Shown in pieces: positions 1 through 64,000 of a stretch of DNA of 64,000 nt (positions within the stretch are counted from its first letter, which is position 1; the number at the start of each line of letters is the position of its first letter). Source of the stretch: Seonamhaeicola sp. Its GTDB lineage: Bacteria; Bacteroidota; Bacteroidia; Flavobacteriales; Flavobacteriaceae. Under the pieces are notes generated by a model that ran no database searches, was not told the origin of the DNA, and was given only the letters and a program-made list of their open reading frames with translations. The translations under genes and the position numbers were made by a program. The stretch spans positions 1 to 64,000 of the forward strand of contig NZ_JANQJQ010000016.1 in assembly GCF_028281565.1 (NCBI RefSeq). The letters are read 5' to 3'.

Positions 1-26
1 GCATCGATTAAATCTGTTTTGTTCAT
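1..26 (-). CDS. hup: HU-family DNA-binding protein, N-terminal fragment
   Basis: Only the first eight codons lie in the window, running leftward off the edge. They read MNKTDLID, which is the usual start of Bacteroidota HU proteins, small basic dimers that bend and compact DNA. The ATG is at 26-24. A strong promoter at 81-110 points at it, giving a leader of about 48 nt. The identification rests on a short stretch plus the promoter, so it is likely but not certain. Confidence 0.7.
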
Positions 27-80
27 AATATAAAGTTTAATTATTAATAAATTGGTTAAACATTTTTGTTAAATCCTCTA

Positions 81-110
81 CAAATTTATACGGATTATCG
101 TACCACACAA
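81..110 (-). promoter_or_regulatory. Promoter for the HU gene
   Basis: Read leftward, TTG (110-108), a 19-bp spacer and TAAATTTG (88-81) match the Bacteroidota -33/-7 consensus TTG-N19-TAnnTTTG. Transcription would start near 76, about 50 nt before the HU ATG. Confidence 0.65.
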
Positions 111-214
111 GTAATAGCAAGGGAAAAACCTGCATTTGTTAATAACTTTGGGCTTTTGTTAATAAAGGATATGTATTTCATCGATATTTTTCTTATATCA
201 GTGGTAACAAGGGT

Positions 215-1162
215 TTAGAGCATTTTTGCATTTACTTCAAAAGAATAGCCGTTTAGTAAAGCACTTACATCCATGGTGCGTTTTCCTGGAAGCTTAATGT
301 CCTTTATAATGATGTATCCATTTGACACAGCGACCTTTAGTTCGTTTTTAGTTGAAATGACGGCCCCTGTTTCCCGGGAATGTGTATCAATTTCCTTTTC
401 AACAGTGTAAATTTTGATGTCCAGTGTATCTGCTCCATTAATTAAAGTACACCAGGCTGCCGGATACGGACTTAAGCCTCTTATCAAATTGTAAATGTTA
501 TCAATAGAGTCGTTCCAGTTGATTTTACAGTTGTCTCTGTTTAATTTATAGGCGGTTTTAATATCTTTTGTGTCAACTTGTGGGGTTGTTTTAACATCAC
601 CATGCTCAATGAGCGATACGGTCCGTTGAACCAGTCGACTACCAATATGCATTAACTTATCATGAAGGCTACCGGCATTTTCTTCCGGTTCAATAGCTAT
701 TTCCTCCTGAAGGATCATTTCTCCGGTATCAATTTTTTCATCAATAAAAAAAGTAGACACCCCAGTTTTGGTTTCACCATTAATAAGGGCCCAATTAATG
801 GGAGCGGCCCCTCTGTAGTTTGGTAGCAGGGAGGCGTGTAAATTAAAGGTACCGTATTCCGGCATTTGCCAAACCACTTTGGGCAACATTCTAAAAGCTA
901 CTACAATTTGTAAGTTGGCCTTAAGGGCTTTCAGTTCTTCTAAAAACGATTCGCTCTTTAAATTGGTAGGTTGTAGTATATTTAAGTTGTTTGCCTTGGC
1001 ATATTTTTTTACGGCACTTTCATTGAGTTTTCGCCCTCTGCCGGCAGGTTTATCAGGAGCCGTAATAACACCAACAATATCATACCGGTTATCAACCAGA
1101 GCTTTTAAAGTGGCTACCGCAAAGTCTGGTGTACCCATAAAAACAATTCTTAAATCTCTCAT
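215..1162 (-). CDS. fmt: Methionyl-tRNA formyltransferase
   Basis: Transfers a formyl group from 10-formyl-tetrahydrofolate to the methionine of initiator tRNA in the cytoplasm. The 315-residue length is typical. The N-terminal formyltransferase domain carries the catalytic region with the SLLP loop (HASLLPNYRGAAPI, around residues 109-122) and the later FIDEKIDTGEMI segment with the catalytic Asp; the C-terminal third is the tRNA-binding OB-like domain. The ATG overlaps the recQ stop by 4 bp (ATGA), so the two are translationally coupled. The fhs gene at 7.2-8.9 kb supplies the formyl donor for the same chemistry. Identification is firm. Confidence 0.96.
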   Translation of the reverse strand: MRDLRIVFMGTPDFAVATLKALVDNRYDIVGVITAPDKPAGRGRKLNESAVKKYAKANNLNILQPTNLKSESFLEELKALKANLQIVVAFRMLPKVVWQMPEYGTFNLHASLLPNYRGAAPINWALINGETKTGVSTFFIDEKIDTGEMILQEEIAIEPEENAGSLHDKLMHIGSRLVQRTVSLIEHGDVKTTPQVDTKDIKTAYKLNRDNCKINWNDSIDNIYNLIRGLSPYPAAWCTLINGADTLDIKIYTVEKEIDTHSRETGAVISTKNELKVAVSNGYIIIKDIKLPGKRTMDVSALLNGYSFEVNAKML

Positions 1163-3057
1163 ACTAATTTATACGTGTTTGTAGGTGTCATACTAATAAT
1201 ATTGTGTTCCAATAAAAGCTTTAATACGGTTTTTAAATCGTTTTCAGAGCAATTTAAATTGGAGATGATGGCCCTTGATGACAAGTCGCCCTGTTCCAGG
1301 AGCCCAATAATACGGCTTTTTAGTGTAGTGATATCATTCGATTCAATCTTTTTTTTAGCGCCCATACAGACCGAACAAACACCACAAGGCGTTACGTCTT
1401 TTTCACCAAAGTAGGAGAGAAGCTGCATGCTTTTACAAACACGGTCATTTTCAATATAATTAAGCATAGCTTTAACCTGTTGCTGTTTCAGTTTGTTTTG
1501 CTGTTCTATAGTAGTGGCTATTCTGTTAATGGTTTTTTCATCTTCCCTGGGTTGTATAAATGTTATTTGGGCATCTGTTTTGGCCAGGTTTAAAGTAATG
1601 ACCTCGTCTTTTTCTAATCTGTGTAACGCATTAATCAAAGTAGATTCCGTTACTGAAGCTCTCGCAGATATTTTAAGGGTATCTATTTTGGTTTCGTAAT
1701 CAGAAATACCGCCATACATTCTTAACATGGATTTTACAATTAAGTTTAAATCCTGGTGACTGTCCAAATAGTCAAAAATGGCTGAATTGGGCATTATAAA
1801 CTGCACGGTAGCCTTATTTTTAAACTGTTTTGAAAGATTTATGATGCTGTTCCTGTCTAACAATTGCAGGGCATTATAGCATAACATCGTGTTGAACTTA
1901 TAAGTTTTGCAAAAAGCGTTAAAGTTGAAATTGTGCGTGGTATATTCGCCTTCACCATAGGAGATCTGAAAATAGTTACACAACTTTCTGTACACCAGTT
2001 TAATAAAATCCACAGTTGGCAATACACTTAAAAACTGGTTTTTTACCAGTTGCGCATCACTGTCGTTCTTTAAAATGACCGCAAAAGCTTTTTTTCCATT
2101 CCTTCCTGCTCTTCCGGCTTCCTGGAAATAGCTTTCAATACTTTCGGGCAGGTTTATATGGATAACGGTCTTTACATCGGGTTTATCAATACCCATTCCG
2201 AAAGCATTGGTAGCCACCATCACTTGCTTTTGATTGTTTAACCAGGCGGTCATATGAGTTTCCTTTTCGGCATTGGAAAGTCCGCCATGGAAATAAGTAG
2301 CAGAAATATTTTTCGATTCTAAAAACGAACTGACTTCCAGGGTTGATTTTCTATTTCTAACATAGATGATAGACGATTCGGTATACTTTTTAAGAATGGT
2401 CTCCAGCCTGTGATACTTATCATTTTCATGATATACCATATACCCGATATTAGGCCTTAAAAACGATTGTCTGAATATTTTAGGTTGAATAAAATCAAGC
2501 TCTTTGACAATGTCTTCCACTACTTCCGTTTTAGCCGAGGCCGTTAAAGCAACCACGTTCGCCGAAGGCTGAAGCTGACGCAAAATCGCGATGTTTTTAT
2601 ACGACGGCCTGAAATCATTACCCCATTGTGAGATACAATGGGCTTCGTCAACTGCGATCAGATTGACATTCATTTGCCTGATGCGGTCCTGAACCAATTC
2701 CTGCTGTAAACGCTCAGGTGACAAATACAAAAACTTATAATTTCCGTAAATGCAGTTATCTAAAAGGGTGTCCAGATCACTGTATGAAATACCACTGGTA
2801 ATGGCTAATGCTTTAATCCCTTTATTATTTAAGGCTTGTACCTGGTCTTTCATTAAAGCAATTAACGGTGAAACCACAATGCAAATACCTTCTTTCACTA
2901 AAGCCGGTATTTGAAAGCACAACGATTTGCCACCGCCGGTTGGTAAGAGTACAAAGGTATCTTCACCTTCAATAACAGCATTAATAATGGCTTCCTGGTT
3001 GTTTTTAAACGAAGTGAATTTCCAATAGCGTTCTAATATGTTAATGGGATGTTCCAT
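1159..3057 (-). CDS. recQ: ATP-dependent DNA helicase RecQ
   Basis: A 3'-5' superfamily 2 helicase acting in recombination and fork repair. Visible motifs are Walker A TGGGKS (residues 40-45), DEAH (137-140), the SQWGNDFR aromatic-rich loop just after it, and motif VI QEAGRAGRNG. The zinc-binding subdomain is marked by a cysteine cluster (CKSMQLLSYF then CGVCSVC) near residues 550-580. A short winged-helix region ends the protein; at 632 residues I see no clear HRDC domain, which is common in Bacteroidota RecQ homologues. It follows the P-loop gene by 8 bp and overlaps fmt by 4 bp, so the three form an operon. Confidence 0.95.
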   Translation of the reverse strand: MEHPINILERYWKFTSFKNNQEAIINAVIEGEDTFVLLPTGGGKSLCFQIPALVKEGICIVVSPLIALMKDQVQALNNKGIKALAITSGISYSDLDTLLDNCIYGNYKFLYLSPERLQQELVQDRIRQMNVNLIAVDEAHCISQWGNDFRPSYKNIAILRQLQPSANVVALTASAKTEVVEDIVKELDFIQPKIFRQSFLRPNIGYMVYHENDKYHRLETILKKYTESSIIYVRNRKSTLEVSSFLESKNISATYFHGGLSNAEKETHMTAWLNNQKQVMVATNAFGMGIDKPDVKTVIHINLPESIESYFQEAGRAGRNGKKAFAVILKNDSDAQLVKNQFLSVLPTVDFIKLVYRKLCNYFQISYGEGEYTTHNFNFNAFCKTYKFNTMLCYNALQLLDRNSIINLSKQFKNKATVQFIMPNSAIFDYLDSHQDLNLIVKSMLRMYGGISDYETKIDTLKISARASVTESTLINALHRLEKDEVITLNLAKTDAQITFIQPREDEKTINRIATTIEQQNKLKQQQVKAMLNYIENDRVCKSMQLLSYFGEKDVTPCGVCSVCMGAKKKIESNDITTLKSRIIGLLEQGDLSSRAIISNLNCSENDLKTVLKLLLEHNIISMTPTNTYKLV

Positions 3058-3065
3058 AGCACCTG

Positions 3066-3599
3066 TTATAACGTATTCAGAATAAAATCAGTACGTGCTT
3101 CAACCGTTCCGAAGGGGACATCAATCAACTTATAATTGTAAGATTGGTACAAGTTTATAAGATGTTCGTGTATCTCAAGCGCCTGATCAAAATTCTCGTA
3201 ACGCTCGTTATCACTGGTATAAATAGCTTTCCAGGGTTTTAAGATAAAAGCCTTATCGTAAACACTGGCTTTACAAACATCAATGAAGTTTTGAGGATAT
3301 GGGTCACCAATAAAATCCATATAAGCTAATACATCATGGACACCACGGTCTAAAAAAACAAGATCCGATTCAGATTTTGTAGCCTCCATAAACTGTTGGT
3401 GCCGTCCGTTTAAGAGACGTTCACTGAACAATAACGGATGGGTTAAAAAAAGCTGGTCTATACCTTCTTTTTGGGCTTCCAAAGTAACCTGTCTTGAAAT
3501 TTCTTCAAAACACGGAAAGCCCCGTTTAATAAGTTCTTTTATTATAGTAGATTTTCCGGTTCCCGGGCCCCCGGTAATGACAACTTTTTTTGCTCCCAA
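3066..3599 (-). CDS. P-loop ATPase/kinase-like protein (AAA_28 type)
   Basis: A 177-residue single-domain nucleotide-binding protein. The P-loop GGPGTGKST (residues 10-18) follows a short beta strand, and a VFLDRGVHD segment (about residues 81-89) looks like the Walker B/LID-proximal DRG motif of this kinase-like family, related to NadR-type and TTD14-like ATPases. The substrate cannot be read from sequence. It is the first gene of the operon with recQ and fmt, which says little about function because such gene order is common in Flavobacteriaceae without a known metabolic link. The start is an ATG with no alternative upstream. Confidence 0.8.
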   Translation of the reverse strand: MGAKKVVITGGPGTGKSTIIKELIKRGFPCFEEISRQVTLEAQKEGIDQLFLTHPLLFSERLLNGRHQQFMEATKSESDLVFLDRGVHDVLAYMDFIGDPYPQNFIDVCKASVYDKAFILKPWKAIYTSDNERYENFDQALEIHEHLINLYQSYNYKLIDVPFGTVEARTDFILNTL

Positions 3600-3671
3600 T
3601 CGTATAATTTTAAATGTAAAAATCGGAATTTAGAATTGATTAAAAAAATAGAAAGAGAAACCGGCATCATT

Positions 3672-3716
3672 AAAATTATCATCAAAATTCGGGGAATTGA
3701 TAATTTTGATTATCAA
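3672..3716. promoter_or_regulatory. Palindromic segment in a divergent promoter region
   Basis: Between the leftward P-loop gene and the rightward DUF493 gene lie two overlapping inverted repeats. One is AAAATTATC (3672-3680) with GATAATTTT (3699-3707). The other is TTGATAA (3697-3703), six bases, then TTATCAA (3710-3716). They could be an operator or alternative hairpins; no regulator is indicated. Confidence 0.35.
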
Positions 3717-3788
3717 AGGTTACATGCGTTCTCAATTTTAGAATTAATTTATCCACAGATAATTCTAAAATTTAAACGTATGAAACTG

Positions 3789-3796
3789 TATATTTG
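3789..3796 (+). promoter_or_regulatory. -7 box for DUF493 gene
   Basis: TATATTTG fits TAnnTTTG exactly and lies 17 bp before the ATG at 3814. No clear -33 TTTG is present at the expected spacing. Confidence 0.5.
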
Positions 3797-3813
3797 CAGC
3801 ATATAAAAATGCT

Positions 3814-4107
3814 ATGAGTTCATCATCAAAATCAGAAGAGTTTTACGATAAATTAAGAAACCAACTATATGAAACTACCAGTTGGCCCGCAGAATATCTA
3901 TATAAGTTTATTGTAAAATCGGAAAGTAAGAAGATAGCCCAATTAGAAGTTATTTTTGATAATATGGGCGCCGTTATTAATACCGTAGAGTCAAAAAACG
4001 GCAAATATACCAGTGTATCTGTTAATTTATTGATGAGAGATCCGGATAGCGTTATAGAAAAATATAAAGAAGTAGCAGAAAAAGTTGATGGCGTGATAAG
4101 TCTTTAG
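3814..4107 (+). CDS. DUF493 family protein (YbeD-like)
   Basis: A 97-residue cytoplasmic protein of the DUF493/YbeD family, which has a small ferredoxin-like ACT-type fold. Recognisable are the Trp-Pro segment (TTSWPAEYLYKFIV, about residues 20-33) and the C-terminal VNLLMRDPDSVIEKYKEVAEKVDGV helix that ends most members. The molecular role is not established in this phylum. It is followed after about 70 bp by the DUF4290 gene and murA on the same strand, so co-transcription is likely. Confidence 0.85.
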   Translation: MSSSSKSEEFYDKLRNQLYETTSWPAEYLYKFIVKSESKKIAQLEVIFDNMGAVINTVESKNGKYTSVSVNLLMRDPDSVIEKYKEVAEKVDGVISL

Positions 4108-4176
4108 AATTTTTTTGTATTTTGCACATGCAGAACAGACTACTTGCAAAACATTTAATTCCACATATTTTTTATT

Positions 4177-4809
4177 TTGATAGATACTTTAGAATATAAC
4201 ACGGAGCGGGAGCATTTAATCATTCCTGAATATGGACGCCATATGCAGAAAATGATCAATCATGTGAAAACCGTTGAAGACAGAGAAGAACGCAATAAAT
4301 TGGCTAAAGCTATTATTTCGGTGATGGGTAATATGCAACCGCATCTAAGAGATGTACCGGATTTTCAACATAAACTTTGGGACCAGCTTTTTATCATGTC
4401 TAATTTTGAATTAGATGTAGATTCGCCTTTCCCGAAACCGACAAAAGAGCTTTTGGCAGAACGTCCCGGTCCCTTAAAATATCCGCAGAATCACCCCAAA
4501 TATCGTTTTTACGGCAACAATATTAAAACCATGATTGACGTTGCCAATACCTGGGAAGAAGGCGAACTTAAAGAAGCCCTGGTTTACACCATAGCAAACC
4601 ATATGAAAAAGTGTTTTTTAAATTGGAATAAAGACACGGTTGAAGATATTGTTATTTACGACCATTTATTCGAATTATCCGGTGGAAAGATCAATTTAAG
4701 GGATTCTGAAGAAGATTTGTCTGATGCATCAAGTTTAATGCGCAGCAAGAGCAAATTTTCCGGAAAAAAACATCATAAAAAACAAGGCAGACAAAGAAAA
4801 CGCTACTAA
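4177..4809 (+). CDS. DUF4290 domain-containing protein
   Basis: A 210-residue protein restricted to Bacteroidota, recognised from MIDTLEYNTEREHLIIPEYGRHMQ at the N-terminus and DVDSPFPKPTKE near residue 90. The function is unknown. The start is TTG: no ATG exists upstream in frame, and homologues begin with the same segment. The C-terminus (about residues 180-210) is very basic with Lys/His/Arg runs, which may bind nucleic acid (inference). It sits 8 bp before murA, a fixed arrangement in many Flavobacteriaceae, so the two are probably one transcript. Confidence 0.85.
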   Translation: MIDTLEYNTEREHLIIPEYGRHMQKMINHVKTVEDREERNKLAKAIISVMGNMQPHLRDVPDFQHKLWDQLFIMSNFELDVDSPFPKPTKELLAERPGPLKYPQNHPKYRFYGNNIKTMIDVANTWEEGELKEALVYTIANHMKKCFLNWNKDTVEDIVIYDHLFELSGGKINLRDSEEDLSDASSLMRSKSKFSGKKHHKKQGRQRKRY

Positions 4810-4817
4810 AGTAAAGC

Positions 4818-6131
4818 ATGGGAGTATTTAAAATTGAAGGTGGCCATCAGCTCAAAGGGAGCATACAGCCACAAGGTGCAAAAAACGAAGCGTTACAAAT
4901 TTTATGTGCTGTTTTACTAACCCCTGAAAAAGTTACCATTAACAATATTCCCGATATTGTTGATGTCAATAAGCTGATCAGTTTATTAAAAAAACTGGGC
5001 GTTAAGATTGAAAAACTTTCCAAAGGCTCCTATTCATTCCAGGCGGATGATCTCAATTTAGAATATTTAGAGTCAGACGAATTTAAGGTAGACGGACGTG
5101 GTTTACGCGGTTCTATCATGATTGTTGGCCCCTTATTAGCGCGTTTTGGCAGAGGTTACATACCAAAGCCCGGAGGCGATAAAATTGGGCGTCGCAGATT
5201 AGACACGCATTTTGAAGGTTTTATTAAGTTAGGGGCTAAGTTTGGCTATAGTAAAGAAGACCAGTTTTATGGTGTTGAAGCCGATAAGCTAAAAGGCACC
5301 TACATGCTTCTTGAGGAAGCCTCGGTTACCGGAACGGCTAATATTGTTATGGCTGCTGTTTTAGCCGAAGGGCAAACCACTATTTACAACGCTGCCTGCG
5401 AACCGTATTTACAGCAACTTTGCAAAATGCTGAACAGAATGGGCGCAAAGATCAATGGTGTTGGTTCCAATATGCTGATCATTGACGGTGTTGACAGTTT
5501 AGGAGGCACTGAGCATACCATGTTACCTGATATGATTGAGATAGGTAGCTGGATTGGTTTGGCGGCCATGACTAAAAGCGAATTAACCATTACCAATGTG
5601 TCCTGGGATGATTTAGGTTTGATTCCGAATGTATTTAGAAAACTGGGTATCACGGTTGAAAAACAAGGAGATGATATTCATATTCCTGCACATACCGATG
5701 GTTATGAAATACAAAGTTTTATTGATGGCTCCATTTTAACCATTTCAGATGCCCCGTGGCCAGGGTTTACCCCGGATTTACTGAGTATTATTTTGGTTGT
5801 TGCTACGCAGGCCAGAGGCAGTGTACTGATACATCAAAAGATGTTTGAAAGCCGTTTGTTCTTTGTGGATAAATTGATTGATATGGGGGCTAAGATCATT
5901 TTATGTGATCCACACAGGGCAACCGTTATTGGTCATGATTTTAAATCTACGTTGAAAGCAACCACCATGACCTCACCTGATATTCGTGCCGGTGTGTCTT
6001 TACTTATAGCAGCCTTATCCGCTAAAGGAACGTCTACCATTATGAATATTGAACAAATAGACCGCGGTTACGAAAATATTGATATGCGTTTACGTGCCAT
6101 AGGAGCTAGGATTGAGCGCGTTACTGAGTGA
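4818..6131 (+). CDS. murA: UDP-N-acetylglucosamine 1-carboxyvinyltransferase
   Basis: Catalyses the first committed step of peptidoglycan synthesis, adding enolpyruvate from PEP to UDP-GlcNAc. The protein has 437 residues with the expected Lys22-Asn23 pair (QGAKNEAL). The catalytic loop reads GGDKIGRRRLDTH (residues 119-131): the position that is Cys115 in E. coli and is alkylated by fosfomycin is Asp121 here. Family knowledge says Cys-to-Asp at this site keeps activity and gives intrinsic fosfomycin insensitivity, as in mycobacteria and chlamydiae. Only one murA is seen in the window. The gene is the last of the DUF493-DUF4290-murA group. Confidence 0.95.
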   Translation: MGVFKIEGGHQLKGSIQPQGAKNEALQILCAVLLTPEKVTINNIPDIVDVNKLISLLKKLGVKIEKLSKGSYSFQADDLNLEYLESDEFKVDGRGLRGSIMIVGPLLARFGRGYIPKPGGDKIGRRRLDTHFEGFIKLGAKFGYSKEDQFYGVEADKLKGTYMLLEEASVTGTANIVMAAVLAEGQTTIYNAACEPYLQQLCKMLNRMGAKINGVGSNMLIIDGVDSLGGTEHTMLPDMIEIGSWIGLAAMTKSELTITNVSWDDLGLIPNVFRKLGITVEKQGDDIHIPAHTDGYEIQSFIDGSILTISDAPWPGFTPDLLSIILVVATQARGSVLIHQKMFESRLFFVDKLIDMGAKIILCDPHRATVIGHDFKSTLKATTMTSPDIRAGVSLLIAALSAKGTSTIMNIEQIDRGYENIDMRLRAIGARIERVTE

Positions 6132-6257
6132 TCTTCATTAGTTTTTTTTGATCAACTTCATGAACCATGGTGTCATAACCTGAAGTTTAACAGTAGTTTC
6201 ATCTGTTTGTTATCAAATAATTAGTTTATTTGTTAGTATAGTAAATAAATCAACGCC

Positions 6258-7154
6258 ATGCGAAAGTCACTGCTGCCAATTGTCATTTTCATTTCAGTAT
6301 TTGTAGTGTCTTGTAACAATAAAAACAAGGCCAAAGTATCGGAAGAAAAGGCCGAAGTAATCAAACTAAAACCTGCATTAGAGCTGGTTTGGGAAACAGA
6401 TTCATTACTCACTACTTGCGAAGCTGTTCTATATGACAAATCATCACAAACCATTTATGTCTCCAATATAAATAATAGCCCCTGGGAAAAAGATGGAAAC
6501 GGTTTTATTTCTACTATAAGCCTAAAAGGAGACATCACAAACCTTAAATGGATAGAGGGGTTGAGCGCTCCTAAAGGCTTGGGAATTAGCAATGGCAAAT
6601 TATATGTAAACGACATCGATGATCTTGTAGAAATAGACATAGTATCTCAAAAGATCATAAATAAGTATACCGTTGAAAATAATCCTCAGTTAAACGATAT
6701 TACCGTTGATGCTGATGGTATTGTATATGCCTCAGGGTCTAACTCCAATACTATTTATCAAATTAAAGATGATATATTAAGTGTATTTGCTGCAGATAGT
6801 TTGAAGCGTTTAAACGGCTTACTTCACACTAAAGAAGGCATTTATTATTTAGATTCGGGAACACATCAATTCGGGATTTATGATATCGCTTCAAAAACAT
6901 TTAAAAAGTTAACGGAAGATATTGGCCACGGCGATGGGATCTATCAATTGGAGAATGGCGATTTTATTACGTCAAGCTGGAAAGGCGAACTATTTTATAT
7001 TCATAGCAGCGATTGGAGTAAAACGCCCTTATTAGATACCAGGGAACAAGCCATAAATGCAGCGGACATCGATTTTATACCGGAAACACAAACACTGCTT
7101 GTGCCTACGTTTTTCCATAACAAGGTTATGGCTTATAAGCTGAAGTTTGAATAA
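6258..7154 (+). CDS. Lipoprotein with SMP-30/gluconolactonase-like beta-propeller
   Basis: A 298-residue predicted lipoprotein. The hydrophobic signal segment ends in FVVSC with Cys19 as the lipidation site, followed by a charged linker of about 20 residues. The rest shows repeated propeller blades (for example YDKSSQTIYVSNI, SAPKGLGISNGKLYVNDI, LNDITVDADGIVYASG), as in the SMP-30/gluconolactonase/NHL-like group. The substrate is unknown and the catalytic metal ligands are not obvious, so an enzymatic role is uncertain. The gene lies 126 bp after murA and converges on fhs with a gap of 58 bp. Confidence 0.75.
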   Translation: MRKSLLPIVIFISVFVVSCNNKNKAKVSEEKAEVIKLKPALELVWETDSLLTTCEAVLYDKSSQTIYVSNINNSPWEKDGNGFISTISLKGDITNLKWIEGLSAPKGLGISNGKLYVNDIDDLVEIDIVSQKIINKYTVENNPQLNDITVDADGIVYASGSNSNTIYQIKDDILSVFAADSLKRLNGLLHTKEGIYYLDSGTHQFGIYDIASKTFKKLTEDIGHGDGIYQLENGDFITSSWKGELFYIHSSDWSKTPLLDTREQAINAADIDFIPETQTLLVPTFFHNKVMAYKLKFE

Positions 7155-7212
7155 TACGCTTTTGCCAAGGCAATTGTTGAATGTTTAACAGATAATTCTG
7201 GTAAATTTATTG

Positions 7213-8880
7213 TTAAAACAACCCGGTAATCTCGCCGGCATCATTTATATCAATACCTTCTGATGCCGGATGCGCAGGTAACCCGGGCATTCTCATAATG
7301 TCTCCGGTAATCGGTATTAGAAAACCGGCTCCTGCAGCAATTTCTATGGCTCTTACCGTGATAATAAAATCTTTTGGGCGCCCCAATAATTTTGGGTTAT
7401 CTGACAGGGACTTTTGGGTTTTTGCAATACACACCGGTAAATCTTCTAAACCTAATGCCGCTATTTTGTTGAGGTGTGCTTTGGCTTTCGAAGTATAATC
7501 AACATGTTCTGCACCATAAATTTCTGTGGCTATGGTTGCTATTTTACTTTTCACATCCGATTTCCAATCATACAGAGGTTTAAAATCGGAAGCTTGCGAG
7601 TTGGCTATAGCTATAACAAGTTCGGCTAATTCAATGGCACCTTCACCACCTTTGGCCCAAACATCGGCTACAGCCACTTTAACCCCCTTAGAGAGAGCAA
7701 AATCTTTGATACATTGTATTTCTTCAGCACTATCAGATGTGAACCTGTTAATGGCGACAACAGGCAACACATGAAACTTGGTAATGTTTTCAAGGTGTTT
7801 TTCCAGGTTAGGTAATCCCTTGTTTAAGGCATCCAAATCAGGCGTTGTCAGGGATTTCAGATCGGCACCACCGTGGTATTTTAGCGCTCTGATAGTAGTG
7901 GTTAAAACTACAACTTTTGGTTTTAGTCCGGCATTCTGGCATTTAATATCGAAGAATTTTTCGGCACCCAAATCAAATCCGAAACCGGCTTCGGTAACGG
8001 TGTATTCGGAATGCGACATGCCCATAAGTGTACCTATAACGGAATTAGTCCCCTGGGCAATATTTGCAAACGGTCCTCCATGGATGATTGCCGGATTACC
8101 CTCTATGGTTTGGACTAAATTGGGTTTTATGGCCTCTTTTAGTAATGCGGCCATAGCACCCTGAGCTTTCAGGTCTTTGGCGTAAATCGGTTTTTTGTCA
8201 TAGGTATATCCAACAAAAATATGGCCCAGCCTGTTTTTTAGATCTGTCAGGTTTTCAGCTAAACAGAGAATAGCCATAATTTCTGAAGCAGCGGTGATAT
8301 CAAAACCGGTCTCTCTTGGGACTCCTGATGTGGTACCTCCCAAACCAACAATAACACGCCTCAGAGCTCTGTCGTTTAGATCTACAACCCGTTTCCAGCT
8401 AATGGTTCTAGGGTCTAGGCGTACCGAATTGGTTTTACTCTGAATGTTATTATCTATAATAGCGGCCAGCAGGTTATGGGCCTTTTCAATAGCGGCAAAA
8501 TCACCCGTGAAATGAAGATTAATATCTTCCATAGGCAATACTTGTGAGTAACCGCCGCCGGTGGCACCACCTTTAATGCCAAATACCGGGCCTAATGAAG
8601 GTTCCCTTAAAACAACGGTTGCTTTTTTATTTAACCGGTTTAAGGCTTCGGATAAACCAATAGACATAGTGGTTTTGCCTTCACCGGCAGGAGTTGGCGA
8701 TATGGCAGAGACTAAAATAAGATTACTTTTTTTAACCGATGTTTTTTTTATGGCTTGTAAAGGTAGTTTAGCCTTATACTTGCCATACATTTCAATTTGA
8801 TCCGGGTGAATGCCGAAATTTTCAGCAATTTTAGAAATAGGTTTTAATGTAATGGTTTTGGCTATTTGTAAATCGGTCAT
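7213..8880 (-). CDS. fhs: Formate--tetrahydrofolate ligase
   Basis: ATP-dependent synthesis of 10-formyl-tetrahydrofolate from formate and THF, feeding purine synthesis and initiator tRNA formylation (fmt is at the left end of the window). The 555-residue length is right for the family. The P-loop SPTPAGEGKTT is at residues 61-71, followed by LREPSLGPVFGIKGGATGGGYSQV, a family signature that binds nucleotide and folate. The C-terminal MPGLPAHPASEGID is also characteristic. It is monocistronic by context: convergent with the lipoprotein gene and separated from tetR by 79 bp. Confidence 0.97.
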   Translation of the reverse strand: MTDLQIAKTITLKPISKIAENFGIHPDQIEMYGKYKAKLPLQAIKKTSVKKSNLILVSAISPTPAGEGKTTMSIGLSEALNRLNKKATVVLREPSLGPVFGIKGGATGGGYSQVLPMEDINLHFTGDFAAIEKAHNLLAAIIDNNIQSKTNSVRLDPRTISWKRVVDLNDRALRRVIVGLGGTTSGVPRETGFDITAASEIMAILCLAENLTDLKNRLGHIFVGYTYDKKPIYAKDLKAQGAMAALLKEAIKPNLVQTIEGNPAIIHGGPFANIAQGTNSVIGTLMGMSHSEYTVTEAGFGFDLGAEKFFDIKCQNAGLKPKVVVLTTTIRALKYHGGADLKSLTTPDLDALNKGLPNLEKHLENITKFHVLPVVAINRFTSDSAEEIQCIKDFALSKGVKVAVADVWAKGGEGAIELAELVIAIANSQASDFKPLYDWKSDVKSKIATIATEIYGAEHVDYTSKAKAHLNKIAALGLEDLPVCIAKTQKSLSDNPKLLGRPKDFIITVRAIEIAAGAGFLIPITGDIMRMPGLPAHPASEGIDINDAGEITGLF

Positions 8881-8959
8881 ATGTATGCGTTTTAAATCGA
8901 TTTAAAAATATGAAATATAACCATGTTTATGCGTTTTAATTTGAAATCGGATTTCTAAG

Positions 8960-9553
8960 CTAATCTTTACTTAGACCCTTTAACAGTTTTTCCAGACCCC
9001 ATTGCAGTGTTTCATTGGCCTCTTTATTATCCAAACCACATACGTCCTTGGTCACTATCAAGGCTTCAACGCCCATGAGGGCAGTGGCCACCACTATAAA
9101 TTTTTTAAGTTCGGATTCAGATAAATTGAGGTTGTTTTTTTCTAAGGCCAGTTCAAGTGTTTTAACACGCCTGGCGCCTCTTTTACCTTCTTCGGTGGTT
9201 GAGGTAATAGCATGACTCAGGTATTTTCTAAAGGCTTTTTCATTATCATAGGTCAGCTTATTGAAATAATTCTGAATGCCTTTGATAATAGCCTCAATGT
9301 CCTGATGTTTCAGAGGATTAATAATAACATCGGAGCTTTTGGTTTGCCAATCCAAACCGGCCTCAAGGGATAATACGTCTACGCTGGAATAATAACGATA
9401 TACAGTGGCTCTGGAAATGTCGGCATCTTCGGCAATTTGTTCTAGGGTAAAGTCTTTTCCTTTTTTCAATAGTTTTTTGGCACTGGCCAGTATTTTATTC
9501 CGGGTCTTTAGCTTTTGCTTTTTCCTGCCGGTTTCTATATAATCTTTGTTCAT
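8960..9553 (-). CDS. TetR/AcrR family transcriptional regulator
   Basis: A 197-residue regulator. The N-terminal helix-turn-helix (residues about 20-60, ILASAKKLLKKGKDFTLEQIAEDADISRATVYRYYSS) is a clear TetR DNA-binding domain; the C-terminal ligand domain has no recognisable specificity. It is divergent from the cupin gene. Two almost identical 22-bp sites lie between them, one over its own start codon and one over the cupin transcription start, so it probably represses itself and the cupin gene (inference). The ligand is unknown. Confidence 0.9.
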   Translation of the reverse strand: MNKDYIETGRKKQKLKTRNKILASAKKLLKKGKDFTLEQIAEDADISRATVYRYYSSVDVLSLEAGLDWQTKSSDVIINPLKHQDIEAIIKGIQNYFNKLTYDNEKAFRKYLSHAITSTTEEGKRGARRVKTLELALEKNNLNLSESELKKFIVVATALMGVEALIVTKDVCGLDNKEANETLQWGLEKLLKGLSKD

Positions 9554-9574
9554 GAGACAAATGTCTTATAAAAT
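9553..9574. promoter_or_regulatory. Operator copy 1 for the TetR regulator
   Basis: This 22-bp site starts with TGAGACAAATG and contains the dyad AGACA-AA-TGTCT. It matches the site at 9606-9627 in 19 of 22 positions and lies 53 bp from it, about five helical turns. It abuts the tetR ATG (9553-9551). Confidence 0.6.
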
Positions 9575-9605
9575 TTGCAGAATTCAAAATTCATTATTAT
9601 GTTTG
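9574..9605 (+). promoter_or_regulatory. Promoter of the cupin gene
   Basis: TTTG (9574-9577), a 20-bp spacer and TATGTTTG (9598-9605) match the Bacteroidota consensus fully. The start of transcription is expected near 9609, inside the second operator. Confidence 0.7.
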
Positions 9606-9627
9606 TGAGACAAAAATCTCATAAAAT
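9606..9627. promoter_or_regulatory. Operator copy 2 over the cupin transcription start
   Basis: Contains the perfect dyad TGAGA-CAAAAA-TCTCA (9606-9621) followed by TAAAAT, the same extension as copy 1. Its position immediately after the -7 box is what a repressor would need. Confidence 0.62.
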
Positions 9628-10060
9628 GAAACAATCAACCACCAAATGGGTGTTAGGGCATAAAGTAACACCTTACGACACCACCGGAGATTATGATATT
9701 ATGTTAGCAGAAACACCACCAAAGGTTCAGGGACCACCACCTCATTTTCACAATTCTTTTGATGAATCCTTTTTAATTTTAGAAGGGGAAATGGAATTTT
9801 TTGTAAATGGGAGCATTAAAACCGTTAAAGCGGGAGAGTCTATTGATGTACCAAAGAAGACCTTGCATACCTTTAATAATAAGAGCGATAAACCTTGTAA
9901 ATGGGTAAATATTCACAGCCCTAAAGGGTTTAGAGACTTTTTTGAAAAAATGGGTGTTTCTGAGACTGAGGAAAACGCTCAAGAACGTTCGGTCACTCCA
10001 GAGATCATTCAGGAAGTTATTAAAACAGCAAGTGATTATGATATGCTTATTGAGGTTTAA
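9626..10060 (+). CDS. Cupin domain-containing protein
   Basis: A small single-domain cupin of 144 residues. The first cupin motif is visible as PPHFHNSFDESFLILEGEMEF (HxH, E) and the second as KTLHTFNN with the metal-binding His. I start it at the ATG 9626 rather than at the in-frame TTG at 9575 because that TTG lies in the -33 element of the promoter. The protein could be a dioxygenase-like enzyme or a sensor; the substrate is unknown. It is very probably under control of the divergent TetR repressor. It converges on the VOC gene with a 24-bp gap. Confidence 0.85.
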   Translation: MKQSTTKWVLGHKVTPYDTTGDYDIMLAETPPKVQGPPPHFHNSFDESFLILEGEMEFFVNGSIKTVKAGESIDVPKKTLHTFNNKSDKPCKWVNIHSPKGFRDFFEKMGVSETEENAQERSVTPEIIQEVIKTASDYDMLIEV

Positions 10061-10084
10061 GGCGTTAATCCCGTTACCTCAGTT

Positions 10085-10432
10085 TTATTTATCAGACCAA
10101 ACGGCAAGCTCATTTCCGGCAGGATCCAGGAAATGAAATCTACGTCCGCCCGGAAATGAAAAGATGTCTACAGAAATGGAGCCTCCGGATTCGATAATTT
10201 TAGCTTTAATGGCAGTTAAATCCTGGTGGTATAAAACAACCAGGGCACCATTTACAACGGTATCATCCGATTGTTCAAAACCACCTTCAAGGCCACTTTC
10301 TGAAAAAGCGGTATATGTAGGCCCGTAATCGGTAAAAGCCCAGTTGAAAGCTTTTCTGTAAAAGGCTTTTACTTTTTCAAGGTCTTTGGCTTTAAACTCT
10401 ACATAGTTGATATGGTTGTCCGGGATATTCAT
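10085..10432 (-). CDS. VOC family protein (glyoxalase/bleomycin-resistance fold)
   Basis: A 115-residue single VOC domain. It starts with the typical NYVEFKAKDLEKVKAFYRKAFNWAF and ends with FHFLDPAGNELAVWS, matching the two beta-alpha-beta modules with metal-binding positions at His/Glu. Members act on diverse small molecules or are annotated glyoxalase-like; I cannot give a substrate. It lies 13 bp after the LOG-family gene and is probably co-transcribed with it. Confidence 0.85.
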   Translation of the reverse strand: MNIPDNHINYVEFKAKDLEKVKAFYRKAFNWAFTDYGPTYTAFSESGLEGGFEQSDDTVVNGALVVLYHQDLTAIKAKIIESGGSISVDIFSFPGGRRFHFLDPAGNELAVWSDK

Positions 10433-10445
10433 TTTTAGTACAATT

Positions 10446-11027
10446 TTATAGTTGTTCTTTTTTGATCCATTTACCTACTGTGGGCGCTTTGTAGTGTTTC
10501 ATTTTATGGAGTAAGTCATCAATGTTATCACTTACCATTACCATTTGCCTGTTTGTTTCTTTTAATAAGCCTTTGGAAACCATAGTATTAAACAGATGGA
10601 TTAGCTCATCATAGAAACCGTTAACGTTCAGTATGCCGATGGGTTTATTGTGTAGCCCTAATTGCCCCCAGGTTAACATTTCAAAAAGTTCATCAAGGGT
10701 GCCGAATCCGCCTGGTAACGCAATGACACCGTCACACAAATCGTTCATTTTGGTTTTCCGCTCGTGCATGGTATCTACCAAAATTAATTCGGTTAGTCCT
10801 TCATGGGCTACTTCTTTCGACTTTAAGAAGTGCGGAAGCACACCAATAACAATACCTTTTTCCTCTAAGGCGGCATCAGCAAGGGTTCGCATGAGCCCGA
10901 CATTGGCACCACCATAGACTAATGCTATGTTTTCTTTGGCCAGTGCTTGTCCCAGTTGTTTAGCCATAACTTCAAACATGGCATCGGTACCAAAACTTGA
11001 ACCGCAAAAGACAGCTATTTTATTCAT
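10446..11027 (-). CDS. LOG family / TIGR00730 Rossmann-fold protein
   Basis: A 193-residue protein of the LOG/YvdD family, whose characterised members are cytokinin-riboside-monophosphate (or purine nucleotide 5'-monophosphate) phosphoribohydrolases. The diagnostic PGGFGTLDELFE motif (PGGxGTxxE) lies at about residues 105-116 and the N-terminal FCGSS motif at 8-12. In bacteria outside plant associates the physiological role is usually nucleotide salvage or is undefined. It is first in a two-gene unit with the VOC gene. Confidence 0.9.
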   Translation of the reverse strand: MNKIAVFCGSSFGTDAMFEVMAKQLGQALAKENIALVYGGANVGLMRTLADAALEEKGIVIGVLPHFLKSKEVAHEGLTELILVDTMHERKTKMNDLCDGVIALPGGFGTLDELFEMLTWGQLGLHNKPIGILNVNGFYDELIHLFNTMVSKGLLKETNRQMVMVSDNIDDLLHKMKHYKAPTVGKWIKKEQL

Positions 11028-11186
11028 ATAGGCTTTTTAAAGTAGGGCTAAAGGTAATTAATTTGAGTGATTTTGTGATAAAGAAATTCGGCCGTAATGA
11101 GCCGTACAATTTGTTGTGCTTAGTTATTTCTTACTTTTATAAAACCAGGTAAAAGAGAAGTAGCACTTTATAAGGCTTCCATAAAA

Positions 11187-11215
11187 AAATCCCGATAAAT
11201 TATCTATCGGGATTT
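11187..11215 (-). terminator. Rho-independent terminator
   Basis: A perfect 11-bp stem, AAATCCCGATA (11187-11197) with TATCGGGATTT (11205-11215), and a 7-nt loop. Read leftward the stem is followed by a T-rich run, so it ends the transcript of the surface-protein gene at 11239-12507. Confidence 0.8.
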
Positions 11216-11238
11216 AGTTTTATATGACTTAAAATTTA

Positions 11239-12507
11239 TTAAGTTTTTTTCAATTGCTTTTTAATTTTGGCAATCGCATTTTCAATAGATTTTTCAGGTT
11301 CTATAATGTTGTATTCGCCCCAGAATTCCGGATCTGAAAAACCGGAAGCCTGATCAGTCAAAATCGTTGTCGGGCGTAACATTTGGTTTTTAAGCTTTGC
11401 AAATTTCGATTCGTGAATTTCCCAATCGGTCACAGCCATTTCACTGTTCAATGTATAAACACTGTTAAACAGTTTACCTTTCCAATTCACTTTAAAGCTT
11501 AACAGGATATTACTGTAGGCATAATGCCATTTACCATTTTGAATGCGGTAATTTACCCTGTAAGTGGCTTTTGTTGGATGTACGTCAACACGTCTGGGTT
11601 TTTTACGAACAAACATTTGACTGGACAACTCTTTATTTTCAACATTCAGGCTGTAAACCGCATTAGTCAATGCTAAAGTTTGTGCATCAATATAAAGTTT
11701 TCCAAAATATAGCGGATCTTTAATGAATGTGTTTTGTTTAAAGTTTACAACATACACTAACTTTTTGTTTATGTTGGTAGATTCACCAAAGCTAAAATCA
11801 TAATCATCAATATCTTCTTCGGTAAAGATATATTCCGGGTATTTCACCAAGTCGGTATAAAGGTTACTGAACGGGCCTCCCTGTAGTTTTAAAGCCAAGG
11901 TATCTAACCTGGAATAATCCGTGTTTTTTCTGGCTTTTACCAGTTCAATATTGTCTTTTCTGTAATTAGTATAAGGTTGTTTATGAATTTTAACCACCGC
12001 TTCCGATAACGACGCGTTTTTACGTCTCTTCTTAATGGTTTCTCTGTAGAAAGCAGTCATTAAGGTATTGTCGTTATTGTACAATCTCCCTTTTTTGCGC
12101 AAGGTTTCTAGCACTAATTCCTTAGCGTTTGACGGCCTGGCAATCAGGTTAATGGCATCTAACGTAGTAACGGCAGGAACCAGGGTAATTTTAATCTTTC
12201 CTTTTAAGGAAGCAATGGCAACTTCTTTCTTTTCGTAACCCAAATGTGAGACCACAACAAGGCCTTCAACATGTTCGGTAGGGACTTTTAAAAGAAATTC
12301 ACCATCCATATTAGTAACGGTACTGATGTTGGTACCTTTAATAACCAGATCTGCAAAAACCAGGCGGTTCCTGTTGCTTTCATCTATAACAGTTCCTTTA
12401 AGCTCTAAGAAGTTGGATATGTTTTGTGCCGTTAAAAAACCGGTGCCACAAATAACAAAAAGGCAAACCGTCACCAATGTACGGTAAAAAGGGCGTTTAT
12501 TTTTCAT
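11239..12507 (-). CDS. Secreted protein with CarboxypepD_reg-like domain
   Basis: A 422-residue exported protein. A signal peptide (residues 1-27, ending in FLTAQ) precedes a carboxypeptidase-regulatory-like beta-sandwich (ELKGTVIDESNRNRLVFADLVIKGTNISTVTNMDGEFLLKVP, about 35-85), the domain also found at the N-terminus of SusC-like receptors. The remaining 300 residues are rich in beta strand and contain FYRETIKKRRK, common in Bacteroidota outer-membrane-associated proteins of unknown role. No TonB receptor barrel follows, so it is not a truncated SusC. It is monocistronic, with its own terminator downstream. Confidence 0.8.
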   Translation of the reverse strand: MKNKRPFYRTLVTVCLFVICGTGFLTAQNISNFLELKGTVIDESNRNRLVFADLVIKGTNISTVTNMDGEFLLKVPTEHVEGLVVVSHLGYEKKEVAIASLKGKIKITLVPAVTTLDAINLIARPSNAKELVLETLRKKGRLYNNDNTLMTAFYRETIKKRRKNASLSEAVVKIHKQPYTNYRKDNIELVKARKNTDYSRLDTLALKLQGGPFSNLYTDLVKYPEYIFTEEDIDDYDFSFGESTNINKKLVYVVNFKQNTFIKDPLYFGKLYIDAQTLALTNAVYSLNVENKELSSQMFVRKKPRRVDVHPTKATYRVNYRIQNGKWHYAYSNILLSFKVNWKGKLFNSVYTLNSEMAVTDWEIHESKFAKLKNQMLRPTTILTDQASGFSDPEFWGEYNIIEPEKSIENAIAKIKKQLKKT

Positions 12508-12701
12508 GACGTATTAAGTTTAAATGTTTAAGTGCTAATAAGATACGAAAAAAAGCACTAAAACCCGGAAGGTTTGCGGGGTTTAACATTTATTTAGTAA
12601 AACGGTATTTTTCTTATTTACAAACGCTGTAAGTTAGTTTATTGCCTGATTTTTGGACCAAGTCTTAACTTATTTTTTAGAAATTCAAAATGTAATAACA
12701 G

Positions 12702-12709
12702 TATATTTA
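12702..12709 (+). promoter_or_regulatory. Candidate -7 box for bshC
   Basis: TATATTTA differs from TAnnTTTG only at the last base and lies 21 bp before the bshC ATG. The match is weak. Confidence 0.3.
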
Positions 12710-12730
12710 CATTCAAATTTAATAGCACCT

Positions 12731-14341
12731 ATGTCATCAGACACTATTTCATTTAAAAAAACCGGTTATTTTTCATCATTGATCTGTGATTATCTGGAAC
12801 AAAAACCAGCTCTGAAACCGTTTTACAACAGATTTCCCGCTATAGAAAATTTTCAGACTCAAATAGACGAGAAACGGCATTCTGAACTTGTTTCAGAATC
12901 ACACAGAAAGGCATTGGTCTCGGTTTTAAAGAAGCAATATGTAAATGTGGCAGCTTCAGAATTAACATTTCAAAATATAGAGGCTTTAAAAGAAGTTAAC
13001 ACCTTCACTATTACTACAGGTCACCAGCTTAATTTGTTCACGGGACCGCTTTATTTTTTATATAAAATAGTTTCCACCATTAACCTTTCAAATGAATTAA
13101 AGCAGCAATATCCTGATCATAATTTTGTACCGGTTTATTGGATGGCTACGGAAGACCATGATTTTGATGAAATCAATTATTTTAATTTCAGAGGCAAAAA
13201 AGTCCAGTGGAATAGAACAGCTGATGGCGCCGTAGGGGAGTTGTCAATCGAGGGTTTAAAAGATGTTTTTAAAGTGCTTGACGGTGAATTTGGCCTGGAC
13301 CAAAAAGCAGAAGTATTAAAAGGGTTATTTGAAAATGCTTATTTGGATCATGATAATTTAGCAGATGCTACCCGTTATTTGGCTAATGCCTTATTTAAAG
13401 ACTATGGTTTGGTGATCATCGATGGGAACCATGCGGATTTAAAGAAATTGTTTGTGCCTTTTATTAAAGAAGAATTGACCAATCAGACGTCTTTTAAAAA
13501 GGTGTCTGAGACCAATAAGCAATTAAGCGACTTATCAGATCAACCCTATAAAATACAGGTCAACCCACGTGAGATCAATCTGTTTTATTTAAAAGAGAAT
13601 TTACGGGAGCGTATTGTACTTGAAGATAGTGTTTATAAGGTTTTAAATACGGATATTTCCTGGAACCGGGATGAGATATTAAAAGAGGTTTCTGAGTTCC
13701 CGGAGCGATTTTCACCTAACGTTATTATGCGTCCGTTATACCAGGAAGTCGTTTTGCCGAACCTATGTTATATAGGCGGTGGCGGTGAATTGGCGTATTG
13801 GTTTCAGCTAAAAGCGTTTTTTAATGCTGTTAAAGTACCTTTCCCAATATTGCTGCTGAGAAATTCTGTGTTGATCCAAACGGAAAGTCAGGCAAAAAAG
13901 CTTCGGAATTTAAATATCTCAAAAGAAACCATCTTTTTAAAGCGGGATGCGTTTATCAATAAAAAGGTTAGGGAAATATCTAATATTAATATTGATTTTT
14001 CAGAACAGAAAGCTGTCTTAAAACAACAATTTGAAGACTTATTTTCTTTGGCAGACCAAACCGATAAATCGTTTTTGGGAGCTGTTAAGGCCCAGGAAGT
14101 AAAACAACTGAAAGGATTGGACAAATTGGAAAAACGTTTGTTAACGGCACAAAAGAAAGTTCTGTCAGACCAGGTTTCCAGAATGACAGAACTTCAAAAT
14201 CAATTGTTTCCCAATAGTAGTCTACAAGAGCGCAATACCAATTTCTCTGAGTTCTACCTGGAATATGGCGATCAATTAATACCTAAACTGATCGAAAATT
14301 TAAAACCACTTCAGAGTGAGTTTCTAATATTAAATATGTAA
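12731..14341 (+). CDS. bshC: Putative cysteine ligase BshC (bacillithiol biosynthesis)
   Basis: BshC adds cysteine to glucosaminyl-malate in the last step of bacillithiol synthesis. With the ATG at 12731 the protein has 536 residues, usual for the family; the longer reading from TTG 12653 adds residues of no recognisable homology. Motifs include FTITTGHQLNLFTGPLYFLYKI, PVYWMATEDHDFDEINYF and YIGGGGELAYWFQLK, which mark the nucleotide-binding-like core. The C-terminal coiled coil is visible (about residues 390-480). An unusual RHSELVSESH segment (around residues 49-58) is encoded by a palindromic repeat that elsewhere in this window is intergenic. The PLP decarboxylase gene follows after 3 bp. 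Confidence 0.9.
   Translation: MSSDTISFKKTGYFSSLICDYLEQKPALKPFYNRFPAIENFQTQIDEKRHSELVSESHRKALVSVLKKQYVNVAASELTFQNIEALKEVNTFTITTGHQLNLFTGPLYFLYKIVSTINLSNELKQQYPDHNFVPVYWMATEDHDFDEINYFNFRGKKVQWNRTADGAVGELSIEGLKDVFKVLDGEFGLDQKAEVLKGLFENAYLDHDNLADATRYLANALFKDYGLVIIDGNHADLKKLFVPFIKEELTNQTSFKKVSETNKQLSDLSDQPYKIQVNPREINLFYLKENLRERIVLEDSVYKVLNTDISWNRDEILKEVSEFPERFSPNVIMRPLYQEVVLPNLCYIGGGGELAYWFQLKAFFNAVKVPFPILLLRNSVLIQTESQAKKLRNLNISKETIFLKRDAFINKKVREISNINIDFSEQKAVLKQQFEDLFSLADQTDKSFLGAVKAQEVKQLKGLDKLEKRLLTAQKKVLSDQVSRMTELQNQLFPNSSLQERNTNFSEFYLEYGDQLIPKLIENLKPLQSEFLILNM
12876..12902 (+). repeat. Palindromic repeat unit inserted within bshC
   Basis: ATTCTGA (12879-12885), seven bases, TCAGAAT (12893-12899). 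The surrounding segment differs by essentially one base from the intergenic unit at 15757-15783 (CTTG here, CTAG there). It is in frame and codes for RHSELVSESH without a stop. Confidence 0.75.
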
Positions 14342-14344
14342 GTA

Positions 14345-15715
14345 ATGCATAAGATTGATATTGATTTAGTTGAAATGACTATGGATGTCATGAAATATAC
14401 CATAGACAGAGTATCCGCAACCAAACGGAAAATCGGGCAACCCCAAAAGGCAGAAGAATTAAAAGCATTAGTTGGAGAAACGATTACCCGGGAGGGGGTA
14501 GGTGGTGAGTATGCTTTTAAAATGTGGAAAAAGTATTTATCTAAGGCTACAGTTCCTATAGACCACCCAAGACATCTGGCTTTTGTACCGGCTTCTCCAA
14601 CCAGGGCTGCCATTATGTTTGATTTAGTAACGTCTGCTTCAAGTATCCATGGCGCTTATTGGATGGAAGGCGCGGGAGGAATCTTTTGTGAAAACGAAGC
14701 TATGTCATGGATCGTATCCCTTACAGGCATGCCTGAAGGAGCTTTTGGCGTCTTTACCAGCGGTGGCACAGCAGCGAACCTTTCAGCTATTGTTACGGCC
14801 AGGGAATACTGGCGCGAAGACGATACGTTTAAAGGTGAAAAAGGCTTGATCATTACATCCATTGGAGCGCACTCGTCAATTAAAGCTATGGCCAAAGTGG
14901 CCGATGTTGATATTCTTTTGGTAGATACCGAAGATGTTATGTCCGGTAACGCCTTGCAAAATTGTATTGATTCCTTAACGGTGCATCAACGCAAACGGTT
15001 ATTTGCTGTGGTGGCCACCGGAGGTACTACCAATGCAGGTATCATTGACGATTTGGAAAACATAGCGACCGTATGTGAGAAGGAAGCTCTTTGGTTTCAC
15101 GTGGACGCAGCTTATGGCGGCGGTGCTTTAGTTGCAGATTCTGTAAGGCATCTGTTCAACGGTATTGAAAAAGCCGATAGTGTTACTATAGATCCTCATA
15201 AATGGATGTTTTCACCCTATGATTGCGGTGCTGTGGTCTATAAAAATCCGGAATTAGCTAAAAAGGCGCATGCGCAGGAAGGTTCGTATTTAGAGATTTT
15301 TAAAGATGAAGGTGCCCACGGTTTCAATCCAACTGATTATCAAATCCAATTAACACGTCGGGTTAGAGGATTGCCCCTGTGGTTTTCATTGGCAACTCAC
15401 GGAACGGATAAATATAAAGAGGCTATAGAACGCGGTTTGGAGTTGGCACAAATAGCCGGTAAGATGATAGAAGATAGACCACATGTAGAATTGGTCAGGG
15501 AGCCAAGCCTGTCATGCGTTTTATACAGGAGAGTAGGATGGGAACCAAATGATTACAGGCAATGGACCTATGAAAATCATAGAAAAGGCTTTGCTTTAAT
15601 AACGCCTACAAAATGGAAAACAGGTGATTCTTTTGAAACTGTGTCCCGTTTTTGTTTTATCAATCCGGATACCACTGAAAAGGATATAGAAGCTATCCTG
15701 GACTCCATGGCATGA
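14345..15715 (+). CDS. Pyridoxal-dependent decarboxylase, group II
   Basis: A 456-residue PLP enzyme of the aromatic-L-amino-acid/glutamate decarboxylase fold. The Schiff-base lysine is Lys286 in TIDPHKWMF, the cofactor Asp is Asp254 (HVDAAYGG), and the ring-stacking His is His176 (IGAHSSIK). The substrate cannot be set from sequence: aspartate, glutamate and aromatic amino acids are all possible for this branch. It begins 3 bp after bshC and so is in the same operon; an aspartate-related role (pantothenate or amine synthesis) would be speculation. It ends just before a palindromic element that may serve as terminator. Confidence 0.88.
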   Translation: MHKIDIDLVEMTMDVMKYTIDRVSATKRKIGQPQKAEELKALVGETITREGVGGEYAFKMWKKYLSKATVPIDHPRHLAFVPASPTRAAIMFDLVTSASSIHGAYWMEGAGGIFCENEAMSWIVSLTGMPEGAFGVFTSGGTAANLSAIVTAREYWREDDTFKGEKGLIITSIGAHSSIKAMAKVADVDILLVDTEDVMSGNALQNCIDSLTVHQRKRLFAVVATGGTTNAGIIDDLENIATVCEKEALWFHVDAAYGGGALVADSVRHLFNGIEKADSVTIDPHKWMFSPYDCGAVVYKNPELAKKAHAQEGSYLEIFKDEGAHGFNPTDYQIQLTRRVRGLPLWFSLATHGTDKYKEAIERGLELAQIAGKMIEDRPHVELVREPSLSCVLYRRVGWEPNDYRQWTYENHRKGFALITPTKWKTGDSFETVSRFCFINPDTTEKDIEAILDSMA

Positions 15716-15728
15716 GTTTTAACCATAA

Positions 15729-15859
15729 AAGAGGCTGTCTAAAAAGTACTAAAATTGTCATTCTGAACTAGTTTCAGAATCTCATCTTGATGGTTATCAG
15801 TCGCTATGAGAACCTGAAATAAATTCAGGTTGACAACCCCCGCTTTTAGACAGCTTCTT
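15729..15859. repeat. MITE-like palindromic element, copy 1
   Basis: Outer arms GCTGTCTAAAAAG (15734-15746) and CTTTTAGACAGC (15843-15854) flank two inner hairpins: ATTCTGA-N7-TCAGAAT (15760-15780) and AACCTGAA-ATAAA-TTCAGGTT (15811-15831). The layout is the same as the element at 37003-37140. It carries no coding capacity and lies between convergent genes. Confidence 0.75.
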
Positions 15860-15885
15860 AGCTTTATAACAGTGTTATTATAAGC

Positions 15886-18123
15886 TTATTTGTTTTTAGC
15901 ATCGTCAATTAATTTTTTAAGAGCGCCGTCCGGATTGCAGCTTGTTGTTTCAATACGGGCCTGTTTGATCATGTCGTCTCCATTAAAAATATCAAAAGTT
16001 TCAACTTCTTTTTCTTCACCATTTAGAATTATGAATGGTGTAAATGCTTTAGTATCGTGATCATAAACAAATCCTGATCCGCTTAAATTGTCTGTAAGTT
16101 CTGAAATACAGTCTTGAACTCCGGTTTTTAAATTTTCCAAATCCTCTATAGTCGGTAAATTATCAAGAATAATTTGCGCATCGAACTTAATACCTTCGGC
16201 TTCGGCAATATATTGTACATTATCTGCCGCTTCCAATAACTGGGCTACTTGTTCACTGTTTAAGACCGTAGCATTAATAGTTCGGTTTCGGGTGGTGGAA
16301 TCCGACCAGGCCGCACATTTGCTGAACAGGATATTGGCTTTATTGCCATAGGTAATGGTAACTTTTACGGTTTTATTTATTTTGTCCAAACTGGCAAGAT
16401 GGCGTAACGCGGCTTCTAGCTCTGCACGGGTCTGTGCGTTATCATTGGAATCGTTTACAGCATTTTTTAGCCGGTTTAAAGCATCTTTATATGGTTTTAC
16501 CACCGAATTGACCTGGGAGGTTATATTAGTACTGCACAAGGCAGCACCATTGTCACTTACAATAGTATTGGCCTGACTTTCAGCACTGGATATAGCCGAA
16601 GACACGGCCTTGTCAATTTCATCCTGAGCCCGGTCAATAATCCCCGGAAGGGCTGTTCTTAATCCTCTTAGGCTCAATTCTAATTCATAACGTTCATTTG
16701 CTGCCTCCACGTCAGCGATCGCTTGTTCGGTGGTAGCAATGGCCGCATCAATTTGAGCCGTAACTGTATCCGAAATACCATCGGTGAAATTTCCGGGTGG
16801 ATAGGCAACCATTTTGGTTTCGTCCGTTGTAAAAGTAGCATGGGCTTCCCAAGTTTCATCGTCAATAGTAACCTGTCCTTCCATAGTAAAAGCTTCTGGT
16901 GTTACCCGCATACCACCACCAATGGATTTCGTACCCGTTGGGGTCTCTAAATTAAATGCACCGGATAAGCCAATATCAAAGGTTCCGGTTTGTTCCACAA
17001 AACCATAAGCATTCATATGGCCACTTGGGGCCACCGGAATAATGTCCGGCCACCATGTAAGATCCGGCTCCACCAATCCGTTAATAAAAGCTTTTGCTAT
17101 AACACCATTATTAGTACTGGCTTCGGCTACAATGGCAGCACTCCCCGAGCCTATGGGGAAGCCAAATGATATAAATGAAGCAATATCAAATGAAAAATCC
17201 AGTTTGCCATTGATGCCGGCTCGATAATGTGCTCCAAAATTGGATTCCATGGGCTCATCAAAGTTGGCGTTTACGTCGAACCCCCTGTTTTGATAGTACA
17301 TACCGGAAGCTTCCAATACTTTAAAAAATGACACGGAACCCCCTGTAACCTGATTGGCTTCGAATGAAACTACATGACCTTCAACCGGGTTTGTCGGAAT
17401 AAAAGTAAAATTGGATTCCCAGGAAGCTCCAAAACTCACACTGCCTAATTTTGAATGGCTTGAGTTGCCGTTGTTACTACTTCCACCGCTATTACCATTT
17501 CCGCCATTATTATTACCGCTGCCATCATTTCCACCCAGGGCATCACCCCCAAGAGAAAAGAAAAACATAGGATCGGTATAATCGGCAATAAATGTTATAT
17601 GGCCACCAACAGGTGCTTTAATTGAAAGGGGTTTATGAGCTTCAGGGTCGTCATTGGCACCCACTTTTAATTCAATATTAACCGAAATGTGGAAAACAAA
17701 ATAATAGCGATCCTCTACTAACTGTATCTCAAAATCCCTGTTTTCATTTAAAAATTTCCCTAAAAAATAACCGACATCTGCCTGAACGGGATTTTCAAAT
17801 TCAAAATAATTATTGGTTGGTGGAATATCGGAGGTTCCGGAAACACCAACCAGGGTGCCGTTATCGTCAAATTCAACATCAAGATTAGCATTTTCAAATA
17901 TAATATCGCCTGAAGTTTCTGTGCCAATGGTGAGGCTTCCGTCTACGATATAACCGTTTTCTGTTTGGGTCACATGACCATTTGGTGTGATATTCAGGTT
18001 GGATATTTCACCATTATTGGCCGCCGGAATGTCTACCGGTTCTGTATTAGTTGAACAATTAGGGAGCATTGCAAAAACTAGTAACAATAAAAAGGGAGCA
18101 CGTAATTTGTCAAGTGTTTTCAT
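15886..18123 (-). CDS. Large lipoprotein of unknown function
   Basis: A 745-residue predicted lipoprotein; the signal segment ends MLPNC with Cys23 as a likely lipidation site, though the lipobox is atypical. A Gly/Asn/Ser-rich linker (GGNDGSGNNNGGNGNSGG, about residues 200-225) separates an N-terminal beta-rich part from a central part with IDFSFDIASFISFGFPIG-like strands. The last 300 residues are helical and probably coiled coil (DAAIATTEQAIADVEAANERYELELS). I do not recognise a family. The upstream region has an unusually elaborate control region, and the next gene upstream is a TPR/LuxR-type regulator on the same strand, which may control it. Confidence 0.7.
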   Translation of the reverse strand: MKTLDKLRAPFLLLLVFAMLPNCSTNTEPVDIPAANNGEISNLNITPNGHVTQTENGYIVDGSLTIGTETSGDIIFENANLDVEFDDNGTLVGVSGTSDIPPTNNYFEFENPVQADVGYFLGKFLNENRDFEIQLVEDRYYFVFHISVNIELKVGANDDPEAHKPLSIKAPVGGHITFIADYTDPMFFFSLGGDALGGNDGSGNNNGGNGNSGGSSNNGNSSHSKLGSVSFGASWESNFTFIPTNPVEGHVVSFEANQVTGGSVSFFKVLEASGMYYQNRGFDVNANFDEPMESNFGAHYRAGINGKLDFSFDIASFISFGFPIGSGSAAIVAEASTNNGVIAKAFINGLVEPDLTWWPDIIPVAPSGHMNAYGFVEQTGTFDIGLSGAFNLETPTGTKSIGGGMRVTPEAFTMEGQVTIDDETWEAHATFTTDETKMVAYPPGNFTDGISDTVTAQIDAAIATTEQAIADVEAANERYELELSLRGLRTALPGIIDRAQDEIDKAVSSAISSAESQANTIVSDNGAALCSTNITSQVNSVVKPYKDALNRLKNAVNDSNDNAQTRAELEAALRHLASLDKINKTVKVTITYGNKANILFSKCAAWSDSTTRNRTINATVLNSEQVAQLLEAADNVQYIAEAEGIKFDAQIILDNLPTIEDLENLKTGVQDCISELTDNLSGSGFVYDHDTKAFTPFIILNGEEKEVETFDIFNGDDMIKQARIETTSCNPDGALKKLIDDAKNK

Positions 18124-18132
18124 GATTTGGCT

Positions 18133-18213
18133 GTTTTGTGATTAGAACTTGGTTTTGCGAGACCTTGCGCTCTGGTGGTCTGCAGCCCATATTAGCGCAA
18201 GACATCACAAAAC
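18133..18213 (-). promoter_or_regulatory. Nested inverted repeat in the lipoprotein mRNA leader
   Basis: Outer arms GTTTTGTGAT (18133-18142) and ATCACAAAAC (18204-18213) enclose inner arms CTTGCGCT (18164-18171) and AGCGCAAG (18194-18201). All are perfect matches. The structure ends 9 nt before the lipoprotein ATG and falls inside the predicted leader, so it may influence translation. Confidence 0.55.
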
Positions 18214-18236
18214 GGTTTGTCAAATTGATGACAAAA

Positions 18237-18244
18237 CAAACTTA
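18237..18244 (-). promoter_or_regulatory. -7 box of the lipoprotein gene
   Basis: Leftward, TAAGTTTG fits TAnnTTTG. No good -33 element is found at 19-20 bp, which suggests activator dependence. The leader would be about 110 nt. Confidence 0.5.
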
Positions 18245-18275
18245 CCTTAAGAATTACTGCAGGGAAAATTTAGAG

Positions 18276-18327
18276 AGGGGACAATAGGTGGACACCTTTA
18301 AATAGGCGAAAAGACAAACGGTGGACA
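18276..18327. promoter_or_regulatory. Three phased GGNGGACA-like boxes
   Basis: AGGGGACA at 18276-18283, GGTGGACA at 18287-18294 and GGTGGACA at 18320-18327. The starts are 11 and 33 bp apart, so all three face the same side of the helix. They lie roughly 45-95 bp upstream of the predicted transcription start of the lipoprotein gene, where activators bind. Confidence 0.45.
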
Positions 18328-18347
18328 GGCTTATAAACCCATAATGT

Positions 18348-20201
18348 TTAAAGACTTAGCACTAGATCCTGAAGCGAATCTTCAGTAGCGATATCTAACT
18401 TTTTTCTGAGACGATAACGTGCTTTTTTAATGCCTTCCGGTGAAATATTGAGAATGTTTGCAATTTCTTTAGAGGATAGGTTCATTTTTAAAAGCGACAT
18501 TAAACGCAATTCATTAGACGTAACTTCAGGAAACTTTTGTTTGACATTATTATTAAAATCTTTATGGACTTCCTGAAAATATTTGCTGAAATTCTCCCAG
18601 TTGTTATCGTCCTTTAGATCAAAATTAATGGTTTGTATCAGTTGCTGATAACCATTTTGATTAGTGTCGGAAGCTTTAAATGCTTTAGCTTTTTGTTTTA
18701 AGCCTTCTAAAACCTCATTCTTTTTGGCTAAGTGGAGTGCATGCGTGGTGAGCTCTTTCTTTTTAAAGGCCAGTTCAGATTCCACTTTTTCTTTTTCTAA
18801 TTTGTTCCGCTTTAATTTTTGTCTAACCGCATAAAACCCAAGGAGTGACAAGAGCAACCCAATCCCTAAAAGCAGGCGCTGTAAATTATTGTTTTTTTCT
18901 TTTTGCCTAAGCAGATCTATTTCTTTGTTTTGAAGCTGTATTTCCTGTTCTTTTTTTTCGGTTTCGTATTGTGTTTTTAACTCATCAATTTGCTTAGCTT
19001 TCACAGTATTGAAAAGCGAATCATTTAATACCATATGCTTTTTATAGTCTGTAATGGCATTTCTGTAGTCGCCTTTTTCCCGGTAGGCTTCAGCACGTTC
19101 TTTGTAGTTATCGGATAAATTATCAAGAGACCCGATAGAGTCTGCTAATTGAATAGCTTGAGTATAGTAGTTTAAGGCCCGGTTATAATCCTTTTTTCCT
19201 AAATAGGCGGAAGCAACATCGTTTAAATAAATGATTTGATTATTTACTGAACCGTGTTTAGATGAGATTTTGTTAGAATTGAAAAAATACTCCAAGGCTT
19301 TATCATAGTCCTTTTTATCTAAAAAGACAGCGCCTATATTTTCTAAATAAGGTGCAATAAAGTTATCCCATTTTTGCGTTCTGCTTATTTTTAAGCCTTT
19401 ATTATAATTTAAAAGGGCTTTATCATAGTTTTTTAAGTCGTAATGAGTGTTCCCAAGTTCCATATAAGCTATGGCCAGCCACTTATGATGCTTTAGGTCT
19501 TCCAGGATGGATAAACCACCTTCTAAATAAGGAATAGCTTCCTTATTATTATTTCTTAAGGTTTCTGTACGCCCAATACCAATTTTAATTATAGCTTCTT
19601 TTAAAGGGTGTTTGGTTTTTAAGGTGTCCAGTACCTTTGAGGCATTTATTAACTGTTCCAAAGCACTTTTGTAATTCCCGTTGTCAAGGTAAATGGTGGA
19701 TTGCTGTTGGTATGCATCACTTAACATTAAACCATTTTGCAGTGTTTTGGCAATGGCTATTGATTTATTGGAAAGTTCCAAGGCATAGTTAAAATTACCC
19801 TCAAGGTTTTCAGTCCGGTTCCAGGCATGTAAAACTTTAAAAAGGGATGTTTGATCCTTTAATTTTTTATAGGCGCTTTCTGATTTTTTAAAGTAATATC
19901 TCAAAGAATCCAGGTTGTGATAATTGACATAATAGTGCCCCAGATTTTTATAGGCTTTGGCAAGGCCCTCAGAAAATTTAATAGCCTTCGAAATGGATAA
20001 TCCCTTATGCAAATATTCTAAAGCCAGTTTCGGATTTGACTGTCTGCTTTGGATAAAAATATGTTCAGCAGTATGTACTTTTTCAATACTTTGAGTTTGC
20101 CTTCCGAAAATCAGGAGTAAACTATCCAGGGTTTTGTTTTCCTGACCGGTTACTGCAATAGAGAAAAGGAAATAAAGGAAGGCGAAACTGAATTTTTTCA
20201 T
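18348..20201 (-). CDS. TPR-repeat membrane protein with LuxR-type HTH output
   Basis: A 617-residue one-protein signalling regulator. A signal peptide (residues 1-19) is followed by about eight tetratricopeptide repeats (for example AYMELGNTHYDLKNYDKALLNYNKGLKI) to about residue 410. Then come a charged coiled coil, one transmembrane helix (LLLGIGLLLSLLGFYAV, about 443-459) and a cytoplasmic coiled coil. The C-terminal LuxR-type helix-turn-helix is LSSKEIANILNISPEGIKKARYRLRKKL, about 572-600. The TPR part would be periplasmic and the DNA-binding part cytoplasmic. The target is unknown; the adjacent lipoprotein gene with phased boxes is the natural candidate (inference). Confidence 0.85.
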   Translation of the reverse strand: MKKFSFAFLYFLFSIAVTGQENKTLDSLLLIFGRQTQSIEKVHTAEHIFIQSRQSNPKLALEYLHKGLSISKAIKFSEGLAKAYKNLGHYYVNYHNLDSLRYYFKKSESAYKKLKDQTSLFKVLHAWNRTENLEGNFNYALELSNKSIAIAKTLQNGLMLSDAYQQQSTIYLDNGNYKSALEQLINASKVLDTLKTKHPLKEAIIKIGIGRTETLRNNNKEAIPYLEGGLSILEDLKHHKWLAIAYMELGNTHYDLKNYDKALLNYNKGLKISRTQKWDNFIAPYLENIGAVFLDKKDYDKALEYFFNSNKISSKHGSVNNQIIYLNDVASAYLGKKDYNRALNYYTQAIQLADSIGSLDNLSDNYKERAEAYREKGDYRNAITDYKKHMVLNDSLFNTVKAKQIDELKTQYETEKKEQEIQLQNKEIDLLRQKEKNNNLQRLLLGIGLLLSLLGFYAVRQKLKRNKLEKEKVESELAFKKKELTTHALHLAKKNEVLEGLKQKAKAFKASDTNQNGYQQLIQTINFDLKDDNNWENFSKYFQEVHKDFNNNVKQKFPEVTSNELRLMSLLKMNLSSKEIANILNISPEGIKKARYRLRKKLDIATEDSLQDLVLSL

Positions 20202-20361
20202 GGCTGGAATAGGCTGGTGTTATAAAAATAGCATTTATTAGTTGAAAATCAACCTTTTATTAGATTAAATAGGAAATGGTCGTCCATGATACTATTCACA
20301 ATGTGTTAAAAAGTTAAGGTAAAAATCTTAAAACCAAATGTGTCATTATAAAATCAATTAT

Positions 20362-20369
20362 TACTTTTG
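20362..20369 (+). promoter_or_regulatory. -7 box of guaA
   Basis: TACTTTTG fits the consensus. Its last base is only 3 bp before the guaA ATG at 20373, so the transcript would be leaderless or nearly so. Confidence 0.55.
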
Positions 20370-20372
20370 CGC

Positions 20373-21908
20373 ATGCAACATGACAAGGTACTCATTTTAG
20401 ACTTCGGATCGCAATACACACAGCTTATTGCACGTAGAGTCAGGGAGCTCAACATTTATTCCGAAATACATCCATTTAACAAAATTCCGGCAGACGTAGA
20501 AGCATATAAAGCGGTGATACTTTCCGGTAGTCCGTTTTCCGTTAGAGGCGAAGAGGCTTTACATCCGGACCTATCCGAAATACGTGGAAAAATTCCACTG
20601 TTGGCCGTATGTTACGGAGCCCAGTATTTAGCACATTTTTCCGGAGGTGAAGTGGCCCCTTCCAATACCAGGGAGTATGGGCGTGCAAATTTGTCGTTTA
20701 TAAAGGGTAATGAACCATTTCTAGCGCATATTCATACCGGTAGCCAGGTTTGGATGAGCCATTCGGATACCATCAAGGAATTACCGACAAACGGCGTGTT
20801 GATAGCCAGTACGCATGATGTTGAGAATGCTGCTTACAGGATTGATGGAGAAGAAACCTATGCTATTCAATTTCATCCGGAAGTATATCATTCAACGGAC
20901 GGTAAGCAATTATTGGAAAACTTTTTGGTAAGTATTGCCGGATTGCACCAGGATTGGACCCCGGATTCTTTTATTGAAGAAACGGTGGAAGCCATTCAGG
21001 AAAAAGTTGGTAATGATAAAGTGGTACTGGGCCTATCAGGAGGGGTAGATTCTACGGTTGCGGCCGTATTATTAAACAAAGCCATTGGTAAAAACCTGTA
21101 CTGTATTTTTGTTAATAACGGACTCCTTCGTAAAAACGAATTTGAAAATGTATTGAAGCAATATGAAGGTATGGGGCTTAATGTTAAAGGTGTTGATGCT
21201 TCGGCACGTTTCCTTGAAGCTCTGAAAGGCATTGAGGATCCTGAGAAAAAACGTAAAGCCATCGGTAATGCGTTTATTGAAGTATTTGATGACGAGGCCC
21301 ATAAAATAGAGGATGTCACATTTTTAGCGCAAGGAACTATTTATCCGGATGTCATTGAAAGTGTGTCTGCTACCGGCGGCCCTTCAGCAACCATTAAAAG
21401 CCATCATAATGTGGGCGGATTGCCGGACTTTATGAAGCTTAAAATAGTGGAGCCCTTACGTGCTATTTTTAAAGATGAGGTTAGGCGGGTAGGAGCTTCC
21501 TTAGGTATTGATCCGGAACTTCTTGGACGTCACCCGTTCCCTGGCCCCGGATTAGGTATCCGTATCTTGGGTGATATTACAGCCGAAAAAGTGCGTATTC
21601 TTCAGGAAGTGGACCACATTTTCATTAACGGTTTAAAAGAATGGGGATTATATAACGATGTCTGGCAAGCTGGTGCCATGTTATTGCCGGTGAACAGTGT
21701 AGGCGTTATGGGTGATGAGCGTACCTATGAGAAATGTGTGGCCCTGAGAGCTGTTGAAAGTACGGACGGTATGACGGCAGATTGGGTAAACTTACCATAC
21801 GAGTTCCTTCAAAGAACATCAAATGATATAATAAATAAAGTAAAAGGCGTTAATAGAGTAGTTTATGACATTAGTTCAAAGCCACCGGCCACTATAGAGT
21901 GGGAATAA
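20373..21908 (+). CDS. guaA: GMP synthase (glutamine-hydrolysing)
   Basis: Converts XMP to GMP using glutamine. The N-terminal class I glutamine amidotransferase domain has the nucleophile in [13 protein letters not shown] (about residue 78) and the His-Glu pair in IQFHPEVYH. The ATP-pyrophosphatase domain has the P-loop [10 protein letters not shown] (about residues 220-229). The C-terminal dimerisation domain ends in the standard [10 protein letters not shown] start at ATG 20373 (511 residues); a TTG two codons earlier is inside the -7 box. The protein is complete and standard for the family. Confidence 0.97.
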
Positions 21909-22120
21909 CAGCGTGACTTTATAAAGCCTCATGTGTCATAATATTATATTAAAAATTTGGTGTTCCAATATTTTTAAACTAATTATAATGTTTAAGTCAT
22001 CTTAATATTACAATGTATCGTATATATTTACGTGAGTTTAAAAATAGGATCAGGTAGTACAGACAGGTTTTTCCTTTTTTGGCATACTATATGATTTAAA
22101 CAAAAAAGAAAAAGTGTGTT

Positions 22121-22145
22121 TGTCCTGAGCTTAGCAGAAGGATGG
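22121..22145 (+). repeat. Short palindromic intergenic repeat (CTGAGCTTAG family)
   Basis: TGTCCTGAGCTTAGCAGAAG followed by GATGG. A related unit in the opposite orientation lies at 48621-48652. It is in the 286-bp gap after guaA, which otherwise shows only AT-rich sequence and an imperfect T-run/A-run hairpin near 22070-22113. Confidence 0.5.
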
Positions 22146-22194
22146 CATCTTTACCTGCTCCTGGCAGGCTTAACGCAATTAATAACAAAGTTAT

Positions 22195-24111
22195 ATGACT
22201 AAAATTTTTTCCATTTTTTGTTTCCTGTGCCTTTTTAGTTTCAGCGTAGTTCAAGCTCAAAATTACAGCACGCATAAAGTAAAAAAAGGTGAAACTATTG
22301 AAGGCATTGCAAAGCGTTATTATGTAACGCCTTTTGATATTTATAGCCTAAATCCGGAAGCAAAAACGGAGTTAAAGCCTAATACTATTTTAATAATTCC
22401 AAAGTCTAAAGTTGAAATAAAAACTACCATAGTTAAGGAATTACAGGGTTTTAAAACCCACAAAACAAAACGAAAAGAAACGCTTTATAGTCTGGCTAAA
22501 AAATATAATGTAGAAGAAGATGAGATAAAAAAGCATAATAAATTCCTGTATGCCAATCCGCTTCGTAAAGGTGATAAACTTAAGATCCCCATATTTAAAA
22601 CTACCGAGGTAGTGGAAGAGGTAGAACCCTATAGAACCTATGTGGTTCAACCCAAAGAAGGGAAGTGGCGCATTGCTTATAAATTTGGGATTACCATTGA
22701 AGAACTGGAAGCTTTAAATCCGGATATGGGAGAGGTTTTACAGGAAGGACAGGAGATTAAAGTGCCTAATATTGACAATGAAGCTGAAAAAGAAGTTGAT
22801 GAACAATTTAGCTACTACAAAGTATTACCCAGAGAAGGGTTCTACCGTTTAAAACTGAAACTCGGTATAGAACAAGCCGAACTGGAAGCATTGAATCCCG
22901 GTTTAGCTGAAAGTGGCTTGAAATCAGGAATGATCTTGAAGATCCCTTTTAACGAGGCCTTTTCAGGTGAAGAAACGAATAGAATTAGTTTAGTGGACAG
23001 TATTTCAGATTATACAACGAAACACTTAGTGGTCATGCTGCCTTTCAGATTGAACAGAGTGGATTTTGATTCCATTGCCGGTACCAAAAGAAGCATCAAA
23101 AGAGATCCGTACTTAGATGCATCACTCGATTTTCATTCAGGTGTTTTAATGGCAATAGATTCTCTGAAAACTTTGGGTATTTCATTAAAAGTAGATGTGT
23201 ACGACACTAAAAACCAGGTGAGTGAAGTAGCCCAAATTATTGATGATAATGATTTTGAAGAAGTAGATGCGGTTATCGGGCCGTTAACATCAAAAACGTT
23301 TGAAAAAGCATCTTCCCGATTAAAAGGATTCAATATTCCGGTGGTATCACCTATTGGTACTAATTTAAAATTGTATGATAATGTGTTTCAATCCAGGGCA
23401 CCGGCAGATTTACTTAAGAATAAAGTGATAAATTATGTAAAGACCGATACCTTGTTGAGCAATATTGTAATTATTGCGGACTCAAAACATACGGCCATTT
23501 CAAATAATTTAAAACAGGAATTTATTGCAGCAAAGCAAGTCTATTCCCGGAAGGACAAAGAAGGTGTAGATAAGTATTATGTTGGCAGGCAGGATATAGA
23601 AGATGCTTTAAAACCAGGAAACAACATCGTGTTTTTAGAAACTAAGGATGGTGGTTTTGCTTCAAACGTTACCAGTATTTTAGCCTCTTTGATCCAGGAA
23701 GAGAATGAAGAAGAAGCCATTGAGCAAAGAGATATTATTTTGGTGACCACCGATTTCAATAAAGCCTTTGAAGGTGAAGAAGTTTCCAATGAGCATTTAT
23801 CCAAACTGCAGTTTCACTATGCAACCACCTCTAAGAGTTATGATGAAAATGATGTTTTTGCTAAAAAATACGAACGACAATATCATATAACACCAAATAA
23901 AAGAGCCGTTAAGGGTTTTGATTTAACTATGGATGTGGTGTTGCGTTTAGTGTCTTCGGAAGATCTGTTTATGTCTGTAACCAAAGCACCAATAACAGAG
24001 TATGTAGAAAATAAATTCTCATATAAGAAGAAACTTTTTGGTGGTTATTATAATGACACCGTATACCTGGTAAAGTATCAGGATTTGACAATTGTAGAAG
24101 TAAAACAATAA
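22195..24111 (+). CDS. LysM-repeat protein with periplasmic-binding-like domain
   Basis: A 638-residue exported protein with a signal peptide (1-21, VVQAQ). Four LysM modules follow at about residues 25-70, 82-125, 147-190 and 204-250, seen as repeated Tyr/His-x-V-x-x-x-E-x-x-x-x-[IL]A-x-[KR]Y and LNPx units. From about 275 a periplasmic-binding/ABC-substrate-like fold begins (HLVVMLPFRLNRVDF, DAVIGPLTSKTFEKASS). LysM suggests binding to peptidoglycan; the second domain may bind a small ligand or be structural. This architecture is frequent in Flavobacteriaceae and its role is not established. Confidence 0.85.
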   Translation: MTKIFSIFCFLCLFSFSVVQAQNYSTHKVKKGETIEGIAKRYYVTPFDIYSLNPEAKTELKPNTILIIPKSKVEIKTTIVKELQGFKTHKTKRKETLYSLAKKYNVEEDEIKKHNKFLYANPLRKGDKLKIPIFKTTEVVEEVEPYRTYVVQPKEGKWRIAYKFGITIEELEALNPDMGEVLQEGQEIKVPNIDNEAEKEVDEQFSYYKVLPREGFYRLKLKLGIEQAELEALNPGLAESGLKSGMILKIPFNEAFSGEETNRISLVDSISDYTTKHLVVMLPFRLNRVDFDSIAGTKRSIKRDPYLDASLDFHSGVLMAIDSLKTLGISLKVDVYDTKNQVSEVAQIIDDNDFEEVDAVIGPLTSKTFEKASSRLKGFNIPVVSPIGTNLKLYDNVFQSRAPADLLKNKVINYVKTDTLLSNIVIIADSKHTAISNNLKQEFIAAKQVYSRKDKEGVDKYYVGRQDIEDALKPGNNIVFLETKDGGFASNVTSILASLIQEENEEEAIEQRDIILVTTDFNKAFEGEEVSNEHLSKLQFHYATTSKSYDENDVFAKKYERQYHITPNKRAVKGFDLTMDVVLRLVSSEDLFMSVTKAPITEYVENKFSYKKKLFGGYYNDTVYLVKYQDLTIVEVKQ

Positions 24112-24143
24112 GCGGGGAGGCTTCACGTTTTATATTTTAATTG

Positions 24144-24221
24144 TATGTCTCCTCGAGCGCAGTCGAGAGGTATATAGTGCTACTTTTGGAATAAGGTCTC
24201 GACTGCGCTCGACCTGACATA
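24144..24221. repeat. Inverted-repeat element (CTCGAGCGCAGTCGAGA family)
   Basis: CTCGAGCGCAGTCGAGA (24152-24168) and TCTCGACTGCGCTCGAC (24197-24213) pair over 16 bp, with outer TATGTC/GACATA ends. The GC-rich arms contrast with their AT-rich surroundings. It lies between two rightward genes and could attenuate read-through. Confidence 0.65.
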
Positions 24222-24240
24222 TTTATAATCATTAATTTTT

Positions 24241-24774
24241 GTGATTAGAATTCTTATTGTTTTTTGCTGCTTTCTTTTAGTCCAGGATGAACCGGTGATG
24301 TCCTGGAATGAATCCTATAAGCTGTCATGGGCTGATTTTAAAGATGCCCCCAATCCGCATACCAGTGCGGTGGCCATTACGGCATCCGGTATTACGTTTG
24401 GGTTTTCAGTCAGGCAAACAGACTCGCGGGTCGTAGATTTTACTACGGAAGTGCATGCCCATTTTTACCCGGAACAATCCTGGTATAAACCGGAACGAGC
24501 TAATAACCATGTTTTAGGGCATGAGCAGTTACATTTTGACATTACCGAGTTGCATGCCCGAAAGTTTCGGTATAGAATTAGTCAGCTTAAAGTATCAAAT
24601 CGTATTAAGGATGAATTGAGAGCGCTTCAAAAGACTATAAATTTAGAATTAAAGACCCTGCAAGACCGGTATGATGCCGAAACCAATTATTCCCGAAATT
24701 TTGAAGCACAGGCCCAATGGGAAGCGTATATTGCAACTGAACTTAAAAAGCTTTCAAAATACAAATCGAATTAA
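24241..24774 (+). CDS. DUF922-type predicted zinc protease-like protein
   Basis: A 177-residue exported protein beginning at GTG. A short hydrophobic N-terminus (IRILIVFCCFLLVQ) looks like a signal or membrane anchor. The key feature is HEQLH (residues 94-98), an HExxH zinc-protease motif, within GHEQLHFDITELHARKF, the signature of the DUF922 family of predicted secreted zinc-dependent proteases. Proteolytic activity has not been shown for close relatives as far as I know. The stop overlaps the next ATG by one base (TAATG), so the DUF3820 gene is coupled. Confidence 0.78.
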   Translation: MIRILIVFCCFLLVQDEPVMSWNESYKLSWADFKDAPNPHTSAVAITASGITFGFSVRQTDSRVVDFTTEVHAHFYPEQSWYKPERANNHVLGHEQLHFDITELHARKFRYRISQLKVSNRIKDELRALQKTINLELKTLQDRYDAETNYSRNFEAQAQWEAYIATELKKLSKYKSN

Positions 24775-25007
24775 TGCTCCCGGATAAAGACTTCCTTATA
24801 AAACTGGCACATACCAAAATGCCATATGGTAAATACAAAGACCGTTATTTGATTGATCTCCCCGAATACTACGTGGTTTGGTACCATAAAAAAGGGGTTC
24901 CCAAAGGGATCTTAGGAACTATGCTTAAACTGGTGTATGAGCTAAAACTAAATGGCTTGGAAGATTTGATCAGGAATATAAAAAGGCAATATCCAAATGA
25001 GGATTAA
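24774..25007 (+). CDS. DUF3820 family protein
   Basis: A 77-residue cytoplasmic protein with the family signature MPYGKYKDRYLIDLPEYYVVWY. Relatives occur across bacteria as stand-alone small proteins or attached to exonuclease-like proteins; the function is unknown. Translationally coupled to the DUF922 gene. Confidence 0.82.
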   Translation: MLPDKDFLIKLAHTKMPYGKYKDRYLIDLPEYYVVWYHKKGVPKGILGTMLKLVYELKLNGLEDLIRNIKRQYPNED

Positions 25008-25051
25008 AGCATGAATTGAGCCCTTAAGAAGCTTCATAATTAAATTAAAGA

Positions 25052-25444
25052 CTATTGATTGCTGGATTCATTTATTTTCTTAATAATTTCTTCTCTGAAC
25101 TTCAAATTATCTTGGTACTGCTTCTGTTTTAATTTTTCAAGAATAAAAGCGGTAATGGCGCCTCCAAAGATGGCAATACCCAGTTCGGAAAAAACATCCA
25201 GAACGACCTCATTAATGAATGAAGCCCAGGTGTTTTCAAAAAAGAACTTAAGTAGTCTACTTGTTACAGTGATCAGTACGCCTATAACAAAGAAAAATTT
25301 AATGAACTTGCTGTGAAAATATTCCTTATCAATGATCAAATCAAGTTCTTTCGGATTATTCCTGTAAAAATCAATGATCTCTTCAGTTATTTCCGTTTTT
25401 TCACCCCATAATGAGTCGTCTATTATTCTTTTACTAATACTCAT
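25052..25444 (-). CDS. Small membrane protein, unknown
   Basis: A 130-residue protein with a charged N-terminal 45 residues, then two transmembrane helices (FFFVIGVLITVTSRLLKFFF, about 48-67, and LGIAIFGGAITAFILEKL, about 88-105) and a basic, probably coiled-coil tail. I do not recognise a family. It stands alone: convergent with the DUF3820 gene and about 100 bp from the next gene on its strand. Confidence 0.6.
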   Translation of the reverse strand: MSISKRIIDDSLWGEKTEITEEIIDFYRNNPKELDLIIDKEYFHSKFIKFFFVIGVLITVTSRLLKFFFENTWASFINEVVLDVFSELGIAIFGGAITAFILEKLKQKQYQDNLKFREEIIKKINESSNQ

Positions 25445-25551
25445 TTTTTATTTTTATTGATGCGTACTAAAGATAATGAAATTAGCCACAATCTTAATAA
25501 AACGATATGATTTTACAAACGAAGTGGGGTTGTGAAGATTAGATTGAAAGC

Positions 25552-25782
25552 TTAGCCAATAAGGTCGTCTTGCCTGCCTTTTAAACGTTTTTCAATCTTC
25601 TGTTTAATAACGGTTAAACGTTTCATAAGATCCATAAGTTCAGGATCTTTATTTTCTTTGTAAATATTGTTTAGATCTAAAATAAGTGCTTTTACCTCAC
25701 GAGACGATTCTATACGTTCGCTGGTGGTTTTAAAAGTATGTTTGCGCTTTTCAAACGCTAAGGCTCTATCTATAAGTTCCAT
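25552..25782 (-). CDS. Small helical protein, paralogue of 29630-29854
   Basis: A 76-residue, charged, all-helical protein of unknown function. By eye about 48 of the first 69 residues are identical to the protein at 29630-29854; the strongest blocks are KALILDLN and MKRLTVIK followed by EKRLKG. One copy is inside the photo-stress island and this one lies just downstream of its last gene (photolyase), 160 bp away. The conserved basic amphipathic pattern could suit protein or nucleic acid binding (inference). Confidence 0.7.
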   Translation of the reverse strand: MELIDRALAFEKRKHTFKTTSERIESSREVKALILDLNNIYKENKDPELMDLMKRLTVIKQKIEKRLKGRQDDLIG

Positions 25783-25942
25783 ATATCAATTTATAATTTA
25801 TGTCGATTAAAGTATCGAAGCCTGACAATATAATAAAATCTCCGAAACTTATGTTTTTTAATTCAATTTATTATATAAAATTTATGATTTCAAAGAAAAG
25901 TGATTCGTCTTTTTTATTAAATCATGACGATCTGAATGGATA

Positions 25943-27247
25943 CTAATTTAAGGCCTCTTTATAGAAATTTAAACAACGCTCTCTGGCAAATTTATGTTCC
26001 ACAATAGGTTGGGGATAGGTTAGTTCCTGAACATCCGGGACCCATTTCTTAATATAGGTTAAGTTGTTGTCAAACTTTTGAATTTGTGTGGTGGGATTAA
26101 ATATTCTAAAATAGGGTGCTGCATCTACACCGCAACCGGCCACCCATTGCCAGTTACCAATATTGCTGGCCAACTCATAATCATGCAATTTTTCGGCAAA
26201 ATAAGCTTCGCCCCATCGCCAGTCTATTAGTAAATGCTTGCAAAGAAAACTACCTACCAACATCCTGACGCGGTTATGCATAAACCCTGTTTCGTTCAAT
26301 TGGCGCATCCCTGCATCTACCAATGGATATCCCGTTTTGCCATGGCACCAGGCCTTAAAATCGGCTTCATTGTTTCGCCATTGTATGCGATCATATTTAG
26401 GCTTGAAACAATTGTTTACAGTATGCGGAAAGTGCCATAGTATTTGCATAAAAAACTCCCGCCAGATCAATTCCTGTAAAAAGACCTCCTGCTTTTCAGC
26501 CATAGCTTTTTTAACTATGTTGCGAATACTTACGGTGCCAAAACGTAAATGAGGGCCTAACCTGGATGTAGCCTCTATGGCAGGAAAATTTCTTTTGGCT
26601 TCGTATGCTTTAATTAAGGAGGCGCTTAGCTTGTATGGTGCTATACTTTGCCTGGATTTTATAAAACCTATATCTGACAGTTTTATCGTGGGCTGTTTTT
26701 CCTGAGCTAGCAGGTTATCAAAATGTAACGACGTATTATAGCCCTTAATGTCATTGGAAGTAAATTGTGCCTTCCAGGTCTTCATATAAGGTGTGTAGAC
26801 CAAATAGGGGTTGCCATCACTTTTTACAATATCATCCTTTTCAAAAATAACGTGGTCTTTAAAGGTTTTAAATGCTATATGGTGTTCCTGTAAAAAGCCT
26901 GCAATGATTTTATCACGGTTGATACTATACGGTTCATAATCATGGTTTGTGAATACGGTATTAATACGATAGGTTTTTACTAAAGCTTTAAAGACACCTA
27001 ACGGGGTACCCTGGTAAATGGCCATATCACTTTGGTGATCGTTTTGTAAACTACCACGCATATTTTGTAGCGTCTCATAAATAAAAGTGACCCGTGCGTC
27101 ATCTTTGGGGAGTTTATCTAAGATGTCGGAATCAAAAATAAAAACAGGTAATATGGGAAGGTCACTTTTTAAGGCTTCAAAAAAGCCCCTGTTATCATCC
27201 AGTCTTAAGTCTCTTCTAAACCAAAATATATTTATGGTTGGCTTCAT
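25943..27247 (-). CDS. phr: Deoxyribodipyrimidine photolyase / cryptochrome
   Basis: A blue-light flavoprotein that splits cyclobutane pyrimidine dimers. The 434-residue length suits class I photolyases. The N-terminal antenna domain starts NIFWFRRDLRLDDNRGF. The FAD domain contains the LIWREFFMQILWHFPH segment, WCHGKTGYPLVDAGMRQLNETGFMHNRVRM and DYELASNIGNWQWVAGCGVDAAPYFRIFNP, the diagnostic FAD and DNA-binding region. A non-repair cryptochrome cannot be excluded from sequence alone. It starts 12 bp after the SRPBCC gene and ends the main leftward unit of the island. Confidence 0.93.
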   Translation of the reverse strand: MKPTINIFWFRRDLRLDDNRGFFEALKSDLPILPVFIFDSDILDKLPKDDARVTFIYETLQNMRGSLQNDHQSDMAIYQGTPLGVFKALVKTYRINTVFTNHDYEPYSINRDKIIAGFLQEHHIAFKTFKDHVIFEKDDIVKSDGNPYLVYTPYMKTWKAQFTSNDIKGYNTSLHFDNLLAQEKQPTIKLSDIGFIKSRQSIAPYKLSASLIKAYEAKRNFPAIEATSRLGPHLRFGTVSIRNIVKKAMAEKQEVFLQELIWREFFMQILWHFPHTVNNCFKPKYDRIQWRNNEADFKAWCHGKTGYPLVDAGMRQLNETGFMHNRVRMLVGSFLCKHLLIDWRWGEAYFAEKLHDYELASNIGNWQWVAGCGVDAAPYFRIFNPTTQIQKFDNNLTYIKKWVPDVQELTYPQPIVEHKFARERCLNFYKEALN

Positions 27248-27259
27248 CAGGTTTGTATT

Positions 27260-27724
27260 TTACTTGTAGATACCAAAAATCGCTTCCAGTTTTTGTGTCC
27301 TGTAACTAAAGATCTCTTCCAGCTTGGGTTTTACTAAAACAGGGTGTATCAATCTGCCTAAAAAACCTAAAGGTAATTTATAATCTACAATGTCCTCCAT
27401 TTCTATACCACCTTCAATTTCTTTTATAAAATGTTTGTGGTGCCAAAGTGCATAAGGGCCAAAGCGTTGTTCATCCACAAAATAGTGTTTATCTGTAACA
27501 TGGGTGATTTCAGTCACCCACTTGGTTTTAATACCCAAAACCGGTGTCACGATATATTGGATGATTTGTCCGGCATACATGGGTTTATCAGCACCGGAAA
27601 GTATATGAAACCCCATATACTCCGGAGTAATAGTTTTTAAATTTTCCGGATTCGATAAAAAGTTCCAGGCCGCTTCTAAAGTAATAGGCAATTTCTGTTT
27701 TCTATGTAAAGTATATATTTTCAT
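27260..27724 (-). CDS. SRPBCC family protein
   Basis: A START/Bet v1-like lipid-binding fold of about 154 residues. I start at ATG 27724 (MKIYTLHRKQKLPI), because the longer reading overlaps the tspO coding sequence and adds no family sequence. The N-terminal LPITLEAAWNFLSNPENLKTITPEYMGF and the later YALWHHKHFIKEIEGGIEMEDIVDYKLPLG are typical of the cyclase/dehydrase-like group found next to photolyase and SDR genes in many light-response clusters. The ligand is unknown. It lies between tspO and photolyase with very short gaps. Confidence 0.85.
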   Translation of the reverse strand: MKIYTLHRKQKLPITLEAAWNFLSNPENLKTITPEYMGFHILSGADKPMYAGQIIQYIVTPVLGIKTKWVTEITHVTDKHYFVDEQRFGPYALWHHKHFIKEIEGGIEMEDIVDYKLPLGFLGRLIHPVLVKPKLEEIFSYRTQKLEAIFGIYK

Positions 27725-27726
27725 AT

Positions 27727-28188
27727 TTAATTGTAATAATAAATATAGCCGTTTAACGAGGAAGCAATTAGCAGCCAAATAAAATAAGGCAAAATTAACA
27801 GGGTAAGCGGGCCTAATTTTTTCATAAACGAAAACATAAAAATGCCTATCAGAATCGTTAGCAATAGTATGACAACAAACCCTAAACCAATAAGGTGTTT
27901 ATTAAAGAACACATAGTTCCAGCTAATATTCAGAAAAAACTGGATGGAGAAAAGGGTTATGATCTTGGAGTTGGGTAGTAGCTTGAATAAGTAGGCCATA
28001 TAAATTGAAAAGCAAACCATTATGGTAAACCAGGCCATTCCAAACACCCACCCGGGTGGTGTCCAGGGAGCTTTATTAAGCCCTATGTACCAGTCTTTTT
28101 GCGGGCCATCCGCCATAAGCCAGTTCCCTATTGCCAAAGCTCCAAAGTTTATTATTAAAAATAGAATGCTATTACTAAGTAATTTCAT
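27727..28188 (-). CDS. tspO: TspO/MBR family protein
   Basis: A 153-residue, five-helix membrane protein related to the mitochondrial translocator protein. Recognisable are the Trp-rich first loop (WYIGLNKAPWTPPGWVFGMAW, about residues 32-52) and the aromatic content of helices II-V. TspO proteins bind porphyrins and can catalyse their light-dependent breakdown, and in several bacteria they act in photo-oxidative stress, which fits the neighbourhood. The start overlaps the end of the upstream 58-residue gene by 14 bp. Confidence 0.92.
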   Translation of the reverse strand: MKLLSNSILFLIINFGALAIGNWLMADGPQKDWYIGLNKAPWTPPGWVFGMAWFTIMVCFSIYMAYLFKLLPNSKIITLFSIQFFLNISWNYVFFNKHLIGLGFVVILLLTILIGIFMFSFMKKLGPLTLLILPYFIWLLIASSLNGYIYYYN

Positions 28189-28351
28189 GCTGCATAGTTT
28201 TTAACCGTTTTGCAATGTCTTCGGCTTCGGCATATTTTCTATCACTGGCGGCTCTGTTAACAGATGATAATTGATGCCATTCCTGCATTAGCTTCTTAAA
28301 TTTTGCCTCAAGTTTTTCTTTTTTCGATTTTCTTTTAAATAATCTGAACAT
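28175..28351 (-). CDS. Lacal_2735-type small protein
   Basis: A 58-residue protein starting at ATG 28351 (MFRLFKRKSKKEKLEAKFKK) and ending MQHEIT before TAG at 28177-28175. It resembles the short Flavobacteriaceae family named Lacal_2735, recognised by the basic MFxLFKxKSxKEKL start, the xxLMxE...LSxxNRxASDxKYAEAE core and a helical, charged composition. The function is unknown. It overlaps the tspO start by 14 bp and follows the glutathione peroxidase gene by 5 bp, so it is a true operon member. Confidence 0.8.
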   Translation of the reverse strand: MFRLFKRKSKKEKLEAKFKKLMQEWHQLSSVNRAASDRKYAEAEDIAKRLKTMQHEIT

Positions 28352-28356
28352 AGCAT

Positions 28357-28893
28357 TTATTTTAAATAGTTTGTGATTTTAGAACTTAACGGATCTGTGG
28401 AAGAAAAAAAGTAGTCTATCAGATTACCGTTGGTATCTACCAGATATTTTTGAAAATTCCATTTTACGGAGGAATTTTTTGTGCCGTTTTTGCTTTTTTG
28501 AGTAAGCCAGGAATATAGTGGATGCTGATGCCTGCCTTTAACATCTGTTTTCTCAGTGATCAGAAAGGTAACGCCATAATTTGTTTTACAGAAAGACGAT
28601 ATCGCCGGGGCATCGCCAGGTTCCTGACCACCAAATTGGTTGCATGGCACTCCGATTATTTGAAGCTTGTCCTGATATTGCTCATGCAACTGCTGAAGTT
28701 TCCCGTATTGTGGTGTGAATCCGCATTTCGAAGCCACATTTACGAATAACAGGTATTTCCCTTTAAATTGGGACATAGGGATTGGTTTTCCGTTAAGGGC
28801 GTTGATACTAATATCATAAAGACTTTCTGTTTGTAGTTTTGTATCTGCGGTATGGGTACCGAATACATTAAAAAGGGTCTTTAGTATATTCAT
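28357..28893 (-). CDS. Glutathione peroxidase family protein (thiol peroxidase)
   Basis: A 178-residue peroxidase with the catalytic tetrad visible: Cys57 in NVASKCGFTPQ, Gln in PCNQFGGQEPG (about residue 95), and Trp/Asn in SVKWNFQKYLVD (about residue 147). Cysteine, not selenocysteine, is used. Bacterial members usually accept electrons from thioredoxin or low-molecular-weight thiols; as this organism has bshC, bacillithiol could be the partner (inference). The N-terminal 25 residues are an unusual extension. It lies between the SDR gene (3 bp) and the small Lacal_2735-type gene. Confidence 0.92.
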   Translation of the reverse strand: MNILKTLFNVFGTHTADTKLQTESLYDISINALNGKPIPMSQFKGKYLLFVNVASKCGFTPQYGKLQQLHEQYQDKLQIIGVPCNQFGGQEPGDAPAISSFCKTNYGVTFLITEKTDVKGRHQHPLYSWLTQKSKNGTKNSSVKWNFQKYLVDTNGNLIDYFFSSTDPLSSKITNYLK

Positions 28894-28896
28894 AGT

Positions 28897-29580
28897 CTAA
28901 ATTTTAAAGGTTACAATACCACAATCCAGTTCAAAAATTTGACCAGAAATAGAAGCGGCTTTTTCTGATAATAAAAATAGGGCCATATCGGCAACTTCAT
29001 TAGGTGCAAGTATTTTTTTTAATGGATGCCTCTGTGTTATGTTGGCAACTTGTGTGTCATTTCTCAACAGTTTAGCTGCCAGGTCAGTATTTGTTACCGT
29101 AGGCGCAATAGCATTAATACGAATAGTTGGGGCCAGTTCAGCTCCAAGGGATTTTACCAGGCCCTCAACACCGGATTTAGCAACAGCTATACTGGCGTGA
29201 AATGGCATACCTAATTTAGCCGCCACAGTACTAAACAGTACTATGGAAGGCCTGTTTCCCTGCTTTAAAATGGGCAGATATTTTTGAATAACCTTGACGG
29301 CACCTAATACATTGATTTCAAAATCGTTTTTGAAGTCATCCATGCTTAACCTGGAAATTGGTTTTAGGTTGATACTGCCCGGGCAATACACTAACCCATC
29401 GGCATGATCAATATGGGGTAACGCATCGTCTGTAATATCGCAGCTGTGATGTATTAGATTAGGATGTTGTATATCCGGAGCGCTTCTGCTTATATTTATT
29501 ATTTTGAGATTAGCTACAGATTGCTCAACAATAGCCTTACCTATGCCTTTACTACCTCCAACAACAATAACGGTATTCAT
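28897..29580 (-). CDS. SDR family oxidoreductase with atypical active site
   Basis: A 227-residue Rossmann-fold protein. The nucleotide motif GGSKGIGKAI (8-17) and NxxG-like GLVYCPGS are clear, as is the C-terminal SGQIFELDCG. The catalytic YxxxK is altered: the segment HASIAVAKSGVEGL places Ile131 where Tyr is expected, four residues before Lys135. The Ser position (LFSTVAA, Ser117) is kept. It may use another residue or be mainly a binding protein. Close relatives next to photolyase genes look similar, so this is unlikely to be a sequencing error. It lies 3 bp from the peroxidase gene. Confidence 0.87.
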   Translation of the reverse strand: MNTVIVVGGSKGIGKAIVEQSVANLKIINISRSAPDIQHPNLIHHSCDITDDALPHIDHADGLVYCPGSINLKPISRLSMDDFKNDFEINVLGAVKVIQKYLPILKQGNRPSIVLFSTVAAKLGMPFHASIAVAKSGVEGLVKSLGAELAPTIRINAIAPTVTNTDLAAKLLRNDTQVANITQRHPLKKILAPNEVADMALFLLSEKAASISGQIFELDCGIVTFKI

Positions 29581-29629
29581 AATCTACAATAAACTTTATA
29601 AAATGATAGCATGTCTGACTTAATAAGTG

Positions 29630-29854
29630 CTATGCCGAGAGCAGCGGACCCTTTAAACGTTTCTCAACTTTTCTTTTTATAACAGTAAGACGTTTCATGA
29701 TATCCATGATCTTTTGGTCTTTTTTAAGCTTGTATATTTGATTTAAATCTAAAATCAGGGCTTTCGCTTCCCTGGAAATTTTTATACGATCGCTTGTCGT
29801 GAGGGATCTCATTTTTCTTTGCTCAAATTCCAGAGCTCTTTCTATTAGGTCCAT
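29630..29854 (-). CDS. Small helical protein, paralogue of 25552-25782
   Basis: A 74-residue, highly charged helical protein of unknown function, with blocks SREAKALILDLNQIYK and IMKRLTVIKRKVEKRLKG shared with its paralogue at 25552. It sits 4 bp downstream of folE, so it is co-transcribed with the stress-island genes. The duplication is an old one, since about 30% of aligned positions differ. Confidence 0.72.
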   Translation of the reverse strand: MDLIERALEFEQRKMRSLTTSDRIKISREAKALILDLNQIYKLKKDQKIMDIMKRLTVIKRKVEKRLKGPLLSA

Positions 29855-29858
29855 AATA

Positions 29859-30548
29859 TTAATTATTTATATAGTTTTGCAATTCTGTAATTTTTTCAGG
29901 CGTGTTAAATTGCCCGCCATAATATGCCGTAACGGTGGATGAGGTATCATCTTTAATACCTCTTGATGATACACAAAGATGCTTGGCATCTATAATAACC
30001 GCTATGTCTTCGGTATTTAAAACCGTTTTTAATTCTTCAGCTATTTGGTTTGTTAATCGCTCCTGAACCTGGGGACGCTTTGCATAGTATTGTACAATTC
30101 TGTTTAGTTTTGACAGTCCAATGACGCTACCGGACGATATGTAAGCTACGTGGGCTTTTCCTATAATGGGTACAAAATGGTGCTCACAATTAGAATAAAA
30201 CGTAATGTTCTTTTCAACAAGCATTTGATTGTACCGGTATTTATTATTGAACAATGCCACCTTTGGTTTGTTTTCAGGGTTTAAACCGGAAAAGATCTCA
30301 TCTATGTACATTTTGGCCACACGTTCAGGTGTGCCTTTTAAGGAGTCATCGCTGAGATCTAATCCCATGACATGCATGATTTCTTCAAATAGGATGGCAA
30401 TTCGTGCTTTCTTTTCCGTATCACTGATCTCAAAGGCATCAGACCGCAATGGTGTTTCGAGACCGGTATAGAGATGGTCATCTCCAATAGCATCAATTGT
30501 AAATCCGTTTAATGGATGCCCGTTGGTTTTTAATTTATCTAATTGCAT
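29859..30548 (-). CDS. folE: GTP cyclohydrolase I
   Basis: Converts GTP to 7,8-dihydroneopterin triphosphate, the entry to folate and other pterins. The 229-residue protein has the zinc and substrate motif SNCEHHFVPIIGKAHVAYI and the C-terminal CVSSRGIKDDTSSTVT. Its place among photolyase and SDR genes, rather than with other fol genes, suggests a second, light- or stress-induced copy supplying pterin for the photolyase antenna (5,10-methenyl-THF) or other pterin cofactors; this is inference, as the rest of the genome is not visible. Confidence 0.95.
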   Translation of the reverse strand: MQLDKLKTNGHPLNGFTIDAIGDDHLYTGLETPLRSDAFEISDTEKKARIAILFEEIMHVMGLDLSDDSLKGTPERVAKMYIDEIFSGLNPENKPKVALFNNKYRYNQMLVEKNITFYSNCEHHFVPIIGKAHVAYISSGSVIGLSKLNRIVQYYAKRPQVQERLTNQIAEELKTVLNTEDIAVIIDAKHLCVSSRGIKDDTSSTVTAYYGGQFNTPEKITELQNYINN

Positions 30549-30590
30549 AGTATCTTTTTTATGTGCTGTATTAATTTTGATCAGGAGCTA

Positions 30591-31022
30591 CTATCGTATG
30601 TTGTAAAAGTCATAGCGTTCTTCGTACCTGATCTTTTCTTCTAACATTTTATCAAAAAAACGTTTATTCGCTCTGAACATGTTATTGTTTTTAAAATGAA
30701 TGAACTTACCCTGGCCATGAATACTGGTGCCCATGGTTTTAAAGACCACAAGCTGGGAGTAGGGTATGGCCCAGGTAAAATTTTGAAACCCTTTGCTTAA
30801 GAATAAAAGAATACCTTCCTTTCTTAATTCAATATTGGCGTAGTTAATACCTGAGTTTGTGTTTAAATAAGATCTTAAGTTTGGACTCACGTTATCAATA
30901 ATCATACGCTTGGAGCCTATGCCCTTCATTCTAAAGGACTCAAAGAAAGAAAATGATGAACCTACCAGATCCCTGATAATTTGTTTGTGCTTTTTGTTTT
31001 GATATGTTGTGTTTAAGATCAT
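30591..31022 (-). CDS. Conserved hypothetical protein, first gene of the photolyase unit
   Basis: A 143-residue basic cytoplasmic protein of unknown function. Aromatic-rich segments (SSFSFFESFRMKGIGSKRMII, LLFLSKGFQNFTWAIPYSQLVVF) and a charged C-terminus (FDKMLEEKIRYEERYDFYNIR) are visible, and I recognise no motif. It is the first gene behind the promoter with the 30-bp inverted repeat at 31053-31082 and lies 42 bp before folE. Confidence 0.65.
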   Translation of the reverse strand: MILNTTYQNKKHKQIIRDLVGSSFSFFESFRMKGIGSKRMIIDNVSPNLRSYLNTNSGINYANIELRKEGILLFLSKGFQNFTWAIPYSQLVVFKTMGTSIHGQGKFIHFKNNNMFRANKRFFDKMLEEKIRYEERYDFYNIR

Positions 31023-31039
31023 TTGCTTTTGTACTTACC

Positions 31040-31082
31040 CAAATATACAAAATGTTTAATATTTATTAAAAAAAGTTAAACA
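31040..31082 (-). promoter_or_regulatory. Promoter with 30-bp inverted repeat, site B
   Basis: Leftward -7 box TATATTTG (31047-31040). Five bases upstream begins TGTTTAA-N16-TTAAACA (31053-31082), which replaces a recognisable -33 element. The same arrangement occurs at 35277-35319. Within the repeat, TTTAA-like steps recur every 10 bp. Confidence 0.65.
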
Positions 31083-31190
31083 AAAATAATCATAGTACTA
31101 TTGATAAAACTTATAGTTGGTTTTAAGATGTGTTGAGCGGGTAATAAAATGCTTTGGCCCAGATTTCCTTTTACGCCAAAAAATAGAAAT

Positions 31191-32660
31191 CTATATATGG
31201 GATATGTTCTTTGAAGTAAGCGTTGCTTTTTCTGTTTCAACTAAGGCCAGTTGTTTTATCATTCCGGAAAAGATAATCCCGTGAAAGGGGAGCACGCTAT
31301 ACCAATACAGTCTGCCCCAAAGGCCCCGAGGCCTGAAGGTGGCTGTCTGTTTAAGTTTTTTGTCTTCTATTTTAAACTCTAACCAGGCTTCTCCGGGTAA
31401 ACGCATCTCCGCGTAGAGTAGTAGTTTTTGTTTTGCTTTATCCGCAAAAATGACACGCCAAAAGTCTAGAGCGTCCCCAGCGTCCAGCTCAGTAGGACTT
31501 GTACGTCCACGCCTTAATCCTATGCCACCGAACAGTTTATCAATATACCCCCTGATGCGCCATAAGAAGTCACCGTAGTACCAGCCGTTTTTACCACCGA
31601 TGCTCCATATTTTCTCTATGGTTTGACTGGCATTGGTTATTGGATATTCCCTATGATCTTTAAAGCATCCAAATTTAGGGACATTGATGTATTTATAAAG
31701 TTTATTACGCAGCCTGCCACTACTTATTAATGAGTCTTTCCAGCTGGAAACAATGCTGTTTTGCTCAATTTTTTCGAAAGCCAATGCCACTGCTTGTTTA
31801 TAGGTAATAGGATTAACTTTGAGCAGCTTATTAATTTTACTTGGTTTCCCAATAATCTGGACACCCATACTGTCTACCAGTGAGGTGGCTAATTTGTAAG
31901 ATGTTGACGTTACAAAGTATAACCAGTAGGAAGACAGTTTTGGAGTCATCACCGGTACGGTGAGAATCCGTCTTTTGAGCCCGCGAACTTCAGCAAACTG
32001 CAGTAACATTTCCTTATATGTCATGATTTCCGGCCCGAAAACATCATAGGATTTGTTGTAAAGTTCTTCATGTCCCGCCGCTCTGGTTAAATAGGATAAA
32101 ACGTCTCGTATGGCCAGGGGTTGTGTTTTGGTATTTAACCATTTAGGAGCCACCATAACAGGGAGTTTTTCAACCAGGTCTCTTATGATCTCGAATGAAG
32201 AACTTCCCGAACCTACAATAATTCCTGCTTTAAAAATAGTTAATGCATACTGCTTTGAAGCTAAATGATATTCCACATTTTTTCTGGACTGCAGGTGTTT
32301 TGACAATACATTATCATTTGAGATCCCACTTAAGTAAATAACCTGTTTAACATGTGTGGTTTCAATAAATTTTTTGAAGTTCAGGGCACACTTTTCCTCA
32401 AGTGATTCAAAGTTTTTGGAGGAATTAGACATGGAGTGTAACAGGTAATAAGCTATATCTATGCCTTTTGGTATATTAACCAGTGTTTCCGGTTTTAGAA
32501 AATCGACCTCTATGATATAAGCTTTGTCGTCCTGGGCATAGCTTTGATCAGCTCTAAGCCTGTCTCTAACAGTACAGATAACCGTATGTCCCTGGCTTAA
32601 TAAAAGAGGGATCAACCGTTTACCGATGTAGCCTGTGGCTCCTGTAACAAGAATAGTCAT
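31191..32660 (-). CDS. NAD(P)-binding SDR/atypical epimerase with DUF2867 domain
   Basis: A 489-residue two-domain protein. Residues 1-300 form an atypical SDR (VTGATGYIGKRLIPLLLSQGH at 5-25). The C-terminal 180 residues are the DUF2867 domain (SIGGKNGWYYGDFLWRIRGYIDKLFGG, then RPRGLWGRLYWYSVLPFHGIIF). The same fusion occurs repeatedly in bacterial light-induced gene sets with photolyase and folE. The substrate is not known. Its ATG overlaps the flavin reductase stop by one base. Confidence 0.88.
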   Translation of the reverse strand: MTILVTGATGYIGKRLIPLLLSQGHTVICTVRDRLRADQSYAQDDKAYIIEVDFLKPETLVNIPKGIDIAYYLLHSMSNSSKNFESLEEKCALNFKKFIETTHVKQVIYLSGISNDNVLSKHLQSRKNVEYHLASKQYALTIFKAGIIVGSGSSSFEIIRDLVEKLPVMVAPKWLNTKTQPLAIRDVLSYLTRAAGHEELYNKSYDVFGPEIMTYKEMLLQFAEVRGLKRRILTVPVMTPKLSSYWLYFVTSTSYKLATSLVDSMGVQIIGKPSKINKLLKVNPITYKQAVALAFEKIEQNSIVSSWKDSLISSGRLRNKLYKYINVPKFGCFKDHREYPITNASQTIEKIWSIGGKNGWYYGDFLWRIRGYIDKLFGGIGLRRGRTSPTELDAGDALDFWRVIFADKAKQKLLLYAEMRLPGEAWLEFKIEDKKLKQTATFRPRGLWGRLYWYSVLPFHGIIFSGMIKQLALVETEKATLTSKNISHI

Positions 32661-33289
32661 TAGTTATAGTTTAGGGTTTTAGGTCTTTGATAACCATAGC
32701 GCATTTTAGTTTCCGGAATAACATAACCATCTAAGCCGTTTATAGCTGCTATTTCTGCTTTGGACAAGTTAATAAAGCCATCTTCCTCTATTAAATCCTC
32801 ATTTATATATAAACCGGATATTTTGCCTATGACCAAAATGGTATCGTTTGCTTTTATATGGTATTCTTCTACAAATTGCATTTCCAGTTGAATAGGGGCT
32901 CCTTCTACAAAGGGTGCTGCAAAGTGTGATTTATATTCTGCCTGCAATTCGGTTAAATCAAATTCCGATATGGACGCATCATATTTCGCAGATGTATGAT
33001 GGGCTTCTTCGGCGATACTTCTATGAATATGATTTATGGTATAGATTCCGGTTGCCTTGAGGTTTTGATAAGTGTTTCTAAGTACCGTTGTAGGGCGTAG
33101 AAAAAAACCAAGCATGGCAGGGCTGGAGCCTATATGTGTTACTGAACTGAAAACAGCCACATTTTCTACACCATCTTTTGAAATTGAACCTATCAGATTG
33201 GCCGATTTATATCCTGAACAACTATTTATTAAGTTGATTTTGTAGATATGATCCAGTTGGTTTATGTTTGACTCGCTGAAATACTTCAT
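32660..33289 (-). CDS. Flavin reductase family protein
   Basis: A 209-residue FMN-binding split-barrel protein. The NLIGSISKDGVENVAVFSSVTHIGSSPAMLGFFLRP segment is the FMN-binding N-terminal half typical of flavoredoxin/flavin reductase-like proteins. Such proteins reduce flavin with NAD(P)H or carry FMN in electron transfer. In this operon it could supply reduced flavin, but no direct evidence links it to the photolyase. It overlaps the ABC1-kinase gene by 4 bp (ATGA) and the SDR gene by one base, so the order is tightly coupled. Confidence 0.88.
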   Translation of the reverse strand: MKYFSESNINQLDHIYKINLINSCSGYKSANLIGSISKDGVENVAVFSSVTHIGSSPAMLGFFLRPTTVLRNTYQNLKATGIYTINHIHRSIAEEAHHTSAKYDASISEFDLTELQAEYKSHFAAPFVEGAPIQLEMQFVEEYHIKANDTILVIGKISGLYINEDLIEEDGFINLSKAEIAAINGLDGYVIPETKMRYGYQRPKTLNYN

Positions 33290-34599
33290 GACAATTTTAA
33301 ATAGTTATTTATTCTGATATTTTGTGCTTTTAAGTCAAACAATAAATTGTAAAGCCCAAAAAAGGTTCTGTTGATGTAAATGAAATGCTTTGAACCTCTG
33401 TTGCCATTCATTTTTTTTAGATCTGTACTCTTTGCATACTGTTCGCCTAATGCTGAAATTTTGCCAAAAAAATCAGAATCTGAAAAATCAAAAATGTCTT
33501 GATTGAATGGTTGTGTGAAAAGACTTAGCATTTCATGAAACATATTGGTAAAGAAAACAAGCTCTTCTTCAGTATCATCTTCACGTAAAATTTCCAATTC
33601 ATATAATTTGGTTTTAAAGATTTTTCTGTTGTTGATGTTTCCCTTTTTGGCTAATTCAAAGTAGGGTTTATAAAATTGATCAGGAAGAGATTTTATACAC
33701 CCAAAGTCTAAGACTATTAATTTTCCTTTTTCAGATATTAAAAAGTTTCCGGGATGTGGATCTGCATGAACCTTTTTTAATGTATGAATTTGGAACATGT
33801 AAAAGTCCCAAAGCGCCTGCCCCAGTTTATTTGATTTCTCCTGACTGATATTATGAGCTGTAAATTCTGAAAGATGTTCACCTTGCATGTAATCCATGGT
33901 AATAATTCGCTCAGAAGAATAATTTTCATAGTAATTGGGAAATTCCAGATTTGTAATGTGAGAACATGACAAAGCTATTTCTTTACTTTGTTTTAATTCC
34001 AAAATATAATTGGTTTCCTCTATTAACTTATCTTCAACTTCCTTAAAGTATTTGTCAGAATCATTCCCTTTTATATTGAACATACTCATAGCTACAGGTT
34101 TTACCATAGCTAAATCTGAAGTAATACTTTCTGCAACTCCGGGATATTGAATTTTCACAGCAAGCTTTTTCCCGTTCTTGGTTGCAATATGCACCTGACC
34201 GATGCTGGCAGCATTAACAGAAGTTGCATTAAAAGTATCGAATAATTCATTTGGGTGCTTTCCAAAGTATTTTTTAAATGTTTTAATGACTAGAGGCGGT
34301 GATAATGGTGGTACAGAAAACTGTGCTAATGAAAATTTTTCAACGTATGCCTGAGGTAGAATGCTTTTTTCCATACTTAGCATTTGAGCTACTTTAAGGG
34401 CGCTACCTTTTAATTGCTTTAGGCCGTCATAAATATCAGAAGCGTTATTTTTATTGAGTCTGTCTTTAGCTTCATCTTGATTATTCAATAGCTTATCACC
34501 ATAATACTTCAGATAGTTTACACCAACTTTTGCTCCGGTTGAAACTAACTTGGTAGCACGTTGAATTTTTGAAGTTGGTATTTTATCGATGGTTTTCAT
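33286..34599 (-). CDS. ABC1/AarF/UbiB atypical kinase
   Basis: A 437-residue protein of the UbiB-like family, ATPases or kinases tied to quinone and lipid metabolism. Family features are the KxGQ-like LKVAQMLS (about residues 64-71), the Ala-rich loop NAASIGQVH (about 129-137), the lysine in LAVKIQYPG, and catalytic HADPHPGNFL and VLDFGC. No C-terminal transmembrane hairpin is evident. Relatives are found next to photolyase and SDR genes in several lineages. It lies 3 bp downstream of the TetR gene, overlapping the flavin reductase gene. Confidence 0.9.
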   Translation of the reverse strand: MKTIDKIPTSKIQRATKLVSTGAKVGVNYLKYYGDKLLNNQDEAKDRLNKNNASDIYDGLKQLKGSALKVAQMLSMEKSILPQAYVEKFSLAQFSVPPLSPPLVIKTFKKYFGKHPNELFDTFNATSVNAASIGQVHIATKNGKKLAVKIQYPGVAESITSDLAMVKPVAMSMFNIKGNDSDKYFKEVEDKLIEETNYILELKQSKEIALSCSHITNLEFPNYYENYSSERIITMDYMQGEHLSEFTAHNISQEKSNKLGQALWDFYMFQIHTLKKVHADPHPGNFLISEKGKLIVLDFGCIKSLPDQFYKPYFELAKKGNINNRKIFKTKLYELEILREDDTEEELVFFTNMFHEMLSLFTQPFNQDIFDFSDSDFFGKISALGEQYAKSTDLKKMNGNRGSKHFIYINRTFFGLYNLLFDLKAQNIRINNYLKLS

Positions 34600-34602
34600 A
34601 TG

Positions 34603-35259
34603 CTAATTCATTTGAAACTTTTCTTTGAACAAAAACTTACCCAAGTCTAACACACTCTTTATTGGAGCAATGTCCAGAACATCAAATGTGGTGTTGACAG
34701 ACTTTTCAATGAAAATATCCGTTTTTTCAAAAGAAGCAGATATGTCCTCCAGCCAGAATTTCACGGTAAGCATAAGCTGTAACCAGGCAGATTCTTTCAG
34801 AGCATTTTTTTGAAGCTTTTCAAACCGTTCTTGTTTTATATCTAACATTTGGATACCTAAACCATTTATATAGTTTGTAAAATGCTTTTTTAAACCGGAA
34901 AGCGTTTTTAGCCCTTTGAGGTCTGCCTTATTTTTATATAAGGTATACTTCACATAACTTCTGTTTGCTGTTAAATTTTCAAAGAATGTATAATAAAAGC
35001 TTAAAAGTTTATTTCTGGCATCAAAAGTTTTATAGTCTTCACTTTTACTAAGAACATTGATAGCATTTGTAAAAAATGTTTCAAAAATCCCTTTTTCAAT
35101 GGCATGAAAAGAAGCAAAATATTCATAGAATATGGCTTCTTCAAAATTATTCAGCTTAGCAAAGGAAAATACCGTCTTTGGATGATCATTATGCTCCAAG
35201 ACATAATCCATGTACCAGGTCATTATATCATGCTTTGAAACCGCCTTTCTCTTTTCCAT
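34603..35259 (-). CDS. TetR-like transcriptional regulator
   Basis: A 218-residue, all-helical protein starting MEKRKAVSKHDIMTWYMDYV. The N-terminal helix-turn-helix is divergent (KTVFSFAKLNNFEEAIFYEYFAS, about residues 27-49), and the C-terminal domain matches the TetR-type ligand part only loosely. As first gene of the operon behind the 30-bp inverted repeat it may control its own operon and the neighbouring one, but the region could equally be targeted by a light-sensing MerR-type regulator encoded elsewhere. A structural test of the fold would settle its class. Confidence 0.7.
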   Translation of the reverse strand: MEKRKAVSKHDIMTWYMDYVLEHNDHPKTVFSFAKLNNFEEAIFYEYFASFHAIEKGIFETFFTNAINVLSKSEDYKTFDARNKLLSFYYTFFENLTANRSYVKYTLYKNKADLKGLKTLSGLKKHFTNYINGLGIQMLDIKQERFEKLQKNALKESAWLQLMLTVKFWLEDISASFEKTDIFIEKSVNTTFDVLDIAPIKSVLDLGKFLFKEKFQMN

Positions 35260-35276
35260 AATTGTATTGTTTATGG

Positions 35277-35319
35277 TAAAGATATAAAATGTTTAACAAA
35301 TTTTAAAATAAGTTAAACA
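35277..35319 (-). promoter_or_regulatory. Promoter with 30-bp inverted repeat, site A
   Basis: Near-consensus leftward -7 box TATCTTTA (35284-35277), then 5 bases, then TGTTTAA-N16-TTAAACA (35290-35319). Spacing and outer arms are identical to site B upstream of 31022. It drives the TetR-ABC1 kinase-flavin reductase-SDR operon. Confidence 0.62.
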
Positions 35320-35350
35320 AAATAAATGTTAAAAAAACCTACAATGAAGA

Positions 35351-36007
35351 TTAACAGCAGTTATTATCTTTAACAAGTTTACAACTGGAAACAGCCGTAA
35401 TAGCTCCTAAAATGGGAGCAATAATGTATAACCACAAATATTGAAAGTTACCGGTAAACAGGGCCGGGGCTAATGAACGTGCGGGATTCATAGACGCTTT
35501 GGTCATGGGACCGGCAAACATAGCTTCCAAAAGGATAACGCCTCCTACGGCAATGGCTGCCATGGTACCAATTTCTTTACTACCCGTGGATACATTAATT
35601 ATGGTGACCATTAAGAAGAACGTTAATAGAAATTCCAGAATGGCTGCTTTATAGGCTGGAAACCCATCGGCCGGTGTGGTTTCTCCTAAAAACTGACTTT
35701 CGGGGAACAAAAACCACAAAAGAAAGGCGGCTAAAATAGCACCAATGGCTTGTGAGGTAATATATTTCGGGACTTCTTTCCAGGCGAACTTTTTAGCAAA
35801 GGCAAAACCAATGGTCACTGCCGGATTAAAATGGGCTCCGGAAATTTCGCCAAAGGCATAGATCATGGCCATAACTATTAAACCCCAGGTGGCAGCAACT
35901 CCAACATGGGAAATGGCTCCGTTAGTAACTTCGTTAATGGTCATGGCACCACAGCCACAGAAGATCATGGCAAAGGTTCCTATTATTTCAGCAATGTATT
36001 TTTTCAC
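35351..36007 (-). CDS. Aquaporin (MIP family channel)
   Basis: A six-helix channel of 218 residues. Both NPA motifs are present: HFNPAVT (Asn61-Pro62-Ala63) and SMNPARS (about residues 177-183). Length and the GxGAHFNPAVT pattern fit a water or small-solute channel rather than a large GlpF. The C-terminus ends in a cysteine pair (DNNCC). It is monocistronic and not obviously tied to the stress island; its upstream region has no recognised operator. Confidence 0.93.
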   Translation of the reverse strand: MKKYIAEIIGTFAMIFCGCGAMTINEVTNGAISHVGVAATWGLIVMAMIYAFGEISGAHFNPAVTIGFAFAKKFAWKEVPKYITSQAIGAILAAFLLWFLFPESQFLGETTPADGFPAYKAAILEFLLTFFLMVTIINVSTGSKEIGTMAAIAVGGVILLEAMFAGPMTKASMNPARSLAPALFTGNFQYLWLYIIAPILGAITAVSSCKLVKDNNCC

Positions 36008-36129
36008 TTGAATTGTTTTCCGTTTTTAGTTAAAGATACCGGGTGTAATTTAAGGTTTTATTAACAATAAGCGGTTTTTTAATCATTAATTTTAGTGTGA
36101 TATAAACTTAAACTTTAATACAATCAAAA

Positions 36130-36978
36130 ATGAAAAAGCTTTTATTACTTTTTATGGCATTTGCTACGGTAAACATGGTAAATGCTCAAGTTAAAACCCC
36201 AGCACCTAGTCCGTTCTCTAAAGTGGAACAAAAAGTAGGACTCACTGATGTAACCTTGGAATACTCCAGACCGGGAGTGAAAGGAAGAACCGTTTTTGGT
36301 GATTTAGTACCTTACGGAAAGGTTTGGAGAACAGGAGCTAATGCCAGAACTAAAATTACTTTTAGTACGGATGTTTCTGTTGGTGGACAAGCTTTAAAAG
36401 CGGGGTCTTATTCCATATTTACTATCCCAACAGCTGAATCCTGGGAAGTTGTTTTTTATAATGATGGAAAACAGTTTGGAACACCTGCCGAACTGGATGC
36501 ACAATATGTTGCAGCTAAGGCTACCGGGAAAGCATACCCAATCCCTTTTAGTGTAGAAACATTTACTATTGATTTAAACAACCTTACGAACAGTGGCGCC
36601 AGATTGGAGTTTATCTGGGAGAAAACTTTTGTAGGTATTCCTATAGAAGTTCCTACAGACGAAGCTGTTATGGCAAGTATAAAGAATGTCATGAGCGGCC
36701 CCGGACCAAACGATTACTTTCAATCTGCCGTGTATTTCTTAACAGAAGGGAAAGACATTAAAAAGGCTCAAAAATGGATTGACAAAGCAGTTGAAATGAC
36801 CAAAGATAAACCACGTTTTTGGTTCTTGAGACAACAGTCTTTAATTCATGCGGCTGCCGGAGATAAAGCCGGTGCTATTGAGGCGGCTAAAGCATCGTTG
36901 GCCGGTGCAGAAAAAGCAGGGAATGCCGATTATGTAAAAATGAACAAGGACTCGCTTAAAGAATGGGGAGCTATTTAA
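36130..36978 (+). CDS. DUF2911 domain-containing exported protein
   Basis: A 282-residue protein with signal peptide (residues 1-20, MVNAQ). The DUF2911 core contains SRPGVKGRTVFGDLVPYGKVWRTGANARTKITF and the repeated W-E-[VL]-x-[FW]Y pattern, which is near-universal in Flavobacteriaceae. The C-terminal 90 residues form two TPR-like helical pairs (YFLTEGKDIKKAQKWIDKAVEM). The function is unknown; location is probably periplasmic. It ends before the MITE-like element at 37003, which likely terminates it. Confidence 0.85.
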   Translation: MKKLLLLFMAFATVNMVNAQVKTPAPSPFSKVEQKVGLTDVTLEYSRPGVKGRTVFGDLVPYGKVWRTGANARTKITFSTDVSVGGQALKAGSYSIFTIPTAESWEVVFYNDGKQFGTPAELDAQYVAAKATGKAYPIPFSVETFTIDLNNLTNSGARLEFIWEKTFVGIPIEVPTDEAVMASIKNVMSGPGPNDYFQSAVYFLTEGKDIKKAQKWIDKAVEMTKDKPRFWFLRQQSLIHAAAGDKAGAIEAAKASLAGAEKAGNADYVKMNKDSLKEWGAI

Positions 36979-37002
36979 TTTAGAATTTTAGATAATTTAG
37001 AT

Positions 37003-37140
37003 AAAGAGACTGTCTAAAAAATCACATTTTTGTCAATCTGAACTAGTTTCAGATTCTAAATGTGTGTTGAAAATCAATGTTTTGAGATTCTGAAATAAAT
37101 TCAGAATGACAGATTTTCATACTTTTTAGACAGTCTCTTT
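37003..37140. repeat. MITE-like palindromic element, copy 2
   Basis: Perfect 18-bp terminal inverted repeats, AAAGAGACTGTCTAAAAA (37003-37020) and its complement (37123-37140). Inside lie AATCTGA-N7-TCAGATT (37035-37055) and ATTCTGAA-ATAAA-TTCAGAAT (about 37086-37106). T-runs flank the outer arms on both strands, so it can terminate transcripts from either side. The 252-bp gap between the two convergent genes holds nothing else recognisable. Confidence 0.8.
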
Positions 37141-37230
37141 TTCTTGCTCTAAACTTGCCTGTGCTGAATTCTTGTACTGAGCTATGTCTAAGTATATTTC
37201 AGTATTTCAGGATCTGAAAATTTACTTCTT

Positions 37231-37431
37231 TTAGTCTTCGTCTTCCAAGAAGAAAATGTCTTCTAAGGGCTTTTTAAATAAGCGTGCTATTTTGAGCGAT
37301 AGTACGGTAGACGGTACGTACTTGTTTTTTTCCATAGCATTGATGGTCTGCCTGCTCACACCGATTTTTTCTGCTAAATCGGCTTGTGTCAAATTATGAA
37401 TGGCCCGTTGTACTTTGATATTATTCTTCAT
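37231..37431 (-). CDS. XRE/Cro-type helix-turn-helix regulator
   Basis: A 66-residue HTH_3 protein (IHNLTQADLAEKIGVSRQTINAMEKNKYVPSTVLSLKIARLF), like the YozG/small XRE regulators that accompany membrane proteins. Its start overlaps the end of the membrane-protein gene upstream by 11 bp. Palindromes over the shared promoter at 37918-37969 make autorepression likely. The acidic tail (LEDED) is characteristic of the group. Confidence 0.9.
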   Translation of the reverse strand: MKNNIKVQRAIHNLTQADLAEKIGVSRQTINAMEKNKYVPSTVLSLKIARLFKKPLEDIFFLEDED

Positions 37432-37891
37432 CGCTCTTCAGTTTTTGTTTTAAGAAATTAAACCGGATAATGAAGAACAGAAGTGGCGTAAACATGTTTA
37501 AAACCAAAACATGAAAGAAAGCCATATCATAAATAAACAGGATGGTAAGCAACAAAATGATGTAATTAAAAATTATAGCCCAAACCAAAGAGTCTTTACG
37601 TAATTTATAAATAAACTCATCTTCAATTTTTTCTTTTGTAAGTGTTATCAATAGGCCACCGATTATTATGGCTAAGGCTGTAATTTCATCTAAAATCTGG
37701 TTATTGACAATTCTGAAAAATCCTGTTTCACTGTCAAAGATACCTTCATAAAAAATTGATAACACCTTTACATTTAGAATTGAGGTTTCATAGTCATTAA
37801 AGAAAAGAAATAATCCTGCAATAATTCCCGGAATAAAAAGTAGCCACCCCAGGAGTTTATACCTGTGAGGTAATAAATAATTGGTTTTCAT
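37421..37891 (-). CDS. Four-helix membrane protein paired with an HTH regulator
   Basis: About 156 residues from ATG 37891 (MKTNYLLPHRYK); the longer reading starts upstream of the predicted transcription start and is rejected. Four hydrophobic segments are visible (LLGWLLFIPGIIAGLFLFF, ITALAIIIGGLLITL, LVWAIIFNYIILLLTILFIY, FFHVLVLNMFTPLLFFIIRF). The family is unknown. Such membrane protein-HTH pairs often control the level of the membrane protein through the small regulator. Confidence 0.78.
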   Translation of the reverse strand: MKTNYLLPHRYKLLGWLLFIPGIIAGLFLFFNDYETSILNVKVLSIFYEGIFDSETGFFRIVNNQILDEITALAIIIGGLLITLTKEKIEDEFIYKLRKDSLVWAIIFNYIILLLTILFIYDMAFFHVLVLNMFTPLLFFIIRFNFLKQKLKSDEE

Positions 37892-37917
37892 AACTGTTCG
37901 TTTTAAGATTGATATTT

Positions 37918-37949
37918 CAAAAGTAAAATAAACTTTACATATAGACAAA
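37918..37949 (-). promoter_or_regulatory. Promoter of the membrane protein-HTH pair
   Basis: Leftward TTTG (37949-37946), a 20-bp spacer and TACTTTTG (37925-37918) match the Bacteroidota consensus exactly. The leader is about 23 nt. Confidence 0.75.
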
Positions 37950-37969
37950 TAAAATTTACTTAAAGTAAA
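37920..37969. promoter_or_regulatory. Two palindromes over the HTH-pair promoter
   Basis: AAAGT-N7-ACTTT (37920-37936) covers the -7 region, and the perfect dyad TTTACTTAAAGTAAA (37955-37969) lies just upstream of the -33. Both share the half-site AAGT/ACTT, as expected for one small HTH dimer binding twice. Confidence 0.6.
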
Positions 37970-37990
37970 GAGTTTTGGTCTTTCAGAGAG

Positions 37991-38965
37991 CTAGTAGTGT
38001 AGATTAATTACTTTCCGAACATCATCCAGAAGTTTTATAAGCTGTCGGCTAAACTCAAAAGTCATAATGTTACTTTCGGTTTTTTGGCCCCGGATGAGAT
38101 CGTTAAAATGAAGGGCTTCATAATTGTATCCAATGGTGTGGTAATTAAAATCAATAACCTTTTCATTGCCATCCATGATTATGGATACGGTTGAAGGCGC
38201 ATGAAACATGGAATTAATTTTTATGATTCCTTTTTCACAATGAAAAATGGCTTCTGTGGGTGTGTCCTCAGCCAGTGTGCTTTTTAAATTTGCAGTAACA
38301 TTATCATTATAATGAAATATCATTTGGCAGGAAGCGTCAGCACCGTTGTCAAAATACTCGGCTTCAGCTTCTATTGTATTTGGAAGCCCTAAACTTGATA
38401 AAGCCGCAAAAATAGGGTAGATGCCAATGTCTAACAGGCTGCCGCCACCTAAGCTTTTATTAAAGAGCCTGGAATCATTATTGAATGCTCTGTAAAAGCC
38501 GAAGTCGGCTTCCAGTTTTAAAACCTTGCCGTAAGCTTCGTTTTTTACCAAATCTAAAGCATATTGATAATGGGGAAGAAAGTAGGTCCAAAGCGCCTCC
38601 ATAAGCAGCACGTTTTTTTCTTTTGCCATAGAGATCATGTCATTGACTTCTTCCATGCTCATAGCAAAAGGCTTTTCACATAAAACCGCAATACCATGTT
38701 CCAAACAAAGCATGGTGTGTTCTTTGTGAAGCGCATGAGGCGTGGCAATATAAACAGCGTCTATGTTTTTATCTTTTACTAAAGCTGTGTAACTGGAATA
38801 AGCTTTTGTGGCGTTGTATTGAGATGCAAATTCATCTGCCTTTTCCTGATTTCTTGACGCTACAGCATATAGTTTAGCGTCTTTAATGGTAAGCAGGTCT
38901 TTAGCAAATTTATGGGCAATATTGCCTAAGCCTATGATCCCCCAGTTGATTGTTTTATGTTTCAA
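37991..38965 (-). CDS. Gfo/Idh/MocA family oxidoreductase
   Basis: A 324-residue NAD(P)-dependent sugar or cyclitol dehydrogenase-like protein. The dinucleotide motif GIIGLGNIAHKFAKDL is at 10-25 and the family EKP motif at ALCEKPFAMS, about residues 94-103. Substrate specificity cannot be read. The start overlaps the symporter gene by 11 bp, so it is the last member of the PIG-L/symporter operon, which suggests use of an imported or deacetylated sugar derivative (inference). Confidence 0.92.
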   Translation of the reverse strand: MKHKTINWGIIGLGNIAHKFAKDLLTIKDAKLYAVASRNQEKADEFASQYNATKAYSSYTALVKDKNIDAVYIATPHALHKEHTMLCLEHGIAVLCEKPFAMSMEEVNDMISMAKEKNVLLMEALWTYFLPHYQYALDLVKNEAYGKVLKLEADFGFYRAFNNDSRLFNKSLGGGSLLDIGIYPIFAALSSLGLPNTIEAEAEYFDNGADASCQMIFHYNDNVTANLKSTLAEDTPTEAIFHCEKGIIKINSMFHAPSTVSIIMDGNEKVIDFNYHTIGYNYEALHFNDLIRGQKTESNIMTFEFSRQLIKLLDDVRKVINLHY

Positions 38966-40667
38966 GTTCTTTTCTATTTATGCTAAACGATTGAAGTAGA
39001 CAGGCTATAGCTATGACTATAATGCACCCTACAAAATTAAGCCACAGGAACGGAAGGTTTATGATCTCATATTCATTTAAAAAATAAAGAATGATGACTA
39101 AAACCTGTGTAATAAGTGCGCCTACAAAAACCGCATTGCTTTTTACAAATTTAAAGAAGAATGCCAAAAGGAAAATTCCCAAAACATTTCCGTAGAAAAT
39201 AGAACCAATGATATTAACAAGTTGAATTAAGTTTTCGGCAAGATTGGCAACACAAGCTACTCCTATAGCTAAAATACCCCAAATAAATGTAAACCAACGA
39301 GAAGCTTTTACTTTGTCTTCTTCTGTTTTTTCACCACTATTTCTAATGTATAAATCTATGGTTGTAGTAGAACCTAAAGCATTTAATTCACTGGCGGTAC
39401 TGGACATGGCAGCGCTTAAAATAACCGCCAGAAGCAACCCGATGAGGCCTCTGGGAAGGTTGTTTAAAATAAAATGGATAAAAACATAATCTTTATCATT
39501 GCTCTCCACTTTTACGTTTTGTGCTTCAGCCGCTTTTTCAATAAGTAATTTGGCTTCGTTTCTAACCTCGTTATTGGCTTCATTGGCAAGCGTGATATAG
39601 TGCGCAGCATTTTCATTTTTAGATTCAATAAACGATTTTATGATCTTTTGTTTATCGTTAAATATGTCTTGTTGTTCCTTTTGAAGTTTTTTAAAGTCTT
39701 CGGCATATTCAGAATCTAAAACCACTTCAGTCGCTGTTGGATTAAAATTTACAGGTGCTTCATTGAATTGGTAGAATACAAATACCATAACACCAACCAG
39801 GAGAATAAAGAATTGCATGGGGACTTTCAGCAAACCGTTAAAGATCAACCCCAATTGCATTTCTTTTATGGATCTGCCTGATAAGTAACGTTGTACCTGA
39901 CTTTGATCCGTTCCGAAATATGAGAGCATTAAAAAGGTACCTCCAATAATACCACTCCAAAAGGTGTAGCGATTATTAAGGTTGAAAGAGAAATCTAAAA
40001 TTTCCATTTTACCACTGGCACCGGCAATATGCAACGCCTTACTAAAAGTAATGTCTTGTGGAAGCTTACTGACTATCAAAAAGAAAGCCACCAGCATACC
40101 GATAAAGATCACTACCATCTGATGCTTTTGAGTAACGTTTACAGCCCGGGTGCCACCGGAAACCGTATAAATAATTACCAAAAGGCCAATGGCGATATTG
40201 AGCGTGAGTAAATCCCAGCCTAAAACTACCGATAGTATAATAGCCGGCGCAAAAATGGTAATGCCGGCTGCTAATCCGCGTTGAATAAGAAACAGAATAG
40301 CCGTTAAGGTCCTGGTTTTTAGATCAAACCTGCTTTCCAAAAATTCATAAGCCGTATAGACTTTTAAACGGTGATACAAGGGGATAAATACCATACAGAT
40401 GACTACCATGGCAATTGGTAATCCGAAATAAAACTGCACAAAGCCCATACCGTCATTAAAGGCTTGCCCCGGTGTAGATAAAAAGGTGATGGCACTGGCC
40501 TGGGTTGCCATAACCGATAAACCGATGGTCCACCATTTCGATTTATTGCCGCCTCTTAAATAATCCTTTACATTTTTACTGCCTCTGGTCTGCCATGTTC
40601 CGTAAGCAACAATGGCGAATAAAGTAGCACTTAATACGGCCCAATCAATCCAGTTCAATGCTTGCAT
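38955..40667 (-). CDS. Sodium:solute symporter (SSS family)
   Basis: A 570-residue transporter with about 13 predicted transmembrane helices. Family signatures include GGNKSKWWTIGLSVMATQASAITFLSTPGQAF near residue 45 and GTDQSQVQRYLSGRS near residue 260. A soluble, Lys/Glu-rich insertion lies at about residues 325-385. Sodium-coupled uptake of a sugar, nucleobase or amino acid is likely. It begins 1 bp after the 36-residue membrane protein gene and overlaps the dehydrogenase gene. Confidence 0.9.
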   Translation of the reverse strand: MQALNWIDWAVLSATLFAIVAYGTWQTRGSKNVKDYLRGGNKSKWWTIGLSVMATQASAITFLSTPGQAFNDGMGFVQFYFGLPIAMVVICMVFIPLYHRLKVYTAYEFLESRFDLKTRTLTAILFLIQRGLAAGITIFAPAIILSVVLGWDLLTLNIAIGLLVIIYTVSGGTRAVNVTQKHQMVVIFIGMLVAFFLIVSKLPQDITFSKALHIAGASGKMEILDFSFNLNNRYTFWSGIIGGTFLMLSYFGTDQSQVQRYLSGRSIKEMQLGLIFNGLLKVPMQFFILLVGVMVFVFYQFNEAPVNFNPTATEVVLDSEYAEDFKKLQKEQQDIFNDKQKIIKSFIESKNENAAHYITLANEANNEVRNEAKLLIEKAAEAQNVKVESNDKDYVFIHFILNNLPRGLIGLLLAVILSAAMSSTASELNALGSTTTIDLYIRNSGEKTEEDKVKASRWFTFIWGILAIGVACVANLAENLIQLVNIIGSIFYGNVLGIFLLAFFFKFVKSNAVFVGALITQVLVIILYFLNEYEIINLPFLWLNFVGCIIVIAIACLLQSFSINRKELET

Positions 40668-40668
40668 A

Positions 40669-40779
40669 TTAAAAGACTTTCATGATTAGGTAAAACAGAA
40701 CGAAATAAATGGCATTGGCTATTAAAACAATGGAGTATAATTTAAGCCAGGGCTGTTTCGGTTGGTTGTCTTTAGCCAT
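40669..40779 (-). CDS. 36-residue single-helix membrane protein
   Basis: A tiny gene from ATG 40779 to TAA 40671-40669. It encodes a basic N-terminus (MAKDNQPKQPWLKL), one transmembrane helix (YSIVLIANAIYFVLFYLIM) and a KVF end. It is 2 bp after the PIG-L stop and 1 bp before the symporter ATG, so it can hardly be chance. I have the impression that comparable mini-proteins occur beside this symporter in relatives, which is from memory. It may be a symporter subunit or assembly factor (inference). Confidence 0.75.
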   Translation of the reverse strand: MAKDNQPKQPWLKLYSIVLIANAIYFVLFYLIMKVF

Positions 40780-40781
40780 GA

Positions 40782-43304
40782 TTAATCGTTTAATTTAGCT
40801 TCCAATTTTAAATCTTCCTTGCCTAAAGAAAGCATATTGGCAAATAGGCGATAAGCTCCTGAAACACCTTCGGGGAATTCCCTGAAAAAGCTTAATCCGG
40901 TATATATATAATGGCCTTTCCCATGTTTTGCCACCAGTAAGCTGCCATCTTTAGGAGTTTCATTTTTGTCATTCATTGATAGTATAGGCGTGAATTCCGG
41001 TCCCCATTGGTTAGGAAAGTACAAGCCGCGTTCCTGTGTCCAGCCTTCAAAATCCTGTTGAGTGATCTTATTAGGAAAATTCAGTACAGGATGTTCCGGA
41101 TTTAAAAATCGCACTTCGGCATTTTCATCGGTAACGCGTTCTCTTGAAAGTTTGATTTGATAAGGCGCCAGTTGCTCTGCTTTTAATCTGTACGCCGTGT
41201 TATATTGTACGATCATATTACCACCATCAGCTACAAAATCAAACAATGTTTGCTGTTTAAAGCTTAGGTCATCAATAGTGTTATAAGCTCTGATGCCTAC
41301 TACTACAGCATCAAATCTGCTGAGTAATTCGGCAGTAATGTCTTCAGGTTTAATGACCCGCACATTGTATCCGATTTGTTGCAGGCTTTCAGGAACCACA
41401 TCGCCTGCGCCCTGAATGTAAGCAATATTTTCACCTCGCTTTTTGATATCTAACCTAACCACTTTGCTTTCGCTGGGAAGTAATACGGTTTGAAACGGAA
41501 TATGATCATATTTAATTTCAACAAGTTCCCTGGTATAATCATGATCTCCAATATGAACAATGGGGCCTATTAAGCCTTCACTTTGATTTTTAGGTGGAAT
41601 AACAGTAAATACCAAAGTTTGTTCTTCGTCTTTATGTTTGATAGAAACTTTTTGGTTTTTAGGATAGACGTTCCAGTCATCAGGATGGCAAACCTCTACA
41701 TGGCCTTCCAGGTTATCTTTTCCGGCTTTTACAACAACGGTGATGTCCCGTTGTTTATCATTTTCAAAAATGATTACCTTTTCGGAGATTTTGGCAGAGG
41801 CTTCCGGAATGATTTCAAATGGGCGATACAATTCGCCTTTATCCGGTTTTGAATAACGATGGATCACATCTTTTTCAAAATGTATGATGTATCCATCAAG
41901 ATCAACCACAAAATTAGCCTGTAATGCTCTTTGGGTTTCCGGGGTTCCAATGATCGTTTCATCATCTACCTGGTACATACCCTTGGTCCCTTTTTTGTTA
42001 AGCCAATACGGACTTGTGGTTTTCATATCCGTTGGAATGATACTACTAAAGGAAAAGGTGTGCTTTTTATTGCTTTCCAGAGAAAGATCTGTGTTTTGAA
42101 TCTGATCTAAAGGCGAAATCCTTATATTCTTTAATTTGGCTTTAGCGTTACTTCTTTTGAGCACTTCAATATTGATTTCAATATCGTTTTTAGCTGAAAC
42201 CGTTGGTATAGAGGCCGAAGCTTCCAAATACAACCCGGCACACATTTCAATGATAGCTTTTAGCTCTTTGGTTTTTTGAGTTTTCCAATGGTCGTCCTCA
42301 ACATCTTGTAAAAGTTTATAGGCTTCTATTAATTGAGGTACATGCTTTGATGGATTTTTAAAATTGAAATTGTTTTCAACCTCGTATAAAATAGCTCCAA
42401 TGGCTTTTCCACCCTTAATGCGGCTCCAGGATGTGTCAATACCTGAAAAAATATTATCTCCTTCAGGAACCTCTCCCTTTATAAATTCTATATATTCTTG
42501 TTGCGTCCCCCGCTGTGACAATCTTCCAAAACCCTGACATAAATGCTGACTACTTGCTATAGAAGCCAATTCGTTGTTGGATAATCCTTTAAGCGGATAA
42601 TAAACTCCTATATCAAATTTTATCATATTGCTTTTATCAAGCTTCTCAAAGGCTTCCCTTCCATATCTCCACCAACTTGTATTATAAAACAGACGTTTTG
42701 GTTGCCATATACTGGTTTGTTTTAGCTGATCCGGATATACAGATGCATCTGCAACCATATCAAAGGCCTCCAGGCTTAGCATGGCAGATGCAGTATGATG
42801 ACCATGGGTCCTTCCCGGAGTTCTATGGTCAAAGCGATTGATGATCACATCGGGTTTGAATTTTCGAATAGCCAGTACCACATCGCTTAACACTTGTTCT
42901 TTATCCCAAATAGAAAAGGTTTCTTCGGGATGTTTGGAATACCCAAAATCATTAGCTCTGGAGAAGATTTGCTCCCCGCCGTCAACACGTCTGGCAGCTA
43001 ATAGTTCCTGCGTCCTAATGACACCTAAAAGTTCTCTGATTTCCGGACCGATGAGGTTTTGTCCGCCGTCACCTCTGGTTAATGATAAGTAAGCGGTTCT
43101 GGCCTTTACCTGGTTAGACATGTAAGAAATCAACCGTGTGTTTTCATCATCCGGATGTGCCGCTACATACAGCACCGAACCTAAAAAATTCAATTTTTGA
43201 ATGGACTCATAAATCTGTGAAGATGAAGGTGTTTTAGGCTTTTGTGCGTTTAAAAATGTAAACGATAGGAGTGAAACTATAAATAAAGCAATGGGTCTTT
43301 GCAT
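40782..43304 (-). CDS. PIG-L/LmbE family deacetylase with long C-terminal region
   Basis: An 840-residue exported protein (signal peptide 1-20, FTFLNAQ). The PIG-L domain has the metal motif AAHPDDENTR (His50, Asp52-Asp53) and the second metal site HGHHTASA (about residue 170), as in enzymes that deacetylate N-acetylglucosamine-type substrates. From about residue 360 come beta-rich domains and a ThuA-like end (VVVGIRAYNTIDDLSFKQQTLFDFVADGGNMIVQYN). Being periplasmic it is not the bacillithiol deacetylase BshB. It leads the operon with the mini-protein, symporter and dehydrogenase, which points to use of an amino sugar derivative. Confidence 0.85.
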   Translation of the reverse strand: MQRPIALFIVSLLSFTFLNAQKPKTPSSSQIYESIQKLNFLGSVLYVAAHPDDENTRLISYMSNQVKARTAYLSLTRGDGGQNLIGPEIRELLGVIRTQELLAARRVDGGEQIFSRANDFGYSKHPEETFSIWDKEQVLSDVVLAIRKFKPDVIINRFDHRTPGRTHGHHTASAMLSLEAFDMVADASVYPDQLKQTSIWQPKRLFYNTSWWRYGREAFEKLDKSNMIKFDIGVYYPLKGLSNNELASIASSQHLCQGFGRLSQRGTQQEYIEFIKGEVPEGDNIFSGIDTSWSRIKGGKAIGAILYEVENNFNFKNPSKHVPQLIEAYKLLQDVEDDHWKTQKTKELKAIIEMCAGLYLEASASIPTVSAKNDIEINIEVLKRSNAKAKLKNIRISPLDQIQNTDLSLESNKKHTFSFSSIIPTDMKTTSPYWLNKKGTKGMYQVDDETIIGTPETQRALQANFVVDLDGYIIHFEKDVIHRYSKPDKGELYRPFEIIPEASAKISEKVIIFENDKQRDITVVVKAGKDNLEGHVEVCHPDDWNVYPKNQKVSIKHKDEEQTLVFTVIPPKNQSEGLIGPIVHIGDHDYTRELVEIKYDHIPFQTVLLPSESKVVRLDIKKRGENIAYIQGAGDVVPESLQQIGYNVRVIKPEDITAELLSRFDAVVVGIRAYNTIDDLSFKQQTLFDFVADGGNMIVQYNTAYRLKAEQLAPYQIKLSRERVTDENAEVRFLNPEHPVLNFPNKITQQDFEGWTQERGLYFPNQWGPEFTPILSMNDKNETPKDGSLLVAKHGKGHYIYTGLSFFREFPEGVSGAYRLFANMLSLGKEDLKLEAKLND

Positions 43305-43327
43305 TGTATATTTGTTTTGCTAAAAAT

Positions 43328-43335
43328 CAAATATA
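43328..43335 (-). promoter_or_regulatory. -7 box of the PIG-L operon
   Basis: Leftward TATATTTG, 23 bp before the ATG. No clear -33 box at the expected spacing. Confidence 0.5.
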
Positions 43336-43394
43336 GCAAAGTATGGTTGGGAATGGTTGGGTTTTAATGTTTCTTTAACTTAAAACGCATGATT

Positions 43395-43916
43395 TTAGTC
43401 CTCTTCCAGAATGGCATCTTTTTCAATTAAAGTAACCGCTTTTTGTAGTATGAGGTTATTTGGATAGGTCATTAAATCACCACTTTCCAGCCGTAAATGT
43501 AATTGAAACGCCCCAATATCTTCTATAATGGCCTCCGTGGGAAGGTCGCTATCGTGAATTTTAATTTTGTCACCTACTTTATAGGGGAAATTAAAAAACA
43601 TAATAATACCCGAGGTTACATTGCTAAGGATGGACCAAATGGCAAAAAGAGCAATACCCAAAACTGCAAAAACCGAAGAAAAAACAACAGCTAAGTCTTC
43701 AAATTTGGCACCAAAAACAAACGCTTCTATTAAAATGGCGATCAAAAAAAGACTCACGGTTACATAACGGGAAATCAGACGGGTGCGTTTTTGGTTGATA
43801 CCACTTTTTCGCCCTATTTTTTTTATAAGCAGATTGGTAATAAACCCTATTAAAAACAGAAAGGCTATTACAAAAGCCGTGGCAATTAACTCGTCTTTAT
43901 AAGTTTCGAAAAACAT
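43395..43916 (-). CDS. Small-conductance mechanosensitive channel-like protein
   Basis: About 173 residues from ATG 43916 (MFFETYKDEL); the TTG nine codons earlier lies inside the -7 box and is rejected. Three helices are followed by the MscS pore/beta segment (LFAIWSILSNVTSGIIMFFNFPYKVGDKIKIHDS). It is shorter than E. coli MscS and lacks most of the C-terminal cage. A second MscS-like protein is encoded at 54290. It probably opens under hypo-osmotic stress; not tested. Confidence 0.88.
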   Translation of the reverse strand: MFFETYKDELIATAFVIAFLFLIGFITNLLIKKIGRKSGINQKRTRLISRYVTVSLFLIAILIEAFVFGAKFEDLAVVFSSVFAVLGIALFAIWSILSNVTSGIIMFFNFPYKVGDKIKIHDSDLPTEAIIEDIGAFQLHLRLESGDLMTYPNNLILQKAVTLIEKDAILEED

Positions 43917-43940
43917 ATATATTGTTTTTAAAATACGCTG

Positions 43941-43948
43941 CAAAGATA
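43941..43948 (-). promoter_or_regulatory. -7 box of the mechanosensitive channel gene
   Basis: Leftward TATCTTTG. It decides the start codon: the upstream TTG falls within this box, leaving ATG 43916 with a leader of about 20 nt. Confidence 0.55.
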
Positions 43949-43967
43949 CGTTAAATACAAAACAATA

Positions 43968-44885
43968 TTAGTTTAATTGAAGCGTGTCTCTAAGGGATTC
44001 GTCTTTGTTAGAGTTCTTATTCCAATAAGACGATTTTATGGTTTTTAACTTAGTGGCTTTAGTGGTTAATGTTTTTGCATTTTTTCCAAACCCACTTTGA
44101 AACGTTTCTTCCCAACTTAACACCTCATAGGGAAAATTGGGATTGAAACTAATTGTCAAATTTCTGTTCAAGTCCGGATAATTAATGGTGTAGGATCCTG
44201 CGGTTAATGCCACATTAGCTTTATAAGGCTTTACAGGAACATGACGCATTCTGGTGTATTCAAATGATGGTATTATTTCTATAGCTCCGGTTGGTAAGGA
44301 TTTTGGGTCAATACGTAATTGTGTCCACAGTTCATTTTCCAGCACCGTTTTATTTAGTTTGAAGCTTTTATCGGCTTCACCTTCAAAATAGGAGTGCGAC
44401 ATGATCTCGAATGTATCATGGTTGTTCAATTGTGCATACACATGGCCACACCATTCCTGCATGGAGCTGGACACTTTGATAGCATGTTGATTGTTTGAAA
44501 CCGGATAAAATACACTTTGCATTACCGAATACGGGTAAACCCCGGTATTAAAATTTTTAGTAGCATTCAGTTTAAGTACCGAAACGTTTTTGGGGCTTTG
44601 ATTGTCAGCTTTTACCTGAACTTCAGGTAAAAAATCTTCCGTTACATAAATTAAAACCGCTTTTCCTTTATGGATTTCCCCATAACGCGCCTGTTCCAAT
44701 TCATAAGATGAAATCTCAGCTTCACCCGCGTACCAATACGCTTTAAATTCTTGTGAGAGTTGTGTTTCTTCAGCTTTAGTTTGAATAGCCGGATCAAAAT
44801 TACTTGCCAGGATTTTGCCTTCCTCTTTTTCTTTACAGGAAACCACTAGTAGCAGTAAAACAAAAATTTTTATAAACGAGTTCAT
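43968..44885 (-). CDS. Conserved lipoprotein of unknown function
   Basis: A 305-residue lipoprotein from ATG 44885 (MNSFIKIFVLLLLVVSCKEKEE, with lipidation Cys17). The body shows MQEWCGHVYAQLNN and a beta-rich composition (for example YTINYPDLNRNLTISFNPNFPYEVLSWEE). It is often annotated septum-formation-related only because it sits beside maf; I see no similarity to Maf. Last gene of the DUF2520-KdsC-UbiA-Maf group, about 30 bp after maf. Confidence 0.75.
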   Translation of the reverse strand: MNSFIKIFVLLLLVVSCKEKEEGKILASNFDPAIQTKAEETQLSQEFKAYWYAGEAEISSYELEQARYGEIHKGKAVLIYVTEDFLPEVQVKADNQSPKNVSVLKLNATKNFNTGVYPYSVMQSVFYPVSNNQHAIKVSSSMQEWCGHVYAQLNNHDTFEIMSHSYFEGEADKSFKLNKTVLENELWTQLRIDPKSLPTGAIEIIPSFEYTRMRHVPVKPYKANVALTAGSYTINYPDLNRNLTISFNPNFPYEVLSWEETFQSGFGKNAKTLTTKATKLKTIKSSYWNKNSNKDESLRDTLQLN

Positions 44886-44916
44886 TTTAAATGTTTTAGA
44901 CCTATAAGGTACAAAG

Positions 44917-45510
44917 TTATTTAGTGTTTGCCATGTCATTTAACGTTTTATAAACAAGATGAACCGGTAAGCCCATAACGTTAAAATAAGAGCCTTCAAT
45001 TTTTGTAACCCCAATTTCACCAATCCACTCCTGAATACCATAAGCACCGGCCTTGTCGAACGGTTTACAGGTTTTTATATAATACCGGATCTCGTCATCA
45101 GTTAAAGCTTTGAAAGTTACTTTGGTTATGTTATGCAAAGTTTTTTCGTAGTTTTTGGAGGTAAAACAAACCGACGTGATGACCTCATGCGTTGCATTGC
45201 TTAATGATCTCAAAATTAAGAAGGCATCGTCTTCATTTTTAGGCTTACCCAACGCCGTGTCATTATGCCAAACAATGGTATCGCTGGTGATCAAAATATC
45301 GTTGTCCTGTAATTCGTCTTTAAACGGCAACGCTTTAAGCTGGGCCAGGTAATTGCTTATTTCGAAATGAGTCAATCTGGGAGGATAGTCTTCTTTTACC
45401 GGTTTTAACCTGATTTCGAAATCCAATCCTAAACTTTTAAAAAATCCTTGTCTTCGGGGAGAACCCGAAGCTAAAATAAGGTGGCGGTTTTTAAGTTTTT
45501 CGTTAAGCAT
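44917..45510 (-). CDS. maf: Maf-like nucleotide pyrophosphatase
   Basis: A 197-residue Maf/YhdE/YceF-type house-cleaning enzyme that hydrolyses non-canonical or modified nucleoside triphosphates (dTTP/UTP pyrophosphatase activity is known in the family). The start HLILASGSPRRQGFFKSLG and the DTIVWHNDTALGKPKNEDDA and KAGAYGIQEW motifs are typical. It overlaps the UbiA gene by 8 bp. Confidence 0.93.
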   Translation of the reverse strand: MLNEKLKNRHLILASGSPRRQGFFKSLGLDFEIRLKPVKEDYPPRLTHFEISNYLAQLKALPFKDELQDNDILITSDTIVWHNDTALGKPKNEDDAFLILRSLSNATHEVITSVCFTSKNYEKTLHNITKVTFKALTDDEIRYYIKTCKPFDKAGAYGIQEWIGEIGVTKIEGSYFNVMGLPVHLVYKTLNDMANTK

Positions 45511-46411
45511 ATTTGTATAAGAGCAATGAAAGCATTCCTAACAACATCACTAATTTAAGCATGTTGCTCATATGATGAAAGTGTTTTTTTGTTTTGGCAC
45601 CAAAAGCTTTGATCGATATATAAATAAGCGGTGCCAGCACACCGGCTAAAAAATAAATGACCGCGGTTTGATTTTGATATATTTTATAAACCACATAATA
45701 TACCACTGCCAGCACAGGAACAAGGGATAGCGCAAATAAAATATTTGATGCACGCACTCTGCCAATGGCAATGGGTAAAGTGTTCATGCCGGCTTTATAA
45801 TCGCCATCAATGTCCTCAATATCTTTGGCAATTTCTCTTATAAGATTGATCATAAATGCAAAAATGGCATAGTTCAGAATCATTTTAAAGTATACTAACT
45901 GAAGTTGCTGGTTTTCAGGCGTTATATTAGGTAACAGTTCAAAAATACCGACAATTAAAACACTAAGGGACACTAAAACTGAAATAACAATATTTCCGAT
46001 AAGTAATGTTTGTTTCAGGTAACTGGCATACACATAAAGCAAAGCTGAAATAATCACAAATATGGAAAAGAAAGCACTTTTACCAACCAAATACGAGAGA
46101 TAATAGCCTAAACCAACACCCAAAACATTTAAAACGATAAATAGGGTAAAGGCAGTTTTTTCAGAAATGCTTTTCCCAATAATCACTTTATCGGGTTTGT
46201 TTACTAAATCGGTTTCAACATCATAGATATCATTAATAATATTGCCGGCAGCTGCAATACAAATGGTTGCTAAAATTAAAATGGTAATTCCTGATTCACT
46301 TAAAGCCGTATGAACTCCAAATGATCCTAAAAAAGCATACTTGATCAATAACTGCACTGAGGCAATCATGAGTAAATTTTTCCAACGAATAAGATTTAAA
46401 ATGCTCCGCAT
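45503..46411 (-). CDS. UbiA-family prenyltransferase
   Basis: A 302-residue polytopic membrane enzyme with about nine helices. The first aspartate-rich motif NDIYDVETDLVNKPDK (about residues 60-75) and the second, DIEDIDGDYKAGMNTL, mark the prenyl diphosphate and magnesium site. Annotation as geranylgeranylglycerol-phosphate geranylgeranyltransferase is usual for this flavobacterial branch, but the acceptor is uncertain. Upstream, at 46414-46444, the sequence is a run of AGTTAAAAGT-like short repeats. It lies between the KdsC-like and Maf genes. Confidence 0.88.
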   Translation of the reverse strand: MRSILNLIRWKNLLMIASVQLLIKYAFLGSFGVHTALSESGITILILATICIAAAGNIINDIYDVETDLVNKPDKVIIGKSISEKTAFTLFIVLNVLGVGLGYYLSYLVGKSAFFSIFVIISALLYVYASYLKQTLLIGNIVISVLVSLSVLIVGIFELLPNITPENQQLQLVYFKMILNYAIFAFMINLIREIAKDIEDIDGDYKAGMNTLPIAIGRVRASNILFALSLVPVLAVVYYVVYKIYQNQTAVIYFLAGVLAPLIYISIKAFGAKTKKHFHHMSNMLKLVMLLGMLSLLLYKYA

Positions 46412-46542
46412 TTAGTTAAAAGTTATAAGTGAAAAGTTAAAAGTGTTATGGTATTCAAAACAACATTATGTATGTCGCTAATTTTTGTTTTACAATAAGG
46501 TAGCCCCGAATTCACAAATGATTGATTTCTGTTAACTATTAA

Positions 46543-47073
46543 CTAGTCATACCTGGCACTAAAATTTCCGTTCCATTTGTCGTGGACTTTAAGCACTTGT
46601 TCAATGACGTCGCGTACGGCACCCTTGCCACCATTTTTATGCGAGATGTATTTTGAAATACCCTTTATTTCCTGAACGGCATCCTGCGGGCAACATGGCA
46701 GACCCACCAATTTCATAACCGGGTAATCGGGAATATCGTCGCCCATATACAGCACATGTTCTAACTTAACGCCTTTACTGTTCAAATAGTCGTTTAGCTG
46801 ATCAATTTTATTATGAGCACCAAGAAAAATATCTTTAATACCTAAGCCGGCTAAACGTTTACGAACGCCTTCGTTGGAACCACCGGAAATGATACAAACG
46901 TTAAAACCGGCATCAACGGCTGTTTTAAGCGCATAGCCATCTTTAATATTCATGGTTCTCAGCATGTCGCCGTTGGTCATGATGGTAACGCTTCCGTCTG
47001 TTAAAACGCCATCAACATCAAAAATAAAAGTGTTGATATGCTCCAGGTATTCTTTATAGCTTTTATCTCCCAT
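46543..47073 (-). CDS. KdsC-like HAD-IIIA phosphatase
   Basis: A 176-residue HAD hydrolase with the nucleophile motif DVDGVLTDGS (residues 19-28) and a second DDIPDYPVMKLVG segment that binds magnesium. This matches 3-deoxy-D-manno-octulosonate-8-phosphate phosphatase, which acts in lipid A core synthesis. The start overlaps the DUF2520 gene by 11 bp. In this phylum the same order is found often, without proof of a shared pathway. Confidence 0.88.
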   Translation of the reverse strand: MGDKSYKEYLEHINTFIFDVDGVLTDGSVTIMTNGDMLRTMNIKDGYALKTAVDAGFNVCIISGGSNEGVRKRLAGLGIKDIFLGAHNKIDQLNDYLNSKGVKLEHVLYMGDDIPDYPVMKLVGLPCCPQDAVQEIKGISKYISHKNGGKGAVRDVIEQVLKVHDKWNGNFSARYD

Positions 47074-47821
47074 GGGTATCCTGAATAGATTTAGTTATTA
47101 GTTTGTAGATTTCCTTGTGTTGATCATTTTCTAAAAGCGCCAGATGCTTTTTGATAGTTTTTAGATTATTGCGCTTTGCAGGGCCTGTTTGTGCCATGTA
47201 GGGCGACATATCCTGAATTTTTCTTGCGGTTTCCATGATAAGCGGTTTTAGCAAATCGAATTCTGCTGCCTCCGACTCCACAATTTCATGGGCAATACGA
47301 TACATCTGATTACTAAAATTATTTACAAACACAGCAGCCAGATGCAACACTTTGCGTTGGTTGCTGTTTACTTTTTTAACGGGGCCGCCTAGCCCGGAGG
47401 CCAGGGATTTCAATATGTGGTAATCCGGTTTTTCTAAAGTCTCTATGCAAATAGGGATATTGGAAAAATCAAGGTCAGCATCCTTGGTAAACGACTGTAC
47501 CGGATAAAACACACCCCGTCTGTTTTTCCTGTCCAAATCATGAATGTTAATGCTGCCGGCCGTATGTACCACCAATCTGTTTTCAAATGGTAATGCTTTT
47601 GAGATGGCCGCCACGGCCTCATCGCTTACCGATAAAATATAAACATCGGCTTCTTTAAGTTGGGATAAATCATCCGTAATGTCAACCTCGTTTTTATACT
47701 TATTTATGGTTTTTATACTTCGGTTATACCACTGATTTACGGTGCTATTTTCGGCATTTTTAAAAGCTTTATATAAATGCGTTCCTATATTGCCTGCCCC
47801 AAGAATAATCACTGAAATCAT
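47063..47821 (-). CDS. Rossmann-like and DUF2520 domain protein
   Basis: A 252-residue NAD(P)-dependent oxidoreductase-like protein. The N-terminal dinucleotide fold ISVIILGAGNIGTHLYKAFK (residues 2-21) is followed by the DUF2520 helical domain (HLAAVFVNNFSNQMYRIAHEIVESEAAEFDLLKPLI). Enzymatic activity is unknown. It heads the cluster. The 240-bp gap to its upstream neighbour (47822-48061) shows no gene or clear element. Confidence 0.88.
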   Translation of the reverse strand: MISVIILGAGNIGTHLYKAFKNAENSTVNQWYNRSIKTINKYKNEVDITDDLSQLKEADVYILSVSDEAVAAISKALPFENRLVVHTAGSINIHDLDRKNRRGVFYPVQSFTKDADLDFSNIPICIETLEKPDYHILKSLASGLGGPVKKVNSNQRKVLHLAAVFVNNFSNQMYRIAHEIVESEAAEFDLLKPLIMETARKIQDMSPYMAQTGPAKRNNLKTIKKHLALLENDQHKEIYKLITKSIQDTHGR

Positions 47822-48061
47822 GTTGCTAAAATACTAACAATTGCGAATTATGAATTACGATTTTTCATGTTTTAGTCCAAGTTCCTCAAAATTTTCTTTT
47901 AACTCCATTTATTCAATTACTCACTACGGTTGGTGTAAGAATAGTAGTCAACCACTATGGATATTTCAATTATTTCAGGCTGCCGGTAAAATTTGAATTG
48001 AGGTAAAGCCTTTAAAAACATTATTATCTCGGCTATTCTTTTTATACCTTGTTAGGGTACG

Positions 48062-48286
48062 TTATTCACCTCTTTGTTTTTCAATTTCAAGTAATTCAAT
48101 TGCTTTTGCCAGCTCATTTTGAAGTTCATCATAACCAATTACTCTCCCAATTCCAGAGAGTTCTAAGAAGTGATACCTTAATTGCTGATACAAAGACTCC
48201 TTTATTTGGTTTTTAATTTGAATCACTTCTTCCGTTTGATTCATCCCTTCAAGTTGCTTGAAGGTCTTTAATAGTTCTGTATTCAT
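48062..48286 (-). CDS. Small protein following a toxin-antitoxin pair
   Basis: A 74-residue acidic helical protein (MNTELLKTFKQLEGMNQTEE to the end) with no motif I recognise. It starts 9 bp after the antitoxin stop, so it is in the same transcript. It may be a third component or an unrelated passenger. Confidence 0.6.
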   Translation of the reverse strand: MNTELLKTFKQLEGMNQTEEVIQIKNQIKESLYQQLRYHFLELSGIGRVIGYDELQNELAKAIELLEIEKQRGE

Positions 48287-48295
48287 AAGTTTTGT

Positions 48296-48595
48296 TTATA
48301 AAAAAGTCAATCCGATTTTTCTTCCTAATCCTTGCTCAAAAATCCGTATTAATGTAGAAAGTTGGATATTTCCCTTGGCATTTTCAAGCTTGGAAATATA
48401 ACTTTTTTTTGTTCCAGCTTTTTCGGCCAATTGCTCTTGTGTCAATTTAGCTTCTTTTCGAGCTTCTTTAAGCATTTCACTCACGATAAACATTTGAGAG
48501 CTTTCCTCATATTTATTTCGGTTTTTGGTTCCGATTTTTCCATGTTCAAGTTCAATTAACTCTTCAAATGTCTTTATGTTTTTATAATCTTTCAT
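48296..48595 (-). CDS. HigA-like antitoxin
   Basis: A 99-residue protein with an XRE-type HTH in its C-terminal half (ARKEAKLTQEQLAEKAGTKKSYISKLENAKGNIQLSTL). The N-terminal half would bind the toxin. The order toxin then antitoxin is typical of higBA. An unusual 121-bp gap, containing a palindromic repeat at 48621-48652, separates it from the toxin gene, where most pairs overlap or abut. Confidence 0.85.
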   Translation of the reverse strand: MKDYKNIKTFEELIELEHGKIGTKNRNKYEESSQMFIVSEMLKEARKEAKLTQEQLAEKAGTKKSYISKLENAKGNIQLSTLIRIFEQGLGRKIGLTFL

Positions 48596-48620
48596 CTGTT
48601 TATTTTTATTGTTTTTTATT

Positions 48621-48652
48621 TGTCATACTTCGACTAAGCTCAGCACAGGAAT
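48621..48652 (-). repeat. Palindromic repeat unit between toxin and antitoxin
   Basis: Read leftward it contains TGCTGAGCTTAGTCGAAG, a relative of the unit at 22121-22145. It appears to have been inserted between the two genes of the module. Confidence 0.5.
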
Positions 48653-48716
48653 GTAATTCGCCATTAAACGTTTCAGTGGGTATTACCGTTTAGTTATTTT
48701 GGCTCATTTCATAATT

Positions 48717-49052
48717 CTATTTTTTATTACCGAAATATGCTTTCATTAATCGCTTAGCTTTTTCTAATTCTGTCTTTGGTGTTTTTTGAGTTTTTTTATG
48801 GAATCCATTAAAAAGAACCACAAGTTTTCCATCATCAAAACAGCAAAATATCCTATAAATATTGGATTGTACTTCCACTCGTATTTCGTACAGTCCATTT
48901 GTTCCTGAAAGATGTTTTAAGAACTTTTCAGGAACTCGGTCAACTTGTTTTATTAATTCAAAAACGTATTGTATTTTTTCTTTAACTTTTTGGTTCTGTT
49001 TTTGGTAAAAATCAATAAAGTGGTTTTCGTAAAATATTATTTTTCTGGTCAC
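48717..49052 (-). CDS. RelE/HigB-type toxin
   Basis: A 111-residue basic protein of the phage-derived Gp49-like/HigB group of ribosome-dependent mRNA nucleases. GLYEIRVEVQSNIYRIFCCFDDGKLVVLFNGFHKKTQKTP is the characteristic beta-sheet core. The GTG start at 49052 coincides with the predicted transcription start. The family cleaves mRNA during translation when its antitoxin is lost. Confidence 0.88.
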   Translation of the reverse strand: MTRKIIFYENHFIDFYQKQNQKVKEKIQYVFELIKQVDRVPEKFLKHLSGTNGLYEIRVEVQSNIYRIFCCFDDGKLVVLFNGFHKKTQKTPKTELEKAKRLMKAYFGNKK

Positions 49053-49056
49053 ACTA

Positions 49057-49088
49057 CAAAGTTATCTTAAAAGATAACATTTTCCAAA
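49057..49088 (-). promoter_or_regulatory. Promoter and operator of the HigBA module
   Basis: Leftward TTTG (49088-49085), a 20-bp spacer and TAACTTTG (49064-49057) match the consensus exactly. The perfect dyad GTTATCTT-AA-AAGATAAC (49061-49078) overlaps the -7 box and spacer, as expected for autorepression by the antitoxin. Confidence 0.75.
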
Positions 49089-49242
49089 TTTATTATGAAA
49101 TTTCTTTCACTGCACTCTAAACTACTAAATAAATGCTATTACATTTACTTCTAAATATAGAATACTCAAACATAAACAAGTACTTAGAATTTAACACCTA
49201 TTTAATTGTTACTTAAATTTATGATTGGAATTAGGGATAGTT

Positions 49243-49250
49243 TATCTTTG
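49243..49250 (+). promoter_or_regulatory. -7 box of the truncated haemoglobin gene
   Basis: TATCTTTG, five bases before the ATG at 49256. The leader would be only 1-3 nt. The -33 element is poor. Confidence 0.5.
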
Positions 49251-49255
49251 TTTCT

Positions 49256-49648
49256 ATGGGAAAACCAGATATAAAAACCAGGGAGGATGTGTATTTATTG
49301 GTATCATCATTCTACAAAAAAATTAGGAAAGATGAAACTTTAGGGCCATTTTTTAATGATGTCATTGAAGATTGGGATGCGCATTTGGAAAATCTGACCA
49401 CCTTTTGGGAATCCAGCCTGTTTTTACAAACCAGGTATTATGGTGACCCTTTGAAAGCACATATAAAAGTTGATCAGGAAAACAATCACAGTATTACCGA
49501 AATGCACTTTGGCATTTGGCTAAACCTGTGGTATCAAACCATTGAAGAACTATTTGAAGGGGATTATGCCGAAAATGCCAAACGGCGCGCCAGAAAAATG
49601 GGGACGTTTATCTACTTAAAAATATTTGAAGCAAGACAGGGGCAGTAG
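49256..49648 (+). CDS. Group III truncated haemoglobin
   Basis: A 130-residue globin. The N-terminal DVYLLVSSFYKKIRKDETLGPFF and DAHLENLTTFWESSLF helices and the MHFGIWLNLWYQTI segment with the likely proximal His84 mark group III (glbP-like). Roles proposed in the family include oxygen or nitric oxide chemistry and electron transfer. It is followed, after a repeat-rich gap, by ccsBA for c-type cytochromes, but probably in a separate transcript. Confidence 0.9.
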   Translation: MGKPDIKTREDVYLLVSSFYKKIRKDETLGPFFNDVIEDWDAHLENLTTFWESSLFLQTRYYGDPLKAHIKVDQENNHSITEMHFGIWLNLWYQTIEELFEGDYAENAKRRARKMGTFIYLKIFEARQGQ

Positions 49649-49848
49649 GCAGTATTCAGTAGGCAGTTTGCAGTCGCAGTCAACAGTATTCAGTAGGCAG
49701 TATACAGTCTCAGTATTCAGCCATAGTTCCTAATAGATGTCATTGCGAAGTGGTGTCTGAGGCACTCGAAGACAAAATGAAGCAATCTCAGTAGCCAGTC
49801 TACAGTCTCAGTTAGCAGTACTCAGTTGGCAGTTTACAGTTTTTGGAA
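49642..49848. repeat. CAGT-rich degenerate repeat tract with nested palindrome
   Basis: Repeated CAGT, AGTAGGCAGT and TACAGTCTCAGT units at 49642-49722 and 49789-49841, broken by a palindromic segment starting CATTGCGAAG (49741) and ending GAAGCAATCT (about 49779-49788). It begins inside the stop region of the globin gene. The 366-bp gap 49649-50014 holds this tract, a heptamer tract and the ccsBA promoter, with no gene. Confidence 0.65.
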
Positions 49849-49879
49849 TTTAGAATTTGATTTTTAAAATTTTATCATA

Positions 49880-49938
49880 CTTCCGTCTTCCGTCTTCCGT
49901 CTTCCGTCTTCGGTCTTTGGTCTTCTTCTTCGGTCTTC
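49880..49938. repeat. Heptamer tandem repeat CTTCCGT
   Basis: Four perfect copies of CTTCCGT (49880-49907), then CTTCGGT and CTTTGGT, and a further CTTCTTCTTCGGT. The pyrimidine-rich run lies upstream of ccsBA and could vary in copy number. No coding meaning. Confidence 0.7.
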
Positions 49939-49982
49939 ACACTTTAAACAAACTTTAACACAGAAAAATAAACTTAAATACG

Positions 49983-49990
49983 TAAATTTG
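49983..49990 (+). promoter_or_regulatory. -7 box of ccsBA
   Basis: TAAATTTG fits the consensus and lies 24 bp before the ATG. A good -33 TTTG is absent. Confidence 0.55.
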
Positions 49991-50014
49991 CACGACCTTT
50001 AAAAGGCCTACATT

Positions 50015-53000
50015 ATGCAAAAAAAACTCGCTAATATTCTCTTTTCAACACGTCTTACAGGTATTTTATTTTTAGTTTTTGCCGCCGCTATGGCAACCGG
50101 AACATTTTTAGATGCCGGACAGGAAACATCACCAACACCTTATACCCGAAATCTAATTTATAACGCCTGGTGGTTTGAGGTTATCATGGGGCTGTTTGTG
50201 GTTAATTTTGCTGGCAATATTTTCAGGTACAGTTTGTATAAAAAGGAAAAATGGGCGACGCTACTTTTGCATGTGGCATTCATTTTCATTTTTATCGGAG
50301 CGTTTATTACCAGGTATGTGAGTTTTGAAGGGATGATGTCTATCCCGGAAGGTGGTACCGAAAAGGTATTTCTTTCACAAAAAACCTATATCTCGGGTTA
50401 TATTGACGGCGATTACAGGATTGACGGGGTACAACAACGTTTGCCTCTGGAATATGAAGTAGACTTTTCAAAACGATTGGATAACGATTTTAAAGTTAAA
50501 ACGAATTACAACAAACAACCTGTTTCCATGGAGCTGGAAAAGTTTATTGTTGGAGCAGAAGAGGATATTATTCCGGATGAAAATGGTGAGGATTATTTAA
50601 AACTGGTTGGGACCAGCGGAGGCGGCAGACATAATCACTTTTTAAAAGTAGGGCAGCAAGTAAGTATTCATAATGTCATTTTTACCTTGAATAACCCCGC
50701 TAAAGGCGCCGTGAATATTTTTTATCAAGGCGATTCCTTAGCTATAGATTCGCCAATTGGCGGAACCTATATGACCATGGCTACCCAGGAACAGGGCGAG
50801 CTGATTAAAGACAGCCTGCAACCTTTAAAGTTACGTTCGCTTTATAGAATAGGTAATATGCAAATAGTAATTCCGGATCCTGTGCTTAAAGGTGTATTTG
50901 ATATTGTTCAAAAGGAAAAGGTGAATAAAAATGATGAAGACGGCATTGTACTTAAAGTAACCGCCAATGGAGAAACAAAGCGTGTAGCACTCTTTGGAGG
51001 ACAAGGCATGACCAGACCTCATAAACAAATAAGCATAGGAGGTTTGGATTTTGGTTTTCAATATGGCTCAAAGGTACTGGAGTTGCCTTTTAGTATCAAA
51101 TTAAATGATTTTCAAGCGGATAAATTCCCCGGATCCAATATTAATTCTGCTTACTCCAGTGAGGTGACGGTTATTGATGAGCAGGAGGGAAGTTTTGATT
51201 ATAAGATCTACATGAATAACATTTTGAATCATAGAGGATACCGGTTTTTTCAATCCAGTTTCTTTCCGGATGAAACCGGAACCATCTTATCCGTAAATCA
51301 TGATTATTGGGGCACCTTGTTTACCTACATAGGATACTTTATGCTATACTTCGGCTTATTAGCTATTCTGTTTGCTAAAAACACCAGGTTTTCAGATCTA
51401 AGAAAACAATTGAACAGCGTGAAAGAAAAAAAATCAAAGCTCCTTACGGTACTGTTTTTGTCTATAGGGTTATTTGGGTTTTCGCAACAACACTCACAAA
51501 ATGATGGTCATGATCATGGTGCTCATTCCACCGTACAAACAAAACTGACCAAAGCCCAGATAGATTCCATTTTAGTTGCAAATATGACGCCTAAAGCACA
51601 TGCTGGAAAGTTTGCCCATGTAGTGATCCAGGATTTGGACGGCCGTATGAAGCCATTGAGTACCTATGCCTCCGAAATGTTACGCAAATTGAGCAAACAT
51701 GATACTTATGAAGATTTTGATGCCCATCAGGTGTTTCTGTCTATGCAGGAAAGCCCCAGGTTGTGGTATAATGTACCGGTAATATATTTAGCTAAGAAAA
51801 AAGCAGATACTATCAGGCACATCATTGGAACCAGTGTTGAAGATAAATACGTGACTTTAGCCGATTTCTTCTCTGAAAGAGGCACTTATAAGCTACAGCC
51901 TTATTTAGAAGATGCTTTTAGCACGACCAAACCCAATGGCTACCAAAAGGAAATACAGGAAGCCCACAAACGCGTTAATTTGTTATATAACACCATTGAA
52001 GGAATGTCGTTGAAATTATTTCCGGTGCCGGATGATGCCAATAACACCTGGATATCGTCTTACGATTACAGGTTTGGTCAGCATAAAATACAGGATTCGC
52101 TTTACGGGAATTTCATAAAGAACGGATTTCAGGCTTATTTGTTTACGCTAAACGAAGCAAAGCAATCCGGTGATTATTCAGAAGCAGAAAAGTTACTGGA
52201 AGCATTTAAAAAGACACAACATAAATATGGTTCTGAGGTCATGTTGAGAGATGATAAGATCCATACGGAAGTGTTGTACAATAAGTATGATATCTTTAAG
52301 AAACTCTTCAGCTGGTACATGTATGCCAGTAGCATCATGTTTGTACTCCTGATAGTGCAGATTTTCAGGGATAAAAGTAAAGCTATAAGTGTGTCGGTAG
52401 CTGTTTTAAAATGGATCATCGTAGGCTTGTTTCTGGTTCACCTGGGTGGCCTGATAGCCCGTTGGTATGTGTCAGGACATGCCCCCTGGAGTGATGCCTA
52501 TGAATCCATGATCTATGTGGCTTGGGCTACCATGTTGTTTGGTTTGATCTTTGGAAGAAAAAGTGACCTGACCATTGCTGCAACCGCTTTTGTAACGTCT
52601 ATGTTGCTTATGGTGGCGCATTTCCAATGGATGGATCCGGCCATCGGGAATTTGCAACCGGTTTTAAATAGTTATTGGCTTATGATCCACGTAGCTGTGA
52701 TCGTAGCCAGTTATGGCCCGTTTACATTAGGAATGGTTCTGGGATTGGTTTCTTTATTCTTAATGGCGGTTACTACTCAAAAGAACAGAATTAAGATGGA
52801 TCTGAACATCAAAGAACTCACTGTTATAAATGAAATGTCGTTGACTGTTGGCCTGGTCATGTTAACCATTGGTAACTTTTTAGGTGGTATGTGGGCCAAT
52901 GAAAGCTGGGGACGTTATTGGGGCTGGGACCCCAAAGAGACCTGGGCCCTGATCAGTATCATGATCTATGCCTTTGTGATCCATATGCGGTTAATTCCCG

Positions 53001-53218
53001 GGCTCCGTGGACGTTGGTTCTTCAATCTGTGTTCTGTGTTAGCCATAGCCTTTATCATCTTCACCTATTTTGGGGTGAATTTCTACTTAGCAGGATTACA
53101 TTCGTACCAATCCGGACAACAGTTGGATAGTTTTAAGATCATAGCTATAGCCTTAAGCTTTGTGGCCATATTAGGTTTCTTTGGTTACAGAGGTTTTGTG
53201 AAATACTATAAGAAATAG
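50015..53218 (+). CDS. ccsA: Fused cytochrome c biogenesis protein CcsBA (ResB-ResC type)
   Basis: A 1067-residue fusion of the system II haem lyase. The N-terminal half (about 1-470) has ResB/CcsB-like helices with a large periplasmic insertion; then come a His-rich linker (HSQNDGHDHGAHS) and a second soluble part. The C-terminal half has the CcsA helices with the tryptophan-rich WWD haem-binding loop WGRYWGWDPKETWALISIM and conserved His residues. It exports haem and attaches it to apocytochrome c. The gene order with nrf or cytochrome genes is not seen here, so the substrates are unknown. Confidence 0.93.
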   Translation: MQKKLANILFSTRLTGILFLVFAAAMATGTFLDAGQETSPTPYTRNLIYNAWWFEVIMGLFVVNFAGNIFRYSLYKKEKWATLLLHVAFIFIFIGAFITRYVSFEGMMSIPEGGTEKVFLSQKTYISGYIDGDYRIDGVQQRLPLEYEVDFSKRLDNDFKVKTNYNKQPVSMELEKFIVGAEEDIIPDENGEDYLKLVGTSGGGRHNHFLKVGQQVSIHNVIFTLNNPAKGAVNIFYQGDSLAIDSPIGGTYMTMATQEQGELIKDSLQPLKLRSLYRIGNMQIVIPDPVLKGVFDIVQKEKVNKNDEDGIVLKVTANGETKRVALFGGQGMTRPHKQISIGGLDFGFQYGSKVLELPFSIKLNDFQADKFPGSNINSAYSSEVTVIDEQEGSFDYKIYMNNILNHRGYRFFQSSFFPDETGTILSVNHDYWGTLFTYIGYFMLYFGLLAILFAKNTRFSDLRKQLNSVKEKKSKLLTVLFLSIGLFGFSQQHSQNDGHDHGAHSTVQTKLTKAQIDSILVANMTPKAHAGKFAHVVIQDLDGRMKPLSTYASEMLRKLSKHDTYEDFDAHQVFLSMQESPRLWYNVPVIYLAKKKADTIRHIIGTSVEDKYVTLADFFSERGTYKLQPYLEDAFSTTKPNGYQKEIQEAHKRVNLLYNTIEGMSLKLFPVPDDANNTWISSYDYRFGQHKIQDSLYGNFIKNGFQAYLFTLNEAKQSGDYSEAEKLLEAFKKTQHKYGSEVMLRDDKIHTEVLYNKYDIFKKLFSWYMYASSIMFVLLIVQIFRDKSKAISVSVAVLKWIIVGLFLVHLGGLIARWYVSGHAPWSDAYESMIYVAWATMLFGLIFGRKSDLTIAATAFVTSMLLMVAHFQWMDPAIGNLQPVLNSYWLMIHVAVIVASYGPFTLGMVLGLVSLFLMAVTTQKNRIKMDLNIKELTVINEMSLTVGLVMLTIGNFLGGMWANESWGRYWGWDPKETWALISIMIYAFVIHMRLIPGLRGRWFFNLCSVLAIAFIIFTYFGVNFYLAGLHSYQSGQQLDSFKIIAIALSFVAILGFFGYRGFVKYYKK

Positions 53219-53348
53219 ATTTCTTAACAATATATCAGGGAGTTTATTCTTTTTAAAAGAAGAAAATTCGTAGGTTTGGATCAACCGGTTTTTAAAGACT
53301 AAAAACAAAAGACGAACTCAATTTTTAAGCCCTTTTTATTATAATGTA

Positions 53349-53362
53349 TTGATTTATATCAA
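53349..53362. promoter_or_regulatory. Exact FNR-type dyad
   Basis: TTGAT-TTAT-ATCAA is identical to the consensus TTGATN4ATCAA of the Crp/Fnr family. It sits in the 293-bp gap between ccsBA and the sigma gene, about 150 bp upstream of the latter. That gap otherwise shows only AT-rich sequence. Confidence 0.4.
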
Positions 53363-53511
53363 TCTAAAAGCATTTTGTATTTTTTGATATCTTGAGTTTT
53401 TTTAAATTGAATTGAGATTTTGCAGTTTTATGTTGGATTTCAACAGAATGCGTGACTTTTAAAAAAACTAAGTGTCTTAACATATATCAACTAAATAGCT
53501 GTTAGCTACAT

Positions 53512-54081
53512 TTGGAAACCCTCAACAACATTAATAAATTATCTGATGAAGATCTGGTAAAAGCAATAGTAAAGACTAATGATACATTGCTTTTTGAAAT
53601 ACTGTATGACAGGTATGCTATGTTGGTGTACAATAAATGTTTTGGGTTTGCCAAAGATGCGGATGAAGCTAAAGATTTAACACAGGATGTTTTTTTAAAA
53701 CTCTTTGTTAAACTGGGTAGTTTTAAGGGAAAATCAAAGTTTTCAACATGGTTATATGCCTTTACATACAACCATTGTGTAAATTACGTAACCAGAAATA
53801 CTGCTAAAAAGTTTCAGAAAAAAGCAGTAGATTATAAAGATATTGAAAACCTGTCGGAAGATGAAGACGATAACAGTTTTCTAACAATGAAGGTTGACAA
53901 GCTGAAAATAGCTTTAGAGCGTATTTCACCGGATGAAAAAATGATTCTATTGCTAAAATACCAGGACTTACTTTCTATAAGAGACATAGAAAATGTTTTA
54001 GGTATTGGAGAAAGTGCCGTTAAAATGCGAATTAAACGCGCCAAGGACAAACTAATAACCGTATACAATAACCTTAAATAA
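53512..54081 (+). CDS. ECF-type RNA polymerase sigma factor
   Basis: A 189-residue sigma-70 family protein with region 2 (LFEILYDRYAMLVYNKCFGFAKDADEAKDLTQDVFLKLF) and region 4 (LDRISPDEKMILLLKYQDLLSIRDIENVLGIGESAVKMRIKRAKDKL-like, about 135-180). No standard anti-sigma membrane gene follows; a 67-residue protein and an MscS protein do. The start is TTG at 53512, since no ATG occurs before region 2. A TACATTTG match at 53507-53514 overlaps this start. Confidence 0.9.
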   Translation: METLNNINKLSDEDLVKAIVKTNDTLLFEILYDRYAMLVYNKCFGFAKDADEAKDLTQDVFLKLFVKLGSFKGKSKFSTWLYAFTYNHCVNYVTRNTAKKFQKKAVDYKDIENLSEDEDDNSFLTMKVDKLKIALERISPDEKMILLLKYQDLLSIRDIENVLGIGESAVKMRIKRAKDKLITVYNNLK

Positions 54082-54284
54082 TGGATAACCCGTTTAAATA
54101 CGTAGACAAGCCACTCAAAGAGGTTCCCCAGGAACTTAAGGCTAAGGTTATGAGTGATATTGCCATGGCAAAATTACTTATGGAATTAGCGGCGTTATTT
54201 TCTTATAATATTGGCGATATCATAGAATCTGTTATGAAACAGAGAGATCATAAACCTGAAGACAACAACCCTAATAAATCATAG
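54081..54284 (+). CDS. Small protein coupled to the sigma factor
   Basis: A 67-residue protein (MDNPFKYVDKPLKEVPQELK...) with one hydrophobic, possibly amphipathic helix (AMAKLLMELAALFSYNIGDII). Its ATG overlaps the sigma stop by one base (TAATG). The pairing is conserved in form with other flavobacterial ECF genes; an anti-sigma or modulator role is plausible but unproved. Confidence 0.7.
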   Translation: MDNPFKYVDKPLKEVPQELKAKVMSDIAMAKLLMELAALFSYNIGDIIESVMKQRDHKPEDNNPNKS

Positions 54285-54289
54285 TGATC

Positions 54290-55123
54290 ATGGAAAAAGC
54301 AACGGAATGGAAAAACATAGCCATGGAATCTTTAAACACCATGTGGTTAGAAATAACTAAAGTGTTTCCCAGTATTATTGGAGCTTTAATTGTACTGGTA
54401 ATCGGCTGGCTAATTACTAAGCTATTAGTACGTTTAATTAAAAAAGCATTGAAGCTTGCTAAAGCCAACAAGTTGGATGATAAGCTAAACGACATCGAAA
54501 TTGTTGAAGGCAAAAAACTGAATTTTGACACCATTAAGATAGTCTCAAATTTTGTGAAATGGGTGCTGTATATCATGATCATCATTATGGTTTCTGATAT
54601 TCTGAACCTAACCATGATCTCGGAACAAATCAGTAACCTGTTGGGTTATTTGCCGCAATTGTTTTCGGCACTGGTTATTTTTACCATTGGGTTGATTTTA
54701 GCGAATGTTATAAAGAAAGGGTTGCGGTCGTTTTTTGAATCCATGGACTTATCAGGAGCCAAGATCATTAGTCAGATTGTATTTTTTATCATTCTGGTCT
54801 TTACTTCTATCACAGCGTTAAATCAGGCAGGCGTTGATACAGCAATCATTACGAGCAATATCACCTTGATTTTAGCAGCTTTTTTATTGGCTTTTGCTTT
54901 AGCCTTTGGTTTTGGAGCCCAGAAGGTTGTAGGCGATCTGTTAAAAACGTTTTATGCCAGAAAAACTTATGAAATTGGACAGGTCATCGAATTTAACGAT
55001 ATAAAAGGGGAGGTTGAGGCAATTGATAACATGTGTGTTACGTTAAAGACAGAGAATGGTAAATTAGTTGTGCCCATTAAAGATATTGTAGAGAGTCAAG
55101 TAAAGGTACAGGATGAACTTTAA
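54290..55123 (+). CDS. Mechanosensitive ion channel family protein
   Basis: A 277-residue MscS-type channel from ATG 54290 (a GTG six bases earlier is possible). Helices at about residues 18-40, 80-105 and 140-215 are followed by the pore-to-beta transition ALAFGFGAQKVVGDLLKTFYARKTYEIGQVIEFNDIKGEVEAI. It is in an operon with the ECF sigma factor, so the sigma factor may respond to envelope or osmotic stress (inference). A terminator lies at 55175. Confidence 0.88.
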   Translation: MEKATEWKNIAMESLNTMWLEITKVFPSIIGALIVLVIGWLITKLLVRLIKKALKLAKANKLDDKLNDIEIVEGKKLNFDTIKIVSNFVKWVLYIMIIIMVSDILNLTMISEQISNLLGYLPQLFSALVIFTIGLILANVIKKGLRSFFESMDLSGAKIISQIVFFIILVFTSITALNQAGVDTAIITSNITLILAAFLLAFALAFGFGAQKVVGDLLKTFYARKTYEIGQVIEFNDIKGEVEAIDNMCVTLKTENGKLVVPIKDIVESQVKVQDEL

Positions 55124-55174
55124 GTTAGGGTTAAAATTTGGTTGGTTACGTTCTGTAATTTGAAAGACTCTTGT

Positions 55175-55209
55175 TTCCCCTTCCATTAATTTGGAGGGGG
55201 ATTTTTTTT
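55175..55209 (+). terminator. Rho-independent terminator of the sigma/MscS operon
   Basis: TTCCCCTTCC, loop ATTAATTT, GGAGGGGGA, followed by a run of eight T. The stem has one internal mismatch region. Confidence 0.75.
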
Positions 55210-55233
55210 ATGATAACTTCGGAACTCTAAACT

Positions 55234-55941
55234 TTGAATATGAGATGTATTGGTGCAATGATCCTAGTTTTGGGTTTGGGTATTAAAATGTATGCCCAGG
55301 CCATTATACCGGATAATTATAAGCTGGTTTATTCCCAGGATTTTGAGCAACCACAGGCTATCAATGATTTTGAAATGACGGACGCCAATGCCTGGAAAAT
55401 AAGTAGAGGGGACCAGGGAAACTGTTTGGAACTTTTTAAACAAAGTGTATACGAACCCGTTGTACGTTCGCCATTTAATATAGCGCTATTGAAAGACATT
55501 ATTGTAGGCGATTTTATACTGGAAGTCAGATTAAACCAAAACGGACGGGAATATGGGCATCGCGATCTGTGTTTAATGTTTGGGATCAATACCCCTTCCA
55601 ATTTTTACTACACCCATATTGCTACAAAATCAGATAAGCATGCCAACAGTATTTTTATTGTCAATGATGAACCAAGGACCAGTATAATATCTAAAAGAAC
55701 CGATGGCACTAATTGGGGCGCTATAGATTCCTGGCACACGGTAAGAATTGTTAGAAAAGCAGAAGTCGGCATTATAGAAATTTACTTTGATGATATGAGT
55801 AAGCCCATTATGAATGCCAATGACACACATTTCAAAACCGGTAGAATAGGTATTGGTTCATTTGATGATACCGGAAAATTTGATGCCATTAAAATCTGGG
55901 CACCTGAAGTTTTAAGACCTAAAAAAGGATTCTTTAATTAG
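55234..55941 (+). CDS. Exported concanavalin-like (DUF1080-type) protein
   Basis: A 235-residue protein with a signal peptide (residues 1-21). The rest shows the sequence style of glycan-binding 3-keto-disaccharide hydrolase/DUF1080 proteins (DFILEVRLNQNGREYGHRDLCLMFG, HTVRIVRKAEVGIIEIYFDDMSKPIM, GRIGIGSFDDTGKFDAIKI). A carbohydrate-active role is possible; the catalytic residues are unclear. The stop overlaps that of the convergent LytTR gene by 4 bp. Confidence 0.78.
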   Translation: MNMRCIGAMILVLGLGIKMYAQAIIPDNYKLVYSQDFEQPQAINDFEMTDANAWKISRGDQGNCLELFKQSVYEPVVRSPFNIALLKDIIVGDFILEVRLNQNGREYGHRDLCLMFGINTPSNFYYTHIATKSDKHANSIFIVNDEPRTSIISKRTDGTNWGAIDSWHTVRIVRKAEVGIIEIYFDDMSKPIMNANDTHFKTGRIGIGSFDDTGKFDAIKIWAPEVLRPKKGFFN

Positions 55942-56657
55942 AACTTCTCTAAAGTACTTAAGACCTCTTTTTTATAACTTCTGCTTATTGGAAGTGAGGT
56001 TTTATTAATTGTTATTTCTTCATTAGTAAAAGACGATATGTTTGCCAGAGAGATGATAAAGGATCTGTGAATGCGGAGAAATTTGTTCTTAGGAAGTTTT
56101 GCTTCTACTGCGCTTATGGTTTCCCTGGTGACAATAGTTTCATTATTTAAATGGATTTTTATGTAATCACTATAGCTCTCAATATAGATGATAGCCTCAA
56201 AATTAATTTTGATCATACGTCTGTCAGAGCGTACAAACATAAAATCGTTTATGTTAGATTCTTCACTAACGTTTGAGTCATTTTCACCATAAATATCAAA
56301 GTAATTATTGACCGCTTTTAGCAACCTTTCAAACGATATTGGTTTTAAAAGGTAATCAACTGCCTGCAGTTCAAACCCTTCAACAGCATAATCTCTATAA
56401 GCTGTGGTGAAGATTATTTTCACATCCTTGCTAATAGCTTTAGCAAACGAAATTCCGGATATTTCAGGCATATTAATATCTAAAAAGATCAGGTCTACCT
56501 CATGATTTCTTAAATAATTAAAGGCTTCAATGGCATTGTTGCAGCTATTGACACATTTAATATTCGGAATTTTTGATAAGTGGGAAGCGATAATTTCCTG
56601 GGCAATGACCTCGTCATCAATAATTAAGCATGATATGTCTTTGTTTTGCTTCAACAT
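55938..56657 (-). CDS. LytTR-family response regulator
   Basis: A 239-residue regulator. The receiver domain has Asp60 (VDLIFLDINMPEISG) as phospho-acceptor and the acidic pair DDE at 14-16. The C-terminal LytTR DNA-binding domain has FVRSDRRMIKINFEAIIYIESYSDYIKIH and ends in a conserved RIHRSFIISL. It overlaps the histidine kinase gene by one base; the pair forms a two-component system. No cue is known. Confidence 0.92.
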   Translation of the reverse strand: MLKQNKDISCLIIDDEVIAQEIIASHLSKIPNIKCVNSCNNAIEAFNYLRNHEVDLIFLDINMPEISGISFAKAISKDVKIIFTTAYRDYAVEGFELQAVDYLLKPISFERLLKAVNNYFDIYGENDSNVSEESNINDFMFVRSDRRMIKINFEAIIYIESYSDYIKIHLNNETIVTRETISAVEAKLPKNKFLRIHRSFIISLANISSFTNEEITINKTSLPISRSYKKEVLSTLEKF

Positions 56658-57709
56658 TAAATGGTATTTAAACCTAGATTTACTTTAAAGATACCATTTT
56701 CGTGGTGTATTTTCAGGTCGTATTTATCTTTATATAACAGATCCAGGCGCTTTTTAATATTGGTTAAACCAATACCTTTTTTCGGTGTTTCATCTTCAGA
56801 ACAGGTATTTTCAATATAAAAATGAATGTAGCCGTCTTTACAAGTGAGGCTGGAAACTATATTCAGAACCCCTTTTTTTATGGCACCATGTTTGAAACTG
56901 TTTTCAATGAACGGCAGTAATAACATAGGCGCTATTTTAATATTTTCTGAAATATTTTTGGTCGTAAAATCAATATTCAAAGTCTTATTAAAACGCATCT
57001 TTTCCAACTCTATATAGTCTTTAATATGATTAATATCTTCGGATAATAACACAAAAGGTTTGTCTACCTTGTAAAGTAAATAATCCAGTAAATTAGAAAG
57101 TTTTAAGATCATTTCCGGGGTTTCATTGGCCTTTTTTAATGCAAAACCATACATAGTATTAAGTGTGTTAAACAAGAAATGCGGATGAATTTGCATTTTT
57201 AAATAATGCAGCTCTTGCTCTTTTAATTTCAATTGAGTCTCTAAAATTTTGGTTTCCAGCTTTCCGGTTTGCCTGGTGTGTGTTATGTTAAGTCTCAGAA
57301 GTTTATAGCCGCTTATAATTATTACAACTAAATAAACTGCCGTAGCCACAAATAGAATGTTTTTGGTTACCGGGTTCATCTCATTATATTCAAATTTGGC
57401 TATGTAAATAAGGCTAAAAAAGATGGAAACCATTATTAAATACCCCGAAATAATGAACGTATAAATACTGTATAATATAAACTGAAAATACTTTTTTTTG
57501 ATGAGATAATCAGGGATTAATTTGTAAATAGAAACATAAGTAGTTGCTATGGTAATGGGCATTAGGAAGAGGCAAAAGGACAGCGTATCATCAAAATTTT
57601 TACTACCGCCTCTAAAGAAGTAAATGAAAAATAGTAGTACCGCACACCAGAATACAAGATGAAGCAATATTTTGCCAATAACCTTAAAAATTAGCTTTCT
57701 CTTTAGCAT
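56657..57709 (-). CDS. LytS/YpdA-type sensor histidine kinase
   Basis: A 350-residue membrane kinase with four hydrophobic segments in the first 135 residues and a coiled coil at about 150-175. The His_kinase family box is KMQIHPHFLFNTLNTMYGF (His175-Phe178), and a C-terminal ATPase domain follows (LLPFIENSFKHGAIKKG, then KKGIGLTNIKKRLDLLY). There is no extracellular sensor domain of size, so the stimulus may be membrane-borne. Its partner is the LytTR regulator immediately downstream. Confidence 0.92.
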   Translation of the reverse strand: MLKRKLIFKVIGKILLHLVFWCAVLLFFIYFFRGGSKNFDDTLSFCLFLMPITIATTYVSIYKLIPDYLIKKKYFQFILYSIYTFIISGYLIMVSIFFSLIYIAKFEYNEMNPVTKNILFVATAVYLVVIIISGYKLLRLNITHTRQTGKLETKILETQLKLKEQELHYLKMQIHPHFLFNTLNTMYGFALKKANETPEMILKLSNLLDYLLYKVDKPFVLLSEDINHIKDYIELEKMRFNKTLNIDFTTKNISENIKIAPMLLLPFIENSFKHGAIKKGVLNIVSSLTCKDGYIHFYIENTCSEDETPKKGIGLTNIKKRLDLLYKDKYDLKIHHENGIFKVNLGLNTI

Positions 57710-57866
57710 GGATACTATTTTTGAACAACAATAATATGTATATTTTCTGTGACGATTGCTCTTCGTGAGACGAATAACAGATTTAATAAGGGATTCTGCA
57801 TGTTGTTAAAACAATCATTAATCTTGTCATCCGTCGCAATTTATTAAATTTAAGCATTTAACATTT

Positions 57867-57874
57867 TAGGTTTG
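57867..57874 (+). promoter_or_regulatory. -7 box of the TolQ-like gene
   Basis: TAGGTTTG fits the consensus and lies 27 bp before the ATG at 57902. The -33 is not clear. Confidence 0.4.
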
Positions 57875-57901
57875 TGACATGTTTAATCAAAACCGTTAAC
57901 T

Positions 57902-58306
57902 ATGCACACAATGATTTTACCATTAATTCAAAGTTTAGGCACCGAACTATCAAGACGATTTAATGAGGGAGGGCCATTTTTCATGTCGCTTATTTTAATT
58001 TGTTTTTTACTGTCCCTCTTCTTTTTAATCTGGGGGTTTTTAAACCTTAGAAAGGATGCTTTAAAGTCTAAGAAAATGCTATCGCTAACTGCAGATAGTA
58101 GTCTCTTGGGGTTGGTTCTGGGATTTTTAGGGTCGGTGATCGGCTTAATAACGGCGTTTGACTCAGTTGAGGCCATGGGGAATCCGGACCCTGCAATTTT
58201 TGCAGGTGGACTTAAAGTTTCTTTGTTAACCGCAACGTTTGGGTTATTTACTTTTGTAATTTCCAGGATAGGAATTCTGGTTTTAAGAGGGCTTCACAAA
58301 GCTTAA
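57902..58306 (+). CDS. MotA/TolQ/ExbB proton channel family protein
   Basis: A 134-residue protein with three helices; SLLGLVLGFLGSVIGLITAFDSVEAMGNPDP and the following GGLKVSLLTATFGLFTFVIS are the pore-forming helices of the family. Usually TolQ/ExbB proteins have an ExbD/TolR partner next door, but none is seen here, so the partner may be elsewhere. It is followed by a perfect-stem terminator. Confidence 0.85.
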   Translation: MHTMILPLIQSLGTELSRRFNEGGPFFMSLILICFLLSLFFLIWGFLNLRKDALKSKKMLSLTADSSLLGLVLGFLGSVIGLITAFDSVEAMGNPDPAIFAGGLKVSLLTATFGLFTFVISRIGILVLRGLHKA

Positions 58307-58323
58307 CCACACACATTTTAGTG

Positions 58324-58358
58324 AAAATCCCTTTTCAAACCAATGAAAAGGGATTTTT
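58324..58358 (+). terminator. Rho-independent terminator
   Basis: Perfect 14-bp stem, AAAATCCCTTTTCA (58324-58337) with its complement (58344-58357), loop AACCAA, and a T-run. It can work in both directions. Confidence 0.85.
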
Positions 58359-58375
58359 AATTTTTGCTAATTATA

Positions 58376-58523
58376 TGTGGATTCCTGCTTTCGCAGGAAT
58401 GACAGTTTTGATTGTATATCGGACTTACTACTTGAAATTATCTAGCTAGTCATTGTTTTTCCTTTAATTCTTTTTCAGCAAGAATTGCCCATTTTGTCAT
58501 TCCTGCGAAAGCAGGAATCCACA
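58376..58523. repeat. Element with perfect 29-bp inverted repeats
   Basis: Arms at 58376-58404 and 58495-58523 are exact complements and each also contains the small palindrome TTCCTGC-TTTC-GCAGGAA. The 90 bp between shows no gene. The arms look like a widespread bacterial repeat type. The gap 58307-58607 holds this and the terminator and nothing else. Confidence 0.8.
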
Positions 58524-58607
58524 AATTAAGAACATGCTAGTTTCATGGTATCGAGGTATAATCAACAGGAATGAGGGAGTAAAATTATCTACATTTTATT
58601 CCCAGGT

Positions 58608-59387
58608 CTAAAACAAATCATTCAAAACTTTAGCCAGTCTAATACCGGCAATCTGAAGTTGTGATCTTACGGTTCCAAAATATTTATAAGAATACCGATA
58701 TCTTAAATTATCACCTGGCTTAGTCGAACCATAAACTTCTTTGGTCAATTCATGGGTTTCATTGACCCAATCAATGACGGTCCCTTTTTGGATTGATTTA
58801 ACCTGCTCCCTGGATAAAAAGCTGGCATTGTCAGCTAATTCGGAATAGCTCATCCCGTAATGTTCAATCATTTCGGTGTCCCACACTCTATGCAGGTTGG
58901 TGTCATTATAGAACCACTGAACTTTAAAATCATTGCCGCCTTTATCTTCAGCTAAACCAATGTGCATGGGCTGATGTAAATCGCCAATTAAATGAATCAA
59001 CATTCTTAAATAGAAAGCTTTATCGTCATCCGAAGCCGTTTTACTTTTTATAATAGTTATGCATTGCTCAATACCACTTACCAAATCACCATCCGGATGC
59101 CTTTTTGAGGGGTCGTACATAGCATCCAACGGCATATTGATAAAATGCCAGGTATAAAATTTGTTATAGCGTTTGTCCGATTTAATTTCATCGGCAAATG
59201 TTGAGGCCAATGCTAAAGACTCCCTTCCAAGTAACTTTTTAATGGCACGCTTGGTTTTTGGTTTTAAATATGTATTGGCAATTTCTCCAACAACACGATG
59301 TCCCGTGGAACCCCAGTCAGGTTCAGCGGACACTTTAAAAGTGAATAAAACACATATGATCAGAGTTGTGAAAAATTTTGTTTTCAT
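58608..59387 (-). CDS. S1/P1 nuclease
   Basis: A 259-residue secreted nuclease of the zinc-dependent phospholipase C/P1 fold, acting on single-stranded nucleic acid. The signal peptide (1-21, KVSA) is followed within a few residues by the conserved WGSTGHRVVGEIA (the Trp and His bind zinc). Later zinc motifs YTWHFINMP, LIHLIGDLHQPMHIGLAEDKGGNDFKV and NLHRVWDTEMI are complete. Extracellular or periplasmic nucleotide scavenging is the likely role. Confidence 0.93.
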   Translation of the reverse strand: MKTKFFTTLIICVLFTFKVSAEPDWGSTGHRVVGEIANTYLKPKTKRAIKKLLGRESLALASTFADEIKSDKRYNKFYTWHFINMPLDAMYDPSKRHPDGDLVSGIEQCITIIKSKTASDDDKAFYLRMLIHLIGDLHQPMHIGLAEDKGGNDFKVQWFYNDTNLHRVWDTEMIEHYGMSYSELADNASFLSREQVKSIQKGTVIDWVNETHELTKEVYGSTKPGDNLRYRYSYKYFGTVRSQLQIAGIRLAKVLNDLF

Positions 59388-59416
59388 TATTTGTATGGCT
59401 ATGTCGATTTTAAAAT

Positions 59417-60772
59417 TTATTTCCTCCTGCTCCTTTTATTATAATTCTTATCGCCCCTGGTTTTAGGCTTTTTGTATTTTTTAGCCATATCTCTACGATA
59501 AGAACCACCTTGATTTACTTTTTTGTTTTTTTCCTTCTTTTCATGAAACGCCTGACCGGGAGCATCTTCGTCTTGTCTTCTTTTTAACGGATTGTGACGT
59601 TCTTTGATTTGCGGACGTTCCTCTTCAATCAGTTCCGTTGAAATCTCTACGCTGTCCGGTAATTCCAATAAAGGAACTTTCATATCCATTAAACCTTCAA
59701 TACGTTCTATAGCATCCTGTTCTTTCTCAGTAGAAAACACCAGAGATTCCCCTTTTCGCTCTGCGCGACCTGTTCTACCTATACGATGCATGTAATTCTC
59801 CGGATAGTCAGGTGTATCAAAATTAATAACGTGTGATACATTGTCAATATCCAACCCACGTGCCATCACATCGGTGGCAATTAAAATACGGTGTTCCCCG
59901 GCACTAAAAGCTTCAATACTACGCAAACGGTAATTTTGCGTTTTGTTGGAGTGGATCACACAAACATCATCCCTAAAAATAGCATCAAGTTTATCAAATA
60001 AGCGGTCTGCCATGCGTTTAAATGCTACAAAAATCAGAACCCTGTTAAAGGCCTCTGTATCACCTAATAAATGTTCCAGCAGATTGACTTTGGTATGGAA
60101 ATTAGGAACATTATAACGATGTTGAGAGATGTTATCAAGCGGTGTTCCGGATACGGCAATAGAAACACGTATCGGATTCCTGAAGAAATCATTAATCAAA
60201 GTATCAACTTCCTGGGTCATTGTGGCAGAAAACATAATGTTTTGCCTGCGTTCAGGCAGTAGGTCGAAAATATTAATTAGTTGATGTCTGAAACCTAAAT
60301 CCAGCATAACATCCACTTCATCGATCACCAATTTCTGAATGGATTTTAACTGTAATACCCTGCTTAAAGCTAAATCATACAGGCGTCCCGGAGTTGCCAC
60401 CAAAATATCCAGACCTTCAGCTACCGCTTGCTTTTGCGTGTTGATATTAGTACCACCATAAACACCTAAAACACGGTTGTTAATGTATTTAGATAGCTTT
60501 TCAATCTCCTCAACTACCTGTACCACCAATTCACGAGTAGGAACCAAAACCAGAACCCTCGGGTTTTCCTGCTTGGAAAACTTCAGGTTTTTAAGGATAG
60601 GCAACATGTAAGCAAAGGTTTTACCGGTTCCGGTTTGGGCAATCCCAACTACATCTCTACCGGAAGCAACCACATTAAAAGCTTGTTCCTGAATGGGGGT
60701 AGGCTTTTCAAACCCCAGATCATCAAGGGCATTGAAAAGCGGGGTATTTAAATTTAGATTTCTAAAAGTCAC
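59417..60772 (-). CDS. DEAD-box RNA helicase (RhlE-like)
   Basis: A 451-residue ATP-dependent RNA helicase. AQTGTGKT (45-52), the PTREL motif and motif III SAT are standard, as is HRIGRTGRAERKG. Motif II reads DEVD (151-154) rather than DEAD, a substitution in the third position. The C-terminal 80 residues are very basic and disordered-looking (KKYKKPKTRGDKNYNKRSRRK), likely for RNA binding. A role in ribosome assembly or cold adaptation is typical. Confidence 0.92.
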   Translation of the reverse strand: MTFRNLNLNTPLFNALDDLGFEKPTPIQEQAFNVVASGRDVVGIAQTGTGKTFAYMLPILKNLKFSKQENPRVLVLVPTRELVVQVVEEIEKLSKYINNRVLGVYGGTNINTQKQAVAEGLDILVATPGRLYDLALSRVLQLKSIQKLVIDEVDVMLDLGFRHQLINIFDLLPERRQNIMFSATMTQEVDTLINDFFRNPIRVSIAVSGTPLDNISQHRYNVPNFHTKVNLLEHLLGDTEAFNRVLIFVAFKRMADRLFDKLDAIFRDDVCVIHSNKTQNYRLRSIEAFSAGEHRILIATDVMARGLDIDNVSHVINFDTPDYPENYMHRIGRTGRAERKGESLVFSTEKEQDAIERIEGLMDMKVPLLELPDSVEISTELIEEERPQIKERHNPLKRRQDEDAPGQAFHEKKEKNKKVNQGGSYRRDMAKKYKKPKTRGDKNYNKRSRRK

Positions 60773-60791
60773 GTAACTGGTTTATGAGGTG

Positions 60792-60799
60792 CAAAGATA
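60792..60799 (-). promoter_or_regulatory. -7 box of the DEAD-box helicase gene
   Basis: Leftward TATCTTTG, about 20 bp before the ATG (60772-60770). Confidence 0.45.
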
Positions 60800-60908
60800 A
60801 ATTAATATGCATAGTCTTCCTCTCAAGGCAGAAATCTTTTTATCGGAACCACAAGAGTGCCATTTGAATTTTATTTTGAACATTAAATTTCGGTAATTTG
60901 CAATCCTC

Positions 60909-62210
60909 TTGAGAACAATAACTACATACCAACCAAAAAACATGGATGCCTTTAAGAGTCAATTACTCCTATGGGTACAACAGTTTGATGAGGTGATTTG
61001 GCTGGAGTCTAACAATTACCAGCAACGCTATTCTAATTACGATGCTGTTTTGGCGGTTGAAGCTTTTACCAGCATTCAAACGGATTATCATCAGGCTTTT
61101 GAGATGTTGAAGGAGTACCAATCTGCTACTAAAGATTGGATTTTTGGCTATTTGACGTACGACTTAAAAAATGATGTTGAAGCCTTAAGTTCTGAAAATT
61201 TTGATGGATTACGATTTCCCGACCTATATTTTTTCCAGCCTAAAAAGCTCTTTTTGTTCAAAGGGAATACGGTTGAAATTCAATATTTAAAAGCTGTTGA
61301 TGATGAATTAGAAGCTGATCTGGAATCCATTGAAGGAATGAATGAATCCAAATCGCATTCCAGGCACAAGTCCTCACAAGATGTGAAAATAAAACTTCGT
61401 ATCCACAAAGACGAATATTTTGAAAAGGTGACCACCATGTTGAACCATATTCACCGTGGTGATATTTACGAAGCTAATTTTTGCCAGGAATTTTATGCCA
61501 GGGATACTGAAATCAGTCCGTTAGAAACGTATTTAAGGCTCAATGAAATATCAAAACCGCCATTCGCATCTTTTTTAAAGTGTTATGATAAATATGTTAT
61601 AAGTGCTTCCCCGGAACGCTATTTGAAAAAAGATGAAAACTCGGTTATTTCACAACCTATAAAAGGTACTGCAAAACGAGCCGAAGATGTTGAAGAAGAC
61701 AAAAAGTTAAAAGCGAATTTACTGTATGATGAAAAGGAGCGAAGTGAGAATATCATGATTGTGGATCTGGTTAGAAACGACCTGTCCAGAACGGCTAAAA
61801 AAGGTACTGTACGGGTTGAAGAGCTCTGTAAAGTGTATAGTTTTAAGCAGGTGCATCAAATGATATCAACGGTTAAATCAGAAGTTGAATCAAGTACTCA
61901 TCCGGTAGATGTGATTAAAAGCACGTTCCCCATGGGAAGCATGACCGGGGCTCCAAAAATATCGGCGATGCAAATTATTGAAAAATTAGAAGAAACTAAA
62001 CGCGGCGCCTACTCCGGAGCTATCGGGTATTTTACCCCGGATAATAATTTCGACTTTAATGTTGTGATTCGAAGTATTTTGTATAATGCCTCAAGACAGT
62101 ATGTGTCGTATTCCGTAGGGAGTGCTATTACCGCTAAAAGTAATCCCTTAAAGGAATACGAGGAATGCCTGGTAAAAGCCAAGGCCATGCGTGAGGTTTT
62201 GGAAAATTAA
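60909..62210 (+). CDS. pabB: Aminodeoxychorismate/anthranilate synthase component I
   Basis: A 433-residue chorismate-binding enzyme. FCQEFYARDTEISPLETYLRLNEISKPPFASFL, SQPIKGTAKRAEDVEEDKK, IMIVDLVRNDLSRTAKKGTV and FPMGSMTGAPKISAMQIIEKLEETKRGAYSGAIGYF are the diagnostic blocks. It more likely belongs to folate (pabB) than tryptophan synthesis because trp genes are not adjacent. TTG at 60909 is the chosen start (MRTITTYQP); ATG 60942 is an alternative. It leads an operon with a small gene and tilS. Confidence 0.88.
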   Translation: MRTITTYQPKNMDAFKSQLLLWVQQFDEVIWLESNNYQQRYSNYDAVLAVEAFTSIQTDYHQAFEMLKEYQSATKDWIFGYLTYDLKNDVEALSSENFDGLRFPDLYFFQPKKLFLFKGNTVEIQYLKAVDDELEADLESIEGMNESKSHSRHKSSQDVKIKLRIHKDEYFEKVTTMLNHIHRGDIYEANFCQEFYARDTEISPLETYLRLNEISKPPFASFLKCYDKYVISASPERYLKKDENSVISQPIKGTAKRAEDVEEDKKLKANLLYDEKERSENIMIVDLVRNDLSRTAKKGTVRVEELCKVYSFKQVHQMISTVKSEVESSTHPVDVIKSTFPMGSMTGAPKISAMQIIEKLEETKRGAYSGAIGYFTPDNNFDFNVVIRSILYNASRQYVSYSVGSAITAKSNPLKEYEECLVKAKAMREVLEN

Positions 62211-62275
62211 AGTTTTCTTTTCAAAATTTAATTTTTCAAGTTCCAAGTTGGTATCTTAGCTCAAAATGATTACAG

Positions 62276-62590
62276 ATGACATCAGAAGAGTTTGTAAAGA
62301 ATGTTTTCAAGAGCAAAGAGGATTTGTTAAAAAGCTATTTTGACTCCTCTGAAGATAGCTATGTTAGTAGTTTAATTGATTCTTTAGATTTGAATGAAGG
62401 GCAAAACAAAATACTCAAAGAAATAATTGATGGTGTTTTAACGGATGCACTTTATGGGCTTTTATTAGGAATTGATGGAAGTGCTTCCATAGGTAATATC
62501 CAAGAGTCATTTAAACTATTTGATGAAAAAAATAACGAACTGACGGGAGGTGAAATTGAAGGTTATGCCTGGGAATATTTTCACAATTAA
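62276..62590 (+). CDS. Hypothetical acidic protein
   Basis: A 104-residue acidic, helical protein (MTSEEFVKNVFKSKEDLLKSY) with no family I recognise. It lies 65 bp after pabB and 6 bp before tilS, so it is in the same direction and possibly the same transcript. Confidence 0.6.
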   Translation: MTSEEFVKNVFKSKEDLLKSYFDSSEDSYVSSLIDSLDLNEGQNKILKEIIDGVLTDALYGLLLGIDGSASIGNIQESFKLFDEKNNELTGGEIEGYAWEYFHN

Positions 62591-62596
62591 TCGGTT

Positions 62597-63907
62597 ATGC
62601 TTTCCAGATTTGAAGAACATATCAATGACAATCTATCTTTCCTAAAGGAAAGCAAACTCCTTATAGCTATTTCGGGAGGGGTTGACAGTGTGGTATTGGT
62701 CCATTTATGCCATCAACTCCATTTAAATATTGCCCTGGCGCATTGCAACTTCAATCTCCGTGGAAAAGAAAGCGATGGCGATGAAGCATTTGTTATACAA
62801 CTGGCAGATGATTTAGATATAGAAGCTTTTTCCGAAAGCTTTGATACGCAGGGTTATGCTAATGAGAACCGGATTTCCATTCAAATGGCGGCGCGTGAGA
62901 TGCGCTATTTTTGGTTTGATGAATTAGCCCAACAACTGGAATTTGATTATATATTAACGGCACATCATGCCGATGACAATCTGGAAACATTTTTGATCAA
63001 TTTTTCCAGAGGGACCGGTTTGGATGGCTTAACGGGTATCCCTGAGATCAACAATAAATTTGTGCGTCCGCTTTTGCCTTTCTCCAGGGAAAACGTCGTG
63101 GATTATGCCAAAGCCAATAAATTGGAATGGCGGGTAGATAGCAGCAATGCCTCCACGAAGTATTTGAGGAATAAACTAAGGCATGAGGTCATTCCTATTT
63201 TAAAAGAGGTTAATCCAAGTTTGCTTCAAAGCTATCAGAGCACTATTAACAATCTTAGTGATGCCACCGATATAATAGAAGATCATTTGGAGCTGTTCTT
63301 TCAAGAGGCTGTGATTAGTATGGAGGATAACAAAATGACCTTTAAAGTGTCTGAATTCAAAAAACAAAATAACCCGAGAGCTTATTTGTTTGAAACTTTT
63401 AAAGATTATGGATTTACAGAATGGAACGATGCCTTAAATTTATTGGATGCGCAATCCGGTAAGTATATTTTATCCAATACGCATCGATTGATCAAACATC
63501 AGGATAATTTGCTTTTAAGTGAGATCGTTCCGGGAGAATTAATCGAAATTACTATTTCAGATACGCATCAGGAAATAGAAACGCCTTTTGGAGTCCTTTG
63601 CTTTTCAGAAGTGGATGCAATATCCCAAAATAGTACCACCTCAATTTATGTAGATAAAGCACTTCTAAAGTTTCCGTTATTAATAAGGCAATGGAAAGTA
63701 GGCGATGTGTTTTTTCCGTTTGGAATGAAAGGGAGAAAAAAAGTGAGCAAGTACTTTAAAGATGAAAAGCTTTCATTGCTGGATAAAGAAAGTACGTTGC
63801 TATTGTGTTCTGAAAATAATATTGTTTGGGTCATTAACAGGAGAGCCGATAACCGGTTTAGAGTTACAGAAGACACCAAAGAAATTTTAAAAATAGAGTT
63901 AAAATGA
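62597..63907 (+). CDS. tilS: tRNA(Ile)-lysidine synthase
   Basis: Adds lysine to C34 of the AUA-reading tRNA-Ile, changing its codon and amino-acid identity; essential. The PP-loop SGGVDS is at residues 26-31. The following domain has LAHCNFNLRGKESDGDEAFV and HHADDNLETFLINFSRGTGLDGLTGIPE. The C-terminal TilS domain (VGDVFFPFGMKGRKKVSKYFKDEKLS) is intact. The 436-residue length is normal. Confidence 0.95.
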   Translation: MLSRFEEHINDNLSFLKESKLLIAISGGVDSVVLVHLCHQLHLNIALAHCNFNLRGKESDGDEAFVIQLADDLDIEAFSESFDTQGYANENRISIQMAAREMRYFWFDELAQQLEFDYILTAHHADDNLETFLINFSRGTGLDGLTGIPEINNKFVRPLLPFSRENVVDYAKANKLEWRVDSSNASTKYLRNKLRHEVIPILKEVNPSLLQSYQSTINNLSDATDIIEDHLELFFQEAVISMEDNKMTFKVSEFKKQNNPRAYLFETFKDYGFTEWNDALNLLDAQSGKYILSNTHRLIKHQDNLLLSEIVPGELIEITISDTHQEIETPFGVLCFSEVDAISQNSTTSIYVDKALLKFPLLIRQWKVGDVFFPFGMKGRKKVSKYFKDEKLSLLDKESTLLLCSENNIVWVINRRADNRFRVTEDTKEILKIELK

Positions 63908-63910
63908 CCT

Positions 63911-63936
63911 GTCATTCTGAACGGAGTGAAGAATCT
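63911..63936 (+). repeat. Palindromic repeat unit after tilS
   Basis: GTCATTCTGAACGGAGTGAA followed by GAATCT. The arms ATTCT/AGAAT-like ends and the opening CATTCTGAA resemble those of the repeats at 15757 and 37031, but the middle differs, so it is a separate family. The window ends before the next gene. Confidence 0.5.
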
Positions 63937-64000
63937 CTTCTTATAAAGCGTGTAAACATCTGAAAACGTATTAAACTTGAAACTACAAGGCAACATAGTA

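Follow-up and report, generated by a model that had tools for sequence, protein, structure and literature searches.

We propose that the two 30-bp inverted repeats of the window (the whole 64,000-nucleotide stretch of Seonamhaeicola sp. DNA analyzed here) are probably operators of a MerR-family protein of the Bacteroidota CarH/LitR branch, which probably represses its targets in the dark and lets go of them in the light. The choice of this MerR as the regulator is well supported by sequence comparison, from which we also infer DNA binding, B12 dependence, light response, and repression. Both repeats lie on the (-) strand and read TGTTTAA-N16-TTAAACA, putative operator 1 at 31053..31082 and putative operator 2 at 35290..35319, and in each case 30 bp separate the end of the operator from a start codon (that of the gene at 30591 and that of the gene at 34603, respectively). 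A -7 box begins 5 bp downstream of each repeat on the same strand, namely TATATTTG (TAnnTTTG; 31040..31047, read 31047-31040) for operator 1 and TATCTTTA (35277..35284, read 35284-35277; final base off consensus) for operator 2, and both positions are kept in orthologues. Direct reading of the letters thus confirms the paired geometry described in an earlier, sequence-only reading of this DNA. The same reading had seen TTTAA-like steps every 10 bp inside the repeats, which was not borne out, as the interior of 23 sites keeps only a T-rich-then-A-rich trend.

The two repeats head operons that run along the (-) strand. Operon 1 begins with a 143-aa protein of no assigned function (30591..31022), which matches no Pfam family over cut-off and occupies the same place in relatives, and continues with folE, encoding GTP cyclohydrolase I (29859..30548), a short-chain dehydrogenase (28897..29580), a glutathione peroxidase family protein (28357..28893), a TspO/MBR family protein (27727..28188), an SRPBCC/polyketide-cyclase-like protein (27260..27778; Pfam match under cut-off, likely start at the ATG at 27724), and a DNA photolyase/cryptochrome family protein (25943..27247), the final gene of this predicted operon. 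Operon 2 comprises a TetR-like protein (34603..35259), for which a TetR_C_23 match and no TetR_N match was obtained, followed by an ABC1 kinase-like protein (33286..34599), a flavin-reductase-like protein (32660..33289), and, as its last gene, an NAD(P)-binding and DUF2867 protein (31191..32660).

Within the window, allowing up to two mismatches, the number of matches equals that expected from shuffling (2 versus 1.73), both matches being exact, which would be compatible with AT-rich intergenic DNA yielding TGTTTAA/TTAAACA pairs by coincidence. In the whole genome, however, 8 exact copies of TGTTTAA-N16-TTAAACA were found versus 0 of the reversed pattern. When all gaps of 6-26 bases were considered, 11 copies versus 4 reversed were found, with N16 in 8/11; this gap test is the fairer one, because the reversed pattern differs from the motif in dinucleotides. 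Together with the fixed -7 distance and the conserved targets described below, these counts leave a very small probability for chance, in agreement with the earlier argument that two identical geometries are difficult to put down to coincidence. At up to one mismatch the genome holds 16 copies versus 5 reversed, so that individual 1-mismatch sites are weak.

The earlier reading had advised a genome-wide search for the motif upstream of carotenoid and other photoprotection genes. Outside the window, an exact copy lies ahead of crtIBZY, beside a CarH/LitR-like MerR gene (G000:C30:378862-379830, outside the window and just upstream of crtIBZY), and further exact copies precede crtW-like, mevalonate-kinase-like, and GLPGLI genes as well as the gene of a T9SS-tagged secreted protein of 1141 aa. 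Tandem 1-mismatch copies precede a multi-fasciclin gene. The remaining six 1-mismatch sites (one within coding sequence, one overlapping a coding end, and four near non-target gene starts) were set aside as chance, since the reversed pattern yields 5 at this threshold.

The sequence-only reading had attributed both operons to one regulator and had named two candidates, the TetR-like protein encoded at 34603 and a B12-type MerR (LitR/CarH-like) protein. A common regulator is supported, and the MerR is the candidate that stood, given the position of its gene beside the crtI repeat and the photoprotective targets. We counted the motif in 58 relatives (59 genomes with our own) and found it in 32/41 genomes with the MerR versus 1/17 without (Fisher 3.5e-7, genomes being treated as independent with no phylogeny correction); the MerRs of the 9/41 genomes without an exact site are 33-50% identical to the query. 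The repeat also co-occurs with the TetR (24/28 genomes with TetR versus 9/30 without, Fisher 2e-5), and a site lies in the TetR gene's own promoter, as would be expected if the TetR-like protein repressed its own operon and folE. Nevertheless, the motif is present in 8/15 genomes that have the MerR and no TetR, one of which (G025) holds 5 copies, whereas the two genomes with TetR and no MerR hold none. The TetR is absent from 9/33 motif-bearing relatives, and only a C-terminal TetR domain was recognized in the protein of the window. The repeat therefore tracks the MerR better than the TetR across the 58 relatives, and co-occurrence leads us to reject the TetR-like protein as the shared regulator, a role that we hold to be very improbable, and to count it as a target.

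The targets are conserved as well. Among the matches listed, 60 fetched regions of relatives hold 70 sites, and the first gene is a homologue of the target set at 63/70, with 7/70 unlabelled; the labels were partly chosen post hoc (fasciclin, ECF, and T9SS1141 entered the list once the loci had been inspected), and GLPGLI is outside the label set, so that locus L082 counts as unlabelled. This set holds no sites from G001, G007, G012, G015, G027, G037, G038, G041, and G054 and only 2 of 9 sites from G002, and G009:C54, G021:C319, G014:C37, and two G016 sites were left out. The promoters of the TetR and hyp30591-folE operons keep the repeat, with 21 such sites in relatives. In 79/80 loci of the named genomes, the first labelled gene to follow the MerR is crtI, and the MerR-crtI interval holds a site with up to two mismatches in 28/80, with TAnnTTTG at +16 in 24/28. 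At up to one mismatch, 27 loci have a MerR-crtI site, compared with 4 sites across the other 970 kb of those loci, and an N17 version of the site occurs in 5 additional MerR-crtI loci.

At the level of the class, we took all 53 places outside the organism's own family among the matches listed, leaving out six from two same-family genomes. The 53 regions contain 62 sites, 43 labelled and 19 unlabelled, some sites facing two genes. The labels are ECF sigma (23), MerR (5), folE (4), fasciclin (4), SRPBCC (4), crtI (2), crtZ (2), phr (1), TetR (1), and T9SS (1). In these distant families, the repeat precedes ECF sigma genes, many of which stand first in line before crt, phr, or folE; it is likewise located ahead of folE, fasciclin, and merR genes. 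Some of the 19 unlabelled sites, located inside coding sequence, are probably chance. The MerR of this family is present in 20/53 regions, with the Wx9EH motif in 20/20 and E-x-H-E in 19/20. Photoprotection is the main predicted role of the targets that are shared with relatives and throughout the class.

The MerR protein itself resembles CarH in both halves. Its DNA-binding domain matches MerR_1 (PF13411; 51.1 bits versus a cut-off of 21.6), B12-binding_2 (PF02607) is over cut-off in the C-terminal, cobalamin-binding half, predicted to consist of a helical cap and a Rossmann fold, and a phmmer search with the protein finds CarH. The protein scores 70.6 bits against the NCBIfam CarH equivalog NF052513, for which the curated cut-off is 400; it is therefore a homologue and, by this family, not an equivalog. 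Thermus thermophilus CarH gives the top matches (E 2.7e-14) to the AlphaFold model of a relative (pLDDT 86), whose cobalamin domain reaches a TMt of up to 0.85 against CarH; over its full length the model superposes poorly (TMq about 0.57, rmsd about 12), and each half fits on its own. According to this model, the MerR is predicted to fold like CarH. The residues corresponding to W131, E141, H142, and H177 (Wx9EH, ExH), whose roles in adenosylcobalamin (AdoCbl) binding are described in the accessible text of PMC11796333, are invariant in 27/27 aligned relatives; in a 32-sequence MerR alignment, one sequence has ER for EH and one is without the ExH histidine.

These features also bear on whether the protein uses B12 at all, since M. 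xanthus CarA is described as retaining a B12-binding motif that it does not need and as having an operator with inverted repeats (PMC8156234, PMC9304148, as far as their accessible parts go). A CarA-like repressor, in which the B12 fold is kept while control passes to a partner protein or some other signal, would fit two further observations, namely that H132, the light-state bis-His ligand of T. thermophilus, is replaced by a nearly invariant Gln, and that PF02310 scores 13.6 bits, under its cut-off of 32.1. Variation at the H132 position has, for its part, been reported among other cobalamin photoreceptors (PMC11796333). Against a B12-independent repressor stand the invariance of the four AdoCbl-contact residues, although retention of such a motif, as CarA illustrates, need not mean that it is used, and the presence of a cobalamin adenosyltransferase gene in the genome. 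We consider such a repressor improbable.

The geometry of the promoters bears on how the MerR would act. TAnnTTT begins at exactly +36, i.e., 5 bp past the repeat, in 21 of the 23 sites that precede the TetR and hyp30591-folE operons (two in the window and 21 in relatives), whereas the best single position in 2000 flank shuffles reached 3. The earlier view that the window promoters are missing a -33 element holds, as 4/21 such promoters have a TTG with a spacer of 17-23 bp, shuffling giving 12% per promoter. The companion view, that the repeat replaces the missing element, fits both window promoters. At crtI, however, it is the -7 box that the repeat covers (8/9 sites), and therefore occlusion of RNA polymerase is favored over a stand-in for the -33 element. 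The repeat also covers the -7 box at 5/21 fasciclin sites. The two placements differ by exactly 20 bp, the -7 box lying 5 bp beyond the site in the folE and TetR operons and inside it at crtI. Outside the organism's own family, this fixed -7 distance was not seen among 43 class-level sites, where TAnnTTTG occurs at +16 in 4 and at +36 in <3. As separate observations, TAnnTTTG is found at -5 in 9/43 class-level sites, and extra upstream half-sites are visible by eye in some promoters only.

The scarcity of a correctly spaced TTG and the centering of the site near -33 would also suit activation, with the same MerR acting in its light state and recruiting RNA polymerase at the window promoters. 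Streptomyces LitR is described in the accessible part of PMC12705666 as promoting litS transcription on light, and therefore the polarity of the MerR could be the opposite of the one we propose. However, protein bound over the -7 box at crtI and at some fasciclin promoters should block transcription, and crtI promoters likewise are without TTG (present in 1/8), so that a missing -33 element is not peculiar to the window promoters. In addition, CarH and PmlR2 are described as repressors (PMC8156234, PMC9758184). We regard light-state activation as unlikely. Under the preferred reading of a dark repressor, a MerR dimer, or a tetramer through one of its faces, would read both the TGTTTAA and TTAAACA arms, and in the dark the protein, probably AdoCbl-bound, would occupy the promoter and exclude RNA polymerase, from a site centered on the -33 region at the window operons and from one over the -7 box, 20 bp (about two helical turns) downstream, at crtI. 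Light would break the Co-C bond and release the MerR, which would turn on carotenoid synthesis, photolyase, folE, redox/flavin genes, and the envelope fasciclin proteins.

Several known systems share parts of this arrangement, as described in the accessible portions of the papers cited. CarH of Thermus thermophilus, Bacillus megaterium, and myxobacteria has, like the MerR, DNA-binding and cobalamin-binding halves with Wx9EH and E-x-H, a gene beside crt genes, and an operator overlapping promoter elements (PMC8156234, PMC9304148). Known CarH operators are tandem 11-bp direct repeats, nnnnTnnACAn (PMC8156234, PMC9304148), whereas here the operator is a 30-bp inverted repeat with arm starts 23 bp apart, yet each arm (TAAACA) fits TnnACA; the Gln at the H132 position and the wider regulon, with fasciclin lipoproteins added, are further differences. 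CarA of Myxococcus xanthus has a related fold and an inverted-repeat operator over a crt promoter (PMC9304148, PMC8156234), and is B12-independent and controlled by CarS, whereas a role for B12 in the MerR here is presumed from homology. The class II LitR proteins of Pseudomonas (PplR1-3, PmlR1/2) control a regulon with phrB, folE, and a short-chain dehydrogenase, among others, with an operator over a -35 region (PMC9758184); their operator, given as T(G/A)TACA-N12-TGTA(C/T)A, does not match the TGTTTAA/TTAAACA arms and N16 spacer, and of the B12 domain these proteins retain the helical part alone, PmlR2 working with a LOV protein (PMC9758184). In the Streptomyces LitR-LitS pair, a MerR light regulator is reported to act on a sigma gene driving crt, which resembles the operators before ECF sigma genes in many genomes of the class, but in the organism's own family the operator stands at crtI itself. 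A MerR gene also heads the flavobacterial crt cluster of Nonlabens spongiae, given as annotation only in the accessible part of the source (PMC11855829). The singlet-oxygen regulon of Rhodobacter sphaeroides RpoE-ChrR overlaps in photolyase, folE2, short-chain dehydrogenase, and the fasciclin RSP_1409 (PMC7074977), under a sigma/anti-sigma pair and not a MerR operator. MliR of Bizionia was rejected as the same protein, being described as without an effector domain in the accessible text of PMC9478572. Our literature search, which covered few subscription journals, found no published description of this operator in Bacteroidota. Altogether, the regulator would be of the known CarH/LitR type, with an inverted-repeat operator unlike the CarH and Pseudomonas LitR sites described above and with fasciclin lipoproteins added to the regulon.

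A broader and more speculative proposal, which we hold to be quite improbable, is a Bacteroidia-wide B12-photoreceptor regulon in which envelope FAS1 lipoproteins are light-induced, carotenoid-binding sunscreens, bacterial counterparts of the algal AstaP. They would be produced alongside carotenoids, crtW-type ketocarotenoids among them, with a single inverted-repeat CarH operator governing both from two same-face positions 20 bp apart. A special likeness of the fasciclin proteins to AstaP by sequence was not supported, their best PDB matches being TGFBI and periostin, with AstaP (8c18) at 5.6e-11, and a cyanobacterial homologue is reported, in the accessible part of PMC10147662, not to have bound carotenoid.

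In Chryseobacterium lacus, light has been shown to induce carotenoid synthesis; the authors of that work, in the accessible part of their report, call the light-regulated mechanism unknown and offer a LitR-like gene close to crtB as no more than a guess (PMC7064467). The putative operator, the candidate photoreceptor, and the target list make this question testable in easily cultured bacteria. The proposed regulon would place genes for carotenoids, pterins, isoprenoids, photolyase, and fasciclin proteins in a major bacterial class under a single switch, which would be a candidate for optogenetics in Bacteroidota, and it suggests the extent to which DNA recognition in the CarH family may have drifted, with inverted versus direct repeats, overlap of the -33 or the -7 element, and direct or ECF-sigma control.

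Both repeats that the sequence-only reading had described, TGTTTAA-N16-TTAAACA at 31053-31082 (operator 1) and 35290-35319 (operator 2), are exact copies at the positions it gave. Behind operator 1, on the minus strand, lie 30591, folE, and the SDR, GPx, TspO, SRPBCC, and photolyase genes; behind operator 2, on the same strand, lie the TetR gene (34603-35259) and the ABC1, flavin reductase, and DUF2867 genes. Because folE is separated from the SDR gene by 278 bp (29581-29858, containing a 74-aa frame) and GPx from TspO by 168 bp, the status of the first group as a single transcription unit is only inferred. In several relatives, an 84-102-aa frame lies between the 30591 homologue and folE.

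The 5.27-Mb genome holds eight exact motif copies and none of the reversed pattern used as a control. With the gap left free (6-26), N16 accounted for 8 of 11 places, versus four places for the reversed pattern. In a 30-genome search with gaps of 10-22, the 75 forward matches among those listed comprised 53 with N16 and 22 over the remaining gaps, and the table sums were 113 forward versus 47 reversed. Outside the window, the six other exact copies lie between a MerR gene and crtI-crtB-crtZ-crtY, upstream of crtW, upstream of a mevalonate-kinase-like gene that has a UbiA-family gene behind it, upstream of a GLPGLI gene, and, as a tandem pair, upstream of a 1141-aa T9SS-tagged protein. CrtI scored above the cut-off of its NCBIfam model, the matches of CrtW and mevalonate kinase fell short of theirs, and crtB, crtZ, and crtY were named from the Pfam families SQS_PSY, FA_hydroxylase, and Lycopene_cyc. 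Two tandem 1-mismatch sites precede a lipoprotein-like protein with several fasciclin domains. At L012:8021-8092 and in relatives (L080, L094, L134), conserved operators, sometimes in tandem, stand upstream of the start codon of a large T9SS-tagged secreted protein.

The candidate regulators are the TetR-like protein, in which Pfam recognizes only a C-terminal TetR domain, and the MerR protein. Across 58 relatives, with phylogeny ignored, 32 of the 41 genomes with MerR and 1 of the 17 without it carry the motif, compared with 24 of 28 with TetR and 9 of 30 without it; the motif is present in 8 of 15 MerR-only genomes versus 0 of 2 TetR-only genomes. These genomes contain 108 motif places versus 4 for the reversed pattern. 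There are two MerR_1 matches in the own genome, and the one adjoining crtI combines MerR_1 and B12-binding_2 domains and matches CarH in a PDB search. The predicted model of a relative's MerR resembles T. thermophilus CarH domain by domain, and in an alignment of 27 relatives every sequence keeps the AdoCbl-site residues W, E, H, and H. The system is akin to CarH/LitR in sequence and predicted fold and would work in a similar way. Since MerR failed the strict CarH model score, lacks the CarH H132 feature, and is paired with a repeat matching neither described operator type (CarH, class II LitR), we place it in a distinct branch of the CarH/LitR family and not as CarH itself.

A named set of 80 loci was picked by MerR alone, independently of the motif; crtI is the next labelled gene in 79. 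A site with at most two mismatches lies between MerR and crtI in 28 of the 80, with TAnnTTTG starting at +16 relative to the repeat in 24 of these. At 0-1 mismatches there were 27 MerR-crtI sites versus 4 over the remaining 970 kb of the loci, and at exactly two mismatches 1 versus 87, so the information comes from the better matches only. Leaving the gap free but allowing no more than one mismatch gave N16 in 27 loci and N17 in 5 (L185, L208, L209, L213, and L218: Flavobacterium in three cases, Leptobacterium in one, and a Flavobacteriia record). In many loci with neither, crtI almost abuts the MerR stop. The MerR-crtI locus of L239, a record titled Klebsiella pneumoniae MAG, is of flavobacterial type and its operator has two mismatches; the record is apparently a mislabelled bin. 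By eye, a -7 box often runs straight into a half-site (TAnnTTTG-TTTAA) upstream of MerR in the named loci with neither gap, and also in the own genome, which suggests that MerR may regulate its own gene.

Promoter geometry bears on the mode of action. At the TetR and 30591 promoters, TAnnTTT starts at +36 in 21 of 23 sites; the centre of the site lies about 20 bp before the -7 box, in the expected -33 place, where TTG occurs in 4 of 21. An activator could act at these promoters, but we consider this unlikely. TAnnTTTG at +16, offset by 20 bp, is found in 8 of 9 crtI sites and 5 of 21 fasciclin sites; here the site covers the -7 box, and TTG occurs in 1 of 8. Repression is preferred because RNA polymerase could be blocked in either setting by a single protein bound to the same face of the DNA. 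For crtI in L011, L099, and L101, a -7 box at +16 would put the transcript start about 0-10 nt from the start codon, and the message may have little or no leader. Nine of the 43 class-level sites (L241-L293) have TAnnTTTG starting at -5 and running into the first arm, which may be a further, third promoter arrangement or may simply follow from the T-rich flank.

Among the relatives' sites listed, 70 sites in 60 regions were fetched. Their first genes were fasciclin (19), TetR (13), crtI (8), the 30591 homologue (8), T9SS protein (4), mevalonate-kinase-like (3), crtW (2), DUF2867 (2), and one each of ECF, SDR, phr, SRPBCC, and MerR, with seven unlabelled, including a GLPGLI gene. PF02469 was matched by 16 of 20 scanned neighbouring proteins, the other four being an ALO/FAD oxidase, a TetR_N-like protein, a MORN-like protein, and one without a match. 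Fasciclin genes, the commonest first gene in these regions, stand behind the operator at L153:2720-5005 and in 16 further cases in L076-L129; a role of their products in envelope photoprotection is possible. The light reading rests on analogy, since the targets resemble light- or singlet-oxygen-induced sets of other bacteria. Pseudomonas LitR regulons include phrB, folE, and an SDR (PMC9758184), Rhodobacter RpoE targets include photolyase, folE2, and fasciclin (PMC7074977), and light-exposed Mycobacterium kansasii induces phrB, tspO, and two fasciclin genes (PMC9861118).

In the wider Bacteroidia sample of 119 genomes, including the own genome, 61 contain the motif; with the own genome removed, there are 99 motif places versus 9 reversed. 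Within 53 distant regions fetched among the matches listed, 43 of 62 sites were labelled: ECF sigma (23), MerR (5), folE (4), fasciclin (4), SRPBCC (4), crtI (2), crtZ (2), phr (1), TetR (1), and T9SS (1). All eight ECF proteins checked have sigma-70 regions 2 and 4. The 23 ECF sites fall in 19 regions, 13 of which have crt, phr, or folE homologues next. Operator, ECF sigma gene, and crt/photolyase/folE homologues follow one another in L075, L242, L244, L259, L260, L262, L269, L271, L272, L275, L276, L286, L291, and L293, often with a MerR gene inside the fetched stretch. A MerR-to-ECF cascade is likely at these loci. In many class genomes the apparent target of the operator is thus an ECF sigma gene, much as LitR acts on LitS in Streptomyces (PMC12705666). 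In the window's family such a cascade is apparently absent at crt, and the operator stands directly on target promoters, unlike in many genomes of the class.
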